Below are positions 1-64,000 of a stretch of DNA of 64,000 bases, piece by piece (within the stretch, counting starts at the first letter, position 1; the number at the start of each line of letters is the position of its first letter). The notes under the pieces were generated by a model. That model was not told the origin of the DNA. It saw only the letters and a list, made by a program, of their open reading frames with translations, and made no database searches. The stretch is from the NCBI RefSeq assembly GCF_001399455.2, contig NZ_LLEI02000090.1, forward strand, positions 62,001 to 126,000, read 5' to 3'. Made by a program: the position numbers and the translations under genes. The stretch comes from Vibrio bivalvicida. Lineage in GTDB: Bacteria; Pseudomonadota; Gammaproteobacteria; Enterobacterales; Vibrionaceae.

Positions 1-439
1 ATTTAACACCCTGAACTTGCTCATTAAAACTGTCAGGCAAATACGTTGGAGAACAACCAAGGTGTGTACAGATACCTACCGCAACAAAATACTCTGGCTT
101 AATTGAGCGATAAGCATTCTGAGCATAAGTTGGTTGTTGTTCTTCTGCTGAAGATGGGTCGCGTAGCTGACCATCGATAGCTTTTAATCCTTCGACTACA
201 GACTGTGCACGGCGGACAACCCATACAGGTTTACCACGCCATTCAACACGTACCATTTGCCCTTCTTCAAGTTTACCGATATCAACTTCAACAGGGGCAC
301 CTGCAGCTTTGGCTTTTTCACTTGGGTTCCAAGATTTAATAAAAGGAACGGCGACAGCAGCGGCTCCTAGACCACCCACAACAGCTGTTGTAGCGGTTAA
401 GAAACGTCTGCGACCGTTATTTAAAGGCGCATTGCTCAT
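1..439 (-). CDS. petA: Ubiquinol-cytochrome c reductase iron-sulfur (Rieske) subunit, partial
   Basis: This is the Rieske iron-sulfur subunit of the cytochrome bc1 complex, which passes electrons from ubiquinol to cytochrome c1 at the inner membrane. The first 146 codons are visible and the C-terminus lies beyond the left edge. The N-terminus has a twin-arginine motif (RRRFLT, residues 10-15) followed by a hydrophobic Ala/Val/Gly segment, the usual Tat-dependent anchor of this family. The first Rieske box CTHLGC is present near the edge; the second box (CPCHGS in the family) would lie outside the window. The ATG at 439 is preceded by a GGGAGA ribosome site. Identification is firm; only completeness is unknown. 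Confidence 0.95.
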   Translation of the reverse strand, partial: MSNAPLNNGRRRFLTATTAVVGGLGAAAVAVPFIKSWNPSEKAKAAGAPVEVDIGKLEEGQMVRVEWRGKPVWVVRRAQSVVEGLKAIDGQLRDPSSAEEQQPTYAQNAYRSIKPEYFVAVGICTHLGCSPTYLPDSFNEQVQGVK

Positions 440-685
440 CCAAACATTCTCCCATTTGCTCCTTGTGGATTTATTGTTATTCCGCTTAAAGAGCATGGCT
501 AACAAAATACGAATTTAGTTGTATTTATTTGATGGCAAATGATAAATAAAACCCTACTTTTTGACAAGATAAAGCTACCTTTTTGTAACATTTGTGAAGC
601 GAATCGCCTGTTAGGTCACAAAAGGAAGAGAAGTAATATAAATCAAATGATAAGTGACGCTAGGAAAGGAATTTTTTAACGAATA
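440..685. other. Intergenic region upstream of petA
   Basis: About 250 bases between the petA start and the rpsI terminator. It is AT-rich and should hold the petA promoter, read leftward. I see no confident -35/-10 pair and no open reading frame that looks real. A weak match to one half of an FNR site (ATCAA at 642-646) is present, but the other half is poor. Confidence 0.4.
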
Positions 686-719
686 AAAACAAAAAAGCCT
701 GGCAAGAAGCCAGGCTTTT
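686..719 (-). terminator. Rho-independent terminator after rpsI
   Basis: A perfect 8 bp stem (AGCCTGGC/GCCAGGCT, 696-703 with 709-716) with a 5-nt loop. On the minus strand it is followed by a T run (the A run at 691-696), as expected for the end of the rplM-rpsI transcript. Confidence 0.85.
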
Positions 720-769
720 GGTACCACATTCCAATGTAAACATTGGAAGCGAATCTTTTCGAAAAAAGA

Positions 770-1162
770 TTAACGCTTAGAGAACTGTGGACGACGACGT
801 GCTTTACGTAGACCAACTTTCTTACGTTCAACGCAACGAGCGTCACGAGTAACGTAACCCGCAGCACGTAGAGTAGGACGTAGAGACTCATCGTATTCCA
901 TTAGAGCGCGAGTGATACCGTGACGGATAGCACCTGCTTGACCAGAAATACCGCCACCTTTAACAGTAACGTATAGGTCTAGTTTCTCAGTTAGTTCAAC
1001 TAGCTCTAGAGGCTGTTTAACAACCATGCGAGAAGTTGGACGACCGAAGTACTCATCAAGGCTACGCTTGTTGATTACGATGTTGCCGCTGCCTGGTTTA
1101 ACAAAAACACGTGCAGCTGAGCTTTTGCGACGGCCAGTACCGTAGTATTGATTATCTGCCAT
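770..1162 (-). CDS. rpsI: 30S ribosomal protein S9
   Basis: S9 of the small ribosomal subunit; its C-terminal tail reaches toward the P-site tRNA. The 130-residue product has the standard length, begins [20 protein letters not shown] and ends in the basic tail RRRPQFSKR typical of S9. It lies 15 nt downstream of rplM in the usual L13-S9 operon and is followed by a strong terminator. The basic conserved C-terminus and the operon context make the call secure. Confidence 0.98.
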
Positions 1163-1177
1163 TTTCGAAATCCCCGA

Positions 1178-1606
1178 TTAGATGTCTAGTACTTGAGGTT
1201 GTTGAGCAACATGGTTGTGCTCAGCGCCAGCGTAAACTTTCAGCTTACGGTACATAGCACGGCCAAGAGGACCACGTGGTAGCATACCTTTAACTGCTAG
1301 CTCAAGAGCCATCTCTGGCTTGCGATCAATTAGCTTCTCGAAGCTGATTGATTTTAGGCCGCCAGGGAATTCAGTGTGACGGTAGTAAATCTTACCTTTT
1401 GCTTTGTTACCAGTTACAGTAACTTTCTCCGCGTTAACAACGATGATGTAATCACCAGTGTCACAGTGTGGAGTGTATTCAGCTTTGTGTTTGCCACGTA
1501 GGCGAGATGCAATTTCACTTGCTAGACGGCCAAGAGTTTTACCTTCAGCGTCTACAACGTACCAGTCGCGTTTTACAGTTTCTGGTTTAGCAACGAAAGT
1601 TTTCAT
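1178..1606 (-). CDS. rplM: 50S ribosomal protein L13
   Basis: L13 is an early-assembly protein of the large ribosomal subunit. I start it at the ATG at 1606 ([20 protein letters not shown]), giving 142 residues, exactly the family length. The open frame extends 26 codons further upstream, but that extension runs through the hairpin leader and resembles no L13. It heads the rplM-rpsI operon. In E. coli L13 represses its own mRNA through the leader; the hairpins upstream here fit that scheme (inference). Confidence 0.98.
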
Positions 1607-1645
1607 GCTAATAATAACCCGTTCAATAATTAAATTTACACTTAA

Positions 1646-1678
1646 GGAGCTTTCGCTCCCACTGACTAAGAGTCCAGT
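1646..1678 (-). promoter_or_regulatory. rplM leader hairpins, candidate L13 autoregulatory site
   Basis: Two adjacent hairpins lie in the transcribed leader, 40-72 nt upstream of the rplM ATG. One is a 5 bp stem closed by a GAAA tetraloop on the RNA (1646-1659). The other is a 7 bp stem with one bulged G (1661-1678, arms ACTGACT and AGTCCAGT on the plus strand). L13 autoregulation is known in E. coli; that this exact structure is the target is inference. Confidence 0.4.
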
Positions 1679-1765
1679 TAACACCCCTTCGAGTGATTGG
1701 CACTCTCGACCCGCTATGTCGAAATACCTTCGATAATAAGGTCTGCAGTAACGGTGGGTCGCAGG

Positions 1766-1794
1766 ATTATAGAGAAGTCAGTAGAAAAAATCAC
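1766..1794 (-). promoter_or_regulatory. Predicted sigma-70 promoter of rplM-rpsI
   Basis: A perfect -10 hexamer TATAAT (minus strand, 1766-1771) lies 17 nt from a weak -35 GTGATT (1789-1794). A GC-rich discriminator follows the -10, as is common for stringently controlled ribosomal protein promoters. It would give a leader of about 150 nt before rplM. Confidence 0.6.
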
Positions 1795-1851
1795 CTCTTT
1801 TCGTGTGAAAACTTCATTTTTTTTCAATTATGCACACTTCGCTCTAACCAG

Positions 1852-2958
1852 CTATGCTAAATGCTCTTTGGCCAAGTAATCATGGCTTTGCATTTCTATC
1901 AAACGCGACTGACAGCGCTTAAATTCAAACTCAAGCTGACCACCTGCATAAAGTGCTTCCAGCGGTACTTCCGCAGAGATAATCAGTTTGACATGACGCT
2001 CATAGAATTCATCGACTAATGCAATGAAACGTCTTGCTGCATCATCTATCGTTCGATCCATCTGCTGTACATCCGCCAACAATACGGTGTGATAAATTCT
2101 CGACATCTCAATATAGTCATTTTGGCTTCGTGCAGAACGACACAACTGTTCAAAACTGGCATGCAAGACATCTTCTGACGCTTGAATGACTTCTATATCA
2201 CGGTGATTAATCTCGATGCTCATAACACCTTTCTTTCCCTCCCCCACCAACTGCTCGTAGTAATGTCTAAGGTTTTTGTCTGCTTGTTCATCAAGAGGCG
2301 AGTGATAGATCTCTGCTTGTTCTAGAGTTCGCAAGCGGTAATCAATACCACTATCAACGTTCAACACTCGACAGTTTTTCTGAATCAGTTCAATAGCAGG
2401 AAGAAAACGAGCGCGCTGTAAGCCATTACGATACAAATCTTCTGGTGGGATGTTTGAGGTTGCAACCAAGATCACACCACGCTTAAACAAGGCTTGAAAC
2501 AAGGTGCCTAGAATCATGGCATCAGTAATGTCTGAAACAAAAAACTCATCGAAGCAGATGATTTCCGCCTCAGCTTTAAATTTGTCGGCCACTAGTTCAA
2601 GTGGATCGTTGACATCCCCTAACGCATTTAGCTCATCGTGGACGCGATACATAAAGCGGTGAAAATGGACACGCATTTTCTTGTCCGTGGGTAGGGCATC
2701 AAAAAACGTATCAACCAAATAGGTTTTCCCACGCCCTACTCCTCCCCAAAAATAAAGGCCTTGCGGCGCTAGGGGTAACTCTGGCTCTTTTTTACTAAAC
2801 CAAGCTTTCCATCCACTCGGCTTTTCTACTGGCGTGTTAACGTAGTCGATGAATTCATGGTAGAGATTATCTAAGGCTGTAACCGCTTGAAGCTGCGCGG
2901 CATCCTTTTGAAAACCATGTTGTTTTATATCGTTGTTATAGATTTCTAATGGCGTCAT
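1852..2958 (-). CDS. zapE: Cell division protein ZapE (AFG1-like ATPase)
   Basis: ZapE is an AAA-like ATPase that associates with the Z-ring and is needed under anaerobic or heat stress in E. coli. The 368-residue protein shows a Walker A motif GGVGRGKT at residues 72-79, a Walker B motif ICFDEFFVSD, and the sensor stretch VATSNIPPEDLYRNGLQR seen in AFG1/LACE1 proteins. It lies upstream of rplM on the same strand and diverges from zapG, another cell-envelope and division gene; this arrangement is usual in gammaproteobacteria. The length matches the family. Confidence 0.95.
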   Translation of the reverse strand: MTPLEIYNNDIKQHGFQKDAAQLQAVTALDNLYHEFIDYVNTPVEKPSGWKAWFSKKEPELPLAPQGLYFWGGVGRGKTYLVDTFFDALPTDKKMRVHFHRFMYRVHDELNALGDVNDPLELVADKFKAEAEIICFDEFFVSDITDAMILGTLFQALFKRGVILVATSNIPPEDLYRNGLQRARFLPAIELIQKNCRVLNVDSGIDYRLRTLEQAEIYHSPLDEQADKNLRHYYEQLVGEGKKGVMSIEINHRDIEVIQASEDVLHASFEQLCRSARSQNDYIEMSRIYHTVLLADVQQMDRTIDDAARRFIALVDEFYERHVKLIISAEVPLEALYAGGQLEFEFKRCQSRLIEMQSHDYLAKEHLA

Positions 2959-3110
2959 TGCTTCTTTACCTATTCAAGAAGACTGTCAAACTGCTATGTA
3001 GAGCACATGCATTTTTCTTTATTGGCTTAAGTTCTCATAGTACCATGTGATTTGAACATGTGTAACCAACCAGTAAAAAACATGTTAAATAACAATGATA
3101 AGGAGCAATT

Positions 3111-3569
3111 ATGCCTTGGATTTATGCCCTTGTAGGCTTGCTTATTGGTACGGTATTGGGTATTGCAATTTCTCGCCTAACAACGCCTGGATACAAAAAG
3201 CAAAAGAGCGTCCAGAAAGACCTCGACAACGCCAAGTTCGAATTAGAGCAACAAAAACAAGACCTTGCAGATCATTTTGCGCAAACGGCGGAAATGTTAG
3301 ACTCTGTGGGTAAAGAGTACACTAAGCTATATCAACATATGGCTAAAACGTCTTCTGAACTTTTACCTAACATCCCAGAGCAAGACAATCCATTTGTGAA
3401 AAAGGTTGTCCAGCAATCAGATGACAACACACTAGACAATGGTGAGCTTGATATTCAACTATTAAATGAAGCACCTAAAGATTATGCTTCAGGTTCCACT
3501 GGTCTATTAAAAGAGCAGAAGAAAGAAATTCTAGACTCTCAAGATGTGGTCTCAGCAAAAGCGTCGTAA
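3111..3569 (+). CDS. zapG: ZapG/YhcB family inner-membrane protein (DUF1043)
   Basis: A 152-residue protein with one N-terminal membrane helix (about residues 3-22) containing the GxxxGxxxG pattern of YhcB, followed by a long charged coiled-coil segment and a low-complexity acidic tail. YhcB/ZapG coordinates envelope growth and division in E. coli. The ATG at 3111 has an AAGGAGC ribosome site six bases upstream (3100-3106). It diverges from zapE and precedes degQ, the conserved order. Family assignment is firm; molecular function is only partly known in the literature. Confidence 0.9.
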   Translation: MPWIYALVGLLIGTVLGIAISRLTTPGYKKQKSVQKDLDNAKFELEQQKQDLADHFAQTAEMLDSVGKEYTKLYQHMAKTSSELLPNIPEQDNPFVKKVVQQSDDNTLDNGELDIQLLNEAPKDYASGSTGLLKEQKKEILDSQDVVSAKAS

Positions 3570-3586
3570 TTGAAAACTATCTTTGC

Positions 3587-3615
3587 TGAACTTTGCACAG
3601 GTTTTTGAGTCATAA
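3587..3615 (+). promoter_or_regulatory. Candidate sigma-E promoter of degQ
   Basis: TGAACTT (3587-3593), 16 nt, then TCATAA (3610-3615). The sigma-E consensus as I know it is GGAACTT, about 16 nt, TCTGA or TCAAA. Six of seven -35 bases match and the -10 begins TCA. It sits about 80 nt upstream of degQ. DegP/DegQ proteases are commonly in the sigma-E regulon, and degS downstream triggers that response. No transcript data are available here. Confidence 0.5.
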
Positions 3616-3692
3616 CTCCTACGAGTGACCATTGAATTCTGATTTTTAAGACAAATATCAGATCTAGGTCCTTAATCAACTAGGAGTTTCCG

Positions 3693-5060
3693 ATGAAAAA
3701 ACCTTTGCTTGCCCTAACAGTCCTGTCATTAAGCCTAAGTTCAATCATCACACCAATGCAGGCTACTGCCGCTTTACCTTTTACGGTTGATGGCGAACAG
3801 TTACCAAGCCTAGCTCCAATGCTAGAGAAAGTGACCCCTGCGGTGGTCAGTATCTCTGTTGAAGGAACGCAAGTTTCAAAACAGCAAATCCCCGAACAGT
3901 TCCGCTTTTTCTTTGGTCCTGATTTTCCAACCGAACAACTTCAAGAGCGTCCATTCAGAGGCTTGGGCTCTGGTGTTGTGGTTGATGCCAAGCAAGGCCA
4001 TATTGTGACTAACTATCACGTTATCAATGGCGCGGAAAAAATCCGCGTTAAGTTGCGTGACGGTCGTGAATACGATGCCGAGCTGATAGGCGGCGACCAA
4101 ATGTCTGATGTAGCGTTACTCAAACTGGAGGAAGCGAAGAACCTGACCGAAATAAAAATTGCTGATTCAGATAAGTTACGCGTCGGTGACTTCACTGTTG
4201 CCATTGGTAACCCATTCGGGCTCGGGCAAACCGTCACCTCTGGTATCGTTTCTGCTCTGGGGCGTAGTGGACTAAATATTGAAAACTTCGAAAACTTTAT
4301 TCAAACCGATGCTGCCATCAACAGTGGTAACTCGGGCGGTGCGCTAGTAAACCTAAATGGTGAACTGATAGGTATCAATACAGCAATTCTAGGGCCAAAT
4401 GGCGGTAATGTTGGTATCGGCTTCGCGATTCCCTCCAACATGATGAAGAACTTAACCGCCCAAATTCTTGAGTTTGGCGAAGTAAAACGCGGCATGCTTG
4501 GTGTACAGGGCGGCGAGATCACCTCGGAACTTGCAGAAGCGCTTGGGTATGAATCGAGTAAAGGCGCCTTTGTTAGCCAAGTAGTTCCAGACAGTGCCGC
4601 AGATAAGGCAGGCTTAGAAGCAGGAGATGTGATTGTCTCAATTGGTGGTAAATCAATTCATTCATTTAGTGAGCTGCGCGCAAAGGTCGCGACGCTAGGT
4701 GCTGGAAAAGAGATTACGTTAGGTGTTGTCCGTGACGGTAAGAAGAAATCATTCGACGTCACGCTAGGTGAACAAACAAATGTCAAAACCACTGCTGACA
4801 AGTTACATGAAGGTCTATCAGGTGCTCAGTTAACAAACACGAATGCGAGCGATCAAGTACAAGGCGTAAAAGTGACATCGGTTGAGAAAGGTTCAAATGC
4901 CGAGGCTTACCAGTTGCAACCAGATGACATCATCATAGGTGTTAACCGTCAACGAGTGAAAAACCTCGCTGAGTTTAGAAAAGTGGTTGAGAAACAATCT
5001 GGAGTACTGGCACTTAACATTCAGCGCGGCGAACGCAGTATTTACCTTGTCATTCGATAA
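3693..5060 (+). CDS. degQ: Periplasmic serine endoprotease, DegQ/DegP (HtrA) family
   Basis: A periplasmic protease/chaperone that degrades misfolded envelope proteins. The 455-residue precursor has a signal peptide (cleavage near residue 26-27, after ATA/AA). It then has a trypsin-like domain with catalytic His109 (TNYHV), Asp139 (SDVALL) and Ser214 (GNSGGAL), followed by two PDZ domains (about 255-350 and 370-452). The LA loop (RFFFGPDF) is short, closer to DegQ than to enteric DegP. A TAGGAG ribosome site precedes the ATG at 3693. It is followed by its own terminator and then degS, as in many gammaproteobacteria. It may be named degP in some Vibrio genomes. Confidence 0.93.
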   Translation: MKKPLLALTVLSLSLSSIITPMQATAALPFTVDGEQLPSLAPMLEKVTPAVVSISVEGTQVSKQQIPEQFRFFFGPDFPTEQLQERPFRGLGSGVVVDAKQGHIVTNYHVINGAEKIRVKLRDGREYDAELIGGDQMSDVALLKLEEAKNLTEIKIADSDKLRVGDFTVAIGNPFGLGQTVTSGIVSALGRSGLNIENFENFIQTDAAINSGNSGGALVNLNGELIGINTAILGPNGGNVGIGFAIPSNMMKNLTAQILEFGEVKRGMLGVQGGEITSELAEALGYESSKGAFVSQVVPDSAADKAGLEAGDVIVSIGGKSIHSFSELRAKVATLGAGKEITLGVVRDGKKKSFDVTLGEQTNVKTTADKLHEGLSGAQLTNTNASDQVQGVKVTSVEKGSNAEAYQLQPDDIIIGVNRQRVKNLAEFRKVVEKQSGVLALNIQRGERSIYLVIR

Positions 5061-5091
5061 AGGTAATTTATAAAAACGCGATATCGGCTTG

Positions 5092-5130
5092 AAAGGACAG
5101 CGGTTACTGCCGCTGTCCTTTTATTATTTT
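5092..5130 (+). terminator. Rho-independent terminator after degQ
   Basis: A 9 bp perfect stem (GGACAGCGG/CCGCTGTCC, 5095-5103 with 5110-5118), 6-nt loop, then TTTTATTATTTT. It separates the degQ and degS transcripts. Confidence 0.9.
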
Positions 5131-5187
5131 CTCATCTAGTGCTATTCTTCACCAACTTATCCATTTTATGCTCATAAAGAGGAAAGC

Positions 5188-6252
5188 ATGCTGCAATTTT
5201 TGTTGCGCTCTATTGGCTTAGGCCTAGCAACGGCTGCTCTGTTATTAATCGCTGTACCGTCTCTGCGGTCGAATATAATTCCTCAAACCAATCAATCTGC
5301 TGCGACTGACTACTCACAAGTTCAGGTGTCATTTAATCAAGCAGTGCGTAACGCAGCACCTGCTGTAGTGAATATCTACAGCCGTAAATACCAAGAAAGT
5401 GATCGTTCCAAACTACTGACGCAAGGGCTTGGTTCTGGTGTCATTGTCAGTGAGAAAGGCTACATCATCACCAACTACCATGTGGTTGCACAAGCAGATC
5501 AAATTATTGTTGCCCTGCAAGATGGTCGAATCGCTGCCGCGCAACTGGTCGGGAAAGACCGCAGAACCGACATTGCTATCCTAAGAGTTGAAGACGAAAA
5601 CTTACCCGTGATTCCACTTAATCCTGAGTATTCTCCGAAAGTTGGTGACATAGTGCTTGCGATTGGCAACCCTTATAACCTTGGGCAAACAACCACTTTC
5701 GGTATTATCTCAGCAACAGGGCGCTCGTCGATCAGCGCTGATGGTCATCAGGCGTTTATCCAAACTGATGCTGCGATCAATGAAGGTAATTCAGGTGGTG
5801 CTTTGGTCAATACTCGTGGCGAGCTAGTCGGTATCAATACAGCATCATTTCAACAGGCAACCGAACTAGAAACTTACGGCATATCTTTCGCCATCCCATA
5901 CGCACTAGCCGATAAGATTATGCAAAAAATCATTGCCGATGGGCGTGTGATTCGTGGCTACATCGGTATCGATGGGCAAGACATTAACTCTGTCACCTCT
6001 CGACTGCTGGGTAACAAACACCTTGGTGGTATCGTAGTATTAGGTATCGACCCGAATGGTCCCGCCGCTGATGCTGGGTTTGAAGCTCAAGATATCATCC
6101 TGAAAATTGATGGTCAGAAGGTCAATGGACGTCAAAGCGTGATGGATATTGTTACCGAGCTAAGGCCTGGTTCAAAGATCAACGTGCTGATCTTACGTAA
6201 AGGGGTAGAGAAAACCCTAGAAGTCACGATTGAAGAAGACAGCCGCGAATAA
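5188..6252 (+). CDS. degS: Outer-membrane stress sensor protease DegS
   Basis: DegS is the membrane-anchored site-1 protease that cleaves the anti-sigma factor RseA when unfolded porins bind its PDZ domain, starting the sigma-E response. The 354-residue protein has an N-terminal membrane anchor (about residues 5-25) rather than a cleaved signal. It has a catalytic triad His98 (TNYHV), Asp128 (TDIAIL), Ser202 (GNSGGAL), and a single PDZ domain at the C-terminus. One PDZ and an uncleaved anchor distinguish it from the upstream DegQ. The ribosome site AGAGGAAA lies just before the ATG at 5188. Confidence 0.95.
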   Translation: MLQFLLRSIGLGLATAALLLIAVPSLRSNIIPQTNQSAATDYSQVQVSFNQAVRNAAPAVVNIYSRKYQESDRSKLLTQGLGSGVIVSEKGYIITNYHVVAQADQIIVALQDGRIAAAQLVGKDRRTDIAILRVEDENLPVIPLNPEYSPKVGDIVLAIGNPYNLGQTTTFGIISATGRSSISADGHQAFIQTDAAINEGNSGGALVNTRGELVGINTASFQQATELETYGISFAIPYALADKIMQKIIADGRVIRGYIGIDGQDINSVTSRLLGNKHLGGIVVLGIDPNGPAADAGFEAQDIILKIDGQKVNGRQSVMDIVTELRPGSKINVLILRKGVEKTLEVTIEEDSRE

Positions 6253-6274
6253 CAGGGCTCAATTTCACCACAGT

Positions 6275-6306
6275 AAAAACCCATGCTATGCATGGGTTTT
6301 TTATAA
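6275..6306. terminator. Bidirectional terminator between degS and parC
   Basis: An 11 bp stem (AAAACCCATGC/GCATGGGTTTT, 6276-6286 with 6290-6300) with a 3-nt loop TAT and A/T tracts on both sides. It can terminate degS rightward and parC leftward. Confidence 0.9.
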
Positions 6307-8583
6307 CTATTCTGAAGTGTCACTATCTGGCACTGCACCAGATTCGACTTCAATGCGAGTCACGCGTTGCAAACCTCTTGGTAACAAACCACCTCGACGT
6401 CCACGTTCTCCGCGGAAGTTCTCTAAGTCAGCAGGCTTAAGACCAAGCTTACGTTTACCTGCGTATAAAGTAACAGAAACTCCTTGAGGCAGGGCAATCA
6501 AGTGAGAAACCAGTTCTTCACGTTCTTTCGCTTTCGCCGCCGGAATATTGATAATCTTATTACCCTTACCTTTACCTAACTGAGGCAAGTCTTTGATTGG
6601 GAATAACAGCATGCGCCCCTGGTTAGTGATCGCTAGGATCTCATCCGCGTCTAGATTACCGACAGTTTGCGGTGCAAGAACTTCAGAGTTTTGCGGTAGC
6701 GTCACTAAGGCTTTACCACTGCGGTTCTTCGACAAGAGATCACTTCCCTTACATACGAAACCATAGCCTGCATCAGAACCGACTAACCACAACTGCTCTT
6801 CTTCCCCCATCACGACATGACGAATATTGGTCCCGGCACTAATATTCAAGCGCCCAGTAATAGGCTCACCTTGGCTTCGCGCTGACGGTAATGAGTGCGA
6901 CTCTAATGAGTAGCTACGGCCATCACTTCCAAGGAACACGGCTTGCTGGTTGCTCTTACCACGAGCATGAGCAAGGTAGTTATCACCCGACTTGTAGTTT
7001 AACCCGTCAGCCTCAACCTCATGCCCTTTGGCATGACGAATCCAGCCTTTCTCAGAAAGAACTACAGTAATTGGTTCACTAGGAACAAGATCTCGCTCAG
7101 TTAGCGCTTTAGCTTCTGCACGTTCAACCATAGGTGAACGGCGATCATCTCCGTACTTGTCAGCATCGGCTTTGATCTCTTTCTTCAGTAGCGTATTTAG
7201 ACGACGTTCAGAGCCTAGCAGTTGTTCTAGCTTTTCACGCTCTTTTTCTAGCTCTTCTTGCTCACCGCGAATCTTCATCTCTTCAAGTTTCGCAAGGTGA
7301 CGTAATTTGGTGTCTAGGATCGCATCAGCCTGAATATCCGTAATCCCAAAGCGCTCCATTAGCACCGCTTTGGGATCATCTTCGGTACGGATTATCTCAA
7401 TCACTTCGTCAAGGTTGAGGTATGCAATCAACAAACCTTCCAAGATGTGCAAGCGAGCCATTACCTTGTCTAAACGGTGTTGTAGACGGCGGCGTACTGT
7501 GGAACGACGGAATTCAATCCATTCAGATAGGATTTGTACTAACCCTTTCACCTGAGGACGGTTGTCCAGCCCAATCATGTTTAGGTTTACACGAAAGTTC
7601 TTTTCAAGATCCGTAGAAGCAAACAGGTGATTCATTAGCTGGTCGCAATCAACACGATTCGAGCGTGGAACAACCACGATACGTGTTGGATTTTCGTGAT
7701 CCGATTCATCACGTAGATCGTCAACCATAGGCAGCTTTTTAGCGCGCATCTGGTTAGCGATTTGCTCAAGAAGCTTAGCGCCTGACACTTGATGAGGTAG
7801 CGCTGTAATTACGATCTCTGAACCTTCTTTATGCCATACTGCGCGCATTTTGATGCTACCACGCCCAGTACGGTAAATCTTTTCTAGCTCCGCTTTAGGT
7901 GAAATGATCTCTGCTTCAGTTGGGTAGTCAGGCCCTTGAACAAAGTTCATCACGTCGGCAAGTTCAGACTTAGGATTATCGATTAAATGAATCGTTGCTT
8001 CCGCTACTTCACGTACGTTGTGAGGCGGAATATCGGTTGCCATACCCACCGCAATGCCCGTCACACCGTTCAGTAGAATGTGTGGTAATCGCGCTGGCAA
8101 CATTTGCGGTTCTTTCATCGTTCCGTCAAAGTTAGGCTGCCACTCAACCGTGCCCTGGCCTAACTCACCAAGCAGAACTTCAGCAAATTTAGATAGCTTC
8201 GCTTCGGTATAGCGCATCGCCGCGAACGATTTAGGGTCATCTGGAGCACCCCAGTTACCCTGACCATCAACCAGTGGATAACGGTAAGAGAAAGGTTGCG
8301 CCATCAGCACCATAGCTTCGTAACAGGCAGAGTCACCGTGTGGGTGATATTTACCTAACACGTCACCAACAGTACGAGCAGATTTTTTGTATTTTGCTGC
8401 TGCCGAGAGACCAAGCTCTGACATTGCATAGATGATACGTCGTTGAACCGGTTTTAAACCGTCACCAATATATGGCAACGCACGATCCATAATGACGTAC
8501 ATCGAGTAATTTAGATAAGCGTCTTCGGTGAACTTGCGCATTGGCAACTGTTCAACGCCATCATAAGTAATTTCTGTAGACAT
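6307..8583 (-). CDS. parC: DNA topoisomerase IV subunit A
   Basis: ParC is the DNA-breaking subunit of topoisomerase IV, which decatenates daughter chromosomes. The 758-residue product carries the catalytic tyrosine Tyr125 ([10 protein letters not shown]). Its quinolone-resistance region ([11 protein letters not shown], residues 80-90) has the susceptible-type Ser85 and Glu89. The C-terminal beta-pinwheel domain is present ([12 protein letters not shown] stretch). It begins 3 nt after the parE stop, with its ribosome site AGAGG inside the end of parE, so the two subunits are translationally linked. Confidence 0.98.
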
Positions 8584-8586
8584 CCG

Positions 8587-10467
8587 TTAAACCTCTGCCA
8601 TGTCGCCGTTGTTTTGCAACCAAGAGCGACGATCATCAGCACGTTTCTTACCAAGCAGCATATCCATCATTTCCATGGTAGCTTGGTTATCATCAATGGT
8701 TAGCTGCACTAAGCGACGAGTATTTGGATCCATCGTCGTTTCACGAAGTTGCAGCGGGTTCATCTCACCCAAACCTTTGAATCGCTGTACGTTGATTTTG
8801 GCTTTCTTCTTCGATAAGCGCTCTAGTACACCCTCTTTCTCGTCATCATCAAGGGCATAGAATACTTCCTTACCACAGTCGATACGATAAAGAGGAGGCA
8901 TAGCCACATAAATATGTCCTGCTTCGACCAAAGAGCGAAAATGACGAGTAAAGAGCGCACAAAGTAGCGTTGCGATATGCAGACCATCCGAGTCGGCATC
9001 AGCAAGGATACAGATCTTACCGTAACGAAGGCCGTCTAGGTTTTCGCTATCAGGATCAATACCTAAAGCAACTGAGATATCGTGTACTTCTTGCGAAGCG
9101 AGCACTTGGTCTGGCGAGACTTCCCAAGTATTAAGGATCTTACCACGTAGCGGCATTACCGCTTGGAACTCACGGTCACGAGCCTGCTTGGCGGAACCAC
9201 CCGCTGAGTCACCCTCGACAAAAAAGATTTCGGTACGATTTAGATCTTGTACCGAACAGTCTGTCAGCTTACCCGGTAATGCAGGGCCAGAAGCCACTTT
9301 CTTACGCACGACCTTTTTACTCGCACGCATACGGCGGTGAGCATTGGCGATACACACTTCAGCAAGTAGTTCTGCCAGTTGCGGTTTTTCGTTAAGCCAC
9401 AGACTGAATGCATCTTTAACCACACCGGAAACAAAAGCAGCCGTTTGGCGAGAGGATAAACGTTCTTTAGTTTGACCGGCAAATTGCGGGTCTTGCATTT
9501 TGACCGACAAAACGTAAGAACAACGGTCGAAAACATCGTCACCGGTTAACTTCACACCACGTGGTAGCAGGTTACGGAATTCACAAAATTCGCGCATAGC
9601 ATCAAGCAGACCTTGGCGTAGGCCATTCACGTGCGTACCGCCTTGAGCAGTCGGAATCAGGTTAACGTAGCTTTCGGTGATCATTTCACCGCCTTCTGGT
9701 TGCCAGATTACCGCCCAGTTAGCTGCTTCAGTTTCCGCAGAAAACTCACCGGTAAATGGTTCTTCTGGTAGAACGGTATAACCTTTTACACCCTCAGCTA
9801 GGTAGTCTTTTAAGCCATCTTCATACAGCCATTTATAGTCGTTACCATTCACTTTATCAGTAAAGGTAATTTCTAAGCCCGGACAAAGTACGGCTTTGGC
9901 ACGTAAATTATTAACTAGGCGGGTTACCGAGAAGTTGGCTGAATCAAAGTACTTCGCTTCGGGCCAGAAATGAACGCTGGTGCCTTTGTTGCGGCGACCA
10001 CATGTGCCAGTAACAGTTAAATCTGAGACTTTATCACCGTGTTCAAAGGCAATTTCGTACACTTGACCATCGCGACGAACCGTCACTTCCACACGTTTAG
10101 ACAGGGCATTTACGACGGAAATGCCTACCCCGTGTAGACCACCTGAGAATTGATAGTTTTTATTCGAGAACTTACCACCTGCGTGAAGCTTACATAAAAT
10201 AAGTTCAACACCAGAGACTTTCTCTTCTGGGTGGATGTCTACAGGCATACCACGACCATCATCGATCACTTCGAGTGATTGGTCCGCATGCAGAATTACT
10301 TGAACCTTTGAAGCGTGTCCGGCGAGCGCTTCATCGACACTGTTGTCGATGACTTCTTGGCCCAAATGGTTTGGGCGTGCTGTATCCGTATACATCCCAG
10401 GTCGGCGACGTACTGGCTCCAAACCATTAAGAACCTCAATGGCTCCAGCATTATATTGTTCAGTCAT
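8587..10467 (-). CDS. parE: DNA topoisomerase IV subunit B
   Basis: ParE is the ATPase subunit of topoisomerase IV. The 626-residue product has the GHKL ATP-binding motifs (DNSVDEALAG, DDGRGMPV, GGLHGVGISVVNALS) in the N-terminal third and the TOPRIM motif EGDSAGGSAKQARDR followed by PLRGKILN in the second half. It precedes parC directly. No obvious Shine-Dalgarno sequence lies before the ATG at 10467, although the N-terminus matches the family well. The conserved upstream neighbours are yqiA and cpdA. Confidence 0.98.
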   Translation of the reverse strand: MTEQYNAGAIEVLNGLEPVRRRPGMYTDTARPNHLGQEVIDNSVDEALAGHASKVQVILHADQSLEVIDDGRGMPVDIHPEEKVSGVELILCKLHAGGKFSNKNYQFSGGLHGVGISVVNALSKRVEVTVRRDGQVYEIAFEHGDKVSDLTVTGTCGRRNKGTSVHFWPEAKYFDSANFSVTRLVNNLRAKAVLCPGLEITFTDKVNGNDYKWLYEDGLKDYLAEGVKGYTVLPEEPFTGEFSAETEAANWAVIWQPEGGEMITESYVNLIPTAQGGTHVNGLRQGLLDAMREFCEFRNLLPRGVKLTGDDVFDRCSYVLSVKMQDPQFAGQTKERLSSRQTAAFVSGVVKDAFSLWLNEKPQLAELLAEVCIANAHRRMRASKKVVRKKVASGPALPGKLTDCSVQDLNRTEIFFVEGDSAGGSAKQARDREFQAVMPLRGKILNTWEVSPDQVLASQEVHDISVALGIDPDSENLDGLRYGKICILADADSDGLHIATLLCALFTRHFRSLVEAGHIYVAMPPLYRIDCGKEVFYALDDDEKEGVLERLSKKKAKINVQRFKGLGEMNPLQLRETTMDPNTRRLVQLTIDDNQATMEMMDMLLGKKRADDRRSWLQNNGDMAEV

Positions 10468-10671
10468 AATACGGAATATCGTTATAAAGAATAAAAAGGC
10501 TACTTGTTGGGTGAAATATAAGGCGTTGGCTCACAAAGTAAGCAATGACTGTTGGCAGTCATGCATGTGGCAATCATCTAATTGCGTCAAACCCACACAA
10601 GTACTGGTGAGACATAGTCTGGAACAGACCCAATTATGTCAAGAGAGATAACTAAGTAACAAGCAAAATTA

Positions 10672-10695
10672 TGACTCTTCCCTCAATGAGAGTCA
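10672..10695 (-). terminator. Weak terminator-like hairpin after yqiA
   Basis: A 7 bp stem (TGACTCT/AGAGTCA) with a 10-nt loop overlaps the yqiA stop codon and is followed on the minus strand by ATAATTTTG. The T tract is poor, so it may be only partial, leaving read-through into parE. Confidence 0.35.
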
Positions 10696-11274
10696 GAGTT
10701 GTAAGAATTCTATGATTTGAGCAGGATAGCGTTCGAAATCTATAAAGCTATGATCACCGCCCTGTTCAACGTTCTGTTTGGCCCCCGAAAAATGCTCTAC
10801 CGCTTGCTTATAATCCAGTACTTCATCTTCAGTTTGTTGTAATAACCAAAAATCACTCGGCGTTTCAATATACGGCGTATCAAGTGCTCTTAGCTCCTCG
10901 ATATGTTTTGCCTCTAACAGGTAGCGCTCTTTGGTATATGGATTTTCTTGCTCACCTAAATAGTCCACAAGCAGCTCATAGGGCTTCACTGCTGGGTTAA
11001 CCACTACCGCTTTAAAACCAAACTGAGCATTGAGCCACATCGACATATAACCGCCCAAAGAGCTACCAACAAGTCCAATGGTGTAGTCATCTTTGTACTG
11101 ATTAACAATATCTAACAACTGCTGCGCGGCTCGCTGCGGAAAACAGGGTAAGCGTGGCGTCACTAACTTGATATCTGGTCGCTTAGCTTGGCAATACTCC
11201 TTCATCACATTGGCTTTGTGAGACAAAGGTGAGCTGTTAAAACCATGAATATAGAGCAGTAGTGACGGTTTCAT
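10693..11274 (-). CDS. yqiA: YqiA family esterase (alpha/beta hydrolase)
   Basis: A 193-residue alpha/beta hydrolase of the YqiA/UPF0227 type. The N-terminal LLYIHGFNSSP motif supplies the oxyanion region. The nucleophile elbow GSSLGG holds the likely catalytic serine, and a conserved GGDHSF near the C-terminus provides the acid/base pair. E. coli YqiA has esterase activity on short acyl and palmitoyl-CoA substrates; its cell role is not settled. It follows cpdA by 9 nt and precedes parE, matching the enterobacterial cluster. Confidence 0.9.
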   Translation of the reverse strand: MKPSLLLYIHGFNSSPLSHKANVMKEYCQAKRPDIKLVTPRLPCFPQRAAQQLLDIVNQYKDDYTIGLVGSSLGGYMSMWLNAQFGFKAVVVNPAVKPYELLVDYLGEQENPYTKERYLLEAKHIEELRALDTPYIETPSDFWLLQQTEDEVLDYKQAVEHFSGAKQNVEQGGDHSFIDFERYPAQIIEFLQL

Positions 11275-11283
11275 TTGGTTTCC

Positions 11284-12105
11284 TTAATAACCCGCTGAAT
11301 TGAAGTCGGGCTGGAAGCAACCATACGGCAGGCGTTTGACTTGCGTTGTTAACTGACCATCGGCATGCAATTCTAACTCACGCCAGCCAGGAGACAATGT
11401 ATCAAGCGCAAAGTCATCACTGTTTGGCTTAAATTGAACACAAGTTGAAGGCGTTGCCATGACTCGCACACCATTATAAAGAACATTCATATCTTGATGA
11501 ACGTGGCCACAAAGTACCGCTTTAACATTTTGGTGTTTTTCAACCACATCCCAAAAGTGATTGGCATCTTTCAAGGCATGTTGATCTAACCAACGACTGC
11601 CGACTAAGAGCGGATGATGATGAAGCAGCACTAGAGTATGTCTTTCTGGGTATTGAGTAAGTTTTTCCTCAAGTAGGGCTAGCTGGTGATCACTTAATCG
11701 GCCATGGGGCACCCCTACCACTTGCGAGTCAAGGAGCACCATTTGCCACTGTTCACCAAGCAAAACGTGATCAATTTGCTTAATCTGGGTCGAGGGTAGT
11801 ACCGATGTCATGCTAGGTTTGAAGTCGTGATTGCCCGGCAACCAAAAACAAGTTTTTTCTAGTGGCGCGATACCTTGCTCAAAACGCTGATAAGACTCAG
11901 CAGTGTGATCTTGCGAAATATCTCCGGTCGAGATAATGCTATCAAAGGGTTGATTTTCTTCAATGATCGCCGAAACAACAGCATGAAAACTGTCTAATGT
12001 ATTAACGCTGAGCAAACTGCCATCGGCTGGCTCAAACAAATGAGTGTCAGTAATCTGGAGTAGCTTAATACTGTCGCTATCTGATGAACTTGACGTTACT
12101 TTCAA
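11284..12105 (-). CDS. cpdA: 3',5'-cyclic-AMP phosphodiesterase CpdA
   Basis: CpdA hydrolyses cAMP to 5'-AMP and so lowers CRP-cAMP signalling. The 273-residue protein has the class III metallophosphoesterase metal ligands in order: ITDTHLF (D, H), STGDISQD (D), LPGNHDF (N, H), LLHHHPL (H) and CGHVHQD (H-x-H). It is inside the nudF-yqiB-cpdA-yqiA-parE-parC gene string, 9 nt after yqiB and 9 nt before yqiA. Length and position agree with the family. Confidence 0.95.
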   Translation of the reverse strand: MKVTSSSSDSDSIKLLQITDTHLFEPADGSLLSVNTLDSFHAVVSAIIEENQPFDSIISTGDISQDHTAESYQRFEQGIAPLEKTCFWLPGNHDFKPSMTSVLPSTQIKQIDHVLLGEQWQMVLLDSQVVGVPHGRLSDHQLALLEEKLTQYPERHTLVLLHHHPLLVGSRWLDQHALKDANHFWDVVEKHQNVKAVLCGHVHQDMNVLYNGVRVMATPSTCVQFKPNSDDFALDTLSPGWRELELHADGQLTTQVKRLPYGCFQPDFNSAGY

Positions 12106-12114
12106 AACAAAAAC

Positions 12115-12555
12115 CTAAATATTCAATGGAGTACGGCTAATACCCTGCTTTAAACAAAATGTCAGCCATTCGCCTAAAAAACGATTGAGTTGAACCTTTT
12201 CATCTTGTTGTAGCATCTTATCGTTTGGGTAATCATATCGGGCATTGACACGCTTTAGATGGTCACAACGAGACACTTCTGCTACGCGTGCATCGTGGTA
12301 GAGCCTGACAGACATTGTCGGTAATGGAAATACTGGAACGTCATCGCTTTGACAAATATCGACCAAAGTTGTGTACTTTGTGACTTCTACCACTTGAATT
12401 TGATAGGTCAAATAAGCAGCTTGATAACAGCGTACGTCGCCCACACTCGGTTGATTCGGCAACAAAGCGTTAAGCTTGGCGTAATTTGTTTCGTATGTTC
12501 GCATCAAATCAGCAAGATCAACATGATACGGTTTCTTTAGTGCTACTTGTGCCAT
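12115..12555 (-). CDS. yqiB: DUF1249 family protein YqiB
   Basis: A 146-residue protein of the DUF1249/YqiB family, with the typical MxxYETNYAKL start region and a central VRLYHDARVAEV segment. Its function is not established. It overlaps the 3' end of nudF by 13 nt and sits just before cpdA, which implies translational coupling. I see no signal peptide or membrane helix, so it should be cytoplasmic. Confidence 0.85.
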   Translation of the reverse strand: MAQVALKKPYHVDLADLMRTYETNYAKLNALLPNQPSVGDVRCYQAAYLTYQIQVVEVTKYTTLVDICQSDDVPVFPLPTMSVRLYHDARVAEVSRCDHLKRVNARYDYPNDKMLQQDEKVQLNRFLGEWLTFCLKQGISRTPLNI

Positions 12556-13172
12556 TGTTCCTGTAGTTTTTTATGGTTTAACTCTAACCACTGCAAGGCA
12601 ATGATAGAGGCACCATTTTCAAACTTTCCTTCTTCTACCCATTGATACGCTTGTCGGCGGGAAACAACGTGTACACGAATATCTTCCCCTTCATAGTCTA
12701 AACCATGAACGCCATACGCTGTACTCGCATCCACCTGACCAACAAAAACATCTAATTTTTCAGAGCAGCCTCCTGAAGACGGGTAATAAGAGGTTACTTT
12801 ATCCAGTTCTCCTATTTCAATGCCCGCTTCTTCTACGGCTTCTCGCCTTACAACATCTTTGGCCTCTTCGCCTTTGTCTATCATGCCAGCGATGATTTCC
12901 AACTGCCATGGGCTGCGGTGCTCTAACGCACCAACACGAATTTGCTCAATAACAACAACCTGATCTCTAACAGGGTCATACGGTAACATTGCCGCTGCAT
13001 GTCCACGCTCGAACATTTCACGCTCTATCGGTTCACTCCAACCGCCTTCAAACAATTTATGTTTGAAGCGATACTTAATCATTCTAAAAAAACCCTGAAA
13101 CAGTGTTTCTTTTGAGATTATTTCCACATCTTGGGGAGTAAACTGCTGATGTTGGCTGTCAGACTGTTGCAT
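12543..13172 (-). CDS. nudF: ADP-ribose pyrophosphatase (Nudix hydrolase)
   Basis: NudF hydrolyses ADP-ribose to AMP and ribose-5-phosphate, clearing a reactive NAD breakdown product. The 209-residue protein contains a full Nudix box, G-x5-E-x7-REAVEEAGI, with the metal-binding glutamates intact, and the downstream YYPSSGGCSE loop seen in ADP-ribose-specific members. It is the first gene of the leftward cpdA cluster and diverges from tolC, the same as in E. coli. Confidence 0.95.
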   Translation of the reverse strand: MQQSDSQHQQFTPQDVEIISKETLFQGFFRMIKYRFKHKLFEGGWSEPIEREMFERGHAAAMLPYDPVRDQVVVIEQIRVGALEHRSPWQLEIIAGMIDKGEEAKDVVRREAVEEAGIEIGELDKVTSYYPSSGGCSEKLDVFVGQVDASTAYGVHGLDYEGEDIRVHVVSRRQAYQWVEEGKFENGASIIALQWLELNHKKLQEQWHK

Positions 13173-13404
13173 TTGGCACCTCTGTGAGTGAATCTTATAG
13201 TTTACGCAGACAAAAGCTTAACTTCCAAGGACATGGCTCAACTTTTTGTACAATTTTTATAGTTTAAGTTAAATTGATGAATTATTTTTATTGCACAAGT
13301 GGATAATTAAGTGTAAAACTTTGCAAAGTTTTTGAGTGATTCGCAATCAATTGAGTTAAACTCTTGAAGACAAATATTTTTCGCATTTGGCAGGAATAGG
13401 AACT

Positions 13405-14733
13405 ATGAAAAAACTGCTTCCACTATTTATCAGTGCAGCACTAGGCAGCTTAAGCACCAACGCTTTCGCTGATACTCTGACGGAAATCTACAATCAGGCA
13501 AAAGAGAATGATCCAACGCTACTTAGCGCTGCGGCAAAGCGTGATGAAGCCTTTGAAGCAGTGACTTCTAGTCGTGCAGCTCTATTGCCACAAATTAATT
13601 TAACTGCTGGTTACAACGTTACCCGCGGTGAAACTGAATTGAAGAACGCATCTAATACAGATAATGACAACGAAACACTATCTGCTGGGGTGACATTCTC
13701 TCAAGCTTTGTATGATCGTAGTAGCTGGATTACGCTAGATACAGCGGAAAAAAGTGCTCGTCAGAGCGATGCTTCTTATGCCGCGGCGCAACAAGCTCTC
13801 ATTCTGCGCGTTTCAACTGCATACTTTGACGTACTGCGCGCGCAAGATAACCTAGTCTTTGTTCAAGCAGAAAAAGCCGCTGTTGGCCGTCAACTAGAGC
13901 AGACAAAACAGCGCTTTGAAGTTGGTCTATCTGCTATTACCGACGTACATGACGCGCAAGCTCAATACGATTCAGTATTAGCCGATGAAGTTTTAGCGCA
14001 AAACAGCCTAGTCAATAGCTACGAAGGTTTGCGTGAAATTACCGGCCAGGAGCACTCAAATCTAGATGTTCTTGATACGCAACGCTTCTCAGCTCAAAAG
14101 ACTACTTCAGCTATTAATGAACTAGTAGATGAAGCACAAGAAAAAAACTTAAGTCTTCTATCAGCGCGCATTACTCAAGATATCGCAAAAGATAAAATTT
14201 CTAACGCAAGTTCTGGTCATCTACCGAAATTAAGTCTCGACGGTGGTTACAGCTATAGCGATGTATCAAATGCGACTTCTTCAGATCCAACCACGAATGA
14301 TTTCAAAGTGGGCGTAAACCTAAACGTACCACTATACACTGGTGGTTCAACAACCTCGCTAACCAAACAAGCTGAGTTTAGCTATGTCTCTGCAAGCCAA
14401 GACCTAGAGAAAACTTACCGTAGCGTAGTCAAAGATGTTCGCGCGTTTAACAACAACATCAGCGCTTCTATTGGTGCCCTCCGCGCTTACGAACAAACTG
14501 TCGTCTCAGCACAATCGGCACTGGAAGCAACAGAAGCAGGCTTCGATGTGGGTACACGTACTATCGTTGATGTTCTAGATTCGACTCGCCGTCTGTACGA
14601 TGCAAACAAAAACCTATCTAACGCACGTTACGATTACATCCTAAGCGTACTGCAGTTGCGCCAAGCAGTCGGTACACTAAGCGAGCAAGATGTTCTAGAT
14701 GTGAATGCGGGTCTAAAGACAGCAAGCAACTAA
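13405..14733 (+). CDS. tolC: Outer membrane channel protein TolC
   Basis: TolC is the trimeric outer-membrane exit duct used by tripartite efflux pumps and type I secretion. I start at the ATG at 13405 (MKKLLPLFISAALG), which has an AGGAATAGG site upstream and gives a clean signal peptide cut after AFA. An in-frame TTG at 13387 would add six residues before the signal. The 442-residue product shows the two-fold repeated structure of the family, including FDVG-TRTIVDVLDSTRRLYDA near the C-terminus and the matching FEVGLSAITDVHDAQAQYD in the first half. A bidirectional terminator follows. Confidence 0.96.
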   Translation: MKKLLPLFISAALGSLSTNAFADTLTEIYNQAKENDPTLLSAAAKRDEAFEAVTSSRAALLPQINLTAGYNVTRGETELKNASNTDNDNETLSAGVTFSQALYDRSSWITLDTAEKSARQSDASYAAAQQALILRVSTAYFDVLRAQDNLVFVQAEKAAVGRQLEQTKQRFEVGLSAITDVHDAQAQYDSVLADEVLAQNSLVNSYEGLREITGQEHSNLDVLDTQRFSAQKTTSAINELVDEAQEKNLSLLSARITQDIAKDKISNASSGHLPKLSLDGGYSYSDVSNATSSDPTTNDFKVGVNLNVPLYTGGSTTSLTKQAEFSYVSASQDLEKTYRSVVKDVRAFNNNISASIGALRAYEQTVVSAQSALEATEAGFDVGTRTIVDVLDSTRRLYDANKNLSNARYDYILSVLQLRQAVGTLSEQDVLDVNAGLKTASN

Positions 14734-14750
14734 TCTAGCTTAATGAATAG

Positions 14751-14785
14751 AAAAAGGCTTGTTCCGATATGGAGCAAGCCTTTTT
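14751..14785. terminator. Bidirectional terminator after tolC
   Basis: A 10 bp stem with one G-U pair (GGCTTGTTCC/GGAGCAAGCC, 14756-14765 with 14771-14780), flanked by AAAAA and TTTTT. It serves tolC rightward and the small lipoprotein gene leftward. Confidence 0.88.
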
Positions 14786-14809
14786 GTTTATCTGCTATTA
14801 GGTTGGAAT

Positions 14810-15256
14810 CTAATAAACCATATCAATCTTGACGTTCTTCTCTACCAACCATTCCACTTGGCCGTTATTGTTAAGCATTAAAGCGACATTGACAGGCTTT
14901 GCTGCATCAATTGGAAACTGCCAGACAAATACGACTTCCCACTGGTTTTGATTGTGAGTACGCAGCTCTACTAGGTCGCCATCAATCTGCCAAGTTTCTT
15001 CACCTTGTTGGATCGAGATACTCTCAACATCTAGCTCTGCCGGAAGGGCTTTGTCAGACTCAAGGTATAAAGCACCGTGTAAGGTATTATCTTGCACTTC
15101 ACCGATAGTTGGCATTTTATTCAGCCAAAGATTACTTTTCAGCGAAACTGTCACCTGTGAAATAATGACTTGATTATCTTGCTCCCACCCTACTGGCTCT
15201 GACGCACAACCAGCAAGCAGAGCGACACCGAGTGACATCAATGCTAATTTCTTCAT
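14810..15256 (-). CDS. Small lipoprotein of unknown function
   Basis: I do not recognise a named family. The 148-residue product has a clear lipoprotein signal, MKKLALMSLGVALLAGCAS, with the lipobox LAGC and Cys17 as the likely lipidated residue. Residue +2 after the Cys is Ala, so outer-membrane sorting is expected. The mature part is predicted beta-rich, with alternating hydrophobic residues (for example VVFVWQFPIDAAKPVNVALML). It lies 16 nt after the arcB stop on the same strand with an AGAGGT ribosome site, so it may be co-transcribed with arcB. Confidence 0.75.
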   Translation of the reverse strand: MKKLALMSLGVALLAGCASEPVGWEQDNQVIISQVTVSLKSNLWLNKMPTIGEVQDNTLHGALYLESDKALPAELDVESISIQQGEETWQIDGDLVELRTHNQNQWEVVFVWQFPIDAAKPVNVALMLNNNGQVEWLVEKNVKIDMVY

Positions 15257-15272
15257 ATTTTAACCTCTGACG

Positions 15273-17618
15273 TTACGACTGCTGCCCTAACCATTCTTTA
15301 AGTATTTGAATATCATTTTCATACTCATTCTTCATTTCTTCAACCCAATCATCAATATTTTCCCACCAAGCTGGTAGATCTGGTGATTGCGCTTTCTGGG
15401 CGACACTTTGAATGTGCTTTAATCCGATAGAACCTGCCGCACCTTTAATCTTATGCGCTTCTGAAACAATACCTTCTTGATGTTTAGCAATCATATTGGA
15501 ATCTAAAACCTGTAGATAGTCAGGCATCATTTCTTCAAACATAGTAATGCTGTCAAGGACGGGCTGAGAGCCCACAATGCCGACATAGGATTCAAGCATG
15601 TCTAGATCTAACAAACGTGAATAGATTTCTCCCCCTTCGACAGACATCTCCTCTTTCACCACTTCAGCAACCCTCTCAGTCACCGGCTGTTGAGTAAACT
15701 TGGCCAACACATCTTGTACAGCGGTAACCGAGAGCGGTTTACTGATTGCGTCATCCATCCCTTTATCAAGGTATTCTTGTTTATTTTTAAGCACGTTGGC
15801 GGTCAGGGCAACTAATGGTGGTAAGTCAGAGTAAGTACGTCTGAAATACTCTGCGACATCAAAACCTGTCATATCTGGCAATTGAATATCGAGGAACACA
15901 AGATCGTAGATTTCTGGGTCAAACATTTCCATAGCTTCCATCCCCGTCATCGCAACGGAAACTTCATGTCCCATACTCTCAAGTAAAGAGCGGGCAACGG
16001 TAATATTGAGCTCGATATCTTCGACCATAAAAATATTAAGTTCTTGGGAGTTACTGGTGGTCTCGACGGTTGACTGTTCACACTCAGCAAGAGGCACGCG
16101 AATCGTCACCGTAAACGTACTACCAAAGCCCTCTTCGCTAGAAACGGTAATATCACCATCCATCATGTTGATCAGCTGTTTTGAAACTGCAAGACCAATA
16201 CCTGTACCAACAGCGTGAAGGTTGTCTTTACCCGATTTGACTTGATAATACATGGCAAAGATTTTATCCAACTCCGCTTCAGGAATACCAATCCCACTGT
16301 CTTCGACTTCCATGGTGATATGTGCGTATTCCTCATCTACCTCAGAGCTAACGGTCATTACTACCCCACCTTCTTTGGTAAATTTCATTGCATTGCTGAT
16401 CAGATTCCATAGAACCTGACGCAGACGCGTGGCATCGACTTCAATAGCCGTTGGCAACTCGCTCAGCCGCTCTAAATCAAATCGGAGTCCTTTTTGCGAC
16501 GCCATTAATGCCGAGATACTCTCCATCTCAGCGACAAATTCCTCGAAATTCAGCGCAGAGGGATAAAGCTCTAGCTTACGGCGATCAAACTTGTCCATAT
16601 CGATGATGTCATTGAAAATATTCCCTAAAGTGATCGCACTGACATTTATGGTTTGCATATGGTTCCGCTGCTCAGACGTGAGCTGAGTATCTAGTAGCAT
16701 TCGGCTTAAGCCAACAATGCCATTAAGCGGCGTTCGTAGTTCATGACTAATGGTAGATATAAAGGTGGTCTTATCGCGGCTCGCCTTTTCAAGCGACTCT
16801 TCGTGACGCTTCCGCTCGGTGATATCACGGCCAAAACCGACTAAACCTAAGTGGCGACCATCTTTGCTGTAAAAAGGCACTTTTCGCAATTCAAAGTAGT
16901 TGCGGCGACCATCTGGATACTCAAGCCACTGCTCATAGGTAAGCGCTTGGTTGTCTGAAAATACTTTCTGGTCAGTATCAACAATCTGCTGAGCAACTTC
17001 CTTACTGTAGACATCCCACGGCGTTAATCCGACCAATTGATTCTCTTTTTTTCCGGTTAACTCTTCCATAGCTCGGTTACACCCCGAGAAAACACCATCA
17101 GCGTTACGGTAATAAATAAGATCGGGTGAAGCATCAATAAATGAACGGAGTAACGCGGTTCTTTCAGCTAACTCGACTTGCGTTTTCTCACGTTGATAGA
17201 CTTCATTTTCAAGATCTTTCATAGCCTCTTCACGGGCTTCTTGTGCCTTGATACGTTCCTCGATCTCTTGATTCAACTTAGCAATATTTTGTTGCAGCTT
17301 GTGATTTAGCTCTTGGTCTCGAGAACGCATATCTTTGAGTTTAGACACCAACTTAGACAATCTTTGGCGAGACTCTTCTAACTGGTCTACAACCACAGAT
17401 AAAAAGTAGACCGCCCAAGGGGTTATAATAAGACCGAAGAAAACAGAACGAACGATATCAATATCATCAACATGTCCGCTTAAGACTAAGGTGATACCAA
17501 CTTGGACTACAACAGCTAAAGCGACTAGGGCGAGAGCAAGGAGAATTGAAAAACGGAGGATGCCCAGCTTAACTAGCAAGTCGACATAGTATTGGGCAAG
17601 ATTTTTAATCGGCTTCAT
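15273..17618 (-). CDS. arcB: Tripartite aerobic respiration control sensor kinase ArcB
   Basis: ArcB senses quinone redox state and phosphorylates ArcA. I start at the ATG at 17618 with a GGAG site upstream, giving 781 residues. In order: two membrane helices (about 24-47, 58-78), a coiled-coil linker (80-155), a PAS domain (155-275), a histidine kinase with His292 (STISHELRTPLNG) and ATP-binding motifs (NLISNAMKF, DSGIGI, GTGIGLAV), a receiver with Asp577 (VFLDIQLPD), and an Hpt domain with His722 (AHKIKGAAGS). Cys180 is present, but the position of E. coli Cys241 is Tyr241. The cognate arcA is 45 kb away in the window. Confidence 0.96.
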   Translation of the reverse strand: MKPIKNLAQYYVDLLVKLGILRFSILLALALVALAVVVQVGITLVLSGHVDDIDIVRSVFFGLIITPWAVYFLSVVVDQLEESRQRLSKLVSKLKDMRSRDQELNHKLQQNIAKLNQEIEERIKAQEAREEAMKDLENEVYQREKTQVELAERTALLRSFIDASPDLIYYRNADGVFSGCNRAMEELTGKKENQLVGLTPWDVYSKEVAQQIVDTDQKVFSDNQALTYEQWLEYPDGRRNYFELRKVPFYSKDGRHLGLVGFGRDITERKRHEESLEKASRDKTTFISTISHELRTPLNGIVGLSRMLLDTQLTSEQRNHMQTINVSAITLGNIFNDIIDMDKFDRRKLELYPSALNFEEFVAEMESISALMASQKGLRFDLERLSELPTAIEVDATRLRQVLWNLISNAMKFTKEGGVVMTVSSEVDEEYAHITMEVEDSGIGIPEAELDKIFAMYYQVKSGKDNLHAVGTGIGLAVSKQLINMMDGDITVSSEEGFGSTFTVTIRVPLAECEQSTVETTSNSQELNIFMVEDIELNITVARSLLESMGHEVSVAMTGMEAMEMFDPEIYDLVFLDIQLPDMTGFDVAEYFRRTYSDLPPLVALTANVLKNKQEYLDKGMDDAISKPLSVTAVQDVLAKFTQQPVTERVAEVVKEEMSVEGGEIYSRLLDLDMLESYVGIVGSQPVLDSITMFEEMMPDYLQVLDSNMIAKHQEGIVSEAHKIKGAAGSIGLKHIQSVAQKAQSPDLPAWWENIDDWVEEMKNEYENDIQILKEWLGQQS

Positions 17619-17744
17619 TGACAGCTCCGAAAGGTAAAACAAAGCAACAGCAATCTAAACAAAGGCTTGCCTTGCATAGACAGGTCTAAGCCATACTACC
17701 TTTTTTCACCAATGACGGCGAAAATAATCCCGAGCAGTTGGAGG

Positions 17745-19493
17745 TTAATTTTCGGATGTGTGATGCACACAGGTTTGGTTTCGACCATTTGCTTTCGCTT
17801 GATATAAGGCACTGTCAGCCAAAGCGACAATAGAGTCACTAGGATCTAAACGTTGTGGAACAATAGAAACTAATCCAATACTCACGGTGACTAAATCAGA
17901 AGCGAGTGATGATTCGTGTTCGAGCGCCAGATTTTTCACCTCTTGATGGATTTTATCTGCGACAAGTAACGCACCTTCGATGGTGGTATTGGGCAGTATA
18001 AAACCAAATTCTTCGCCACCGTAGCGAGCAACACAGTCGCTCGAACGGCTGAGCACTCTTTTGAACACTTCCGCAACCTTAATCAAAGCATCATCACCAC
18101 GTTGATGTCCATATAGATCGTTATAACCTTTGAAGTCATCAATATCACACAGCATAACCGTTAGCGGCTGCTGCTCACGGGTGTGCAAATACCATAAGGT
18201 TTCCAGTTGTTCATCAAAACGGCGACGGTTTGAAATTTGAGTCAGGCCGTCAATAAAACTCAACCGTTCTAACTCCTGGTTCGCTTCTTCTAGTTTCTGC
18301 TCAGCCAAATATCGCTCAGAAACATCACGCGCCATCACAAGCACGCCATTGGTCCCTGATGCTGGATCTCTGAATGGAGATTTCACCACATCATACCAAG
18401 TGTATTGCCCATTACTGCTTATAACACGGTCGATATAACGCAGTGACTTACCCTCATAGAGTACTTTTTTATCTGTTTCAGACAGGCGGGCATAAGTTTC
18501 ATTTGGAATCACATCTTGCAATCGCTTGCCAATCAGCTCATCGACATCTGATATCCCTAACGCTTTAACAAAAGGTTGGTTACATGCTTGATAAACCATA
18601 TTCTCATTGAAGATCCCAATAGAGTCAGGGCTAGACTCTAGGATATTTTGTAATATGGTATCTCTTTGTGCCAAAGCCACTTCAGTATCTTTACGTTTCT
18701 CCATTTCGTCACGTAGATTTTGCTGCATATCATGCCAGTCAGTCACATCATGGCTAATACCTAATGTGCCAATTTTTTCACCTTCTGGTGAGATCAAAAC
18801 ACTTTGGTAACTCTCTAGTAGACAACTTCTTCCTGCGGGGTTGGTCGTCCAGCTACGTTTACTCGCTCTCCCCTTAATCACGCTTTGGATATCTGCTGCC
18901 CCTTCCTCTTCCCTGTTATTCCAAAAACGTTGAAAAGCGCGATTACTTGAAATGATTTCGCCATAATTGTTTTTTATAAACACCAGCTCAGACAAGTTAT
19001 CAAAAGCGCTTTTGATCATTGAAAGTGAATCGACTTCCTTCTTCAATTCAAGATCTGTGATTTGGTAGGGAGTGAAATAGAGTAACCAAACTGGGCGTCG
19101 GCGATAAGTAGTCTTTCGACCTGTGACATTTAACTTGATGACGCGACTTTCTGATATCGGCCAACTAAGTTTCTGTTCGGTAATTATGCCATCAGCCTTG
19201 GGAGACAAGATCGAAAGAATAAATTGAGGAGTCACTACTTCAGGTAACAGGTAACTTTTGCCAACCTTACGCACACCTAGAACTTGATTGGCTACGATAT
19301 TAGCCAGCTTTAGTTCCCCCGTTTTACTATCGACTAAAAGCAGTGCAATGGGGGCTGTTCGCAGTAATTGCGTTAAATGAGTTTGGTGTCGGGTGTAAAT
19401 AACAGCAACGGTAATGATCGAGAGCAAAATGACAACAAGATCAAATCCATGCCCGTGGGAGGTGTCCCACAACCAAACTAATACTTGTTCCAT
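17745..19493 (-). CDS. PAS-domain diguanylate cyclase (GGDEF)
   Basis: A likely c-di-GMP synthase of 582 residues. It has one N-terminal membrane helix (about 17-34), then three PAS-like segments: about 40-140, 150-260 ending GISHDVTDW, and 275-395 ending MARDVSERYLAEQ. A GGDEF domain follows with DGLTQISNRRRFDE, CDIDDFKGYND and the active-site motif GGEEF. An RSSD allosteric inhibition site lies five residues before GGEEF, so product feedback is expected. It lies upstream of arcB on the same strand with a 126 nt gap. Signal and specific pathway are unknown. Confidence 0.88.
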   Translation of the reverse strand: MEQVLVWLWDTSHGHGFDLVVILLSIITVAVIYTRHQTHLTQLLRTAPIALLLVDSKTGELKLANIVANQVLGVRKVGKSYLLPEVVTPQFILSILSPKADGIITEQKLSWPISESRVIKLNVTGRKTTYRRRPVWLLYFTPYQITDLELKKEVDSLSMIKSAFDNLSELVFIKNNYGEIISSNRAFQRFWNNREEEGAADIQSVIKGRASKRSWTTNPAGRSCLLESYQSVLISPEGEKIGTLGISHDVTDWHDMQQNLRDEMEKRKDTEVALAQRDTILQNILESSPDSIGIFNENMVYQACNQPFVKALGISDVDELIGKRLQDVIPNETYARLSETDKKVLYEGKSLRYIDRVISSNGQYTWYDVVKSPFRDPASGTNGVLVMARDVSERYLAEQKLEEANQELERLSFIDGLTQISNRRRFDEQLETLWYLHTREQQPLTVMLCDIDDFKGYNDLYGHQRGDDALIKVAEVFKRVLSRSSDCVARYGGEEFGFILPNTTIEGALLVADKIHQEVKNLALEHESSLASDLVTVSIGLVSIVPQRLDPSDSIVALADSALYQAKANGRNQTCVHHTSEN

Positions 19494-19556
19494 TCAGCTT
19501 CTCAAACCTATCTTTATTACACCTTTGTAAGTGTATAAAAGATATCAGCTTATTGC

Positions 19557-20504
19557 TCAATAATCAGCCTTTAATATTGGTTTTGTATATATAAATGACT
19601 GATTTGTTAATGAGCCCTGTGCACCTTCACGATTAAGTGTTCGACCTATTTCCGTCATAGCAAGCCAGCGATTCTCACACCAAAGTGGAGCAAGTAGTGT
19701 CGGCTTACGAGCTGCAGAAGAGACTCGATGGTAAACCACTTCTGGTGGCGTCATGCGAATCAGTTCACTCGCGATCGCAACATATCCCTCTAGATCAGGG
19801 GCGTTTAATTTGCCCGCTTTCCATGCCTTGGCCATGGTACTGCCTTCAACAATATGCAATCCATGCAGTTTGATGCCATCGGTCCCAACATCAAGCACCT
19901 TGCTTAAAGTCTCAGTATTGTCTTCTCGGGTCTCTTTGGGCAATCCTACGATAAGATGAGTACAGACCTTGATCCCCAGTGCACGAGCGCGCTTAGTGAT
20001 CTCCGCGTAGCACTCAAAGTCATGACCGCGATTGATACGCTTAAGAGTGCGGTTGTTCGCCGTTTGCAATCCAAGTTCAAGCCAAATTTCGTAACCTTGC
20101 TCTACATAGCTTGACAGTAACTCTAAAACGGCATCTGGCACACAGTCAGGCCGAGTACCGACACAGAGACCAACAATGTCGGCTGTTTTAAGCGCTTCTT
20201 CGTACATATTCTTAAGCACCTGAACTTCGGCATATGTGCTGGTATAGGCTTGGAAGTATGCGAGATAACGCTTGGCACGATCAATCTCTCCTGCCCTGTC
20301 TGTCAGTTGGTCTTGGATGCTTTTGATCTGCGCCTCTTCGTCAGCAAAAGAAGCAACATTGCAAAACGTACAGCCACCTCGACCTATTGTGCCATCTCGA
20401 TTAGGGCAGCTAAATCCACCATGAAGCGTTAGCTTATGGACTTTTTCACCGTAGCGACGTTGTAAATCTTGTCCGATGGTATTGACCAACTCATGAAGCT
20501 GCAT
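19557..20504 (-). CDS. TIGR01212-type radical SAM protein (YhcC family)
   Basis: A radical SAM enzyme of the YhcC family, substrate unknown. I start at the ATG at 20504 (MQLHELVNTIGQDLQRRYGE), which has an AGAGGT site; the frame could extend 15 codons upstream without a good site. The 315-residue product has the family's cysteine cluster SCPNRDGTIGRGGCTFCN near residue 33, an IWLELGLQTANN strand and a C-terminal radical-SAM extension. In enterobacteria yhcC lies next to gltB and arcB, and the same neighbourhood holds here, with gltB diverging upstream. Confidence 0.88.
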   Translation of the reverse strand: MQLHELVNTIGQDLQRRYGEKVHKLTLHGGFSCPNRDGTIGRGGCTFCNVASFADEEAQIKSIQDQLTDRAGEIDRAKRYLAYFQAYTSTYAEVQVLKNMYEEALKTADIVGLCVGTRPDCVPDAVLELLSSYVEQGYEIWLELGLQTANNRTLKRINRGHDFECYAEITKRARALGIKVCTHLIVGLPKETREDNTETLSKVLDVGTDGIKLHGLHIVEGSTMAKAWKAGKLNAPDLEGYVAIASELIRMTPPEVVYHRVSSAARKPTLLAPLWCENRWLAMTEIGRTLNREGAQGSLTNQSFIYTKPILKADY

Positions 20505-20874
20505 TATTGACCTCTTACCTGAATCGAAATAAATCTCATTAAGATCCATGTAATTTAATTACAATTATGAAAAAAATGGAGGATGCAAAGTAACGATTTC
20601 AAACAATCGAAGCATTAATCAATATCAATAAACATGCAAAAATAACGTGCCTCACGCAGATTGTTACGCAAAAGTTAAACATAATATTCATTTATAACCC
20701 AAAAAAAGTGGGCAACAGCATCGAGTTTTGATTGCATTTCATCCTCACTAAATTGTAGGATACTTACAGATTTCGCTGGTTTTTGTGATTTTAGTTACAT
20801 AAAAACTCGGTGAAACGTCGGTGTTATCCCACTCCCACCTATATAAATCACTAGATTGTGATACTAAAAACCGG

Positions 20875-20956
20875 GATTCCACCAAGGATTGTTTTTCTCG
20901 CAATATTTTTCTGCGAGATACGGAAAGGAATCAAAGTCGCCAACCTAGGCTGACTT
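20875..20956 (+). promoter_or_regulatory. Structured leader of the first gltB (candidate regulatory RNA)
   Basis: The 538-base gap between the radical SAM gene and gltB contains a compact foldable segment. GATTCC (20875-20880) can pair with GGAATC (20927-20932). They enclose a perfect 7 bp hairpin TCTCGCA/TGCGAGA (20896-20902 with 20912-20918). Directly after comes a third stem, AAGTC-GCC/GGC-T-GACTT (20934-20941 with 20948-20956), with one bulge and a 6-nt loop. It ends about 85 nt before the gltB ATG. It matches no riboswitch class I can name. The rest of the gap (20505-20874) is AT-rich and must hold the gltB promoter; I cannot place it confidently. Confidence 0.45.
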
Positions 20957-21042
20957 CGAATCAAAACTATAAAGGACAGGACGTAGAACTGAACTAGTTT
21001 CGACTAGCACATTTGCGCCTATTGAACTGGAAGGATGTATCT

Positions 21043-24000
21043 ATGGTAGATAGAGAGCAAAATGCCCAAGGTCTATACACTCCGGAACTGGAGCATGACG
21101 CTTGTGGTATCGGTTTTGTTGCTCACCTTAAAAACCGTAAATCACACGAAGTAGTTACTCAGGCACTGGATATGCTAGCCCGTATGGAACACCGCGGTGG
21201 TCAAGGTTGTGACCCGTGCAGTGGCGACGGTGCAGGTATCTTATTGCAAAAGCCCCATGAATTTCTGCTAGAAGAAACGGTAAAGCTTGCTATCAAGCTG
21301 CCCTCTTTTGAGAAATACGGTGTCGGTGTTGTACTTTTCCCCAAAGATGAACACAAACGAGCGCAATGTCGCGATATTTTAGAACGTAATGCACAGCGTC
21401 TAGAGCTAGACGTTATTGGTTACCGTGTTCTACCAACTGACAACTCAATGATCGGCGCAGATCCTCTAAGCACCGAGCCTCAATTTGAGCATGTGTTTGT
21501 CTCTGGAGGACCAGGTATTACGCCTGAAGAATTAGAGCGTAAGCTTTACGTACTGCGAAATTACACTGTTCGCGTATGTCTAGAAAGCGTGTCGAATATT
21601 GGCGATGACTTCTACATCAACTCGATGTCTTACAAGACAGTGGTGTACAAGGGTCAGCTAACGACAGAGCAAGTACCTCAATACTTCTTAGATCTACAGA
21701 ATCCAACAATGGTGAGTGCGCTTGCGCTTGTTCACTCTCGATTCTCTACCAATACATTCCCACGCTGGCGTCTTGCTCAGCCTTTCCGTTACATTGCTCA
21801 CAATGGTGAAATCAACACAGTTCGCGGTAACCTGAACTGGATGAAAGCTCGTGAGGCGATCATTGAATCTGACTTGTTTACTCAAGCAGAGATCGACATG
21901 CTACTGCCTATCTGTCAGGAAGGTAGCTCGGATTCATCTAACTTCGATATGGCACTTGAGCTCCTAGTCCTATCTGGTCGCAGCCTGCCACATGCGTTGA
22001 TGATGATGATCCCTGAAGCATGGCAAGAAAACAAAAACATGGACCCAACTCGTCGCGCGTTCTACCAATACCACGCAAACGTAATGGAACCATGGGATGG
22101 CCCTGCATCGGTGTGTTTCACTGACGGTGTTCAAGTAGGTGCGACGCTTGACCGTAACGGTCTACGCCCTTCTCGCTACACAGTGACCAAAGATGACTTC
22201 CTAGTGATGGCTTCTGAGTCTGGTGTTGTTGAGATTGAGCCTGAGAACGTTGAGTTCCGCGGTCGTCTACAACCAGGTCGAATCTTCGTTGCTGACCTAG
22301 AACAAGGCCGCATCATTTCTGATGAAGAAGTGAAAGATGGCATTGCATCAGCGCAGCCATACGAAAAGTGGGTTGAAGAAAACCTACTGAGTTTGAAGAA
22401 GCTGCCTGATGCAAGTAACGAATTCAACCAACCATCACCAGAGAAGCTACTGCACAAGCAGCAAGCATTTGGCGTAAGTTCAGAAGAAGTTAACGAAATC
22501 ATCGTACCTATGGCGAAGGATGGCAAAGAGCCACTTTCAGCAATGGGTGCTGACTGGCCGCTAGCGATTCTTTCGCACCAATCGCAACATCTTTCGAACT
22601 ACTTTAAACAGCTATTTGCTCAGGTAACCAACCCACCTATCGATCCGATTCGTGAGCGCATGGTTATGTCTCTGAACACTTACCTAGGTAAAGATCAGAA
22701 CCTGCTTGCTGAGTCACCACAGCACTGTCAAAAAGTAGAGCTTGAGTCTCCAGTTCTATCTAACTCTGAGCTTGAGAAACTGCGTGCGATTGATAACGAA
22801 CACCTTCAAGCCAAGACGCTAGACATTGTTTTCCAAGCAAGCGAAGACGAAGGTAAACTAGAGCGCGCGCTTAAGCGTATCTGTCAGTATGCTGAAGATG
22901 CAGTCATCGATGGTTACTCAATCATCCTTTTAACTGACCGTGCCGTTAACTCTAACCACGCCGCGATTCCAGCTATGCTGGCCGTTGGTGCTGTTCACCA
23001 CCACCTGATCCGTAAAGGTCTACGTGCCAAGTGTGATATCGTGGTTGAAACAGGTGATGCACGTGAAACGCACCACTTCGCAACGCTTGTCGGTTATGGT
23101 GCTAACGCTGTTAACCCATACCTAGTTATCGAAACTATGGTTGAACTGCAGCGCACTAAGAAGCTTGATCCTGAAACAAATATTCGTGATCTATTTGAGA
23201 ACTACCGTAAGTCTATCAACGGCGGTCTACTGAAGATCTTCTCTAAGATGGGGATCTCGACGCTACAGTCTTACCACGGAGCACAGATCTTCGAAGCGCT
23301 AGGTATCAGCAAGTCCGTTGTCGATAAGTACTTCACAGGTACGGTTTCACGCATCCAAGGTCTAACGATTGACGATATCGCGAAAGAAGTACTAGTGCGT
23401 CATCGCATTGGTTACCCTACACGTGAAATTCCAGTACAAGTTCTTGATGTCGGTGGTGTTTACCAGTGGAAACAGCGTGGTGAAAAACACCTGTTTAACC
23501 CTGAGACAATTTCACTACTGCAAGAATCGACTCGCAACAAAGATTATGCCCAGTTCAAGGAATACGCGAAAGCAGTTGATGATCAAGGCGATAACGCAGC
23601 AACACTGCGTAGCCAGCTAGATTTTGTTAAAAACCCAGCTGGTTCAATCCCGCTAGCAGAAGTCGAGCCAATCGAAAACATCCTTAAGCGTTTCGCAACA
23701 GGTGCGATGTCATTCGGTTCTATCTCGTACGAAGCACACTCAACGCTGGCAGTTGCGATGAACCGCATTGGCGCGAAATCGAACTCTGGTGAAGGTGGTG
23801 AAGACCCAACTCGCTTCGAGCGCAAAGAGAACGGGGATTGGGAACGCTCAGCAATCAAACAGGTTGCTTCAGGCCGCTTCGGTGTGACTTCTTACTACCT
23901 CACTAACGCAGATGAGCTACAGATCAAGATGGCTCAAGGTGCGAAACCAGGTGAAGGGGGTCAGCTACCAGGTGATAAAGTTGATGACTGGATCGGTGCA

Positions 24001-25590
24001 ACACGTCACTCGACTCCTGGTGTCGGTCTAATCTCACCACCGCCGCACCATGATATCTACTCAATCGAAGATTTGGCCCAGCTAATTTACGACTTGAAGA
24101 ACGCTAACCGCGCTGGTCGTGTCAACGTTAAGCTCGTTTCGGAAGCTGGCGTAGGTACTATCGCGTCAGGTGTAGCGAAAGCCAAAGCAGACGTTGTCTT
24201 GATCGCCGGCTTCGATGGCGGTACAGGGGCATCACCGATGTCGTCTATCCGTCACACAGGTCTACCTTGGGAGCTTGGTCTAGCAGAAACGCACCAAACT
24301 CTAATCAAGAACGGTCTACGTAACCGTATCGTGGTTCAGTCTGATGGTCAGATGAAAACACCTCGCGACCTTGCAGTAGCAACGCTGCTAGGTGCTGAGG
24401 AATGGGGCGTGGCAACAGCAGCATTGGTTGTTGAAGGTTGTATCATGATGCGTAAGTGTCACAAGAACACCTGTCCTGTTGGTATCGCAACTCAGAATAA
24501 GACTCTACGTGAGCGCTTTGATGGCCGCGTAGAAGACGTAGTGACATTCTTCCACTACATGGCTGAAGGTCTACGTGAAGTGATGGCTGAACTTGGCTAC
24601 CGCACTATCGATGAGATGGTTGGTCAGTCGCACAAACTCAAAGTTCGTGAAGACATCAAACACTGGAAATACAAGAACCTAGACCTATCACCTGTGCTTC
24701 ATATCGAGCAAGCACGTGAAGGCGATGGCATCTACAACCAAACAGAGCAAAACCACAACCTAGAACAAGTTCTAGACCGCAAGTTGATTCAAGCTGCTAT
24801 CCCTGCACTTGAAAAAGGCGAAGCAGTGAATGCTGAATTCCCTATCATCAACACGGATCGCTCTGCAGGTACCATGCTATCGAACGAAATCTCTAAGGTT
24901 TACAAAGATACAGGTCTACCACAGCCAATGAACGTCAAGTTTACAGGTTCTGCGGGTCAGTCATTCGGTGCCTTCCTGGCTAAGGGCGTGAAGTTCGAGG
25001 TAGAAGGCGATGCGAACGATTACTGGGGTAAAGGTTTATCTGGCGGTACGTTAGTGCTTTACCCAGACGCAAAATCTTCAATCGTCGCTGAAGATAACAT
25101 CGTTGTTGGTAACGTATGTTTCTACGGTGCAACGTCGGGTGAATCATACATCCGCGGTATGGCTGGTGAGCGTTTCTGTGTACGTAACTCAGGCGCGAAA
25201 GTTGTTGTTGAGGGTGTTGGTGACCACGGTTGTGAATACATGACAGGTGGTGTCGCAGTAATCCTTGGCTCAACAGGTCGCAACTTTGCAGCTGGTATGA
25301 GTGGCGGTGTGGCTTACGTTTGGGATAAGTCAGGCGACTTCGAAACCAAGCTAAACCCTGAATTGGTAGACCTAGATCCAATCGAAGCAGAAGATCGCGA
25401 ACTACTGAAAGATATGCTAACTAAGCAAGTTCAATTCACAGGAAGTGAAGTTGCTCAGTCTTTCCTAGACAACTTTGAAGCAAGCCTAGAAACCATGGTT
25501 AAGGTAATGCCGCGTGATTACAAAGCGGTACTTCAGAAGCGTAAGGCTGAAGCAGAGCAAGCACAAACGGAACAAGTGGAGGCAGTATAA
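21043..25590 (+). CDS. gltB: Glutamate synthase (NADPH) large subunit, first copy
   Basis: The large subunit of glutamate synthase makes glutamate from glutamine and 2-oxoglutarate. I start at the ATG at 21043 ([21 protein letters not shown]), preceded by AAGGA, not at the TTG ten codons upstream. The product is 1515 residues with a 20-residue propeptide; Cys21 would become the N-terminal nucleophile. Domains: class II amidotransferase ([19 protein letters not shown]-like [10 protein letters not shown]), central domain, FMN synthase domain ([31 protein letters not shown]), the 3Fe-4S cluster C-x5-C-x4-C ([12 protein letters not shown]) and the C-terminal beta-helix. It overlaps gltD by one base. 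Confidence 0.96.
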
Positions 25591-27059
25591 TGGGTAAGCC
25601 TACTGGATTTTTAGAACATGGTCGTGAGCTTCCAAACAAGCTCGACCCTTCGGTTCGTATTGAAGACAACAAAGAATTCGTTCTGAACGAAGAGTTTGGT
25701 GACAAGATCAATACTCAGGCTTCTCGTTGTATGGACTGTGGTGTTCCTTTCTGTCACAGCGGTTGTCCGATTGGCAACATCATCCCAGAATTTAACGACG
25801 CGGTTTACCGTGACAGCTGGGAAGAAGCTTGGAACATTCTAAGCTCAACCAACAACTTCCCTGAATTTACTGGTCGTGTATGTCCTTCTCCTTGTGAGAG
25901 TGCATGTGTTCTCGGTATCAACCAAGACCCTATCACTATCTGTAACATCGAGAAAACGATTGTAGAAACTGCATACCGTAAAGGGTACGCAAAACCGAAA
26001 ACACCTCGTTCTCGTACAGGTAAAACCATCGCGATTATCGGCTCAGGTCCTGCGGGGCTTGCTGCGGCTGAACAGCTAAACAGTGCTGGTCACTCAGTGA
26101 CAGTATTTGAGCGTGACGAAAAAGTCGGTGGTCTCCTGCGCTTCGGCATTCCAGACTTTAAATTGGGCATGGATGTGATTGATCGTAAGATCAACCTAAT
26201 GGCTGATGCGGGCGTTGAGTTCAAAGTAAACCAACACATCGGTGTTGACGTTAATGCGCAACAGCTTCGTCAAGAGTTCGATGTGGTACTACTAACCGGT
26301 GGCTCAACGGTTCCACGTGACCTTCCTGTTCCAGGTCGTGAACTGAAAGGCGTTCACTTCGCAATGGAATTCCTAGGTCAAAACAACCGCCGCGCAAACG
26401 ACATGGATCTTAAAGGTGAAGAAATTCACGCCAAAGACAAGCACGTTGTGGTTATCGGTGGTGGTGATACTGGTTCTGACTGTGTTGGTACGTCTAACCG
26501 TCATAAAGCAGCAAGTGTTACTCAGGTTGAGATCATGCCGATCCCACCAGAGAAGCGCCCAGCAAACATGCCTTGGCCTCAATACCCAATGATCATGAAG
26601 ACAACCACTTCTCACGAAGAAGGTTGTGATCGTCATTGGAATATTTTGACTAAAGAGTTCATCGGTAACGAGCAAGGTCAAGTAACAGGTCTACGCATTG
26701 CTGATATCGTATGGAAAGATGCAGTACCTGGTGAGCGCCCTACTTTTGAAGAAGTTGCGAACTCTGAACGTGTTATCCCATGTGATATGGCCTTCCTAGC
26801 CATGGGTTTCTTACACCCAGAACCAACAGGTGTACTTGCTCAACTTGATATCAAACTTGATGAGCGCGGTAACGTAGCAACTGAAGGCTTTTCAACCAAT
26901 CAGAAAGGTGTCTTTGCAGCTGGTGATATGCGTACAGGTCAATCACTTGTCGTCCGTTGTATCAACGAAGGTCGCGAGTGTGCGATTGCTATTGATGATT
27001 ACCTAATGGGTAACTCCAATCTTGAAGCAAAAGCAGACTCACTGATGCTCTCAGCATAA
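25590..27059 (+). CDS. gltD: Glutamate synthase small subunit, first copy
   Basis: The small subunit takes electrons from NADPH and passes them through FAD and iron-sulfur clusters to GltB. The 489-residue protein has the N-terminal cysteine clusters CMDCGVPFCHSGC and CPSPCESAC, an FAD-binding [13 protein letters not shown] and a second nucleotide fold VVIGGGDTGSDCVG. Its stop-start junction with gltB is TAATG, which implies coupled translation. The start [15 protein letters not shown] is of the broad bacterial/eukaryotic GltD type, not the enteric type found in the second copy downstream. Confidence 0.95.
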   Translation: MGKPTGFLEHGRELPNKLDPSVRIEDNKEFVLNEEFGDKINTQASRCMDCGVPFCHSGCPIGNIIPEFNDAVYRDSWEEAWNILSSTNNFPEFTGRVCPSPCESACVLGINQDPITICNIEKTIVETAYRKGYAKPKTPRSRTGKTIAIIGSGPAGLAAAEQLNSAGHSVTVFERDEKVGGLLRFGIPDFKLGMDVIDRKINLMADAGVEFKVNQHIGVDVNAQQLRQEFDVVLLTGGSTVPRDLPVPGRELKGVHFAMEFLGQNNRRANDMDLKGEEIHAKDKHVVVIGGGDTGSDCVGTSNRHKAASVTQVEIMPIPPEKRPANMPWPQYPMIMKTTTSHEEGCDRHWNILTKEFIGNEQGQVTGLRIADIVWKDAVPGERPTFEEVANSERVIPCDMAFLAMGFLHPEPTGVLAQLDIKLDERGNVATEGFSTNQKGVFAAGDMRTGQSLVVRCINEGRECAIAIDDYLMGNSNLEAKADSLMLSA

Positions 27060-27140
27060 TAATTAGCCACCTAAGAAACTCATTTAGTAGATTCTAGGTG
27101 GTTAAGCATAAACAATCATTCCTTCCAAACTTTTCCAATT

Positions 27141-27170
27141 GACCAGTACATTGTGCTGGTCTTTTTTATT
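27141..27170 (+). terminator. Rho-independent terminator after the first gltBD
   Basis: A GACCAG/CTGGTC stem (27141-27146 with 27156-27161) followed by TTTTTTATTTT. A separate hairpin without a T tract (27063-27105, arms TTAGCCACCTA and TAGGTGGTTAA) lies just after the gltD stop and may protect the 3' end. Confidence 0.85.
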
Positions 27171-27476
27171 TTCCCAAAACACCCTTTGTTGCAAAATTGT
27201 AACAATAAAAACCTTAAACTTCTGAATTATATAGGTTATTACAGCGCATTCAGTGGTAAATCGCATATTGGCGTGATATTCCACCAAGAACTTGACCTTT
27301 TTTGCAATAACCTATACGTTGTGAAGTCGATGAAAATGAATTCGTCCAATTTTGTTAAATATTTTAAGAATATTTACTGCATATCTATCCGATATATAAC
27401 AATTAGAACGCATAGTTAGTCATACATACCAACCCTTTTGATGTTGGTAGTTCTGTCGGGATGACAGAGAAGCAAA
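27171..27476 (+). promoter_or_regulatory. Upstream region of the second gltB with two leader hairpins
   Basis: About 300 bases of AT-rich sequence with no credible gene. Close to the gltB start are two tandem perfect hairpins: TACCAAC/GTTGGTA (27427-27433 with 27443-27449) and TCTGTC/GACAGA (27452-27457 with 27463-27468). They end about 10 nt before the AGGGAG ribosome site. They could modulate translation, but no T tract follows, so they are not a classical attenuator. A promoter should lie upstream; I do not see a clear one. Confidence 0.4.
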
Positions 27477-27488
27477 GGGAGAATTGCA

Positions 27489-30400
27489 ATGGCTTTATAT
27501 GATCCTCGTCTTGAAAAAGACAACTGTGGATTTGGCTTGATTGCACATATGGAAGGTGAGCCAAGCCATAAACTGGTACGCACCGCAATTTCAGCACTTG
27601 ACCGCATGACCCACCGTGGTGGTATCGCCGCTGACGGAAAAACGGGTGATGGCTGTGGTCTTTTATTACAAAAGCCCGACTCATATCTTCGTCTTATCGC
27701 TGAAGAAAATGGTTTCAACCTCGGCAAACAATATGCTGTAGGTATGATTTTTTTCAATCAAGACCCTCTTAAAGCTCAACAAGCTAAAGACATTATTAAT
27801 CAAGAGCTTGCAAAAGAGACATTGACCGTCTCAGGTTGGCGAGAAGTGCCGACCAACTCGGCAGTGTTAGGCCCAATTGCGGCTGATTCACTGCCCAATA
27901 TTCAGCAAGTTTTTATCTCAGCACCTGCCGGGTGGCGTGAGCGCGACATTGAACGACGCCTGTATATCGCTCGCCGCCGAATTGAAAAACAGATCGTTGA
28001 CGATAACGAGTTTTATATTTGTAGCTTGTCGACTCAAGTCATGGTGTACAAAGGTCTGTGTATGCCCGCAGACTTACCTAGGTTCTACTTAGACCTCGCC
28101 GATCTACGCATGGAATCAGCTATCTGCCTGTTCCACCAGCGTTTTTCGACTAACACTCAACCGCGTTGGCCTCTGGCTCAGCCATTCAGGTATCTCGCCC
28201 ATAATGGTGAAATCAATACGATTCAAGGCAATAGGCAGTGGGCGCGAGCACGTGCTTATAAATTTGCTTCGCCGCTCCTACCCGACCTGCAAACGGCCGC
28301 ACCTTTCGTCAATGAAACGGGATCAGATTCATCAAGCTTAGATAACATGCTCGATCTGTTCTTAGCGGGTGGTATGGATATCTTCCGCGCTATGCGAATG
28401 CTTGTTCCACCTGCGTGGCAAAACCACCCGGATATGGACCCAGATCTACGCGCCTTCTACGACTTCAACTCGAAACATATGGAACCGTGGGACGGCCCGG
28501 CTGGTATCGTGCTTTCCGATGGTCGATATGCGGCATGTAACTTAGATAGAAATGGCCTACGCCCTGCTCGTTATGTGATCACTAAAGACAAGCTGATCAC
28601 TCTTGCATCAGAAGTCGGTATTTGGGATTACGCACCGGATGAAGTCGCAGAAAAAGGCCGCGTAGGCCCCGGTGAACTGCTCGTGGTGGATACTCGCCAA
28701 GGCAAGCTATGGCAATCAAGCGAAATTGATAATGATCTTAAAGGTCGCCATCCATATAAAGAGTGGATGGATAGCAATGTTCATAAACTTACACCATTCT
28801 CGCAGTTAGCCGAAGATCAAGTAGGTGAACGTAGCTTTGACGATGACCAACTTAAGACCTACCAAAAACAGTTTGCGATGAGCAACGAGGAAGTCGATCA
28901 GGTCCTTCGTGTTCTGGGTGATATGGGTCAAGAAGCCGTTGGCTCAATGGGTGATGACACGCCAATGGCAGTGCTCTCTTCAAAAGAACGCCTTGTCACT
29001 GACTATTTCCGTCAGAAATTCGCGCAAGTAACCAACCCACCGATCGATCCATTGCGTGAAAAACACGTTATGTCGCTTGCAACCAGTATTGGTCAGGAGA
29101 TGAATGTCTTCTGTGAAACCGATGGTCACGCCCATCGAGTCACCTTTGATTCGCCTGTTCTGCTTTACTCAGATATGAAGCAGTTGCTCGAGCTAAACGA
29201 TCAACACTATGGCAACTCAGTACTGGATATTAACTACGATCCTCAAGAGAAAGATCTCGAAAAGGCAATCTTAGATCTTTGTGAACAAGCTGAGCAGGCA
29301 GTAAAAGATGGCTCTGTGCTCGTGGTTCTTTCCGACCGAGCATTACGCAAAGGCATGTTGCCTATCCCAGCCGCGATGGCAGTAGGCGCAGTGCAAAGCC
29401 GCCTAATAGAAGCTAACTTGCGCTGTGACGCTAACATCATTGCTGAAACAGGAACGGTGCGCGATCCGCATCAATTTGCGGTTCTACTTGGCTTTGGCGC
29501 AACCGCGGTTTACCCGTATCTCGCCTATGAAGCCTTAGGCAAAGTGATTGATGATGGAGCGATCGATAAGAGCTATCGCGAAGTGATGCAAAACTACCAG
29601 TACGGCATCAACAAAGGCCTGTACAAGATTATGTCTAAGATGGGCATTTCAACGGTCGCTTCATACCGTTGTTCTCAGTTGTTTGAAGCTGTCGGCCTAA
29701 GTCAGGAAGTTGTCGAGCTATGCTTTAATGGTGTTACAACCCGAATTCAAGGTGCAAACTTTGAAGACTTTGAGCAAGACCTTTACAACCTTTCTCGCAA
29801 AGCTTGGGCGAAACGCAAACCTATCGAACATGGTGGGCTGCTCAAATATGTCCACGGTGGTGAATACCACGCCTACAACCCAGATGTTGTAGGAACCTTA
29901 CAAACCGCAGTTAAGTCCGGCGACTCTTCCGACTATAAGAGTTTTGCCAAACAGGTCAATGATCGCCCTGTGGCTATGCTGCGTGACTTAATGCAACTGA
30001 AGAAATCAGACTCACCGTTAACACTGGAACAAATCGAACCAAGCACTGAACTGTTCAAACGATTTGATTCAGCAGCGATGTCTATTGGTGCTTTAAGCCC
30101 TGAAGCTCATGAAGCTCTGGCAGCCGCTATGAACCGACTGGGTGGCTACTCAAACTCCGGTGAAGGTGGTGAAGATCCACGCCGTTTTGGTACTGAACGT
30201 AACTCTCGTATCAAGCAGATTGCCTCAGGACGTTTTGGTGTAACACCTCACTACTTAACTAATGCTGATGTCTTGCAAATCAAGGTTGCACAAGGGGCGA
30301 AGCCTGGTGAAGGCGGTCAGTTACCGGGGCATAAGGTCACGGCTGAAATCGCTAAACTGCGCTATTCAGTGCAAGGGGTAACCCTTATCTCCCCTCCTCC

Positions 30401-31952
30401 TCATCACGATATCTATTCGATTGAGGATTTGGCTCAGCTTATCTTCGACCTTAAACAGGTCAATCCGAATGCTCTGGTATCGGTGAAGTTGGTTTCTGAA
30501 CCTGGTGTCGGCACTATCGCAACAGGGGTTGCCAAGGCTTACGCCGATCTGATTACCATTTCTGGTTATGACGGCGGTACGGCAGCAAGCCCACTCACCT
30601 CAGTAAAATATGCAGGTAGCCCTTGGGAACTCGGCCTTGCCGAAACTCAGCAGGCTCTAGTTGCCAATGGTCTTCGCCACAAGATTCGCCTCCAAGTTGA
30701 TGGTGGCTTGAAAACTGGCTTAGATGTGGTCAAAGCGGCAATTCTTGGTGCAGAAAGCTTCGGTTTTGGTACCGCCCCAATGGTCGCGATGGGTTGTAAG
30801 TTCCTACGTATTTGTCACCTAAACAACTGTGCGACAGGTGTTGCTACGCAAGATGACACCTTACGTAAAGAATACTTCAAAGGCCTACCTGAGATGGTAA
30901 TGAACTACTTTGTCGGTCTTGCTGATGAAGTGCGCGAGCTGTTAGCTGAACTTGGTGTTGAAAAGCTAACAGATCTCATTGGTCGTACCGATCTACTGGA
31001 AGCAGTAGAAGGTATGACAGCCAAACAAAGCAAGCTCGATCTATCTAGTATTCTTGAAGCACCAGTGTCACCACAAAACCATCCGCTTTATTGGACCGAG
31101 CCAAACGCTCCATTTGACAAGGCAGAACTCAATCAAAAGATCGTTGAAGATACCTTAGCGGCTGTAGAGGCTAAGCAAGGTGCTGACCTCTTCTATAACG
31201 TCATTAACACTGACCGTTCAATTGGCGCTCGTCTTTCAGGTGAAATAGCCAAACGCTACGGTAACCAAGGTATGGCTGCAACGCCGATTAAACTTCATCT
31301 GGATGGTACCGCGGGTCAGTCATTTGGAGTCTGGAATGCGGGCGGTGTTGAACTCTACCTGACGGGTGATGCCAATGACTATGTCGGTAAAGGCATGGCT
31401 GGCGGTAAGATTGTTATCAAGCCGCACCAAGGTACCGCCTTTAGATGTAATGAGGCGACCATCATAGGCAACACCTGTTTGTATGGCGCAACAGGCGGCA
31501 AGCTATTTGCGGCAGGTACTGCAGGCGAACGCTTTGGGGTGCGTAATTCTGGCACCATCTCTGTGATTGAAGGCGCTGGCGATAATGCTTGCGAATACAT
31601 GACAGGCGGTATTGTTGCCATTCTTGGTGCGACTGGCGTGAACTTTGGTGCTGGTATGACAGGCGGCTTCGCTTACGTCTTGGATGAAAACGACGACTTC
31701 CAAGGTCGCGTGAACCAAGAATCGGTAGAGGCAGTTGCCCTTTCTGAGCTCTATATTCATCAGGAACATTTACGTGGCTTAATTGCAGAACACTTAGAAG
31801 AGACAGGATCTGCTCACGCAGAAAACATCTTAGCGAACTTTGATGAATGGATTCCAAAGTTCTACTTAGTGAAACCTCAAGCAGCAGACTTAAACACCCT
31901 GCTAGGCCATCAAAGCCGCAGTGCCGCAGAACTGCGCGTTCAAGTCCAATAA
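27489..31952 (+). CDS. gltB: Glutamate synthase (NADPH) large subunit, second copy (enteric type)
   Basis: A second full glutamate synthase large subunit, 1487 residues. Cys13 (LEKDNCGFG) is the expected amidotransferase nucleophile after a short propeptide. It has the amidotransferase ([20 protein letters not shown]), FMN domain ([31 protein letters not shown]), 3Fe-4S cluster C-x5-C-x4-C ([12 protein letters not shown]) and the C-terminal beta-helix (NGTAGQSFG-type repeats). By my memory of the E. coli protein it is much closer to enteric GltB than the first copy is. An AGGGAG site precedes the ATG, and the small subunit follows 21 nt downstream. Confidence 0.95.
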
Positions 31953-31970
31953 TTCATGGAGGATGTTTGA

Positions 31971-33386
<1,416 letters not shown>

Positions 33387-33413
33387 TCCAATTTTTGCCT
33401 CTATCAACATCAC

Positions 33414-33442
33414 AAAAGGATCCTATGATTGGATCCTTTTTT
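33414..33442 (+). terminator. Rho-independent terminator after the second gltBD
   Basis: A 10 bp perfect stem (AAAAGGATCC/GGATCCTTTT, 33414-33423 with 33431-33440), 7-nt loop, then further T residues. Confidence 0.9.
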
Positions 33443-33488
33443 CTTGCGGTACATATAATTAAGACAAAATAACAAACAGGAATTCAAC

Positions 33489-33917
33489 ATGAAGAAAGCA
33501 GCTCTCCTTTCCATTACAGTGTTGGGTTTAACCGCTTGTAGCCAAGGAGTTCAAACCATGACGGATCGTTCTGCTTCACCATGTGGAGATAAACCCAACT
33601 GTGTCTCGACCCAAGATAACCGTGAGAAATATCAGCTCGCCCCCTTCCCCCTAACAGCAGATGCTAATATCGACAGTATTGAACAAGCAGCTCTCAAGCT
33701 AGCAGGGGCGAAAACTGCGGTCAAAGAAGGAGGGTATTTGCGTATCGAGTGCACCTCGAAGATCATGCGCTTTGTTGACGACTTAGAGCTAAAAATTGAA
33801 GGCGATAAACTAGTGGTGCGCTCTGAGTCACGTGTTGGCTATTCGGATTTTGGTGTTAACCGGAAACGAGCCGATGAACTGCGCGAGCGACTAAAAGAAA
33901 GCGGCCTTATCAAGTAA
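33489..33917 (+). CDS. DUF1499 domain lipoprotein
   Basis: A 142-residue protein with a lipoprotein signal, MKKAALLSITVLGLTACSQ, with lipobox LTAC and Cys17. The mature part matches the DUF1499 pattern: CGDKPNCVSTQD near the start, then LRIECTSKIMRFVDDLELKIEGDKLVVRSESRVGYSDFGVNRKR. DUF1499 has no established function. The gene stands alone between two terminators and converges on truB. An AGGAATTC site lies before the ATG. Confidence 0.85.
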   Translation: MKKAALLSITVLGLTACSQGVQTMTDRSASPCGDKPNCVSTQDNREKYQLAPFPLTADANIDSIEQAALKLAGAKTAVKEGGYLRIECTSKIMRFVDDLELKIEGDKLVVRSESRVGYSDFGVNRKRADELRERLKESGLIK

Positions 33918-33936
33918 ACGCCTAGCGGCCAGATAC

Positions 33937-33966
33937 AAAAAACCGAAGCATTAGGCTTCGGTTTTT
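33937..33966. terminator. Bidirectional terminator between DUF1499 gene and truB
   Basis: A stem AAAACCGAAGC/GCTTCGGTTTT with a 5-nt loop ATTAG (centre 33950-33954), with A and T runs on the two sides. It ends truB leftward and the DUF1499 gene rightward. Confidence 0.9.
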
Positions 33967-33985
33967 ATATTAGCGGGAAAGCTAA

Positions 33986-34936
33986 TTACTGCTCGGCTTC
34001 ATCACGGAAAACAACGAGGCGCTTAGGCGCGACCTTACCGTCGTCATTGACTTCTGCAACACCAATAAAGAGTTTCTCTTCACCAGAAGTCATACGCAGT
34101 GGCGTCCCTTCTGGTGCACCTAATACTTGTACCGGCATACCGTGTTGTACTAGGTTGGTTAACTCAGCACTCAAATTCACCTCTGGCAAATCTTCAACTG
34201 CGGTATCCATTGGCAATAGCAACGGATCGAGCAACTCTTTAGGAGCGACTTCATCACGATGTGCTTGCTCAAGTAGCTCATTTAACTGCTCAAGTGTCAC
34301 CATCTTCCCATACGGGTATTTTGCAACCCCAGTACGACGAAGCATAGTCACATGAGCGCCACAACCTAGCATTTCACCCAGATCATCGACGATAGTGCGG
34401 ATATAGGTGCCTTTAGAACAGTGTACTTCCATCTCCACTTCATCACCTTCAAAGCGATGCAGGACAATTTCATACACGGTAATCTTGCGTGATTCACGCG
34501 GCACTTCAATGCCTTTACGCGCATACTCATACAGAGGCCTACCTTGATACTTCAACGCAGAAAACATTGAAGGTACTTGGTCAGACTCACCACGGAACTT
34601 ATCGATAGATGCTTCTAGCTTGTCTAGAGACACATCGACTGGACGAGTTTCGACAACCTCACCGTCAGAATCTGATGTATCAGTGCGCTCACCTAGTTTA
34701 GCTATCACTCGGTAACGCTTATCTGAATCGAGCAAAAATTGAGAAAACTTGGTTGCTTCACCAAGGCAAATTGGCAGCATACCTGTCGCTAGGGGATCCA
34801 GAGCACCGGTATGACCTGCTTTTTCTGCAAAGTAAACACGCTTTACTTTTTGCAGTGCATCATTAGATGAAATGCCTGTTGGTTTATCCAGAAGGATAAC
34901 GCCATTAATTGGACGACCTTTACGACGACGAGCCAT
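33986..34936 (-). CDS. truB: tRNA pseudouridine(55) synthase
   Basis: TruB isomerises U55 in the T-loop of tRNAs. The 316-residue protein has the catalytic aspartate Asp47 in [14 protein letters not shown], the [10 protein letters not shown] start motif and a C-terminal PUA-like region. Its start overlaps the rbfA stop by one base. It is the last gene of this operon copy: a terminator and a convergent gene follow, whereas rpsO-pnp commonly follow truB in gammaproteobacteria. Confidence 0.97.
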
Positions 34937-35343
34937 TACTCTTCACCTGCCTGGTCTTCTTCGCGACCTGAGTCTTGTTGCTTGCGCTTGTCTTCGCTTA
35001 CCACCTCAGACACAAGGTTCGACATACGCATACCCTCAACAAGAGTATTGTCGTAGTAGAAGCGAACTTCTGGCGTTAGACGTAGACGAATACGCTTACC
35101 TAGCATCATGCGAATGTGCACTTCGTGCTCACGTAATGCTTCTAGGCAAGATTCTGGTGTTTGCTCACCAACACATAGGAAAGTAACGAATACTTTTGCA
35201 TACGCTAGATCACGTGACACTTCTACATCAGAAATGGTCACCATACCTAGGCGAGAATCACGAACTTCACGTTGAAGGATCATCGCAAGTTCTTTTTGCA
35301 GCTGCTGTGAAACACGCTGCGTGCGGCTAAATTCTTTTGACAT
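34936..35343 (-). CDS. rbfA: 30S ribosome-binding factor A
   Basis: RbfA helps late 30S maturation by binding near helix 1 of 16S rRNA. The 135-residue product has the family start [20 protein letters not shown], the [21 protein letters not shown] core and a charged tail. It lies between infB and truB in the conserved transcription/translation operon. The gap to infB is long (114 nt) and includes a strong hairpin, so the ribosome site AAGAGAAA is probably loaded independently. Confidence 0.96.
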
Positions 35344-35365
35344 ATCTTTTCTCTTATTAGAAAGA

Positions 35366-35396
35366 ATGGGGGGATGGATAAATTCCAGCCCCCCAT
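35366..35396 (-). other. Strong intercistronic hairpin between infB and rbfA
   Basis: The arms ATGGGGGG (35366-35373) and CCCCCCAT (35389-35396) pair perfectly, with an inner GGA/TCC helix. The stem carries six consecutive G-C pairs. No clean T tract follows on the minus strand, only TTCTTTCT, so it is more likely an mRNA-processing or stability element than a full terminator (inference). Confidence 0.6.
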
Positions 35397-35457
35397 GGCG
35401 TATTCAACAACCAATTACTGCTTATTCATCAATGAGTAAGCCAGCAATGTTAGTCAA

Positions 35458-38145
35458 TTAGTCAAGAGTACGTTTAACTTCTACGATTTCGAATACTTCG
35501 ATCTGGTCACCAACGCGAACATCATTGTAGTTCTTAACGCCGATACCACACTCGTAGCCGTTCTTAACTTCTTGAACGTCATCTTTAAAGCGACGAAGTG
35601 ACTCTAGTTCACCTTCATAGATAACAACGTTCTCACGTAGTACGCGGATAGGGTTGCTACGTTTGATGATACCTTCTGTAACCATACAACCAGCGATTGC
35701 GCCCAGTTTAGGTGACTTAAATACGTCACGCACTTCAGCAAGACCAATGATCTCTTGCTTGAATTCTGGAGCTAGCATGCCGCCCATTGCTTGTTTCACT
35801 TCATCAATCAATTGGTAAATGATTGAGTAGTAACGTAGGTCAACGTTAGCTGATTCGATTGCACGACGCGCTGAAGCATCTGCACGAACGTTGAAGCCAA
35901 GGATGATAGCGTTTGAAGCTTCAGCAAGAACTGCGTCAGTTTCAGTAATACCACCAACACCAGAACCTACGATATTCACTTTCACTTCGTCAGTAGAAAG
36001 TTTCAGTAGCGAGTCTGCGATTGCTTCAACAGAACCTTGAACGTCAGCTTTAAGAACAACGTTAAGTTCAGCAACTTCACCAGCAGTCATGTTAGAGAAC
36101 ATGTTCTCTAGTTTAGATTTCTGCTGACGAGCAAGTTTCACGTCACGGAATTTACCTTGACGGTAGTTTGCAACTTCACGCGCTTTACGCTCATCACGAA
36201 CTACAGTTGCTTCGTCACCTGAAGATGGCACACCAGATAGACCGATGATTTCTACAGGGATAGAAGGACCTGCTGAAGTGATTTCTTTACCGTTTTCATC
36301 GCGCATTGCACGAACGCGGCCGTATTCTTGACCACAAAGTAAGATATCACCTTTGTTTAGCGTACCTGATTGAACAAGTACTGTTGCTACTGGACCGCGA
36401 CCTTTATCTAGACGAGATTCAACAACAACACCCGACGCCATGCCTTCTTCAACTGCAGTCAGTTCTAGAACTTCAGATTGTAGAAGGATAGTCTCTAGAA
36501 GACCTTCGATGTTTGTACCCTGTTTCGCAGAGATGTGAACGAACATGTTCTCACCGCCCCACTCCTCAGGAATAACGTCGTATTGAGCTAGCTCGTTCTT
36601 AACGTTATCTGGGTTTGCGTCTTCTTTATCAATCTTGTTGACAGCAACAATCAGAGGAACACCTGCCGCTTTCGCGTGCTGGATTGCTTCGATTGTCTGT
36701 GGCATTACGCCATCGTCTGCTGCTACTACTAGAACAACGATATCTGTTGCTTGAGCACCACGAGCACGCATTGCTGTAAATGCCGCGTGTCCAGGAGTAT
36801 CAAGGAAAGTGATCATACCGTTATCAGTTTCTACGTGGTACGCACCAATGTGCTGCGTGATACCGCCTGCTTCACCTGAAGCAACGTGTGCTTTACGGAT
36901 GTAGTCAAGTGTAGAAGTTTTACCATGGTCTACGTGACCCATGATAGTTACTACTGGTGCACGAGGCACTGATTCCAAGCTGTTATCACGATCTGATAGT
37001 ACCGCTTCTTCTAGCTCGTTTTCTTTACGTAGGATAACTTTGTGACCCATTTCTTCAGCAACAAGCGCCGCTGTTTCTTGGTCGATCACTTGGTTGATAG
37101 TCGCCATTGCGCCCATCTTCATCATTACTTTGATAACTTCTGTGCCCTTAACAGACATCTTGTTAGCAAGCTCTGAGACAACGATAGTTTCGCCGATAGC
37201 AACATCTGCTTTCGCTACAGTTGCAGTTTTATCAAAACCTTGTTGCATTGAAGTAGGTTTAGCTAGTTTACCTTTGTTGCGACCACGGCCACCACGTTGG
37301 TTACGGCCACCACGGTTTTGGTCATCGTTGCCAGAAGTTTTCTTCTTCTTCTTACGACGGCCACCTTCTTCTTTACGGTCAGCTGCATCTTCAGCTTCAC
37401 GAGCGTAAGTAGAAGTCGTTACATGGTAGTCAGAATTCTCTAACTCTTTCTTCTTCTTCTCTTCTTCAGTCCAACGAGCTTCGTTTTCTTCAGCTAGCTT
37501 ACGAGCTTCTTCAACAAGCTTCGCAGCTTCTTGTTCCGCTTTACGTTGGGCTTCTTCTTCCTGACGACGCTTCAGCTCGTCAGCTTCTTTTTTCGCTTGA
37601 GTATTCACTTCTGCATTTTTTGCATTCATGTCTTTCTTAGCCTTATCAGCTTGGGCGCGTTTAGCCTTATCTTCAGTGTCGCGTTTTGCATCCGCTTCTC
37701 GCTTCGCTTTCTCTTCGGCCTCGCGTTTTGCTTTCTCTGCAGCTTCACGTTTTGCTTGCTCTTCAGCCTCACGCTTCGCAAGCTCTTCCGCTTCACGCTT
37801 TGCTGCTTCCTCAGCCTCACGTTTCGCGTCGTCTTCGATAATGCTGCGCTTCACATAAGTGCGCTTTTTACGCACCTCTACTTGAACATCCTTACTCTTG
37901 CCACCACCAGCGTTAACGCTTAGTGTGCTGCGAGTTTTACGCTGTAGCGTTAAGCGAGTAGGCTCCGCGTCACCAGATGTGTCGCCGTGCTCTTTCTTAA
38001 GGTGAGTCAAAAGTTTCTGCTTTTCTTCATCAGTAACTTGATCACTACCCGCTTTATTCATGCCAGCGTCAGCAAGTTGTTCAATTAAGCGGTCCACTGG
38101 AGTACCAATTTCTTCACTCAGTGCCTTAACAGTAATTTGTGTCAT
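35458..38145 (-). CDS. infB: Translation initiation factor IF-2
   Basis: IF-2 is the GTPase that brings fMet-tRNA to the 30S subunit and joins the subunits. I start at the ATG at 38145 ([14 protein letters not shown]), with an AAGGAG site, giving 895 residues. In order: the N-terminal IF2N domain (1-50), a long charged helical region (about 107-240) with eight-residue AKREAEEx repeats, a second IF2N segment (about 320), and the G domain with [14 protein letters not shown] and NKIDK, then domains II-IV. It lies 20 nt after nusA. The frame could extend 15 codons upstream, but that lacks support. Confidence 0.97.
37666..37827 (-). repeat. 24 bp coding repeats in infB
   Basis: Residues 107-160 of IF-2 are built from about six imperfect copies of the octapeptide AKREAEEx, encoded by 24 bp units. 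They form a highly charged single-helix linker. Such arrays vary in copy number among relatives. Confidence 0.75.
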
Positions 38146-38165
38146 CCGCTTTCTCCTTGCTGAAA

Positions 38166-39653
38166 TTATTCGTCGTCGCCGAACCAACAAATGTTACGAG
38201 CTGCCATAATTAGCTCACCCGCACGTTCTTCGGTTAGACCTTCAATACCTTCGATATCATCGATACCCTGATCAGCCAGGTCTTCTAGTGTTGCTACACC
38301 TTTAGCTGCCAGTTTAAATGCCATCTCACGCTCTAGCCCTTCTAGACCAAGCAGGTCTTCGGCAGGCTCAACACCTTCGAAAGACTCTTCTTGCGCAAGA
38401 GCGAGAGTAGTTAGTGCATTCTTAGCACGATTACGTAGTTCTTCGACTAGATCTTCATCTAGGCCGTCAACTTCTAGAAGCTCATTTACTGGTACGTAAG
38501 CGACTTCTTCTAGAGTAGAGAAGCCTTCTTCAACAAGTAGTTGAGCGAAATCTTCTTCAATATCTAGGTGCTTCATGAAGCTTTCAATTGCAGCTTGAGA
38601 TTCTTCAGCGTGTTTCTTGTGAAGATCTTCAACTGTCATTACGTTTAGTTCCCAACCAGTCAGCTGAGATGCAAGACGTACGTTTTGACCATTACGGCCA
38701 ATTGCTTGCGCTAAGTTGTCTGCTTCAACCGCGATGTCCATCGCGTTTGTATCTTCATCAACGATGATAGAAGCAACATCTGCAGGCGCCATAGCATTGA
38801 TAACAAACTGCGCTGGGTTATCGTCCCAAAGTACGATATCGATACGCTCACCACCAAGCTCACCAGAAACAGCTTGAACACGCGCACCACGCATACCAAC
38901 ACACGCACCAACAGGGTCAATACGTTTGTCATTTGTTTTAACAGCAATTTTTGCACGAGAACCAGGATCACGTGCCGCGCCTTTAAGCTCGATGATCTCT
39001 TCAGCAATTTCAGGAACTTCTACACGGAATAGTTCAGCCAGCATTTCTGACTTAGAGCGCGTAACGAATAGCTGAAAACCACGTGCTTCTGGAGCCACTT
39101 TGTATAGAAGGCCACGAACTCGGTCACCTGGACGGAAGTTTTCACGAGGAAGCTGGTCGTCACGTAGGATCACTGCTTCAGCGTTGTTACCTAGGTCAAG
39201 GACCACTGTTTCGCGGTTAACTTTCTTTACCACACCAGTAACTAACTCGCCTTCGTTATCAATAAACTGCTCAACGATTTGTGCACGCTCAGCTTCACGT
39301 ACTTTTTGTACGATAACTTGCTTAGCCGTTTGAGTCGTAATACGGTCAAACGTTACCGATTCGATGTCATCTTCAACGTAGCCACCTAGCTCAAGCTCTT
39401 CGTTTTCAAACTTAGCAGCTTCTAGAGAGATCTCTTTAGTTGGGCTCTCAACGTCTTCGACAATTAACCAACGACGGAACGTTTCGAACTCACCCGTTTT
39501 ACGGTCAATTTCAACACGAACATCAATTTCCATTTCGTGTTTCTTCTTGGTAGAAGTAGCCAGAGCAATTTCTAGGGCTTCAAAGATACGCTCACGAGGT
39601 ACCGCTTTCTCGTTCGATACCGCTTCTACTACCGCTAAAATTTCTTTACTCAT
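38166..39653 (-). CDS. nusA: Transcription elongation/termination factor NusA
   Basis: NusA binds RNA polymerase and modulates pausing, termination and antitermination. The 495-residue product has an N-terminal polymerase-binding domain (1-125), an S1 domain (about 135-200), two KH domains ([17 protein letters not shown] and [17 protein letters not shown]) and two C-terminal acidic HhH repeats (AR1/AR2), characteristic of gammaproteobacterial NusA. It lies 24 nt after rimP and 20 nt before infB. In E. coli NusA feeds back on its own operon at leader terminators; two such hairpins lie upstream of rimP here. Confidence 0.97.
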
Positions 39654-39677
39654 TTTAAATAGCCTCTAAGACTTTAA

Positions 39678-40133
39678 TTAAAATTTAGGGATCAGGTTAG
39701 CTTTTGAAATATTGCTTAGGGCAAACTCTTCCTCGTTACCTTCAACAGTAACTGAGATAGTTTCACCATCAACTGAGTGGATTACACCTTTCCACTTGCG
39801 ACGGTTGCCAACAGCCATCTTCAAAACGATGCTTACCTCGTGACCAACAAATTGTTCATAATGTGCTGCTTTGAATAGTGGTCTTTCTAAACCTGGTGAA
39901 GACACTTCAAGGTTGTAAGCCACTGTGATTGGATCTTCAACGTCCATTACCGCGCTAACCTGGCGGCTAACTTCAGCACAATCTTCAACATTAATACCGT
40001 TCTCGTGATCAATGAAGATACGTAACGTTGAGTGTTCACCTGCGCGAACAAATTCTAATCCAACTAACTCATAACCTGATGCTGCTACAGGAGCTTCAAG
40101 CATTTCAGTAAGTTGTCTTTCTAAACCAGTCAT
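39678..40133 (-). CDS. rimP: Ribosome maturation factor RimP
   Basis: RimP assists 30S assembly. The 151-residue protein has the usual two-domain form: [42 protein letters not shown], then [12 protein letters not shown] and a C-terminal Sm-like domain. It is first of the rimP-nusA-infB-rbfA-truB operon. A CTGGAG ribosome site lies before the ATG. The preceding leader carries two terminator-like hairpins between the gene and tRNA-fMet. Confidence 0.96.
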
Positions 40134-40151
40134 TTAAACCACTCCAGAAAC

Positions 40152-40170
40152 AAAAAAAGGGCTCAGAGCC
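40152..40170 (-). terminator. Second terminator-like hairpin upstream of rimP
   Basis: GGGCT-ctg-AGCCC followed by TTTTTTG on the minus strand, just 19 nt before the rimP start. The stem is short but GC-rich and the T run is perfect, so it may attenuate entry into the operon. Confidence 0.55.
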
Positions 40171-40223
40171 CAATTTAAATTCCAAGCAAAGCTCCAAATT
40201 CTCAATTAGAAAATTCAGATAAC

Positions 40224-40251
40224 AAAAAACCCCGAAAAGTCGGGGTTTTTT
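40224..40251 (-). terminator. Terminator after tRNA-fMet, upstream of rimP
   Basis: A 12 bp stem (AAAAAACCCCGA/TCGGGGTTTTTT) with a 4-nt loop, T-rich on both strands. It lies between tRNA-fMet and rimP. In E. coli transcripts partly read through such terminators from metY into rimP-nusA. Confidence 0.85.
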
Positions 40252-40341
40252 GTTGCTGGACCCTGATATGTTAAGTGCTATCTATGCCACTTAACTCGCA
40301 ATATTGCTATTGCGCAAACTTGTCCTAATCCTTAGAGGATT

Positions 40342-40418
<77 letters not shown>

Positions 40419-40474
40419 TCCGACTTGTCGAGCATTATACGCTCTCCAAGGTGTTTTACAAGTTTGTAAATCAA

Positions 40475-40558
40475 TGGTGCCGAGAGAGGGACTCGAACCC
40501 TCACACCTAAGGCACTAGCACCTCATGCTAGCGTGTCTACCAATTTCACCATCTCGGC
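40475..40558 (-). tRNA. leuU: tRNA-Leu (anticodon GAG)
   Basis: An 84 nt class II tRNA with encoded ACCA. The acceptor arm is GCCGAGA/TCTCGGC; the anticodon stem CTAGC/GCTAG has loop ATGAGGT, giving anticodon GAG. A variable arm (TGCCTTAGGTGT) follows. It sits between secG and tRNA-fMet, as leuU does in E. coli. Confidence 0.95.
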
Positions 40559-40589
40559 AGCTAATTCTATTTTTCAGCTAGAAAATAGC

Positions 40590-40922
40590 TTATTGAGGAA
40601 TTTCATCGCCTTGAGGGGCTGGAATTTCACTCGCATCGTCAGCTTGCTGGATAACTTGACCTTGAGATGGGTCTACCCATTGTGACTCAGTTTTATGCGT
40701 AGACATATTACCAAGCACTAAGCTAAGGATGAAAAATACTGTTGCAAAAATTGCAGTCATTCGGGTTAGGAAGTTACCTGAGCCGCTTGCGCCAAACACT
40801 GTGTTTGATGCGCCTGCACCGAATGAGGCTCCCATATCTGCGCCTTTACCTTGTTGAATCAGCACTAGGCCGATTACACCAACCGCTGCCAACAGGTAAA
40901 TCACAAGTAGAACTGTAAACAT
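40590..40922 (-). CDS. secG: Preprotein translocase subunit SecG
   Basis: SecG is the auxiliary membrane subunit of the SecYEG channel. I start at the ATG at 40922 ([20 protein letters not shown]), which has the AGGTGG site upstream; a GTG three codons earlier is less well placed. The 110-residue protein has two membrane helices joined by the conserved cytosolic loop [18 protein letters not shown], and a hydrophilic C-tail. tRNA-Leu follows 31 nt downstream, so tRNAs and secG may share a transcript. Confidence 0.94.
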
Positions 40923-41145
40923 GATTTCCACCTATGTTCCAAATTGTTGAGCCAGCGCCGCTCGAAAACTCTTTGAAAGAAATTTTGAACAAGGCTAGCG
41001 ACCTCCTTATCGAAGGCCGAGCAATACTAGCGAAAGCCGATTACGCTGACAAGTAGATTTTTTCAAAAAGGTACATGTTGAGAGCTAAACGGTCAAAAAA
41101 AGGACAAAAGCACACATTAAGCGCTTTGTATTGACCCAATTCAAA

Positions 41146-41649
41146 TTAAAGCTCTGAAAATTCAGGACAGTACTCGATTAGGCCAGAGCGATGGTCAAAC
41201 TCGCCTTCAACCAATGACAGGACTTGAAATGCACCTTGCGGAACATCCCATTGACAACGCATTTGGCGTTTTTCACTATCGATAAAACCAAAACGGCTAT
41301 AATAAGCAGGGTTACCTAAGACAACACAGGCTGGGTAACCAAACTCGCGTAAAGAAGATAACCCTTCCTTAACCATCTCAGCAGCTAAACCTTGATTACG
41401 ATACTTTTCTTCGACCGCTAATGGTGCTAAACCTTGCCAATTCAAATCGCTGCCTTCTAGCGTAACCGGGCTAAATAATACATAGCCAACCACTACACCT
41501 TCATCGTTACAGGCAACTAATGACAAGGTGCGGCGACTATTTTCTCTTAGCTTCATGACTAAATTAGCTTCAGCCTCTGTTTCAAACGTCGATTTTAGCA
41601 ATCGATCAATGGCAAGTATATCTGCCGGCGCTTCAGTTCGAATAAGCAT
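41146..41649 (-). CDS. GNAT family N-acetyltransferase (YhbS-like)
   Basis: A 167-residue acetyltransferase of the GNAT superfamily. It has the acetyl-CoA binding segment LAVEEKYRNQGLAAEMVKEGL (the Q/R-x-x-G-x-G/A type loop) and a C-terminal VVLGNPAYYSRFGF strand-loop found in YhbS-like members. It overlaps the 3' end of ubiT by 17 nt, as yhbS accompanies yhbT in E. coli. The substrate is unknown. Confidence 0.85.
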   Translation of the reverse strand: MLIRTEAPADILAIDRLLKSTFETEAEANLVMKLRENSRRTLSLVACNDEGVVVGYVLFSPVTLEGSDLNWQGLAPLAVEEKYRNQGLAAEMVKEGLSSLREFGYPACVVLGNPAYYSRFGFIDSEKRQMRCQWDVPQGAFQVLSLVEGEFDHRSGLIEYCPEFSEL

Positions 41650-42160
41650 TTATAACCTCTTTATGTGTTGCAGGCGATTGTAAGCCTTTTTGCACAAAAT
41701 CGGCTAGCTGATTTAACAAGGTTTGCAGAGGCTTTGGCAAAGATTCTAGATCAACACTATCCATAAGGTTCTTAACCTCAAGTCCCAGCTCAGTGTCCCC
41801 TTCAATCGTTAGACGACGTTGAAAGAATAAGGTGTCTGGATCTTCTTTGCGTCCTGCGATGAGCACCAAGTCGTTAAGACAACCACTAAACAAAACATCT
41901 TCTTGTACTGCTTTGTCTGCAACGACAATTTGTTCGTTTTCATAACTAATTAGCCAACTCAATTGCAGATCTTTTACTTCAACTCTTAACCACTTACCTT
42001 CTAGGAATTCGAAGTCACCGTCTTCAAGTGCTTCTTTAAACACAGTTTTAAGCCCTTCAAGCAAGGCTTTTTTTTGTACAACCTGAGGCAAGAAGTGGAC
42101 TGGAGATCGCAAAATTGATGCTGCATTTTGCACTAGTTGAGTGCGTATCTTGTTAATCAC
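41633..42160 (-). CDS. ubiT: Ubiquinone anaerobic biosynthesis accessory factor UbiT
   Basis: UbiT is an SCP2-domain lipid-binding protein needed for oxygen-independent ubiquinone synthesis. The 175-residue product uses a GTG start at 42160. It matches the SCP2 pattern: LEGKWLRVEVKDLQLSWLISYENEQI, then ADVLFSG-type VQEDVLFSGCLNDLVLIAGRKEDPDTLFFQRRLTIEGDTELGLEVKNLMD. ubiU and ubiV lie 2.3 kb away on the other strand, with a GGDEF-EAL gene between. A YhbS-type acetyltransferase overlaps its end. Confidence 0.9.
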   Translation of the reverse strand: MINKIRTQLVQNAASILRSPVHFLPQVVQKKALLEGLKTVFKEALEDGDFEFLEGKWLRVEVKDLQLSWLISYENEQIVVADKAVQEDVLFSGCLNDLVLIAGRKEDPDTLFFQRRLTIEGDTELGLEVKNLMDSVDLESLPKPLQTLLNQLADFVQKGLQSPATHKEVINAYSN

Positions 42161-42355
42161 GCGAGATATCCGTTACTTTGTTAGCTAGAATCACTCATCA
42201 TAGAGGATGTTTGACTAGGCATTCCTGTCATTTATCAAAGAATCTGCGCTAAGCCTTAACTCTTTAAACTCTGCGCAAGGACAGTTATAGTTAACACATC
42301 ACTCACATTCGCTCCCTAGTGGATAATTTGCTCTTTGGAGAGTCGGAAAAACTTG

Positions 42356-44395
42356 ATGCTATCGCAACAAATTCAGCACTGGTTTACAAAAATCACGGCC
42401 AACAGTCCGTTTTTTTTCGCCATTTTGGATAACCAGCATAACTATGCCATGGTTAATGGCCGCTATTGCGATATCGCAGGGCTAACTCCAACTGAACTGA
42501 TTGGTATGTGCGATAGTCAAATCATGGGTCAGCAGTTTTATGAGCACCTTAAGCCTTATTATCAACGGGCATTCAAAGGTGAGTCCATAGAAGCAGAGAT
42601 GACTATGGGCGATCTCGATTTAGAGACAAGCCTACACTTCAACCTGTCTCCAATTGAAACCGAAGGCAAAGTAGAGCATGTCATCTTCCACGCGCTTGAT
42701 ACCTCCGAAAAACAAATCTTAATTCGTTCACTTGAAGAGTCAGAAGGAAAGTTTTCCAAGCTCACGTCACTTTTACCTGAGGGCATTTTTTTAGTCGAGG
42801 ATGACTGCATTCTTTCCGCGAACCCTGCAGCTCTAAGATTATTGGGATTCAATTCTATCCAAGATGTGCTGGGCGAAAGCTTATCGCGTCTGTTTGTTGA
42901 TGAAAAAACTAAGACCGTTTTTTCTAAATCATTCTCCAATATGCTTGGGGAAACCCCGCTGACCTGTTTAACCAGTCCTCGTTGTGGCTTTGAACGCAAA
43001 GTTCACTTACAGGCTGATGCAGCGATGATTCTTGGCAGTGACTCACAACTCATTCTGATTCAAGATGCAGAATCAACACCCACCGCACTTACTACCAGCA
43101 AACAAGACGATATTCATCTCGATTCGCTAACAGGCCTGTACAACCGATTTGGCTTTACCAAACGTTTAGAGCAGTTGATCCACAACGAAACGCCGTTAAT
43201 CATGCTCTACCTCGATATTGACAACTTCAAGAATATCAATGACTCGCTGGGCCATCACATTGGCGACAAAGTGATCAAAGAAGTTTCTTCACGCTTAAAA
43301 CGCTTGTTACCTCAACAAGCAGTATTGGGCCATTTAGGTGGTGACGAATTTGGGATAATCCTACCTGAACCAGAGAATAATCGTATGGCAGAAATGCTAT
43401 CCGAACGGATTATTTCTCTTATTAATCAGCCATTTGATTTACACCATTTTAGTAAGCGCCTCGCCTGCTCTATCGGTAGTGTCGCTTATCCAGGTGACGG
43501 TAATGATGCACGAATCTTACTACAAAATGCTGACACAGCCATGTATGAAGCAAAAGATCGCGGTCGTAACCGTCTGATTAAATTCAATGATCAGATGAAC
43601 AAAGAAGCGCGGATGCGTTTATGGCTCGAGATCGAGCTACAAAAAGCGCTTCAGCAAAACGGTTTAGAGGTTTGGTATCAGCCGAAAGTTAACGCACGCG
43701 ATTTCAGCATTAACGGAGCTGAAGCACTGATCCGTTGGAAACACCCGGTAGAAGGCTATATCAGCCCAGGGGCATTTATTCCTGTTGCTGAACGAGCCGG
43801 GTTAATCGAACATCTTGGGCGCGTTGTGATGCGCGAAGTTTTTAGTACGGTTAAGCGTTGGAAACTCCAAGGTATTTTACCTGGCCGTGTGGCAATCAAC
43901 TTGTCTCCTGAACAATTTGGTAACCCAAAGCTCATCGACTATATGGAAAAACTGCTACGCACCACTGAACTTGACCCGAGTAGCATCACTTTCGAACTGA
44001 CAGAAAGTGCGGTCATGAGCGACAGTGAGCACACGCTACAAATGCTCAATGCCATTAAGAAGCTTGGATTTGCGCTATCGATCGATGACTTTGGTACTGG
44101 TTACTCATCACTCTCTTATTTAGCTCGATTTCCCATCGACGAGCTTAAAATTGATCGCGCCTTTATCTCTGATATCGATACACTGCCAAAACAAATTACC
44201 GTGATAGAAAACATCATCAACCTTGGTAAGTCGCTTGATTTAACTGTAGTTGCAGAAGGTGTTGAAACTCAGCAACAAGCGACTCTTCTGTCTAACCTCA
44301 ACTGTCACTCTATTCAAGGCTTTCATTTCTACCGTCCACAGCCAAGGCAAGAAGTGGAAGAACTGTTTGCACAAAACCGTCGCCACAAAAACTAA
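42356..44395 (+). CDS. PAS-GGDEF-EAL c-di-GMP signalling protein
   Basis: A cytoplasmic 679-residue hybrid. I start at the ATG at 42356; an in-frame TTG at 42335 is possible. It has two PAS-like domains (about 10-120 and 125-230). The GGDEF domain has an intact GGDEF motif but no RxxD inhibition site five residues before it. The EAL domain has catalytic motifs EALIRW, ELTESAV, IDDFGTGYSSLSYL, KIDRAFI and VAEGVET. All metal-binding residues look intact, so phosphodiesterase activity is likely. A V. cholerae protein with this place and domain plan is RocS; orthology is from memory. It diverges from ubiT. Confidence 0.85.
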   Translation: MLSQQIQHWFTKITANSPFFFAILDNQHNYAMVNGRYCDIAGLTPTELIGMCDSQIMGQQFYEHLKPYYQRAFKGESIEAEMTMGDLDLETSLHFNLSPIETEGKVEHVIFHALDTSEKQILIRSLEESEGKFSKLTSLLPEGIFLVEDDCILSANPAALRLLGFNSIQDVLGESLSRLFVDEKTKTVFSKSFSNMLGETPLTCLTSPRCGFERKVHLQADAAMILGSDSQLILIQDAESTPTALTTSKQDDIHLDSLTGLYNRFGFTKRLEQLIHNETPLIMLYLDIDNFKNINDSLGHHIGDKVIKEVSSRLKRLLPQQAVLGHLGGDEFGIILPEPENNRMAEMLSERIISLINQPFDLHHFSKRLACSIGSVAYPGDGNDARILLQNADTAMYEAKDRGRNRLIKFNDQMNKEARMRLWLEIELQKALQQNGLEVWYQPKVNARDFSINGAEALIRWKHPVEGYISPGAFIPVAERAGLIEHLGRVVMREVFSTVKRWKLQGILPGRVAINLSPEQFGNPKLIDYMEKLLRTTELDPSSITFELTESAVMSDSEHTLQMLNAIKKLGFALSIDDFGTGYSSLSYLARFPIDELKIDRAFISDIDTLPKQITVIENIINLGKSLDLTVVAEGVETQQQATLLSNLNCHSIQGFHFYRPQPRQEVEELFAQNRRHKN

Positions 44396-44432
44396 CTCTA
44401 AGTGATTATTTAACTTAGAAACTCACTCAAAC

Positions 44433-44446
44433 CTGCTGTATATCAA
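44433..44446 (+). promoter_or_regulatory. Candidate FNR-type site upstream of ubiU
   Basis: CTGCT-GTAT-ATCAA matches 8 of 10 specified bases of the FNR consensus TTGAT-N4-ATCAA and lies about 67 nt before the ubiU start. FNR control of ubiUV is known in E. coli. The match is imperfect, so this is tentative. Confidence 0.35.
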
Positions 44447-44512
44447 ATTTGCCGTTCATATTTCTTCATAAAATGCTCAACAAATTCAGAATAGACAGTC
44501 ATGGTGCGAGCA

Positions 44513-45526
44513 ATGGAACTCCTATGCCCAGCAGGCAATTTGCCTGCCTTAAAAACGGCAATTGATTGTGGTGCTGACGCGGTATATATCGGTTTTAAAG
44601 ATGATACTAACGCCCGCCACTTTGCAGGTTTGAACTTTACTGGTAAGAAACTCGAAAAAGCCGTTCAATATGTCCACGCTAACAACAAAAAAATCCACGT
44701 TGCGCTAAACACCTTCGCCCATCCTAATGGTTTTGAACGTTGGACTGAAGCCGTAGACCGAGCAGCAGATAACGGGGTTGATGCATTAATTGTTGCTGAT
44801 ATCGCAGTGTTAGAATACGCAGCACAGAAATATCCACACCTCGAACTTCACCTATCCGTACAAGCCTCTGCCACTAACGTCGCGGCCATTGATTTCTACA
44901 AACAGAACTTTAACGTCAAGCGAGTGGTATTACCGCGTGTACTTTCTATTCATCAGGTTAAGCAGCTATCGCGCAATATCACCAGTGATGTAGAACTAGA
45001 AGTGTTTGCTTTTGGTAGTCTATGCATTATGTCTGAAGGTCGCTGTTACCTTTCTTCCTATATGACAGGTGAATCGCCAAATACAGTTGGTGCTTGCTCA
45101 CCTGCCAAATATGTTCGCTGGCAAGAAACCAACCAGGGTCTAGAATCACGCCTCAACGACATCCTGATTGATCGTTATAGCGATGGTGAAAATGCGGGTT
45201 ACCCTACATTATGTAAAGGGCGCTTTATTGCCGATTTACAGCAACAGACCAAGGCATATCACGCACTCGAAGAACCTACCAGTTTAAACACACTTTCTAT
45301 GCTTCCCGATCTTTTCGCAGCCAATGTCGCGTCAGTAAAAATAGAAGGCCGCCAGCGTAGCCCTGCCTATGTAGAACAAGTTACTCGTACATGGCGTGCT
45401 GCTATCGACCGATACTTAGCCAACCCAGACAACTATCAAGTTGAGCCGAGCTGGGATTCCGCACTGTCAAACGTGTCAGAAGGTACACAAACTACACTTG
45501 GTGCTTACCACCGTAAATGGCAGTAG
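44513..45526 (+). CDS. ubiU: Oxygen-independent ubiquinone hydroxylase subunit UbiU
   Basis: UbiU forms a complex with UbiV that hydroxylates the ubiquinone ring without oxygen. I choose the ATG at 44513 ([16 protein letters not shown]), matching the E. coli start; an ATG four codons upstream is possible and neither has a strong ribosome site. The 337-residue U32-peptidase-family protein keeps four cysteines for the 4Fe-4S cluster: Cys171, Cys178, Cys195 and Cys234, in the same spacing as E. coli Cys169/176/193/232. ubiV follows 34 nt downstream. Confidence 0.93.
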
Positions 45527-45560
45527 AGCTTTACTTGTAGAAATAACAATGGAAAACAAC

Positions 45561-46439
45561 ATGAAATACGCACTTGGTCCACTGCTTTACTTCTGGCCAA
45601 AACAAGATGTAGATGCGTTTTATGAGCAAGCGAAAACCAGCTCGGCAGATATCATCTATCTTGGTGAGAGTGTCTGCTCAAAACGTCGTGAGATGAAACC
45701 AGCGCACTGGTTTGATATCGCTAAAGAACTCAGCAGTGCAGGTAAACAAGTAGTGCTTTCCACGATGGCGCTACTCGAAGCACCGAGTGAAGTTAACGTG
45801 ATGAAGAAGTACATCGACAATGGTGAATTCGCCATTGAAGCCAACGATGTTTCTGCGATTCAACTTGCCTCTGAGCACAAAGTTCCTTTCGTTGTGGGCC
45901 CAGCAGTCAATACCTACAATGCGCACACCTTGAACCTGTTCTTGAAACAAGGTATGACTCGTTGGTGTATGCCGGTAGAGCTTTCACGAGAGTGGTTGGG
46001 AAAAGTACTGAACCAATGTGATGAGATTGGTATTAAAGGCAAGTTTGAAGTCGAGGTATTCAGCCATGGTTATCTACCCCTAGCATACTCTGCACGCTGC
46101 TTCACTGCCCGTGCAGAAAATAAAGCTAAGGATGACTGCGAGACCTGCTGTATTAAGTATCCGACTGGCATTCAAGTCAGCAGTCAGGAAGGACAAGAAG
46201 TATTTAACCTCAACGGTATCCAGACTCAGTCCGGCTACTGCTATAACCTTATCAACGACCTACCAAGTATGCAGGGGTTGGTCGATGTTGTCCGTTTAAG
46301 TCCACTCGGTATTGATACCTTCTCACAAGTAGATAAATTCCGAGCGAACGAATACGGCAACAACCCAGGTAAAATAGAAAGCCGACAATGTAATGGCTAT
46401 TGGCACCAATTGGCTGGCTTAGAAGTCAAAATTGTCTAA
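45561..46439 (+). CDS. ubiV: Oxygen-independent ubiquinone hydroxylase subunit UbiV
   Basis: UbiV is the second iron-sulfur subunit of the anaerobic ubiquinone hydroxylase. I start at the ATG at 45561 ([14 protein letters not shown]), which agrees with E. coli UbiV; an ATG four codons earlier (45549) is in frame. The 292-residue protein keeps the cluster cysteines: Cys39 (ESVCSKRR) and the group in [26 protein letters not shown]. It forms an operon with ubiU. A hairpin terminator shared with the convergent MATE gene follows. Confidence 0.93.
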
Positions 46440-46461
46440 TTCGCCTCTACGATTGAAAACA

Positions 46462-46495
46462 ATAAAGGGCTCAATAGAGCCCTTTATCATTTTAT
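46462..46495. terminator. Bidirectional terminator between ubiV and the MATE gene
   Basis: An 11 bp stem ATAAAGGGCTC/GAGCCCTTTAT with a 4-nt loop (46462-46472 with 46477-46487). The T tract is interrupted (TTTATCATTTTAT), so efficiency may be moderate. Confidence 0.7.
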
Positions 46496-47829
46496 GCCAC
46501 CGCTTGTTGTAGTTGTAACTCTCTAAACTGGCGTAAATCTTTCAGCAACAGAATGATGACAACGATACTCAAAGCGATATTCGAAAGCGGGTAGGCAACC
46601 CATATCCCCGGCACACCGAAGAACTTTGGCATCACATACAAGAACGGGAGTTGAACGAGCATATTGCCTATAGTGACAAAAAGCGCCTTACTGCCTTTAT
46701 TAATCGCTTGGTAGTAAGCTCCCGCCACCACTAAAAAACCGTCCAGCGCCAAAGCAAACATGTGTAGGCGAATCCCCAATACCGTATACTCCACTAACTG
46801 AGTATTGCCTTTGTTGAACACAGACACAAATTGCGTCGGGAACAAGTTGAGCAGTATGACGAATACCACACCAACAGACACTGCACTATACATTGCCACT
46901 TTCAACAGTTTACGAATGTTCTCTTGATTACGAGCACCATGGTTATAGCTCACGAGTGGCTGCATACCATTCGCAATCCCTTCCGCTGTTAAGTAATAAA
47001 CCGTGACGATATACCCCAGAATCGCATAAGCACCAATCATCAACTGATCACCGTACTGTGAGAACAGAGCATTGTGCAGTGCAACCATCATTGAACCATA
47101 TGCGTACATAAAGAAGCTTGACGTACCGATGGCAAAAATCTGTGGGATCACAGCGAACTTCAATCTCAACTCTCTCCAACGCAGACGCAGCTTGGCTTTT
47201 GCTGAGAAGAAGTAAAATAAACCTAATCCTGTTACCACCAGTTGTGCAATCGCAGTAGCCAATGCAGCTCCCGTTAGCTCCCACTCAAACCAAGCAATAA
47301 ACAGGTAATCAAGCACGATGTTAATCAACGCGCCGATCACCATCAAGATTGTGGCAAGGTTTGGGCTATCGTCATTACGAAGCAAAAATGGCATGGCAAT
47401 CGAACCTAGTGTGAACGCACACGCGCCGATCAAGATATGAAGGTACTGAATACCGAGATCAAATACGCGCCCTTCTGCCCCCTGCCAATAAAGAAAATCT
47501 TCAGCGAAGAAGAATAAGACCCCTGATACGATTGGAGTTAAAGCCAATAACAAGACTAAGCCAGTCGCTAATATCTGCTTTGCACCTTGCGTATCTTGCT
47601 CGCCTTGACGAATGGAAACTAACGCCCCCGTACCAACGCCCACCAGCATACCAATGCCGAGAATTGAGCCAATCACAGGCCACGCAATATTGATCCCAGC
47701 CAACCCATCAGCACCTACATATCGACCGATAAAAATTCCATCTACCACTTGATATAAACCGTTGACCAGCATTGCTGCCACAGTTGGGATAGTGTATTTC
47801 CAAAACTGTTTATAAATAGATGTTTGCAT
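46492..47829 (-). CDS. MATE family efflux transporter
   Basis: A 445-residue integral membrane protein with about twelve hydrophobic segments and the two-lobed MATE pattern: an N-terminal lobe with VDGIFIGRYVGADGLAGINIAWPV, a repeat at SNIALSIVVI. It would export cationic drugs or metabolites in exchange for Na+ or H+; the substrate cannot be read from sequence. It is the second gene after a MarR regulator and has its own copy of the palindromic operator 13-31 nt upstream. An AGAGAAAC site precedes the ATG. Confidence 0.9.
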   Translation of the reverse strand: MQTSIYKQFWKYTIPTVAAMLVNGLYQVVDGIFIGRYVGADGLAGINIAWPVIGSILGIGMLVGVGTGALVSIRQGEQDTQGAKQILATGLVLLLALTPIVSGVLFFFAEDFLYWQGAEGRVFDLGIQYLHILIGACAFTLGSIAMPFLLRNDDSPNLATILMVIGALINIVLDYLFIAWFEWELTGAALATAIAQLVVTGLGLFYFFSAKAKLRLRWRELRLKFAVIPQIFAIGTSSFFMYAYGSMMVALHNALFSQYGDQLMIGAYAILGYIVTVYYLTAEGIANGMQPLVSYNHGARNQENIRKLLKVAMYSAVSVGVVFVILLNLFPTQFVSVFNKGNTQLVEYTVLGIRLHMFALALDGFLVVAGAYYQAINKGSKALFVTIGNMLVQLPFLYVMPKFFGVPGIWVAYPLSNIALSIVVIILLLKDLRQFRELQLQQAVA

Positions 47830-47841
47830 GTTTCTCTGCTC

Positions 47842-47860
47842 TAGTTAGCAAGGCTAACTA
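47842..47860 (-). promoter_or_regulatory. Palindromic operator upstream of the MATE gene
   Basis: TAGTTAGC-AAG-GCTAACTA, perfect 8 bp arms around a 3-nt centre. It has the same arms as the site upstream of the marR gene. It lies between the marR stop and the MATE start, so the regulator probably binds both places. Confidence 0.75.
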
Positions 47861-47874
47861 AATAGTTAAATGTA

Positions 47875-48297
47875 TTACGACAGTGTTTTGTTTAACAGGC
47901 TAACTAGCTGTGTCGCTTCTTGTTCGGACAACTTTGCGTTCATCGTTTCTGCAACTTCTTTATAGACGACGTTTTCTAACGACATTGCTTTAATCGCACT
48001 TTCTGTTAGTACTACTTTCTTGGCACGAGCATCTTCATTGCACAAGATTCGTTTAACGAGTCCTTTTTTCTCGAGCCGCACGACCATATTTGAAGCAGAA
48101 GGCTTAGTCACTTTCATTTCATCGGCTAAGTCCGTGATACGAACTCCTTCAGGAAAGGCTTGGACTACTCGTAAGTAATCAAACTCATTAAAGCTCAACA
48201 GCGATAAGGGGTCTTCTTTCGCATAGACACGCCAAGCCTTAGAGCAAAAGCGCTCAAGCTCTATCAAACTAGTTTCCAAACTCATCGCCAAAACCAT
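47875..48297 (-). CDS. MarR family transcriptional regulator
   Basis: A 140-residue winged-helix regulator of the MarR type. It has the recognition region VRITDLADEMKVTKPSASNMVVRLEKKGLVKRI and wing residues CNEDARAKKVVLTESA. An in-frame ATG four codons in (48285) is an alternative start. The gene is followed by a MATE exporter on the same strand, 45 nt apart. A perfect palindrome ends 2 bp before the ATG and overlaps a -10-like TATAGT, so autorepression is expected; ligands are unknown. Confidence 0.88.
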   Translation of the reverse strand: MVLAMSLETSLIELERFCSKAWRVYAKEDPLSLLSFNEFDYLRVVQAFPEGVRITDLADEMKVTKPSASNMVVRLEKKGLVKRILCNEDARAKKVVLTESAIKAMSLENVVYKEVAETMNAKLSEQEATQLVSLLNKTLS

Positions 48298-48298
48298 T

Positions 48299-48317
48299 TA
48301 GTTAGCCAAGCTAACTA
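48299..48317 (-). promoter_or_regulatory. Palindromic operator upstream of the marR gene
   Basis: TAGTTAGC-CAA-GCTAACTA, perfect 8 bp arms, overlapping a -10-like hexamer TATAGT on the minus strand. A repressor bound here would cover the transcription start. The matching site lies at 47842-47860. Confidence 0.8.
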
Positions 48318-48345
48318 TAGTACGCCATTTTTTTTAACAAGCAAT

Positions 48346-48371
48346 AAAAAAGCGCTGATACCAGCGCTTTT
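48346..48371 (-). terminator. Rho-independent terminator after nlpI
   Basis: AGCGCTG/CAGCGCT stem (48351-48357 with 48362-48368), 4-nt loop, with A/T runs on both sides. It ends the nlpI transcript leftward. Confidence 0.85.
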
Positions 48372-48390
48372 CTAATCTGAGTTAGATTTG

Positions 48391-49320
48391 CTAATCAAGC
48401 CGATTAGCGGCTTGTTGAGCTTTCGCTCTCGCAATCACTTGCGCTTGAAGGTCTTCATAGATATTTGTCAGCTCTAATATCGCGTAACGATGCTCAACAT
48501 ACTCAAATACATTAAATGAGATTGCGAGTCGATAAAAAGAGATTGCTTTGGCAATATCTCGTTCAGAGTCACCTTCTTGGTAGCGCTTGCCTAAGTAGAA
48601 ATAGGCTTCTGTTAAGTGCTGAGCAAGAACGACTTTATCACGTGTGCTCTCAACAATTGCTTTAAAGGCTTGTTTTTCAGACAGCTCACCTAAAGTCAGC
48701 GCGACCATGATCCAACCCCATTTATCATTGCGGTTTTGATAGCTCTGCTCTAGCTCTTGCTTCGCCATTTCAGGTGAGACTTTAGACTTGATGATATAGA
48801 GCCACAAAGCACTGAATGGGTCGCTTGAGTCTTGATCATACTGCTGTTGCATCTCTTCTAAAGCTAGATCAAAACGACCACCATAGTAGAGCGCAATGGC
48901 TCTGTTGCGAGCTGCATAGCTGTTATTCGGTGCAAGTTCTAAAGCAGAATCAAACGCATCATAGGCGGCATCAAAATTTCTCTTTTCGGTAAAGTAAACC
49001 CCAAGTAAGTTGAACAGATCTGCTTGAGCTGGGTAAATTGCAAGCGACTGTTCATAGTCTAATCTAGCAAGGTTTCTCAACCCAACGCTGTCGTAGTAAT
49101 TCCCTCTTTCATAGAGTATTTTAGCGCGCGTTTCGTTGGGTAAATCGGTTCGGCCAAGTAGTTGACTTAAACGTGCGATCTGAACCTCTTGTTGCAAGCT
49201 AGGTTGAAGTGCCTCGACCATTGGAGGTAGCACCCATTCAGCTTGTTGGTTCGATGTTGACACACAGCCTGCAGTTACTAATAGAGCAAGGCTAAGCGTT
49301 GCGGTTTGAAACCATTTCAC
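48391..49320 (-). CDS. nlpI: Lipoprotein NlpI (TPR adaptor)
   Basis: NlpI is an outer-membrane lipoprotein that recruits Prc protease and peptidoglycan hydrolases. The 309-residue precursor starts at a GTG (49320) with an AGGAG site. It has a lipobox VTAGC with Cys19, then TPR repeats (ERGNYYDSVGLRNLARLDYEQSL, LGVYFTEKRNFDAAYDAFDSAL, RNRAIALYYGGRFDLALEEM). It lies downstream of pnp, the usual position. Confidence 0.95.
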   Translation of the reverse strand: MKWFQTATLSLALLVTAGCVSTSNQQAEWVLPPMVEALQPSLQQEVQIARLSQLLGRTDLPNETRAKILYERGNYYDSVGLRNLARLDYEQSLAIYPAQADLFNLLGVYFTEKRNFDAAYDAFDSALELAPNNSYAARNRAIALYYGGRFDLALEEMQQQYDQDSSDPFSALWLYIIKSKVSPEMAKQELEQSYQNRNDKWGWIMVALTLGELSEKQAFKAIVESTRDKVVLAQHLTEAYFYLGKRYQEGDSERDIAKAISFYRLAISFNVFEYVEHRYAILELTNIYEDLQAQVIARAKAQQAANRLD

Positions 49321-49368
49321 AAATAAATACTCCTGTAGCTAAGTCTTCTACTTAGCGTCATCCGCATT

Positions 49369-49396
49369 AAAAAAGGGAGCGTAGTGCTCCCTTTAT
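49369..49396 (-). terminator. Rho-independent terminator after pnp
   Basis: GGGAGC/GCTCCC stem (49376-49381 with 49387-49392) with a 5-nt loop; the minus strand continues TTTTTT. It separates pnp from nlpI, though some read-through is known at this place in relatives. Confidence 0.85.
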
Positions 49397-49454
49397 AACA
49401 TGCTTTTAGCAAAATTGGCTAATTCACTGAACCAGCCAGTTTAATTGCTTTGCA

Positions 49455-51587
49455 TTATGCGTCTGTTGCTGGCTTCTCTTCAGTAGCCGCTTCTTCAGTC
49501 TTTTCAACCGCTTCTTTCATGCTTAGACGAACGCGGCCTTGACGGTCAATCTCAAGTACTTTCACTTGAACTTCTTGACCTTCAGCTAGGTAATCAGACA
49601 CCTTCTCAACACGCTTGTCAGCAATTTGTGAGATGTGTACCAGACCATCTTTACCAGGCAAGATTGTAACGAACGCACCAAAGTCAGCCAGACGAGCTAC
49701 TTTACCTGTATAGATACGGCCTACTTCAACTTCAGCAGTGATCTCTTCGATACGACGGATTGCTTCTTTCGCAGCTGTACCTTCAGTTGCAGCAATCTTG
49801 ATTGTACCGTCGTCTTCGATTTCGATAGTGGTACCAGTCTCTTCAGTTAGAGCACGGATAACAGCACCGCCTTTACCGATAACGTCTTTGATCTTCTCTG
49901 CGCTGATCTTCATTGTGTGAATACGCGGAGCAAACTCAGAGATATCTTCACGAGCACCAGAAATCGCTTCATCCATTACAGATAGGATGTGCTTACGTGC
50001 ACCTTGCGCTTGGTTAAGTGCAATTTGCATGATTTCTTTAGTGATACCTTCGATCTTGATATCCATCTGAAGTGCAGTGATACCGTCGTTAGTACCTGCT
50101 ACTTTAAAGTCCATGTCACCTAGGTGGTCTTCGTCACCAAGGATGTCAGAAAGAACAACAAAGTCGTCGCCTTCTTTAACTAGACCCATTGCGATGCCCG
50201 CAACAGAAGCTTTAATTGGAACACCCGCATCCATAAGTGCTAGAGAAGTACCACATACAGAAGCCATTGAAGAAGAACCGTTAGATTCAGTGATTTCTGA
50301 TACTACACGTACTGTGTATGGGAACTCATCTACAGATGGCATTACAGCAGCAATACCACGCTTAGCTAGCTTACCGTGGCCGATTTCACGACGCTTAGGA
50401 GAACCTACAAAACCAGTTTCGCCTACACAGTATGGAGGGAAGTTGTAGTGCAGTAGGAAGTGATCTTTACGCTCACCTGTTAGCTCGTCGATGATTTGCG
50501 CATCGCGTTGCGTACCTAGTGTAGCTGTTACTACTGCCTGAGTTTCACCACGAGTAAATAGTGAACTACCGTGAGTACGTGGAAGAACACCAGTACGTAC
50601 ATCTAGTGCACGAACCATGTCTTTTTCACGACCATCGATACGTGGGTTGCCTGCGATGATGCTACGGCGTACAACTGTCTTCTCTAGATCGTGGAAGATA
50701 GTGTGGATTTCTTTGGTGTTCGCTTCTGGATCTTCAGCAAGTAGCACTTCGTTTACTTCAGCAGCAATCGCGTGAATACGGTCGTAACGAGCCATCTTCT
50801 CAGTGATTTGGTAAGCTTCTACAAGCTTAGCTTCTGCAAGTTCAGCAATCTTAGTGTTTAGTGCTGTATTCTCTTCAGGAGCAACCCAATCCCAAGCTGG
50901 AGTCGCTACTTCAGCTGCGAATTCATTGATTGCAGAGATAACAACTTGCTGTTGATCGTGACCGAATACAACTGCAGAAAGCATCTCTTCTTCTGTTAGG
51001 TTGTCTGCTTCAGACTCAACCATAAGAACAGCGCCTTCAGTACCGGCAACAACTAGATCGAGCTTAGACGTTTCTAGCTCAGTGTTGCTTGGGTTCAGAA
51101 CTAGTTGACCATCGATATGACCAACACGAGCTGCACCAATAGGACCGTTAAACGGAATACCAGAGATAGCAAGAGCAGCAGACGTACCGATCATTGTTAC
51201 CATGTCTGGCTGAACGTCTGGGTTTACTGACATTACTGTCGCGATAACCTGAACTTCGTTTTTGAATGCGTCTGGGAATAGAGGACGAATCGGACGGTCG
51301 ATTAGACGAGCCGTTAGAGTTTCGCCTTCAGATGGACGACCTTCTCGCTTGAAGAAGCCACCAGGGATTTTACCTGCAGCGTAAGTACGCTCTTGGTAGT
51401 TAACTGTTAGTGGGAAGAAGTCTTGACCTTCTACTGCTTCTTTCTTACCGACAACTGAAACGAATACTGCTGTATCGTCCATTGTAACCATAACGGCAGC
51501 CGTAGCTTGACGTGCGATAACGCCAGTCTCAAGAGTAACTGTGTGGTTACCGTACTGGAACGTTTTAACAACTGGTTTTTCGAACAT
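49455..51587 (-). CDS. pnp: Polyribonucleotide nucleotidyltransferase (PNPase)
   Basis: PNPase degrades RNA 3' to 5' using phosphate and is part of the degradosome. The 710-residue product has two RNase PH cores (the second with [12 protein letters not shown]-like [14 protein letters not shown] and [19 protein letters not shown], carrying the catalytic aspartates), a KH domain ([21 protein letters not shown]) and an S1 domain ([18 protein letters not shown]). An AAGGAA site precedes the ATG. A long hairpin in its leader fits the RNase III site used for PNPase autocontrol in E. coli. Confidence 0.98.
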
Positions 51588-51662
51588 TGTTATTCCTTGT
51601 TTCTAAGCTCATCAGTCATGACTTACTCAGAGTGTATTAGTTGATACTCAAGGCATTACAAA

Positions 51663-51717
51663 TCGCGACTAGTAAAAATGAACTGAGAAAAGCTGAATTC
51701 ATTTTGAATAGTCGCGA
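51663..51717 (-). promoter_or_regulatory. Long pnp leader hairpin, candidate RNase III site
   Basis: The arms TCGCGACTA (51663-51671) and TAGTCGCGA (51709-51717) pair perfectly. Inside, AAAATGAA (51675-51682) pairs with TTCATTTT (51698-51705), separated by a 3x3 internal loop, with a 15-nt apex. It begins 76 nt upstream of the pnp ATG. In E. coli an RNase III cut in a similar leader stem lets PNPase repress its own synthesis. The rest of the 333-nt rpsO-pnp gap shows no gene. Confidence 0.7.
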
Positions 51718-51866
51718 CCCTTTGGTCGACGTGGTTGACTGTAATGCAGTGAGCTTATTGCTGACACTTTCAATACCGATATCAGTATTGGAAGTATGCG
51801 GGGCGTAGTATAGCGAGATTAATTCGGTTTGGCTAAGCTATAGCAACCAAAATAAGTAACGGGCAA

Positions 51867-51893
51867 CAAAAAAGGGGCTAAAAGCCCCTTTTT
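51867..51893 (-). terminator. Terminator after rpsO
   Basis: GGGGCT/AGCCCC stem (51874-51879 with 51883-51888), 3-nt loop, A/T runs on both sides. It lies between rpsO and pnp; partial read-through is usual here in E. coli. Confidence 0.85.
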
Positions 51894-51920
51894 CGACAAA
51901 CTGTTCTATGCAGCCGCTGA

Positions 51921-52190
51921 TTAGCGACGTAGGCCTAGACGCTTGATTAGGTCTTGGTAACGAGAAAGGTCTTTGCCTTTCAGGTAGTCAAGAAGCTTAC
52001 GACGGCTAGAAACCATACGTAGAAGACCACGACGGCTGTGGTGATCGCCTTTGTGTGCTTTAAAGTGACCTTGAAGGTGGTTGATAGAAGCAGTTAGTAG
52101 AGCTACTTGAACTTCTGGTGAACCAGTATCGCCTTCAGCGCGTGCGTATTCTGCAACGATTGCTGCTTTAGTTTCTGCATTCAGAGACAT
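51921..52190 (-). CDS. rpsO: 30S ribosomal protein S15
   Basis: S15 is a primary 16S rRNA binding protein. The 89-residue product has the family length and motifs ([52 protein letters not shown]). A GGAGAGAATT site precedes the ATG. Pnp follows downstream, as is usual, but truB is not upstream: it lies 17 kb away in this window. A good promoter is visible directly upstream. Confidence 0.98.
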
Positions 52191-52263
52191 AATTCTCTCC
52201 TGATAAGAGTAAGTTTAAATTTGTAGCAGCCAATCTCTGATTCAGCCGCTACGCGAAGCGCGG

Positions 52264-52292
52264 ATTATAGGGGATGTATAGAGCTTAAGCAA
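52264..52292 (-). promoter_or_regulatory. Predicted sigma-70 promoter of rpsO
   Basis: On the minus strand, TTGCTT (52287-52292), a 17 nt spacer and a perfect TATAAT (52264-52269), followed by a GC-rich discriminator CCGCGC. It lies about 75 nt upstream of the rpsO ATG and would make rpsO-pnp independent of any upstream operon. Confidence 0.7.
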
Positions 52293-52305
52293 TAGGTAAT
52301 TGCGC

Positions 52306-52670
52306 GCTTCGCGCGGGAGGCGGATGCGGGATACGGGAACGGACTGCGTCCTATTGGAAGCAGGAGAACTGGAGACGCCAGGTATAAGTGCATCCCTTTT
52401 CATAAGAGTCATTCCCGAGAGCGAGGCACCAGCGGGTTGGGGATCTCTAAAAGCGAGTCGAATACACTATGAGATTCCCTACTCCTTCCTTCGTCAGTCT
52501 ATGGAATGACAGTTTACCTCTCGAAAGACGCGGTCCACCCTAGGTTCTCAACGCGTAGCACTCTAGCAGGGCGAAGCCCCTTCCCGTTTTCCCGAAACGA
52601 AGTGTTCCATAAGGCGAAGTCCGTTGCCAACTCCATAGGGCGCAGCCCGTTCCCATCTTTCCCTTTTCTG
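52306..52670. repeat. GC-rich palindromic repeat cluster upstream of mtnN
   Basis: Non-coding sequence built from short hairpin units of the form GGGCGNAGCCC followed by GTTCCC: at about 52569-52584 (GGGCGAAGCCCCTTCCC), 52613-52628 (degenerate) and 52638-52653 (GGGCGCAGCCCGTTCCC). An inverted unit is at about 52335-52350. GGATGCGGGATACGGGAACG (52322-52341) has an 18/20 match at 55998-56017. Base use differs sharply from the flanking genes. The small open frames here look spurious. Confidence 0.65.
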
Positions 52671-52719
52671 TTACACTTAGCTTATCCAAACCTACCTATT
52701 TGAATTAACAGGATTCCTT

Positions 52720-53415
52720 ATGAAAATCGGCGTCATCGGTGCAATGGAGCAAGAAGTCTCTATTCTTAAGCAAGCTATTGAAAACTGCCAAGAAGTATCA
52801 AAAGCGGGCTGTACTTTCTACGCTGGCCAGCTTAATGGTGTAGAAGTTGTATTACTTCAATCAGGTATTGGTAAAGTTGCTGCAGCAATAGGTACAACTA
52901 TCCTGCTTGACGAATATCAGCCTGATGTCGTGATTAACACTGGTTCAGCAGGTGGCTTTGACTCTAGCCTGAATCTTGGTGATGTCGTCATTTCAACTGA
53001 AGTTCGCCACCACGATGCAGACGTTACCGCATTTGGCTACGAAATGGGTCAAATGGCACAGCAACCCGCCGCTTTTATGGCCGATGAAAAGCTAATGGAT
53101 GTGGCAGAAAAAGCCCTTGAACAAATGGAAGACAAACACGCTGTACGTGGTTTGATCTGTACTGGTGATGCTTTTGTTGCAAGCGCAGAGCGTCAAGCTT
53201 TTATTCGCAAGCACTTCCCTTCAGTCATCGCTGTAGAAATGGAAGCGTCAGCAATCGCTCAAACCTGTCACCAGTTTAAAGTCCCATTTGTTGTAGTACG
53301 CGCAATTTCTGACGTCGCAGACAATGAAGCGGGTATGAGCTTTGATGAATTCCTGCCATTAGCCGCAAAGAGTTCTTCAGAAATGGTGGTTAAAATGGTT
53401 GAACTGCTGAAATAA
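52720..53415 (+). CDS. mtnN: 5'-methylthioadenosine/S-adenosylhomocysteine nucleosidase
   Basis: MtnN (Pfs) cleaves the adenine from methylthioadenosine and S-adenosylhomocysteine, feeding methionine salvage and the LuxS/AI-2 route. The 231-residue product has the family start [13 protein letters not shown] with the catalytic Glu12, the [10 protein letters not shown] substrate motif and the catalytic Asp in [10 protein letters not shown]. It is the first gene of a tight rightward group with cobD (14 nt later) and btuF. Confidence 0.97.
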
Positions 53416-53429
53416 GAATAAGCGGAATC

Positions 53430-54383
53430 ATGGAAGATAGTTTCAATCAATTTTACTCGAATGGCGCGCTCCTAGTCTTATGGGGCGCGTTACTAATTCA
53501 CCTAATTCTCCCTTTTCCACGCGAAGCCCACCCAGCGATTCTGTGGCATAAATTTGCTGAGCAGTTGGCTGACAAAGTCAACGTCAACAGTAACTACTCA
53601 CAGAGTATTATCTCTGGCACTCTTGCTTGGCTGTTGATGCTGTTCCCCATGTTTGCGGTATTAATTGCACTAAAGCCTTTAGTTTGGCAACCAGAGTTGT
53701 TTGAGTTAGCGCTATTACTGCTCGCTATCGACTGGCGTAATACTGATAAGTTCACGGCTCAGTTTGTTGCCGCGATAGCACGTGAAGACAAAGAGCAGGC
53801 AAAAATGCTCATCAAACCGATCATAAACCGCTCTACCGCACCATTGTCATTGTTAGGTTTAGGTAAAGCGGGAGCCGAAACTCTGATTATGTCTTACGGT
53901 CGTAACGTCATAGGTGTGCTGTTTTGGTATGCGCTTGGTGGTGGCATTGCAGCCTTTATGTATCGTATGAGCGTAGAACTGGCAAGAGCCTGGTCACCTA
54001 GTCGGCAGCGCTTTTCACCATTTGGCATTCCCGCGATTCGCGCGGTAGCAGTACTGGACTTTATCCCGCTAAGAGTGTTTGCCATTTTTATCACTATTGG
54101 TCATCGGGCCCAAGCCACGGCTCAACTACTTAGACAGCAAACCCAGTCATGGCCTTTACCCGGCCCTGCATGGTTATTGGTTTCTGTTGGATCAAAACTC
54201 GAACTCTCACTAGGTGGGCCCGCCATTTATGAGGGTCATAAAGCGGTACGTGCCAAATTGGGTGGTCGTATTGCGCCATCTGCCATCCATATTGCGCAGG
54301 TACAAAAAACACTGGCGTGGAGAATGTTTGCCTGGATTGTCATTCAAAGCCTAGTTATGGGCTTTATCTACCAAGGAATCTAA
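53430..54383 (+). CDS. cobD: Cobalamin biosynthesis protein CobD/CbiB family
   Basis: A 317-residue inner-membrane protein of the CbiB/CobD family, which attaches the aminopropanol arm to the corrin ring. It has four or five hydrophobic segments and typical patches: ALLLLAIDWRN, IINRSTAPLSLLGLGKAGAETLI, GRNVIGVLFWYALGGGIAAFMYRM and LGGPAIYEGHKAVRAKLGG. No other corrin-ring genes are in the window, so it may serve salvage, or diverge in function. It starts 14 nt after mtnN and its stop abuts the btuF ATG. Confidence 0.85.
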   Translation: MEDSFNQFYSNGALLVLWGALLIHLILPFPREAHPAILWHKFAEQLADKVNVNSNYSQSIISGTLAWLLMLFPMFAVLIALKPLVWQPELFELALLLLAIDWRNTDKFTAQFVAAIAREDKEQAKMLIKPIINRSTAPLSLLGLGKAGAETLIMSYGRNVIGVLFWYALGGGIAAFMYRMSVELARAWSPSRQRFSPFGIPAIRAVAVLDFIPLRVFAIFITIGHRAQATAQLLRQQTQSWPLPGPAWLLVSVGSKLELSLGGPAIYEGHKAVRAKLGGRIAPSAIHIAQVQKTLAWRMFAWIVIQSLVMGFIYQGI

Positions 54384-55205
54384 ATGCGTCTCGCTCTGCT
54401 ACTTGCTACAGCCATTATTTCTTCTATTGCTGGAGCCTCCCCTGCTGAGCGCGTGATCAGCTTGGCTCCGCACGCCACTGAGCTCGCCTTCGCTGCGGGC
54501 CTTGGTGATAAACTCATTGCAGTCAGTGAGCGTAGTGATTACCCAAAACAAGCTCAGAAGATAGAAAAAGTCGCTAACTATCAGGGAATAAAAATAGAGC
54601 GCATCATCGCTCTTCAACCCGATCTGATCATAGCTTGGCCTTCAGGCAATCCAAATGGAGAACTAGACAAGCTAAAACAATTTGGCCTCAATATTTACTA
54701 CTCTCAAACCCATTCACTTGAAGATATTGCCGCTAACATAGAGCAGCTAGGCGAATATGCTGAAAATCCGAATATCGGAAAAAACAACGCGCAAGACTTT
54801 AGGAATCAGTTAATAGAACTTAAAAGCCGCTACGACACGGAGTCTAAAGTTCGTTACTTCTATCAATTGAGTGAGCAGCCTATTATCACTTTGGCGCAAG
54901 GAAAGTGGCCAAGCGAAGTCTTTTCATTCTGTGGTGGTGAAAATATTTTTGAGAGCAGTGCTGCGCCTTACCCTCAAGTGGGCAAAGAACAAGTCATCTT
55001 GCAAAACCCAGACGTAATGTTTACTTCAGAGCACGCCATCGCCAATGGCAATATTTGGGCGCAGTGGAGTGAGCAACTTTCAGCCGTAAAGAACAACTAT
55101 ATTTGGTCCTTAAACTCAGACTGGATTAATCGCCCAACGCCGAGAACGCTCAAGGCTATTGAGCAAGTTTGTGAGCATTTCGAAACAGTTAGGCGAAAAC
55201 GCTAA
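54384..55205 (+). CDS. btuF: Vitamin B12 periplasmic binding protein
   Basis: BtuF carries vitamin B12 to the BtuCD importer. The 273-residue precursor has a signal peptide (MRLALLLATAIISSIAGA, cut near residue 18-19). The mature protein shows the class III binding-protein fold: RVISLAPHATELAFAAGLGDKLIAVSERSDYP, then IERIIALQPDLIIAW and a C-terminal lobe with EQVILQNPDVMF. It starts directly after the cobD stop, so the genes should be co-translated. Confidence 0.92.
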   Translation: MRLALLLATAIISSIAGASPAERVISLAPHATELAFAAGLGDKLIAVSERSDYPKQAQKIEKVANYQGIKIERIIALQPDLIIAWPSGNPNGELDKLKQFGLNIYYSQTHSLEDIAANIEQLGEYAENPNIGKNNAQDFRNQLIELKSRYDTESKVRYFYQLSEQPIITLAQGKWPSEVFSFCGGENIFESSAAPYPQVGKEQVILQNPDVMFTSEHAIANGNIWAQWSEQLSAVKNNYIWSLNSDWINRPTPRTLKAIEQVCEHFETVRRKR

Positions 55206-55279
55206 CGGTTAAACGATGAGATCTCGTACAATCCCACTTCGTTTTCTGTTCCCACTTTTTAGTAAGAGATTTTAGTATC

Positions 55280-55900
55280 ATGGATTCCATGCTGCTTTAT
55301 GTAGTCGACCTGTTCGGCACTGCGGTTTTCGCCATTTCAGGTGTTTTATTAGCGGGTCGATTAAAAATGGACCCATTTGGCGTTACTGTCCTCGGCAGTG
55401 TGACTGCGATAGGTGGTGGCACAATACGTGATATGGCATTGGGTGCAACACCTGTATTTTGGATCACCGATACCAACTATCTGTGGACCATCCTTATCAC
55501 TTGCTTACTGACCATGCTTATCGTCAGAAGACCAAAGCGACTAGCTTGGTGGATTTTACCGGTCTGTGACGCTATTGGACTTGCGGTATTTGTTGGCATT
55601 GGTGTTGAGAAGACAATGGCTTACCAAGACTCTGCTCTGGTCGCAATCATTATGGGAGTGATTACCGGATGTGGCGGCGGCATTATCCGTGATGTATTGG
55701 CCCGCGAAGTTCCAATGGTTTTAAGAAGCGAAGTGTACGCCACAGCTTGTATTATTGGCGGCGCATTCCACACAACTGCGCTCGCGATGGGTCATAGTAG
55801 TGACAGCGCATTTCTCGCAGGTGTGGCCTCGACTCTGCTCATTAGACTCGGCGCCATTCGCTGGCACTTGTCACTGCCGACGTTTGCGCTGAATCGATAG
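55280..55900 (+). CDS. TRIC/UPF0126 family membrane protein
   Basis: A 206-residue protein with seven hydrophobic segments and two internal repeats of the UPF0126/TRIC type. The hallmark glycine motifs are GGGTIRDMALG (first half) and GGGIIRDVLARE (second half). Bacterial homologues (YicG/YadS) form trimeric cation channels in crystal structures; physiological role is unclear, with some members linked to glycine uptake. The stop codon's last base begins a GCGAGAA tandem repeat. A terminator follows. Confidence 0.88.
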   Translation: MDSMLLYVVDLFGTAVFAISGVLLAGRLKMDPFGVTVLGSVTAIGGGTIRDMALGATPVFWITDTNYLWTILITCLLTMLIVRRPKRLAWWILPVCDAIGLAVFVGIGVEKTMAYQDSALVAIIMGVITGCGGGIIRDVLAREVPMVLRSEVYATACIIGGAFHTTALAMGHSSDSAFLAGVASTLLIRLGAIRWHLSLPTFALNR

Positions 55901-55941
55901 CGAGAAGCGAGAAGCGAGAAGCGAGAAGCGAGAAGCGAGAA
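55900..55941 (+). repeat. Six tandem copies of GCGAGAA
   Basis: Six perfect head-to-tail 7 bp units directly at the stop codon of the TRIC-family gene. Seven is not a multiple of three, but the array lies outside the frame. Copy number is likely to vary by slippage. Confidence 0.9.
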
Positions 55942-55948
55942 AAGATCG

Positions 55949-55980
55949 AGGATTGGCACTAAGTGTCAATCCTTTTTATT
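55949..55980 (+). terminator. Rho-independent terminator after the TRIC-family gene
   Basis: AGGATTGGCAC/GTGTCAATCCT stem (55949-55959 with 55963-55973) with one G-U pair and a 3-nt loop, followed by TTTTATTTA. Confidence 0.85.
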
Positions 55981-55997
55981 TAGGAACACTTCGCTAT

Positions 55998-56078
55998 GGA
56001 TTCGGGATATGGGAACGAAAAACTCTCGAAGGACGAAGTCCGTTCCCGATTCTCGCGGGCGTAGCCCGATCTCAAAGC
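55998..56078. repeat. Second copy of the GC-rich hairpin repeat family
   Basis: GGATTCGGGATATGGGAACG (55998-56017) matches the copy at 52322-52341. It is followed by GGACGAAGTCCGTTCCC (56031-56047) and GGGCGTAGCCCG (56058-56069), the same hairpin units as in the other cluster. It lies between the TRIC gene and the thrC terminator. Confidence 0.7.
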
Positions 56079-56086
56079 GAAGCGTT

Positions 56087-56117
56087 CAAAAAGAAAGGTC
56101 GCCTAAGCGACCTTTCT
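56087..56117 (-). terminator. Rho-independent terminator after thrC
   Basis: GAAAGGTCGC/GCGACCTTTC, 10 bp perfect stem (56093-56102 with 56107-56116), 4-nt loop, then TTTTTG on the minus strand. It ends thrABC. Confidence 0.9.
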
Positions 56118-56136
56118 AATCTTCCATTCTTTTGAA

Positions 56137-57420
56137 TTACTTCTGCACTCGGCGCAGTACTTCTTTCAGTAAATCAAAGTCGTTAGCTAGATCTTCCGAT
56201 AGAAGATCCATTGCTGCGTGTTTCGCTAGCGGGCCCGGAAGATCGATGTCAGAACCAAGAATGTCATCCACCACTTCCTTGAACTTAGCTGGGTGAGCGG
56301 TACATAGGAATAGACCGGTTTCACCCTCTTGAAGTTGTTCGTTTAACACACGATAAGCGATGGCACCGTGTGGCTCACATAGGTAACCTTGTTCGTGTAG
56401 CTCTTTAACTGATGCTGCACTTTCTGCATCCGTAACAGCGCCTTTACCGAGTGTCTCTAGGCCCCACTCTTTTACGCGGCACAGTTCTTCGATACGTGGC
56501 CAGTTGTTAGGCTGACTAACATCCATGGCATTCGAAGTTGTCGCCACTGTTGGCTTAGGATCCCACTTACCTGTTTCTAGGTAGCGCGGCACTGTATCGT
56601 TAGCGTTCGTTGCCGCGATAAAGCGTTTAATAGGTAGGCCAAGTGCTTTAGCAAGTAGACCCGCCGTTAGGTTGCCGAAGTTGCCACTTGGTACAGAAAT
56701 CACAAGATTTTCACGCTGCTCTTTGCTTAACTGAGAAGCGGCTTCGAAGTAGTAACAGATCTGCGCCATTAGGCGTGAAATATTGATAGAGTTGGCTGAA
56801 TTCAAGCCTATTTCTTTGCGCAGCTCAGCGTCATCGAACGCTTGCTTAACCAAAGCCTGACAAGCGTCAAAGTCGCCATCAATAGCCACCGTGTGAATGT
56901 TCTTACCTAAAGTACAGAACAGTTTCTCTTGTAGTGGACTGATCTTCCCTTTCGGGTAAAGGATCACGACATTGATGTCTTCCATTCCATAGAAGGCATG
57001 AGCAACTGCGGCGCCTGTATCACCTGACGTTGCGGTTAAGATAGTAATTTTACCGCCGTCAGAAACAGCCGCTAAAGACTGAGCCATAAAGCGGCCACCA
57101 AAGTCTTTAAACGCAAGCGTTGGGCCGTGGAACAGCTCAAGCGCATATACGCCATCTTTTACTTGCTTGATTGGTGCAGGGAATTGAAACGCTGCATCGA
57201 CTAGAGAGTTTACTTTCTCTTCCGTCAGTTCATCACCAATTAATGCAGAAAGGATTTTGGTACTACGCGAAACAAAATCTTCAGCTAATAACGCATCAAT
57301 ATCATCGAACTTAGGCAACTCTTGCGGGAAGAAAAGGCCTTGGTTACGACCTAACCCTTGGCGAACGGCTTGGCCAAAGGATACTTGTTCATCATTTTCT
57401 TTTATGTTGTACAGCTTCAT
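56137..57420 (-). CDS. thrC: Threonine synthase
   Basis: ThrC converts O-phosphohomoserine to threonine using PLP. The 427-residue product has the PLP lysine in [13 protein letters not shown], the phosphate-binding loop [15 protein letters not shown] and the [15 protein letters not shown] motif. It is the last gene of thrABC and overlaps thrB by 4 nt (ATGA). The length matches the enteric form. Confidence 0.97.
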
Positions 57421-58385
57421 AGCTCACTTCCTGTTACGTTCGAACCCTGTTTGTTCAAGCGACAAACATGGACGAATCCTTCTTCATTTTGTACGTAGTT
57501 TTGTTCAAGCCAGCGAGCAACTCGCTCAGCGACATCTTTATCTTTACAAATACTAAATAGTGTTGGGCCACTACCAGAAATACCAGTAGCTAATGCGCCT
57601 GCTGTTGCCGCATATTTACGTGCATCAGCAAAGCCTGGCAGCAGTTTCTCACGATACGGTTCAGCGATCACGTCTTTGATCATCTTCGCTGCCAATTCAG
57701 GTTGATTTGAATGACACGCGTGGATAAAACCTGCAAGGTGACGACCATGAGCGATGATGTCTTGACGGCGATATTGAGAAGGTAAGATCTCACGCGCTTC
57801 AGCGGTCGAAACTTTGATCCCCGGGTAAGCCATTACCCAGTACCAATCATCAAAGCATGGGACTTCTTGGCTAATAATGCCAAGCTCTTCTAGCATCAAC
57901 TGAACACCACCTAAATAGCAAGGTGCAACATTGTCATAGTGAATACCACCAGAGATTTGACCTTCCATTTCGCCCATTAGCGCTAACAGTTCAGTCTCAT
58001 TCAACGGCTCTCCATGAAAACGGTTTAGCGCATCAAGCGCCGCCACAATAGAACAAGCACTAGAACCGAGCCCAGAGCCGATAGGCATATTCTTTTCTAG
58101 GGTCATTTCAAGCGGCAAAAGCGATTCACCTTTCTTGTCTAACTCTCGAGCGAATACTCTCCAGCAGTCATAAACAATATTCTCTTTAGGATCGGCAGGT
58201 AGCTTAGAGACAAAGTTGCCTGCTGTTTTTAAGCTATATGGTTCACTACCAGACTTCACTAACACTCGATCACCAAGTAGAGTGCCATCAATTGGGGACA
58301 CCGCTGCCCCCAACACATCAAAACCAACGCTTACGTTACCAATTGATGCTGGAGCATAAACTGCTACATCCATACCACGGCTCAT
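57417..58385 (-). CDS. thrB: Homoserine kinase
   Basis: ThrB phosphorylates homoserine, the committed step to threonine. The 322-residue GHMP kinase has the ATP-binding motif [19 protein letters not shown], the [17 protein letters not shown] start and the C-terminal [16 protein letters not shown] loop. I keep the ATG at 58385 because AGGAG, inside the end of thrA, is well spaced from it; an ATG four codons later is possible. It starts 3 nt after the thrA stop. Confidence 0.96.
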
Positions 58386-58388
58386 ACT

Positions 58389-60848
58389 CTAAACTCCTAA
58401 CTTCCAACCTAACGTGCGCATCACGTCTGAGAAAACACCTGCTGCTGTTACTTCAGTACCCGCGCCATAACCACGCAGAACCAGAGGAATCGGTTGGTAG
58501 TAACGGCTGTAGAATGCTAGTGCGTTCTCACCATCTTTAATCTTGTACATAGGATCGTTCTCGTCCACGGCCGCAATGCTTACTCGACATTGGCCATCTA
58601 CGATCTCACCAACATAACGTAGCACTTTCCCTTCTTCTGCCGCTTTTGCAGACTGCTCTTTAAAGTAAGCATCAGCTTCAGGTAGACGAGCCATAAATTC
58701 TTCAATGCTGCCTGAATCATCAAAGCCTGGTGGTAGCGCTTGATCAACGATCACATCTTCAAGCTCAAGGTTCATTCCTGCTTCACGAGCAAGGATAAGT
58801 AGCTTACGCGCAACGTCCATACCTGACAGATCATCACGAGGATCTGGCTCAGTAAAGCCGTTATCTTTCGCGATATTGGTTGCTTGGCTTAGCGTCATGC
58901 CTTCATCAAGCTTTCCGAAAATATAAGATAATGAGCCAGACAAGATACCAGTAAAGCGCTCTAGCTCATCACCAGCAGAGATAAGGTTCTGCAAGTTCTC
59001 AATTACTGGCAGACCAGCACCTACAGTTGTTTCGTACATTAACTTGCGACGTGAACTACGCGCTACATCACGCAATTGGTGGTAGTACGCCATGCTAGAA
59101 GTATTTGCTTTCTTGTTAGGGGTAACCACGTGGAAACCCGCAGCCAAGAAATCAGCATATTGATTAGCAATCACCTCACTTGAAGTACAATCAACCAGCA
59201 CAGGGTTAATGATATGGTTACGCTGAACAAGCGAGATTAGACGAGCCAAAGTAAACTCTTCAGAAGCATCTTTCATACGGTCACGCCAATGCTCTAACGG
59301 TAGACCTTCGCTATCAAGCAGCAAGCCTTTACTGTTGGCTAATCCACAGACACGTAAAACAATACCTTTTTCGGCCAACTTAGCTTGTTGACGCTGAATC
59401 TGATCAACCAGCTCACCACCAACACCACCGACACCAACAACAAACACATCAAGGAAGTGCTTCGAGTTAAATAGATTCTCATGACACGCTTTGATTGCTT
59501 CAGAGATCTTGTCCTCCGGGATCACGGCAGAGATCGCACGCTCTGATGAACCTTGTGCGATAGCGACTATGTTGACATTTACTTCAGCCAACGATGAAAA
59601 GAACTGCGAGGCTACACCGCGTGATGTGCGCATTCCGTCGCCAACTAACGTCACGATAGCGACATCACTGATAAACTCGACTGGCTCTAGTAATCCATCT
59701 TTTAGCTCAAGCTCAAAAGTATCACTCAGTGCCTGTGCAGCAATCTCTTTGTCTTGTGCTTCGATACAGAAACTGATGCTGTACTCCGACGATGATTGAG
59801 TAATAAGTACAATCGAAACACCAGCAGAAGACATAGCACCAAATACTCGACTCGCCATGCCGACCATTCCCTTCATACCCGGACCAGAAACGTTGACCAT
59901 AGTCAGATCGCTAAGCGTCGTAATACCTTTAATTGCTAAGTTATCTTCACCAGTATCTTGACCAATTAAAGTCCCTGCACCCTGCGGATTAAAGCTGTTC
60001 TTAATCAAACACGGGATATGGAATTGAGCGATTGGAGCGATTGTTTTAGGGTGAAGAACAGAAGCACCAAAGTAAGATAGCTCCATAGCTTCTTGGTAGC
60101 TTAGAGATTTAAGTAGGCGCGCATCGTCAACTAAGCGTGGGTCACAGTTATAAACGCCATCAACATCAGTCCAGATTTCACAGCAATCCGCACGCAGACA
60201 AGCAGCAAGTACCGCAGCAGAGTAGTCAGAGCCGTTACGACCTAGTGTCACCAACTCGCCTTCTTCGTTGCCTGCGGTAAAGCCAGGCATTATATTAACG
60301 TGTCCTTGAGGAAGAGGATTTTGGCGGAAGTTTTGCGTCGAGACCTCAACATCAACCATAGCTTCTAGGTGATCACCACGAGCAAATAGATACTGAACTG
60401 GGTCAATTAAGCTGGCTGCTTGACCTTTCGCTTCGAGTACCGCCTTCATTAGCTGAATAGAAACTCTTTCGCCTTTGCTGATAATACGTGCATTAACATG
60501 GTCTGGGCACATACCCAAAAGGTTGATACCGTGAACAAACTGACGCAGTTGAGTCAGTGACGTTTTTACTTGATTGTCATAACCACTACCATCAATGTTT
60601 GGTAGCACCTGCTTAATATCTTGGTACAAGTCGCGGAAAGAGTCTTCTAGCTCAGCAATCTGTAGCTCAGCCTCTCCATTTTTCAATGCGCCTTCAACCA
60701 CAGACACTAATTTATTCGTGGTTTTACCTGGAGCCGAAAGCACCACCGCCACTTCTTCTTGCTGGGCATTATTAGCAATGATATCTGCTGCTCTTAAAAA
60801 ACGATCAGCATCTGCTAATGATGAACCTCCAAACTTTAAAACTCGCAT
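58389..60848 (-). CDS. thrA: Bifunctional aspartokinase I/homoserine dehydrogenase I
   Basis: ThrA catalyses the first and third steps from aspartate to threonine. I start at the ATG at 60848 ([17 protein letters not shown]), which has a strong GGAGGAAGG site; the frame extends seven codons upstream. The 819-residue product has the aspartokinase domain ([17 protein letters not shown]), two ACT regulatory domains (about 315-455) and the homoserine dehydrogenase ([28 protein letters not shown]). Threonine feedback is expected. It follows the thrL attenuator. Confidence 0.97.
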
Positions 60849-60879
60849 CCCTTCCTCCAAATAGGTCATAAATTGGCAT

Positions 60880-60919
60880 AAAAAAAGGCCTGTATCTGGT
60901 GGGATACAGGCCTTTTTTT
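60880..60919 (-). terminator. thr operon attenuator (terminator hairpin)
   Basis: GGCCTGTATC/GATACAGGCC, 10 bp perfect stem (60887-60896 with 60903-60912), 6-nt loop, with a run of seven T on the minus strand and A residues on the other side. It lies between the thrL leader peptide and thrA. The leader segment GCAGGC (60939-60944) can pair with its 5' arm as an antiterminator, and GCAGCCT/AGGCTGC (60991-60997 with 60936-60942) forms the competing stem. Confidence 0.9.
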
Positions 60920-60932
60920 TAATTTCTTTCGC

Positions 60933-60986
60933 TTAGCAGCCTGCCCCAACAATAGCGATGTCGGTAATAATAATGGTTGTGGTCAT
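60933..60986 (-). CDS. thrL: thr operon leader peptide
   Basis: A 17-codon reading frame, MTTTIIITDIAIVGAGC, with four Thr and five Ile codons out of 17. These are the residues whose shortage would stall the ribosome. It stops just before the terminator hairpin and overlaps the pairing segments that decide between termination and read-through. E. coli thrL likewise combines Thr and Ile codons and ends in GAG. The Shine-Dalgarno region is weak. Confidence 0.9.
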   Translation of the reverse strand: MTTTIIITDIAIVGAGC

Positions 60987-61281
60987 TACTAGGCTGCGGT
61001 TCTGCATATTCTTAATTATCTATACGATGTGTGTTTGCTTACCCATACGTTTACCTTATTTTTCCTGTTCACGTCAACGAAAAGTTACTATTTTTTGTTC
61101 GCGCTCCGCATCACTCACATTCACAACATCTCATCATGTTGCCTAACAATTGCCACAACAAATGAAACTATTAGCACATATCATAATAACTAATTGCTAT
61201 ATAAAAGTTGCAACTAGTTCGTTCATTTTATGCTTTAATTAGTCTTGCAGTGGAAAGCAGACAATAGCAAAGGAGTGGCAT
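60987..61281. other. Divergent promoter region between thrL and the beta-barrel gene
   Basis: About 295 bases holding the thr promoter (leftward) and that of the small outer-membrane protein (rightward). A -10-like TATAGAT lies on the minus strand near 61019-61025, about 35 nt before thrL. The remainder is AT-rich with no credible gene. Confidence 0.4.
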
Positions 61282-61743
61282 ATGAAAATAACACTAAGCC
61301 TATCAGCGCTACTTTGCGCGTGTCCGTTATTTGCAACCGAACTCCCCACGCTGCCTTCACATCAATCTGTCTCACCACACAAGATCTTTTTATCGACTGA
61401 AAATGATCAATACGATTTTGATTCTTGGAAGATCGATGGTGGCTACTCATACAACCTATTCGACAAGGTTGATCTTTACGTCGGTGCCCGACTCAACAAT
61501 AGCGCGAAGATCAATGAAACTGGTTTCTTAAGTGGTGTAAGCTATCAGCTAACGCCTAGAGTTTCGGTGCAGAGTACCGTGCATTCTTACAATGATGAAA
61601 GTTTGACAGAAGGGAAGGAGTCAAGCTTAGCAGCAGAAGTATCGAGCCGAATGAAACTCACAGAAAATCTCGATGTGCATGCCACTCTCGACTATCAAGA
61701 GTGGCAGAAGGGAGTTGAAATTGGATTAGGCTTTAGATTTTAG
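61282..61743 (+). CDS. Small putative outer-membrane beta-barrel protein
   Basis: I do not recognise a named family. The 153-residue precursor has a signal peptide ([18 protein letters not shown], cut after LFA). The mature part shows alternating polar and hydrophobic strands ([45 protein letters not shown]) and ends [10 protein letters not shown] with a terminal Phe, the typical outer-membrane signature. A strong AAGGAG site precedes the ATG. Its stop overlaps the convergent RraA-like gene by 4 nt. Confidence 0.7.
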
Positions 61744-62225
61744 CTCCAATCTAGTAACTCGGTAGACATCAAAACCCCGTTCCAATCCGCATAAATATAA
61801 TCACCCGGTTGAATCATTTGGTTATGAATGGTCAATGTGACATTGACTTCCCCTGCTCCACGTTTTTCGGTCTTAAATGGGCAAGTACCCAAGGCTTTGA
61901 TCCCTAGCTCCATTTCCGCCATCATTCCCACATCTCGAACCGCACCATTGACAATTACGCCTTCCCAATTGTTATCGATCGCTAAGATCGCCAATTGATC
62001 ACCCATCAGCGCTTTTTGGCACGAACCATGCCCATCGACCACGAGTACTTTTCCCGTACCATCTTGGCTAAGTATTTCTCTAACTTTAGAATTATCATGG
62101 TAACAACGCACGGTAACAATCTCACCATAGAAGGCAAATTTCTGACCAAAGCTATGCAGTGGTAATTCTAGCAACGTGACCTTGTCTTCATGCTTATCAC
62201 AAATATCTGGGGTTATATCTTTCAT
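61740..62225 (-). CDS. RraA-fold protein, probable 4-hydroxy-4-methyl-2-oxoglutarate aldolase-like enzyme
   Basis: A 161-residue protein of the RraA/HMG aldolase fold. I start at the ATG at 62225, with a GGAGG site. It contains [20 protein letters not shown] and [19 protein letters not shown]. The metal/substrate motif of active aldolases in this fold, D-X20-R-D, is complete (Asp76, Arg97, Asp98). E. coli RraA, the RNase E inhibitor, has Ala and Gln at the two Asp positions. So a lyase or oxaloacetate decarboxylase role is more likely than, or additional to, RNase E control. Many databases label such genes rraA or menG. Confidence 0.8.
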
Positions 62226-62261
62226 TTTTCCTCCATGAACTTCCAAATTTAAAATCGAATC

Positions 62262-62651
62262 CTATCGACATCGACTGCGCCAGTTGCCCAGCGAAACCTT
62301 GCTCTGTTCTTCTAAACAGGAGAGGAGAAATAGCGTCTCTCCTTCGACATAATAAATCGCATTTTGCCCATACTTGCGGCCCAACTCTAGTGCCCTACTC
62401 GGGCTAATTTGAACGGCAAAGCTTTGTTCCATCCAAGAAAAATCCACGTTGCCCACCTGGACACCACACCAGCAAGTATGGCTCATTTCTCGAGCTAAGC
62501 GCTGGTTATTTATGTCATTATCTATTTTTGACAGCCAAACGCTTCCTGGGTTCCAAGCAGTAATAATAGCAAACTGGCTGCATACTACCTGTTGTTCAAA
62601 ACGAAAATAGGGATCGCAATAAGCTTGCCAAAGCTGGGCATCAATTGTCAT
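62262..62651 (-). CDS. DUF3293 domain protein
   Basis: A 129-residue cytoplasmic protein with the DUF3293 pattern: FAIITAWNPGSVWLSKIDNDINNQRLAREM, then a W-x-E-x-SFAV strand (WMEQSFAVQISPSRALELGRKYGQNAIYYVEGETLFLLSC). No function is established. It is 36 nt upstream of the RraA-like gene on the same strand and probably co-transcribed. The start ATG lacks a clear Shine-Dalgarno site. Confidence 0.75.
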   Translation of the reverse strand: MTIDAQLWQAYCDPYFRFEQQVVCSQFAIITAWNPGSVWLSKIDNDINNQRLAREMSHTCWCGVQVGNVDFSWMEQSFAVQISPSRALELGRKYGQNAIYYVEGETLFLLSCLEEQSKVSLGNWRSRCR

Positions 62652-62978
62652 AACATCTGAGTTTATACATTTAATGGATACTATTAATATTTGTTACATT
62701 CTAACTCTTGATATAAATCAACAAAGTGATTGGAATTAACATTTCTACGTTGTTAGCATGCTGTTAACATTATAGAATCCGCGTCAAAGACTAATAGAAT
62801 GCAGAGGATAAAGGACCTCTTAAGCATAGAAAAAGCAACACCAAGGATGGCGGGCAATCAAAGAGAGTGTATTTTTACAGTCTTTGGTTTATTATCAACA
62901 TCACATTACCTGTATGTTATGTTTTTGCCTAGAATTTATTCTATTAGCACAAATTTTTCACAAGTTTAGGTACCGCCA
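62652..62978. other. Divergent region upstream of arcA
   Basis: A 327-base region between the DUF3293 gene and arcA. It contains the FNR box at 62708-62721 and AT-rich sequence that should carry the arcA promoters and a long 5' leader. A small hairpin AGAGG/CCTCT lies near 62812-62830. No gene is apparent. Confidence 0.45.
62708..62721 (+). promoter_or_regulatory. FNR box upstream of arcA
   Basis: TTGAT-ATAA-ATCAA, a perfect match to the FNR consensus TTGAT-N4-ATCAA, located about 258 nt before the arcA ATG. FNR activates arcA in E. coli. The distance implies a long arcA leader or a distal promoter. Confidence 0.8.
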
Positions 62979-63695
62979 ATGCAAACCCCGCACATTCTTA
63001 TTGTTGAAGATGAGCAAGTAACTCGTAACACTCTAAAGAGTATTTTTGAAGCAGAGGGATACGCTGTTTTTGAGGCCAGTGACGGTGAAGAGATGCACCA
63101 GGTGCTGTCTGATAACCAAGTTAACTTGGTCATTATGGACATCAACCTACCAGGCAAGAATGGTCTACTGCTAGCCCGCGAACTGCGCGAGCAAGCTAAC
63201 GTTGCGCTGATGTTTTTAACAGGCCGTGACAATGAAGTTGATAAGATTCTTGGTCTAGAAATCGGTGCTGACGATTACATCACTAAACCGTTCAACCCAC
63301 GCGAGCTAACTATCCGTGCGCGCAACCTACTGAACCGTTCGATGAATTCGAGCGCAGTAAGCGAAGAGAAGCGCAGCGTAGAAAAATACGAGTTCAACGG
63401 TTGGGTTCTTGATATCAACAGTCGTTCACTAGTTAGCCCAAGCGGTGATGGCTACAAGCTACCTCGTTCTGAGTTTCGTGCCCTACTTCACTTCTGTGAA
63501 AACCCTGGCAAGATCCAGACGCGTGCAGACCTACTGAAGAAAATGACAGGTCGCGAGCTTAAGCCACACGATCGTACTGTTGACGTAACAATTCGCCGTA
63601 TTCGTAAGCACTTTGAATCAGTTTCTGGCACACCAGAAATCATCGCAACGATTCACGGTGAAGGCTACCGCTTCTGTGGCGATCTAGAAGAATAA
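62979..63695 (+). CDS. arcA: Aerobic respiration response regulator ArcA
   Basis: ArcA is the response regulator partner of ArcB and controls respiratory and TCA genes. The 238-residue OmpR-family protein has the receiver acid pocket Glu10-Asp11, phosphoacceptor Asp54 (VIMDINLPG), the conserved Lys in [10 protein letters not shown], and a C-terminal winged helix ([23 protein letters not shown]). It is monocistronic between an upstream FNR box and a strong terminator. arcB lies 45 kb away at 15.3-17.6 kb. Confidence 0.97.
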
Positions 63696-63725
63696 GTGAC
63701 CTAGAAGAGTAAGTACACTTCAATG

Positions 63726-63757
63726 AAAAATGGAGCCAATTGGCTCCATTTTTGTTT
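63726..63757 (+). terminator. Rho-independent terminator after arcA
   Basis: AAAAATGGAGCC/GGCTCCATTTTT, 12 bp perfect stem (63726-63737 with 63742-63753), 4-nt loop AATT, continuing TTTTTG. Confidence 0.9.
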
Positions 63758-63784
63758 GTGACACTTAAGCTGCTGTAAGCAAAT

Positions 63785-63816
63785 AAACATACTCACCACT
63801 TTGGCGAGTATGTTTT
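63785..63816 (-). terminator. Terminator-like hairpin after hldE
   Basis: AAACATACTC/GAGTATGTTT stem (63785-63794 with 63806-63815) with an 11-nt loop that can add two C-G pairs. The minus strand continues TTTATTTG, a moderate T tract. Confidence 0.55.
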
Positions 63817-63832
63817 ACAATCAGTGAGAGCG

Positions 63833-64000
63833 TTAACCTCGACCACCTTTGATAGCATCGATAATTTCTGTGGTTGAACAACCATCTTCAAAGTTAAGAA
63901 CTTTAACTTCACCTCCGTTAGCGATCACTTCTTTACCACCAGCAATCTCTTCTGGTTTGTAGTCTCCACCTTTTACTAGTAAATCAGGCAGAACTTCAGA
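63833..64000 (-). CDS. hldE: HldE, heptose kinase/adenylyltransferase, 3' end only
   Basis: Only the last 55 codons are in the window. The sequence [21 protein letters not shown] followed by [22 protein letters not shown] is the C-terminal end of the cytidylyltransferase-like domain of HldE. HldE makes ADP-heptose for lipopolysaccharide inner core. The gene enters from the right edge and converges on arcA. Confidence 0.88.

Follow-up and report, generated by a model that had tools for sequence, protein, structure and literature searches.

The thr operon of Vibrio bivalvicida is preceded, with a probability of about 0.93, by a ribosome-mediated transcription attenuator, the counterpart of Escherichia coli thrL, translated from ATG 61007 over 24 codons. 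Within the window, that is, the whole stretch of 64,000 nucleotides analysed, the anatomy of the attenuator was observed directly, as were, by comparison with relatives, its conservation and the compensatory changes in its helices. It is an ordinary regulator of an already known type, the standard Vibrio thr attenuator. An earlier note on this DNA had recognised the kind of regulator correctly but had taken the wrong start codon, so the peculiarities it claimed for the leader fall away.

As read from the sequence, the minus strand carries before thrA, in this order, a candidate promoter, ATG 61007, the in-frame ATG 60986, a Thr/Ile run, a stop codon and a terminator, and thrA, thrB and thrC lie directly downstream of the leader on the same strand. 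The features are listed below in the direction of transcription, except that the family match over the whole element follows its parts.

61048..61077, minus strand: putative promoter, TTGACG 61077-61072, 18-nt spacer and TAAACG 61053-61048 (sequence reading).
60933..61007, minus strand: thrL leader peptide gene of 24 codons plus stop, ATG 61007-61005 and TAA 60935-60933, most probably encoding MQNRSLVMTTTIIITDIAIVGAGC (sequence, relatives, TIGR02077).
60991..60997, minus strand: segment 1, GCAGCCT, within leader codons 4-6 (sequence, folding scan, complementarity to segment 2 above shuffles).
60984..60986, minus strand: internal Met codon directly 5' of the Thr/Ile run, the start codon of the earlier note (leader comparison).
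60963..60983, minus strand: control-codon run ACC ACA ACC ATT ATT ATT ACC, Thr-Thr-Thr-Ile-Ile-Ile-Thr (sequence; conserved core in relatives).
60936..60947, minus strand: segment 2, GGGGCAGGCTGC, at the end of the leader frame, partner of either segment 1 or segment 3 (sequence, fold, comparison).
60880..60919, minus strand: segments 3 and 4, an intrinsic terminator with a 17-bp stem, a 6-nt loop and a T run (fold, comparison).
60879..60997, minus strand: Rfam RF00506 Thr_leader match, 72 bits, model positions 1-118 of 118.
58389..60848, minus strand: thrA, bifunctional aspartate kinase/homoserine dehydrogenase I (NF006959, 1285.5 bits).
57417..58385, minus strand: thrB, homoserine kinase (TIGR00191, 356.8 bits).
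56137..57420, minus strand: thrC, threonine synthase (TIGR00260, 381.3 bits).

The start ATG of thrA at 60848 is preceded by GGAGGAAGGG. Two further Ile codons follow the control run on its 3' side in the leader frame, and the 24-residue leader holds 4 Thr and 5 Ile codons altogether. The candidate promoter at 61048..61077 was not among the sites listed by a sigma-70 scan of the window; 50 of 82 genus-like loci carry a motif of the form TTGAC/T-N15-22-TAAACG 5' of the leader. In the window, the transcript would be expected to start near 61040. On the far side of the leader from the operon, a 153-aa frame at 61282-61743 (plus strand) points away from the thr genes, has a signal-peptide-like start by eye and gave no NCBIfam match; it is followed by an RraA-family gene at 61740-62246 (minus strand; PRK12487, TIGR01935) and by arcA at 62979-63695 (plus strand).

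The comparisons draw on 139 fetched loci, of which nine lacked a recognised thrA start, leaving 130, and five more were taken out as duplicates or for having no leader, leaving 125 leaders. The genus-like set of 83 leaders was picked by peptide ending and includes L068, which comes from another family; the 82-member version, used for the promoter motif and the peptide counts, leaves L068 out. Among the order-level loci, the leaders of L239 and L073 could not be resolved, and at least five rows were read from an internal start.

Membership in the known family is clear from the RF00506 match, which covers the entire model and exceeds the gathering score of 55 (E 1.7e-11). At E<=0.001 the model found a match in 36 of 37 same-genus genomes, the window's own included, with 34 of the 37 above the cut-off; 4 of 14 control genomes also matched at this threshold, E. 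coli and 3 others, so a weak match is unreliable. At E<=1e-6, 223 of 247 family genomes matched (205 above the cut-off) and E. coli was the sole match among the 14 controls, and in order-level genomes 78 of 197 matched at E<=1e-5 (27 above the cut-off). A pattern derived from the leader itself matched 36 stretches, 34 from Vibrio, one from Vibrionaceae and one from Vibrionales. At the peptide level, the NCBIfam profile TIGR02077 (thr_lead_pep) aligned with the 24-residue form over positions 1-23 of 23 with 21.8 bits against a cut-off of 22.95 (E 1.2e-4). PMC3766115 counts 45 Thr leaders in its own set of genomes.

The terminator (60880-60919) is almost symmetric, and RF00506 also gives a weak second match on the other strand, in the window and in several related genomes; a pattern scan of the plus strand returned the same hairpin with 18 pairs and a loop of 4. 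Other Rfam matches in the window are a gltS RNA (RF02982, 20877-20980, plus strand, 105 bits vs a cut-off of 47.5), which is a cis-regulatory candidate, a rimP leader (RF01770, 40152-40282, minus strand) and an S15 leader (RF00114, 52134-52253, minus strand), both well above their cut-offs, and two tRNAs (40345-40418 and 40478-40558).

The three alternative pairings described in the earlier note are present in the sequence. The 7 bp of 1:2 are formed by GCAGCCT at 60997-60991 and its exact reverse complement, AGGCTGC at 60942-60936, and GCAGGC at 60944-60939 can pair with GCCTGT in the 5' arm of the terminator with one G-U pair, giving 2:3. The hairpin, its T run ending at 60880 and thrA beyond it were likewise found as described; only the stem differs, and the 10 bp attributed to it was rejected in favour of the 17 bp seen in the fold.

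In the alignment A1, comprising 55 of 122 available leader sequences with E. coli included, the 6-pair core of helix 2:3 was paired in 99.1% of cells and showed changes on both sides at 2 of 6 pairs. Its covariation score was 0.244, and a control slid by +2 scored higher (0.291), yet only 50% of the cells of that control were paired. The terminator helix 3:4 was paired in 97.7% of cells, and 6 of its 17 pairs had changed on both sides. For 1:2 taken as the exact 7 bp, column-wise covariation in the same alignment was not above shuffles (60.7% of cells paired vs 60.1% shuffled). Because segment 1 slides between species, 1:2 was tested as complementarity; 68 of 69 distinct genus-like leaders, and 33 of 37 others, had a better duplex energy than the average over 60 shuffles. 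Of 300 exchanges of segment 2 among its 22 types, 2 reached an equally good mean 1:2 energy and none did so for 2:3. The 1:2 pairing is thus kept as complementarity in a sliding register, and the exact 7 bp is not conserved. The covariation that the earlier note had proposed to look for across relatives in all three pairings was accordingly found as compensatory changes in 2:3 and 3:4 and failed to appear in the exact 1:2 columns, and the classical 1:2, 2:3, 3:4 logic that it had recognised is borne out by the Rfam match, by these changes and by the 1:2 complementarity, and the folding scan is consistent with it.

A terminator alone would also reduce expression of the gene downstream of it, here thrA, and the region might be read as a plain intrinsic terminator with a small frame next to it by chance. 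Such a reading is extremely improbable, given that the frame and its control codons are conserved in relatives and that 2:3 carries compensatory changes.

The mechanism proposed for the attenuator in V. bivalvicida is the same as that described for E. coli thr (PMC4132733); the stalling of the ribosome and the transcriptional outcome are steps that we infer. Translation of the leader would begin at ATG 61007 and run for 24 codons. With Thr- and Ile-tRNAs charged, the ribosome would reach the stop codon and cover segment 2, the 3:4 terminator would form and transcription would stop before thrA. With Thr or Ile in short supply, the ribosome would stall in the run (codons 9-15) and sequester segment 1, upon which segment 2 would pair with segment 3 and polymerase would continue into thrABC. 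If the leader were not translated, 1:2 would pair and the terminator would win.

Folding under a ribosome mask, with an assumed footprint extending 14 nt each way, is consistent with these steps. With no ribosome, 1:2 forms in the model. With segment 4 not yet made, 2:3 forms with 7-10 bp when the P site is at any of codons 1-17, shrinks to 4 bp at codon 18 and is lost from codon 19 on, the positions from which the terminator alone is predicted. In this model, then, a ribosome in the run permits 2:3 and a ribosome near the stop codon prevents it; the Thr/Ile run was not singled out by the scan, since 2:3 forms for P sites at all of codons 1-17. Once segment 4 is present, no ribosome position gives a better fold than the terminator, and the decision therefore has to fall while transcription is under way.

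The start of the leader is where the present reading departs from the earlier one. The earlier note read a 17-codon frame, MTTTIIITDIAIVGAGC, that begins with ATG 60986, ends with the stop codon (60935-60933) and is present in the sequence. This frame stays open 5' of 60986 up to ATG 61007, 7 codons further upstream. With no start codon preselected, all 117 distinct Thr/Ile frames (L077 and L079 skipped), the one of the window included, have an in-frame ATG 9-33 nt 5' of codon -17; an out-of-frame ATG occurs in the same upstream region in 7 of the 117. A 17-residue leader from ATG 60986, with segment 1 lying upstream in the initiation region, could appeal to the 59 of 83 genus-like leaders that have ATG as codon -17, to the leader reported for V. 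natriegens, whose 54 bp, 18 AA and 5 Thr plus 5 Ile codons (PMC12925634) correspond to the length from the internal ATG, and to the Shine-Dalgarno pairing in the window, which is weak at both sites and barely better upstream (-0.2 kcal/mol at ATG 61007, +0.2 kcal/mol at the internal ATG). Against this, the ATG universal among the 117 loci is the upstream one, whereas no ATG lies 15-20 codons from the stop, as a counterpart of 60986 would, in 44 of 125 leaders, and no Met precedes the run in 14 of 83 genus-like leaders. Across the 81 leaders with both ATGs, Shine-Dalgarno pairing is better at the upstream one in 69, equal in 3 and worse in 9 (medians -1.9 kcal/mol upstream and +0.6 kcal/mol internal), and the long form fits E. 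coli thrL. The 17-residue start is very unlikely on these counts and was rejected, together with the placement of segment 1 upstream of the start codon.

The leader is therefore most probably the 24-residue peptide from ATG 61007 with segment 1 inside its frame, as judged from the sequence and its relatives. With this start the leader is not short, segment 1 falls within it, and the layout of the parts is the same as in E. coli thrL. Three details that had been offered as new arose because the internal ATG was picked as the start: the peptide said to be shorter than that of E. coli has 24 residues vs 21, the control codons assigned to positions 2-12 form a run at codons 9-15, and segment 1 lies upstream of the internal ATG only. 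The start of a Vibrio thr leader is easy to misplace, because the common internal ATG sits directly 5' of the Thr/Ile run.

Used as a control, E. coli thrL showed the same order of parts. It shares with the leader of the window the site before thrA, a Thr/Ile-rich peptide, a complementary stretch inside the frame, segment 2 at the frame end, a terminator with a T run and an RF00506 match over the whole model. The two differ in codon content, 4 Thr and 5 Ile in the window and 8 Thr and 4 Ile in E. coli (PMC12925634), in the end of the peptide, GAGC in the window and GAG in E. coli, and in the internal Met codon before the run, a feature of the window leader that E. coli thrL lacks.

The nearest described system is that of V. 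natriegens, where a thr leader of 54 bp and 18 AA with a poly-U hairpin was reported 163 bp upstream of thrABC in 2026, and where the authors already proposed attenuation at the thr operon (PMC12925634). Like the element in the window, it combines a Vibrio Thr/Ile frame with a poly-U hairpin before thrABC. Two relatives studied here, L025 and L026, have their upstream ATG at this same distance of 163 bp (25 codons plus 88 nt), and the reported 54 bp and 18 AA fit the length from the internal ATG; the relatives suggest that the V. natriegens frame may start 7-8 codons further upstream than reported. In the expression data given there, thrA was lowered by Ile (LFC -0.63), and the effect of Thr was not significant (LFC -0.25) (PMC12925634). 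These values agree with what an attenuation response would predict for Ile.

A possible refinement, compatible with a thr attenuator translated from ATG 61007, is that the internal Met codon is a control codon as well, making the element a Thr/Ile/Met attenuator in which a shortage of any one of three ThrA-derived amino acids would relieve termination. The mistaken start would then be a selected Met control codon of a Vibrio attenuator that reads Thr, Ile and Met, which could explain why thrABC is lowered by methionine in V. natriegens. Both the refinement and this explanation are doubtful, at something like one chance in five.

Several counts point in that direction. Of 83 genus-like leaders, 69 carry a Met ahead of the run, between residue 4 and position -16, and 49 of the 66 distinct genus-like peptides have one at most two residues ahead of their first Thr/Ile run. 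Within the run itself (positions -15 to -10 and -8), 13 of the 83 leaders contain Met, which is the commonest residue there other than Thr and Ile. The fewest changes per run position on a thrA tree total 12 for Met, 1 each for Ala, Ser and Asp and 0 for Val, although Met is one base away from Ile, the change counts stand without a null model and do not separate gain from loss, and the tree is a quick one from ~320 bases of thrA. Between Thr/Ile neighbours, the 66 distinct genus-like peptides hold Asp 59 times at a nearly fixed position, Met 21, Ala 11, Ser 11, Asn 7 and Val 5 times, and other families hold Met 19 and Gly 17 times, whereas the rest of the family has one Met vs 25 Gly. In family f9, whose RF00506 matches lie in genomes of 1.8-2.6 Mb, an internal Met is present in 8 of 8 resolved leaders and two or more in 6 of 8, whereas families f2 and f10 and E. 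coli have few or none. Met before the run is also rarer outside the genus-like set (4 of 29 and 4 of 51 distinct peptides). The folding scan did not single out stalling at the Met codon. Thr leaders with at least two Met codons in or near the control run are L020, L133, L136, L068, L192, L195, L214 and L232, the last five from family f9.

As to a different cause of methionine repression, no tandem pair of met boxes with <=5 mismatches in 16 was found on the minus strand of 60848-61400, a result in favour of the refinement. On Met codons in thr leaders, nothing on point was found in the literature searched; Vitreschak and colleagues reportedly made a comparative study of attenuators, and an earlier description of such codons is possible. 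The accessible part of PMC2965389 has no passage on thrA, threonine, the thr operon or Vibrio. In V. natriegens, methionine lowered thrA, thrB and thrC (LFC -0.52, -0.47 and -0.39), an effect whose physiological significance is unclear according to the authors (PMC12925634). The effect is small and may be indirect.

As an attenuator the element is routine and belongs to a known family; what merits a test is the methionine idea. Methionine is a third product of the ThrA branch, and a reading that begins at the internal ATG makes what may be a Met control codon look like a start codon and so hides possible methionine sensing. If true, such sensing would bear on threonine production in V. natriegens and on the evolution of multivalent attenuators.
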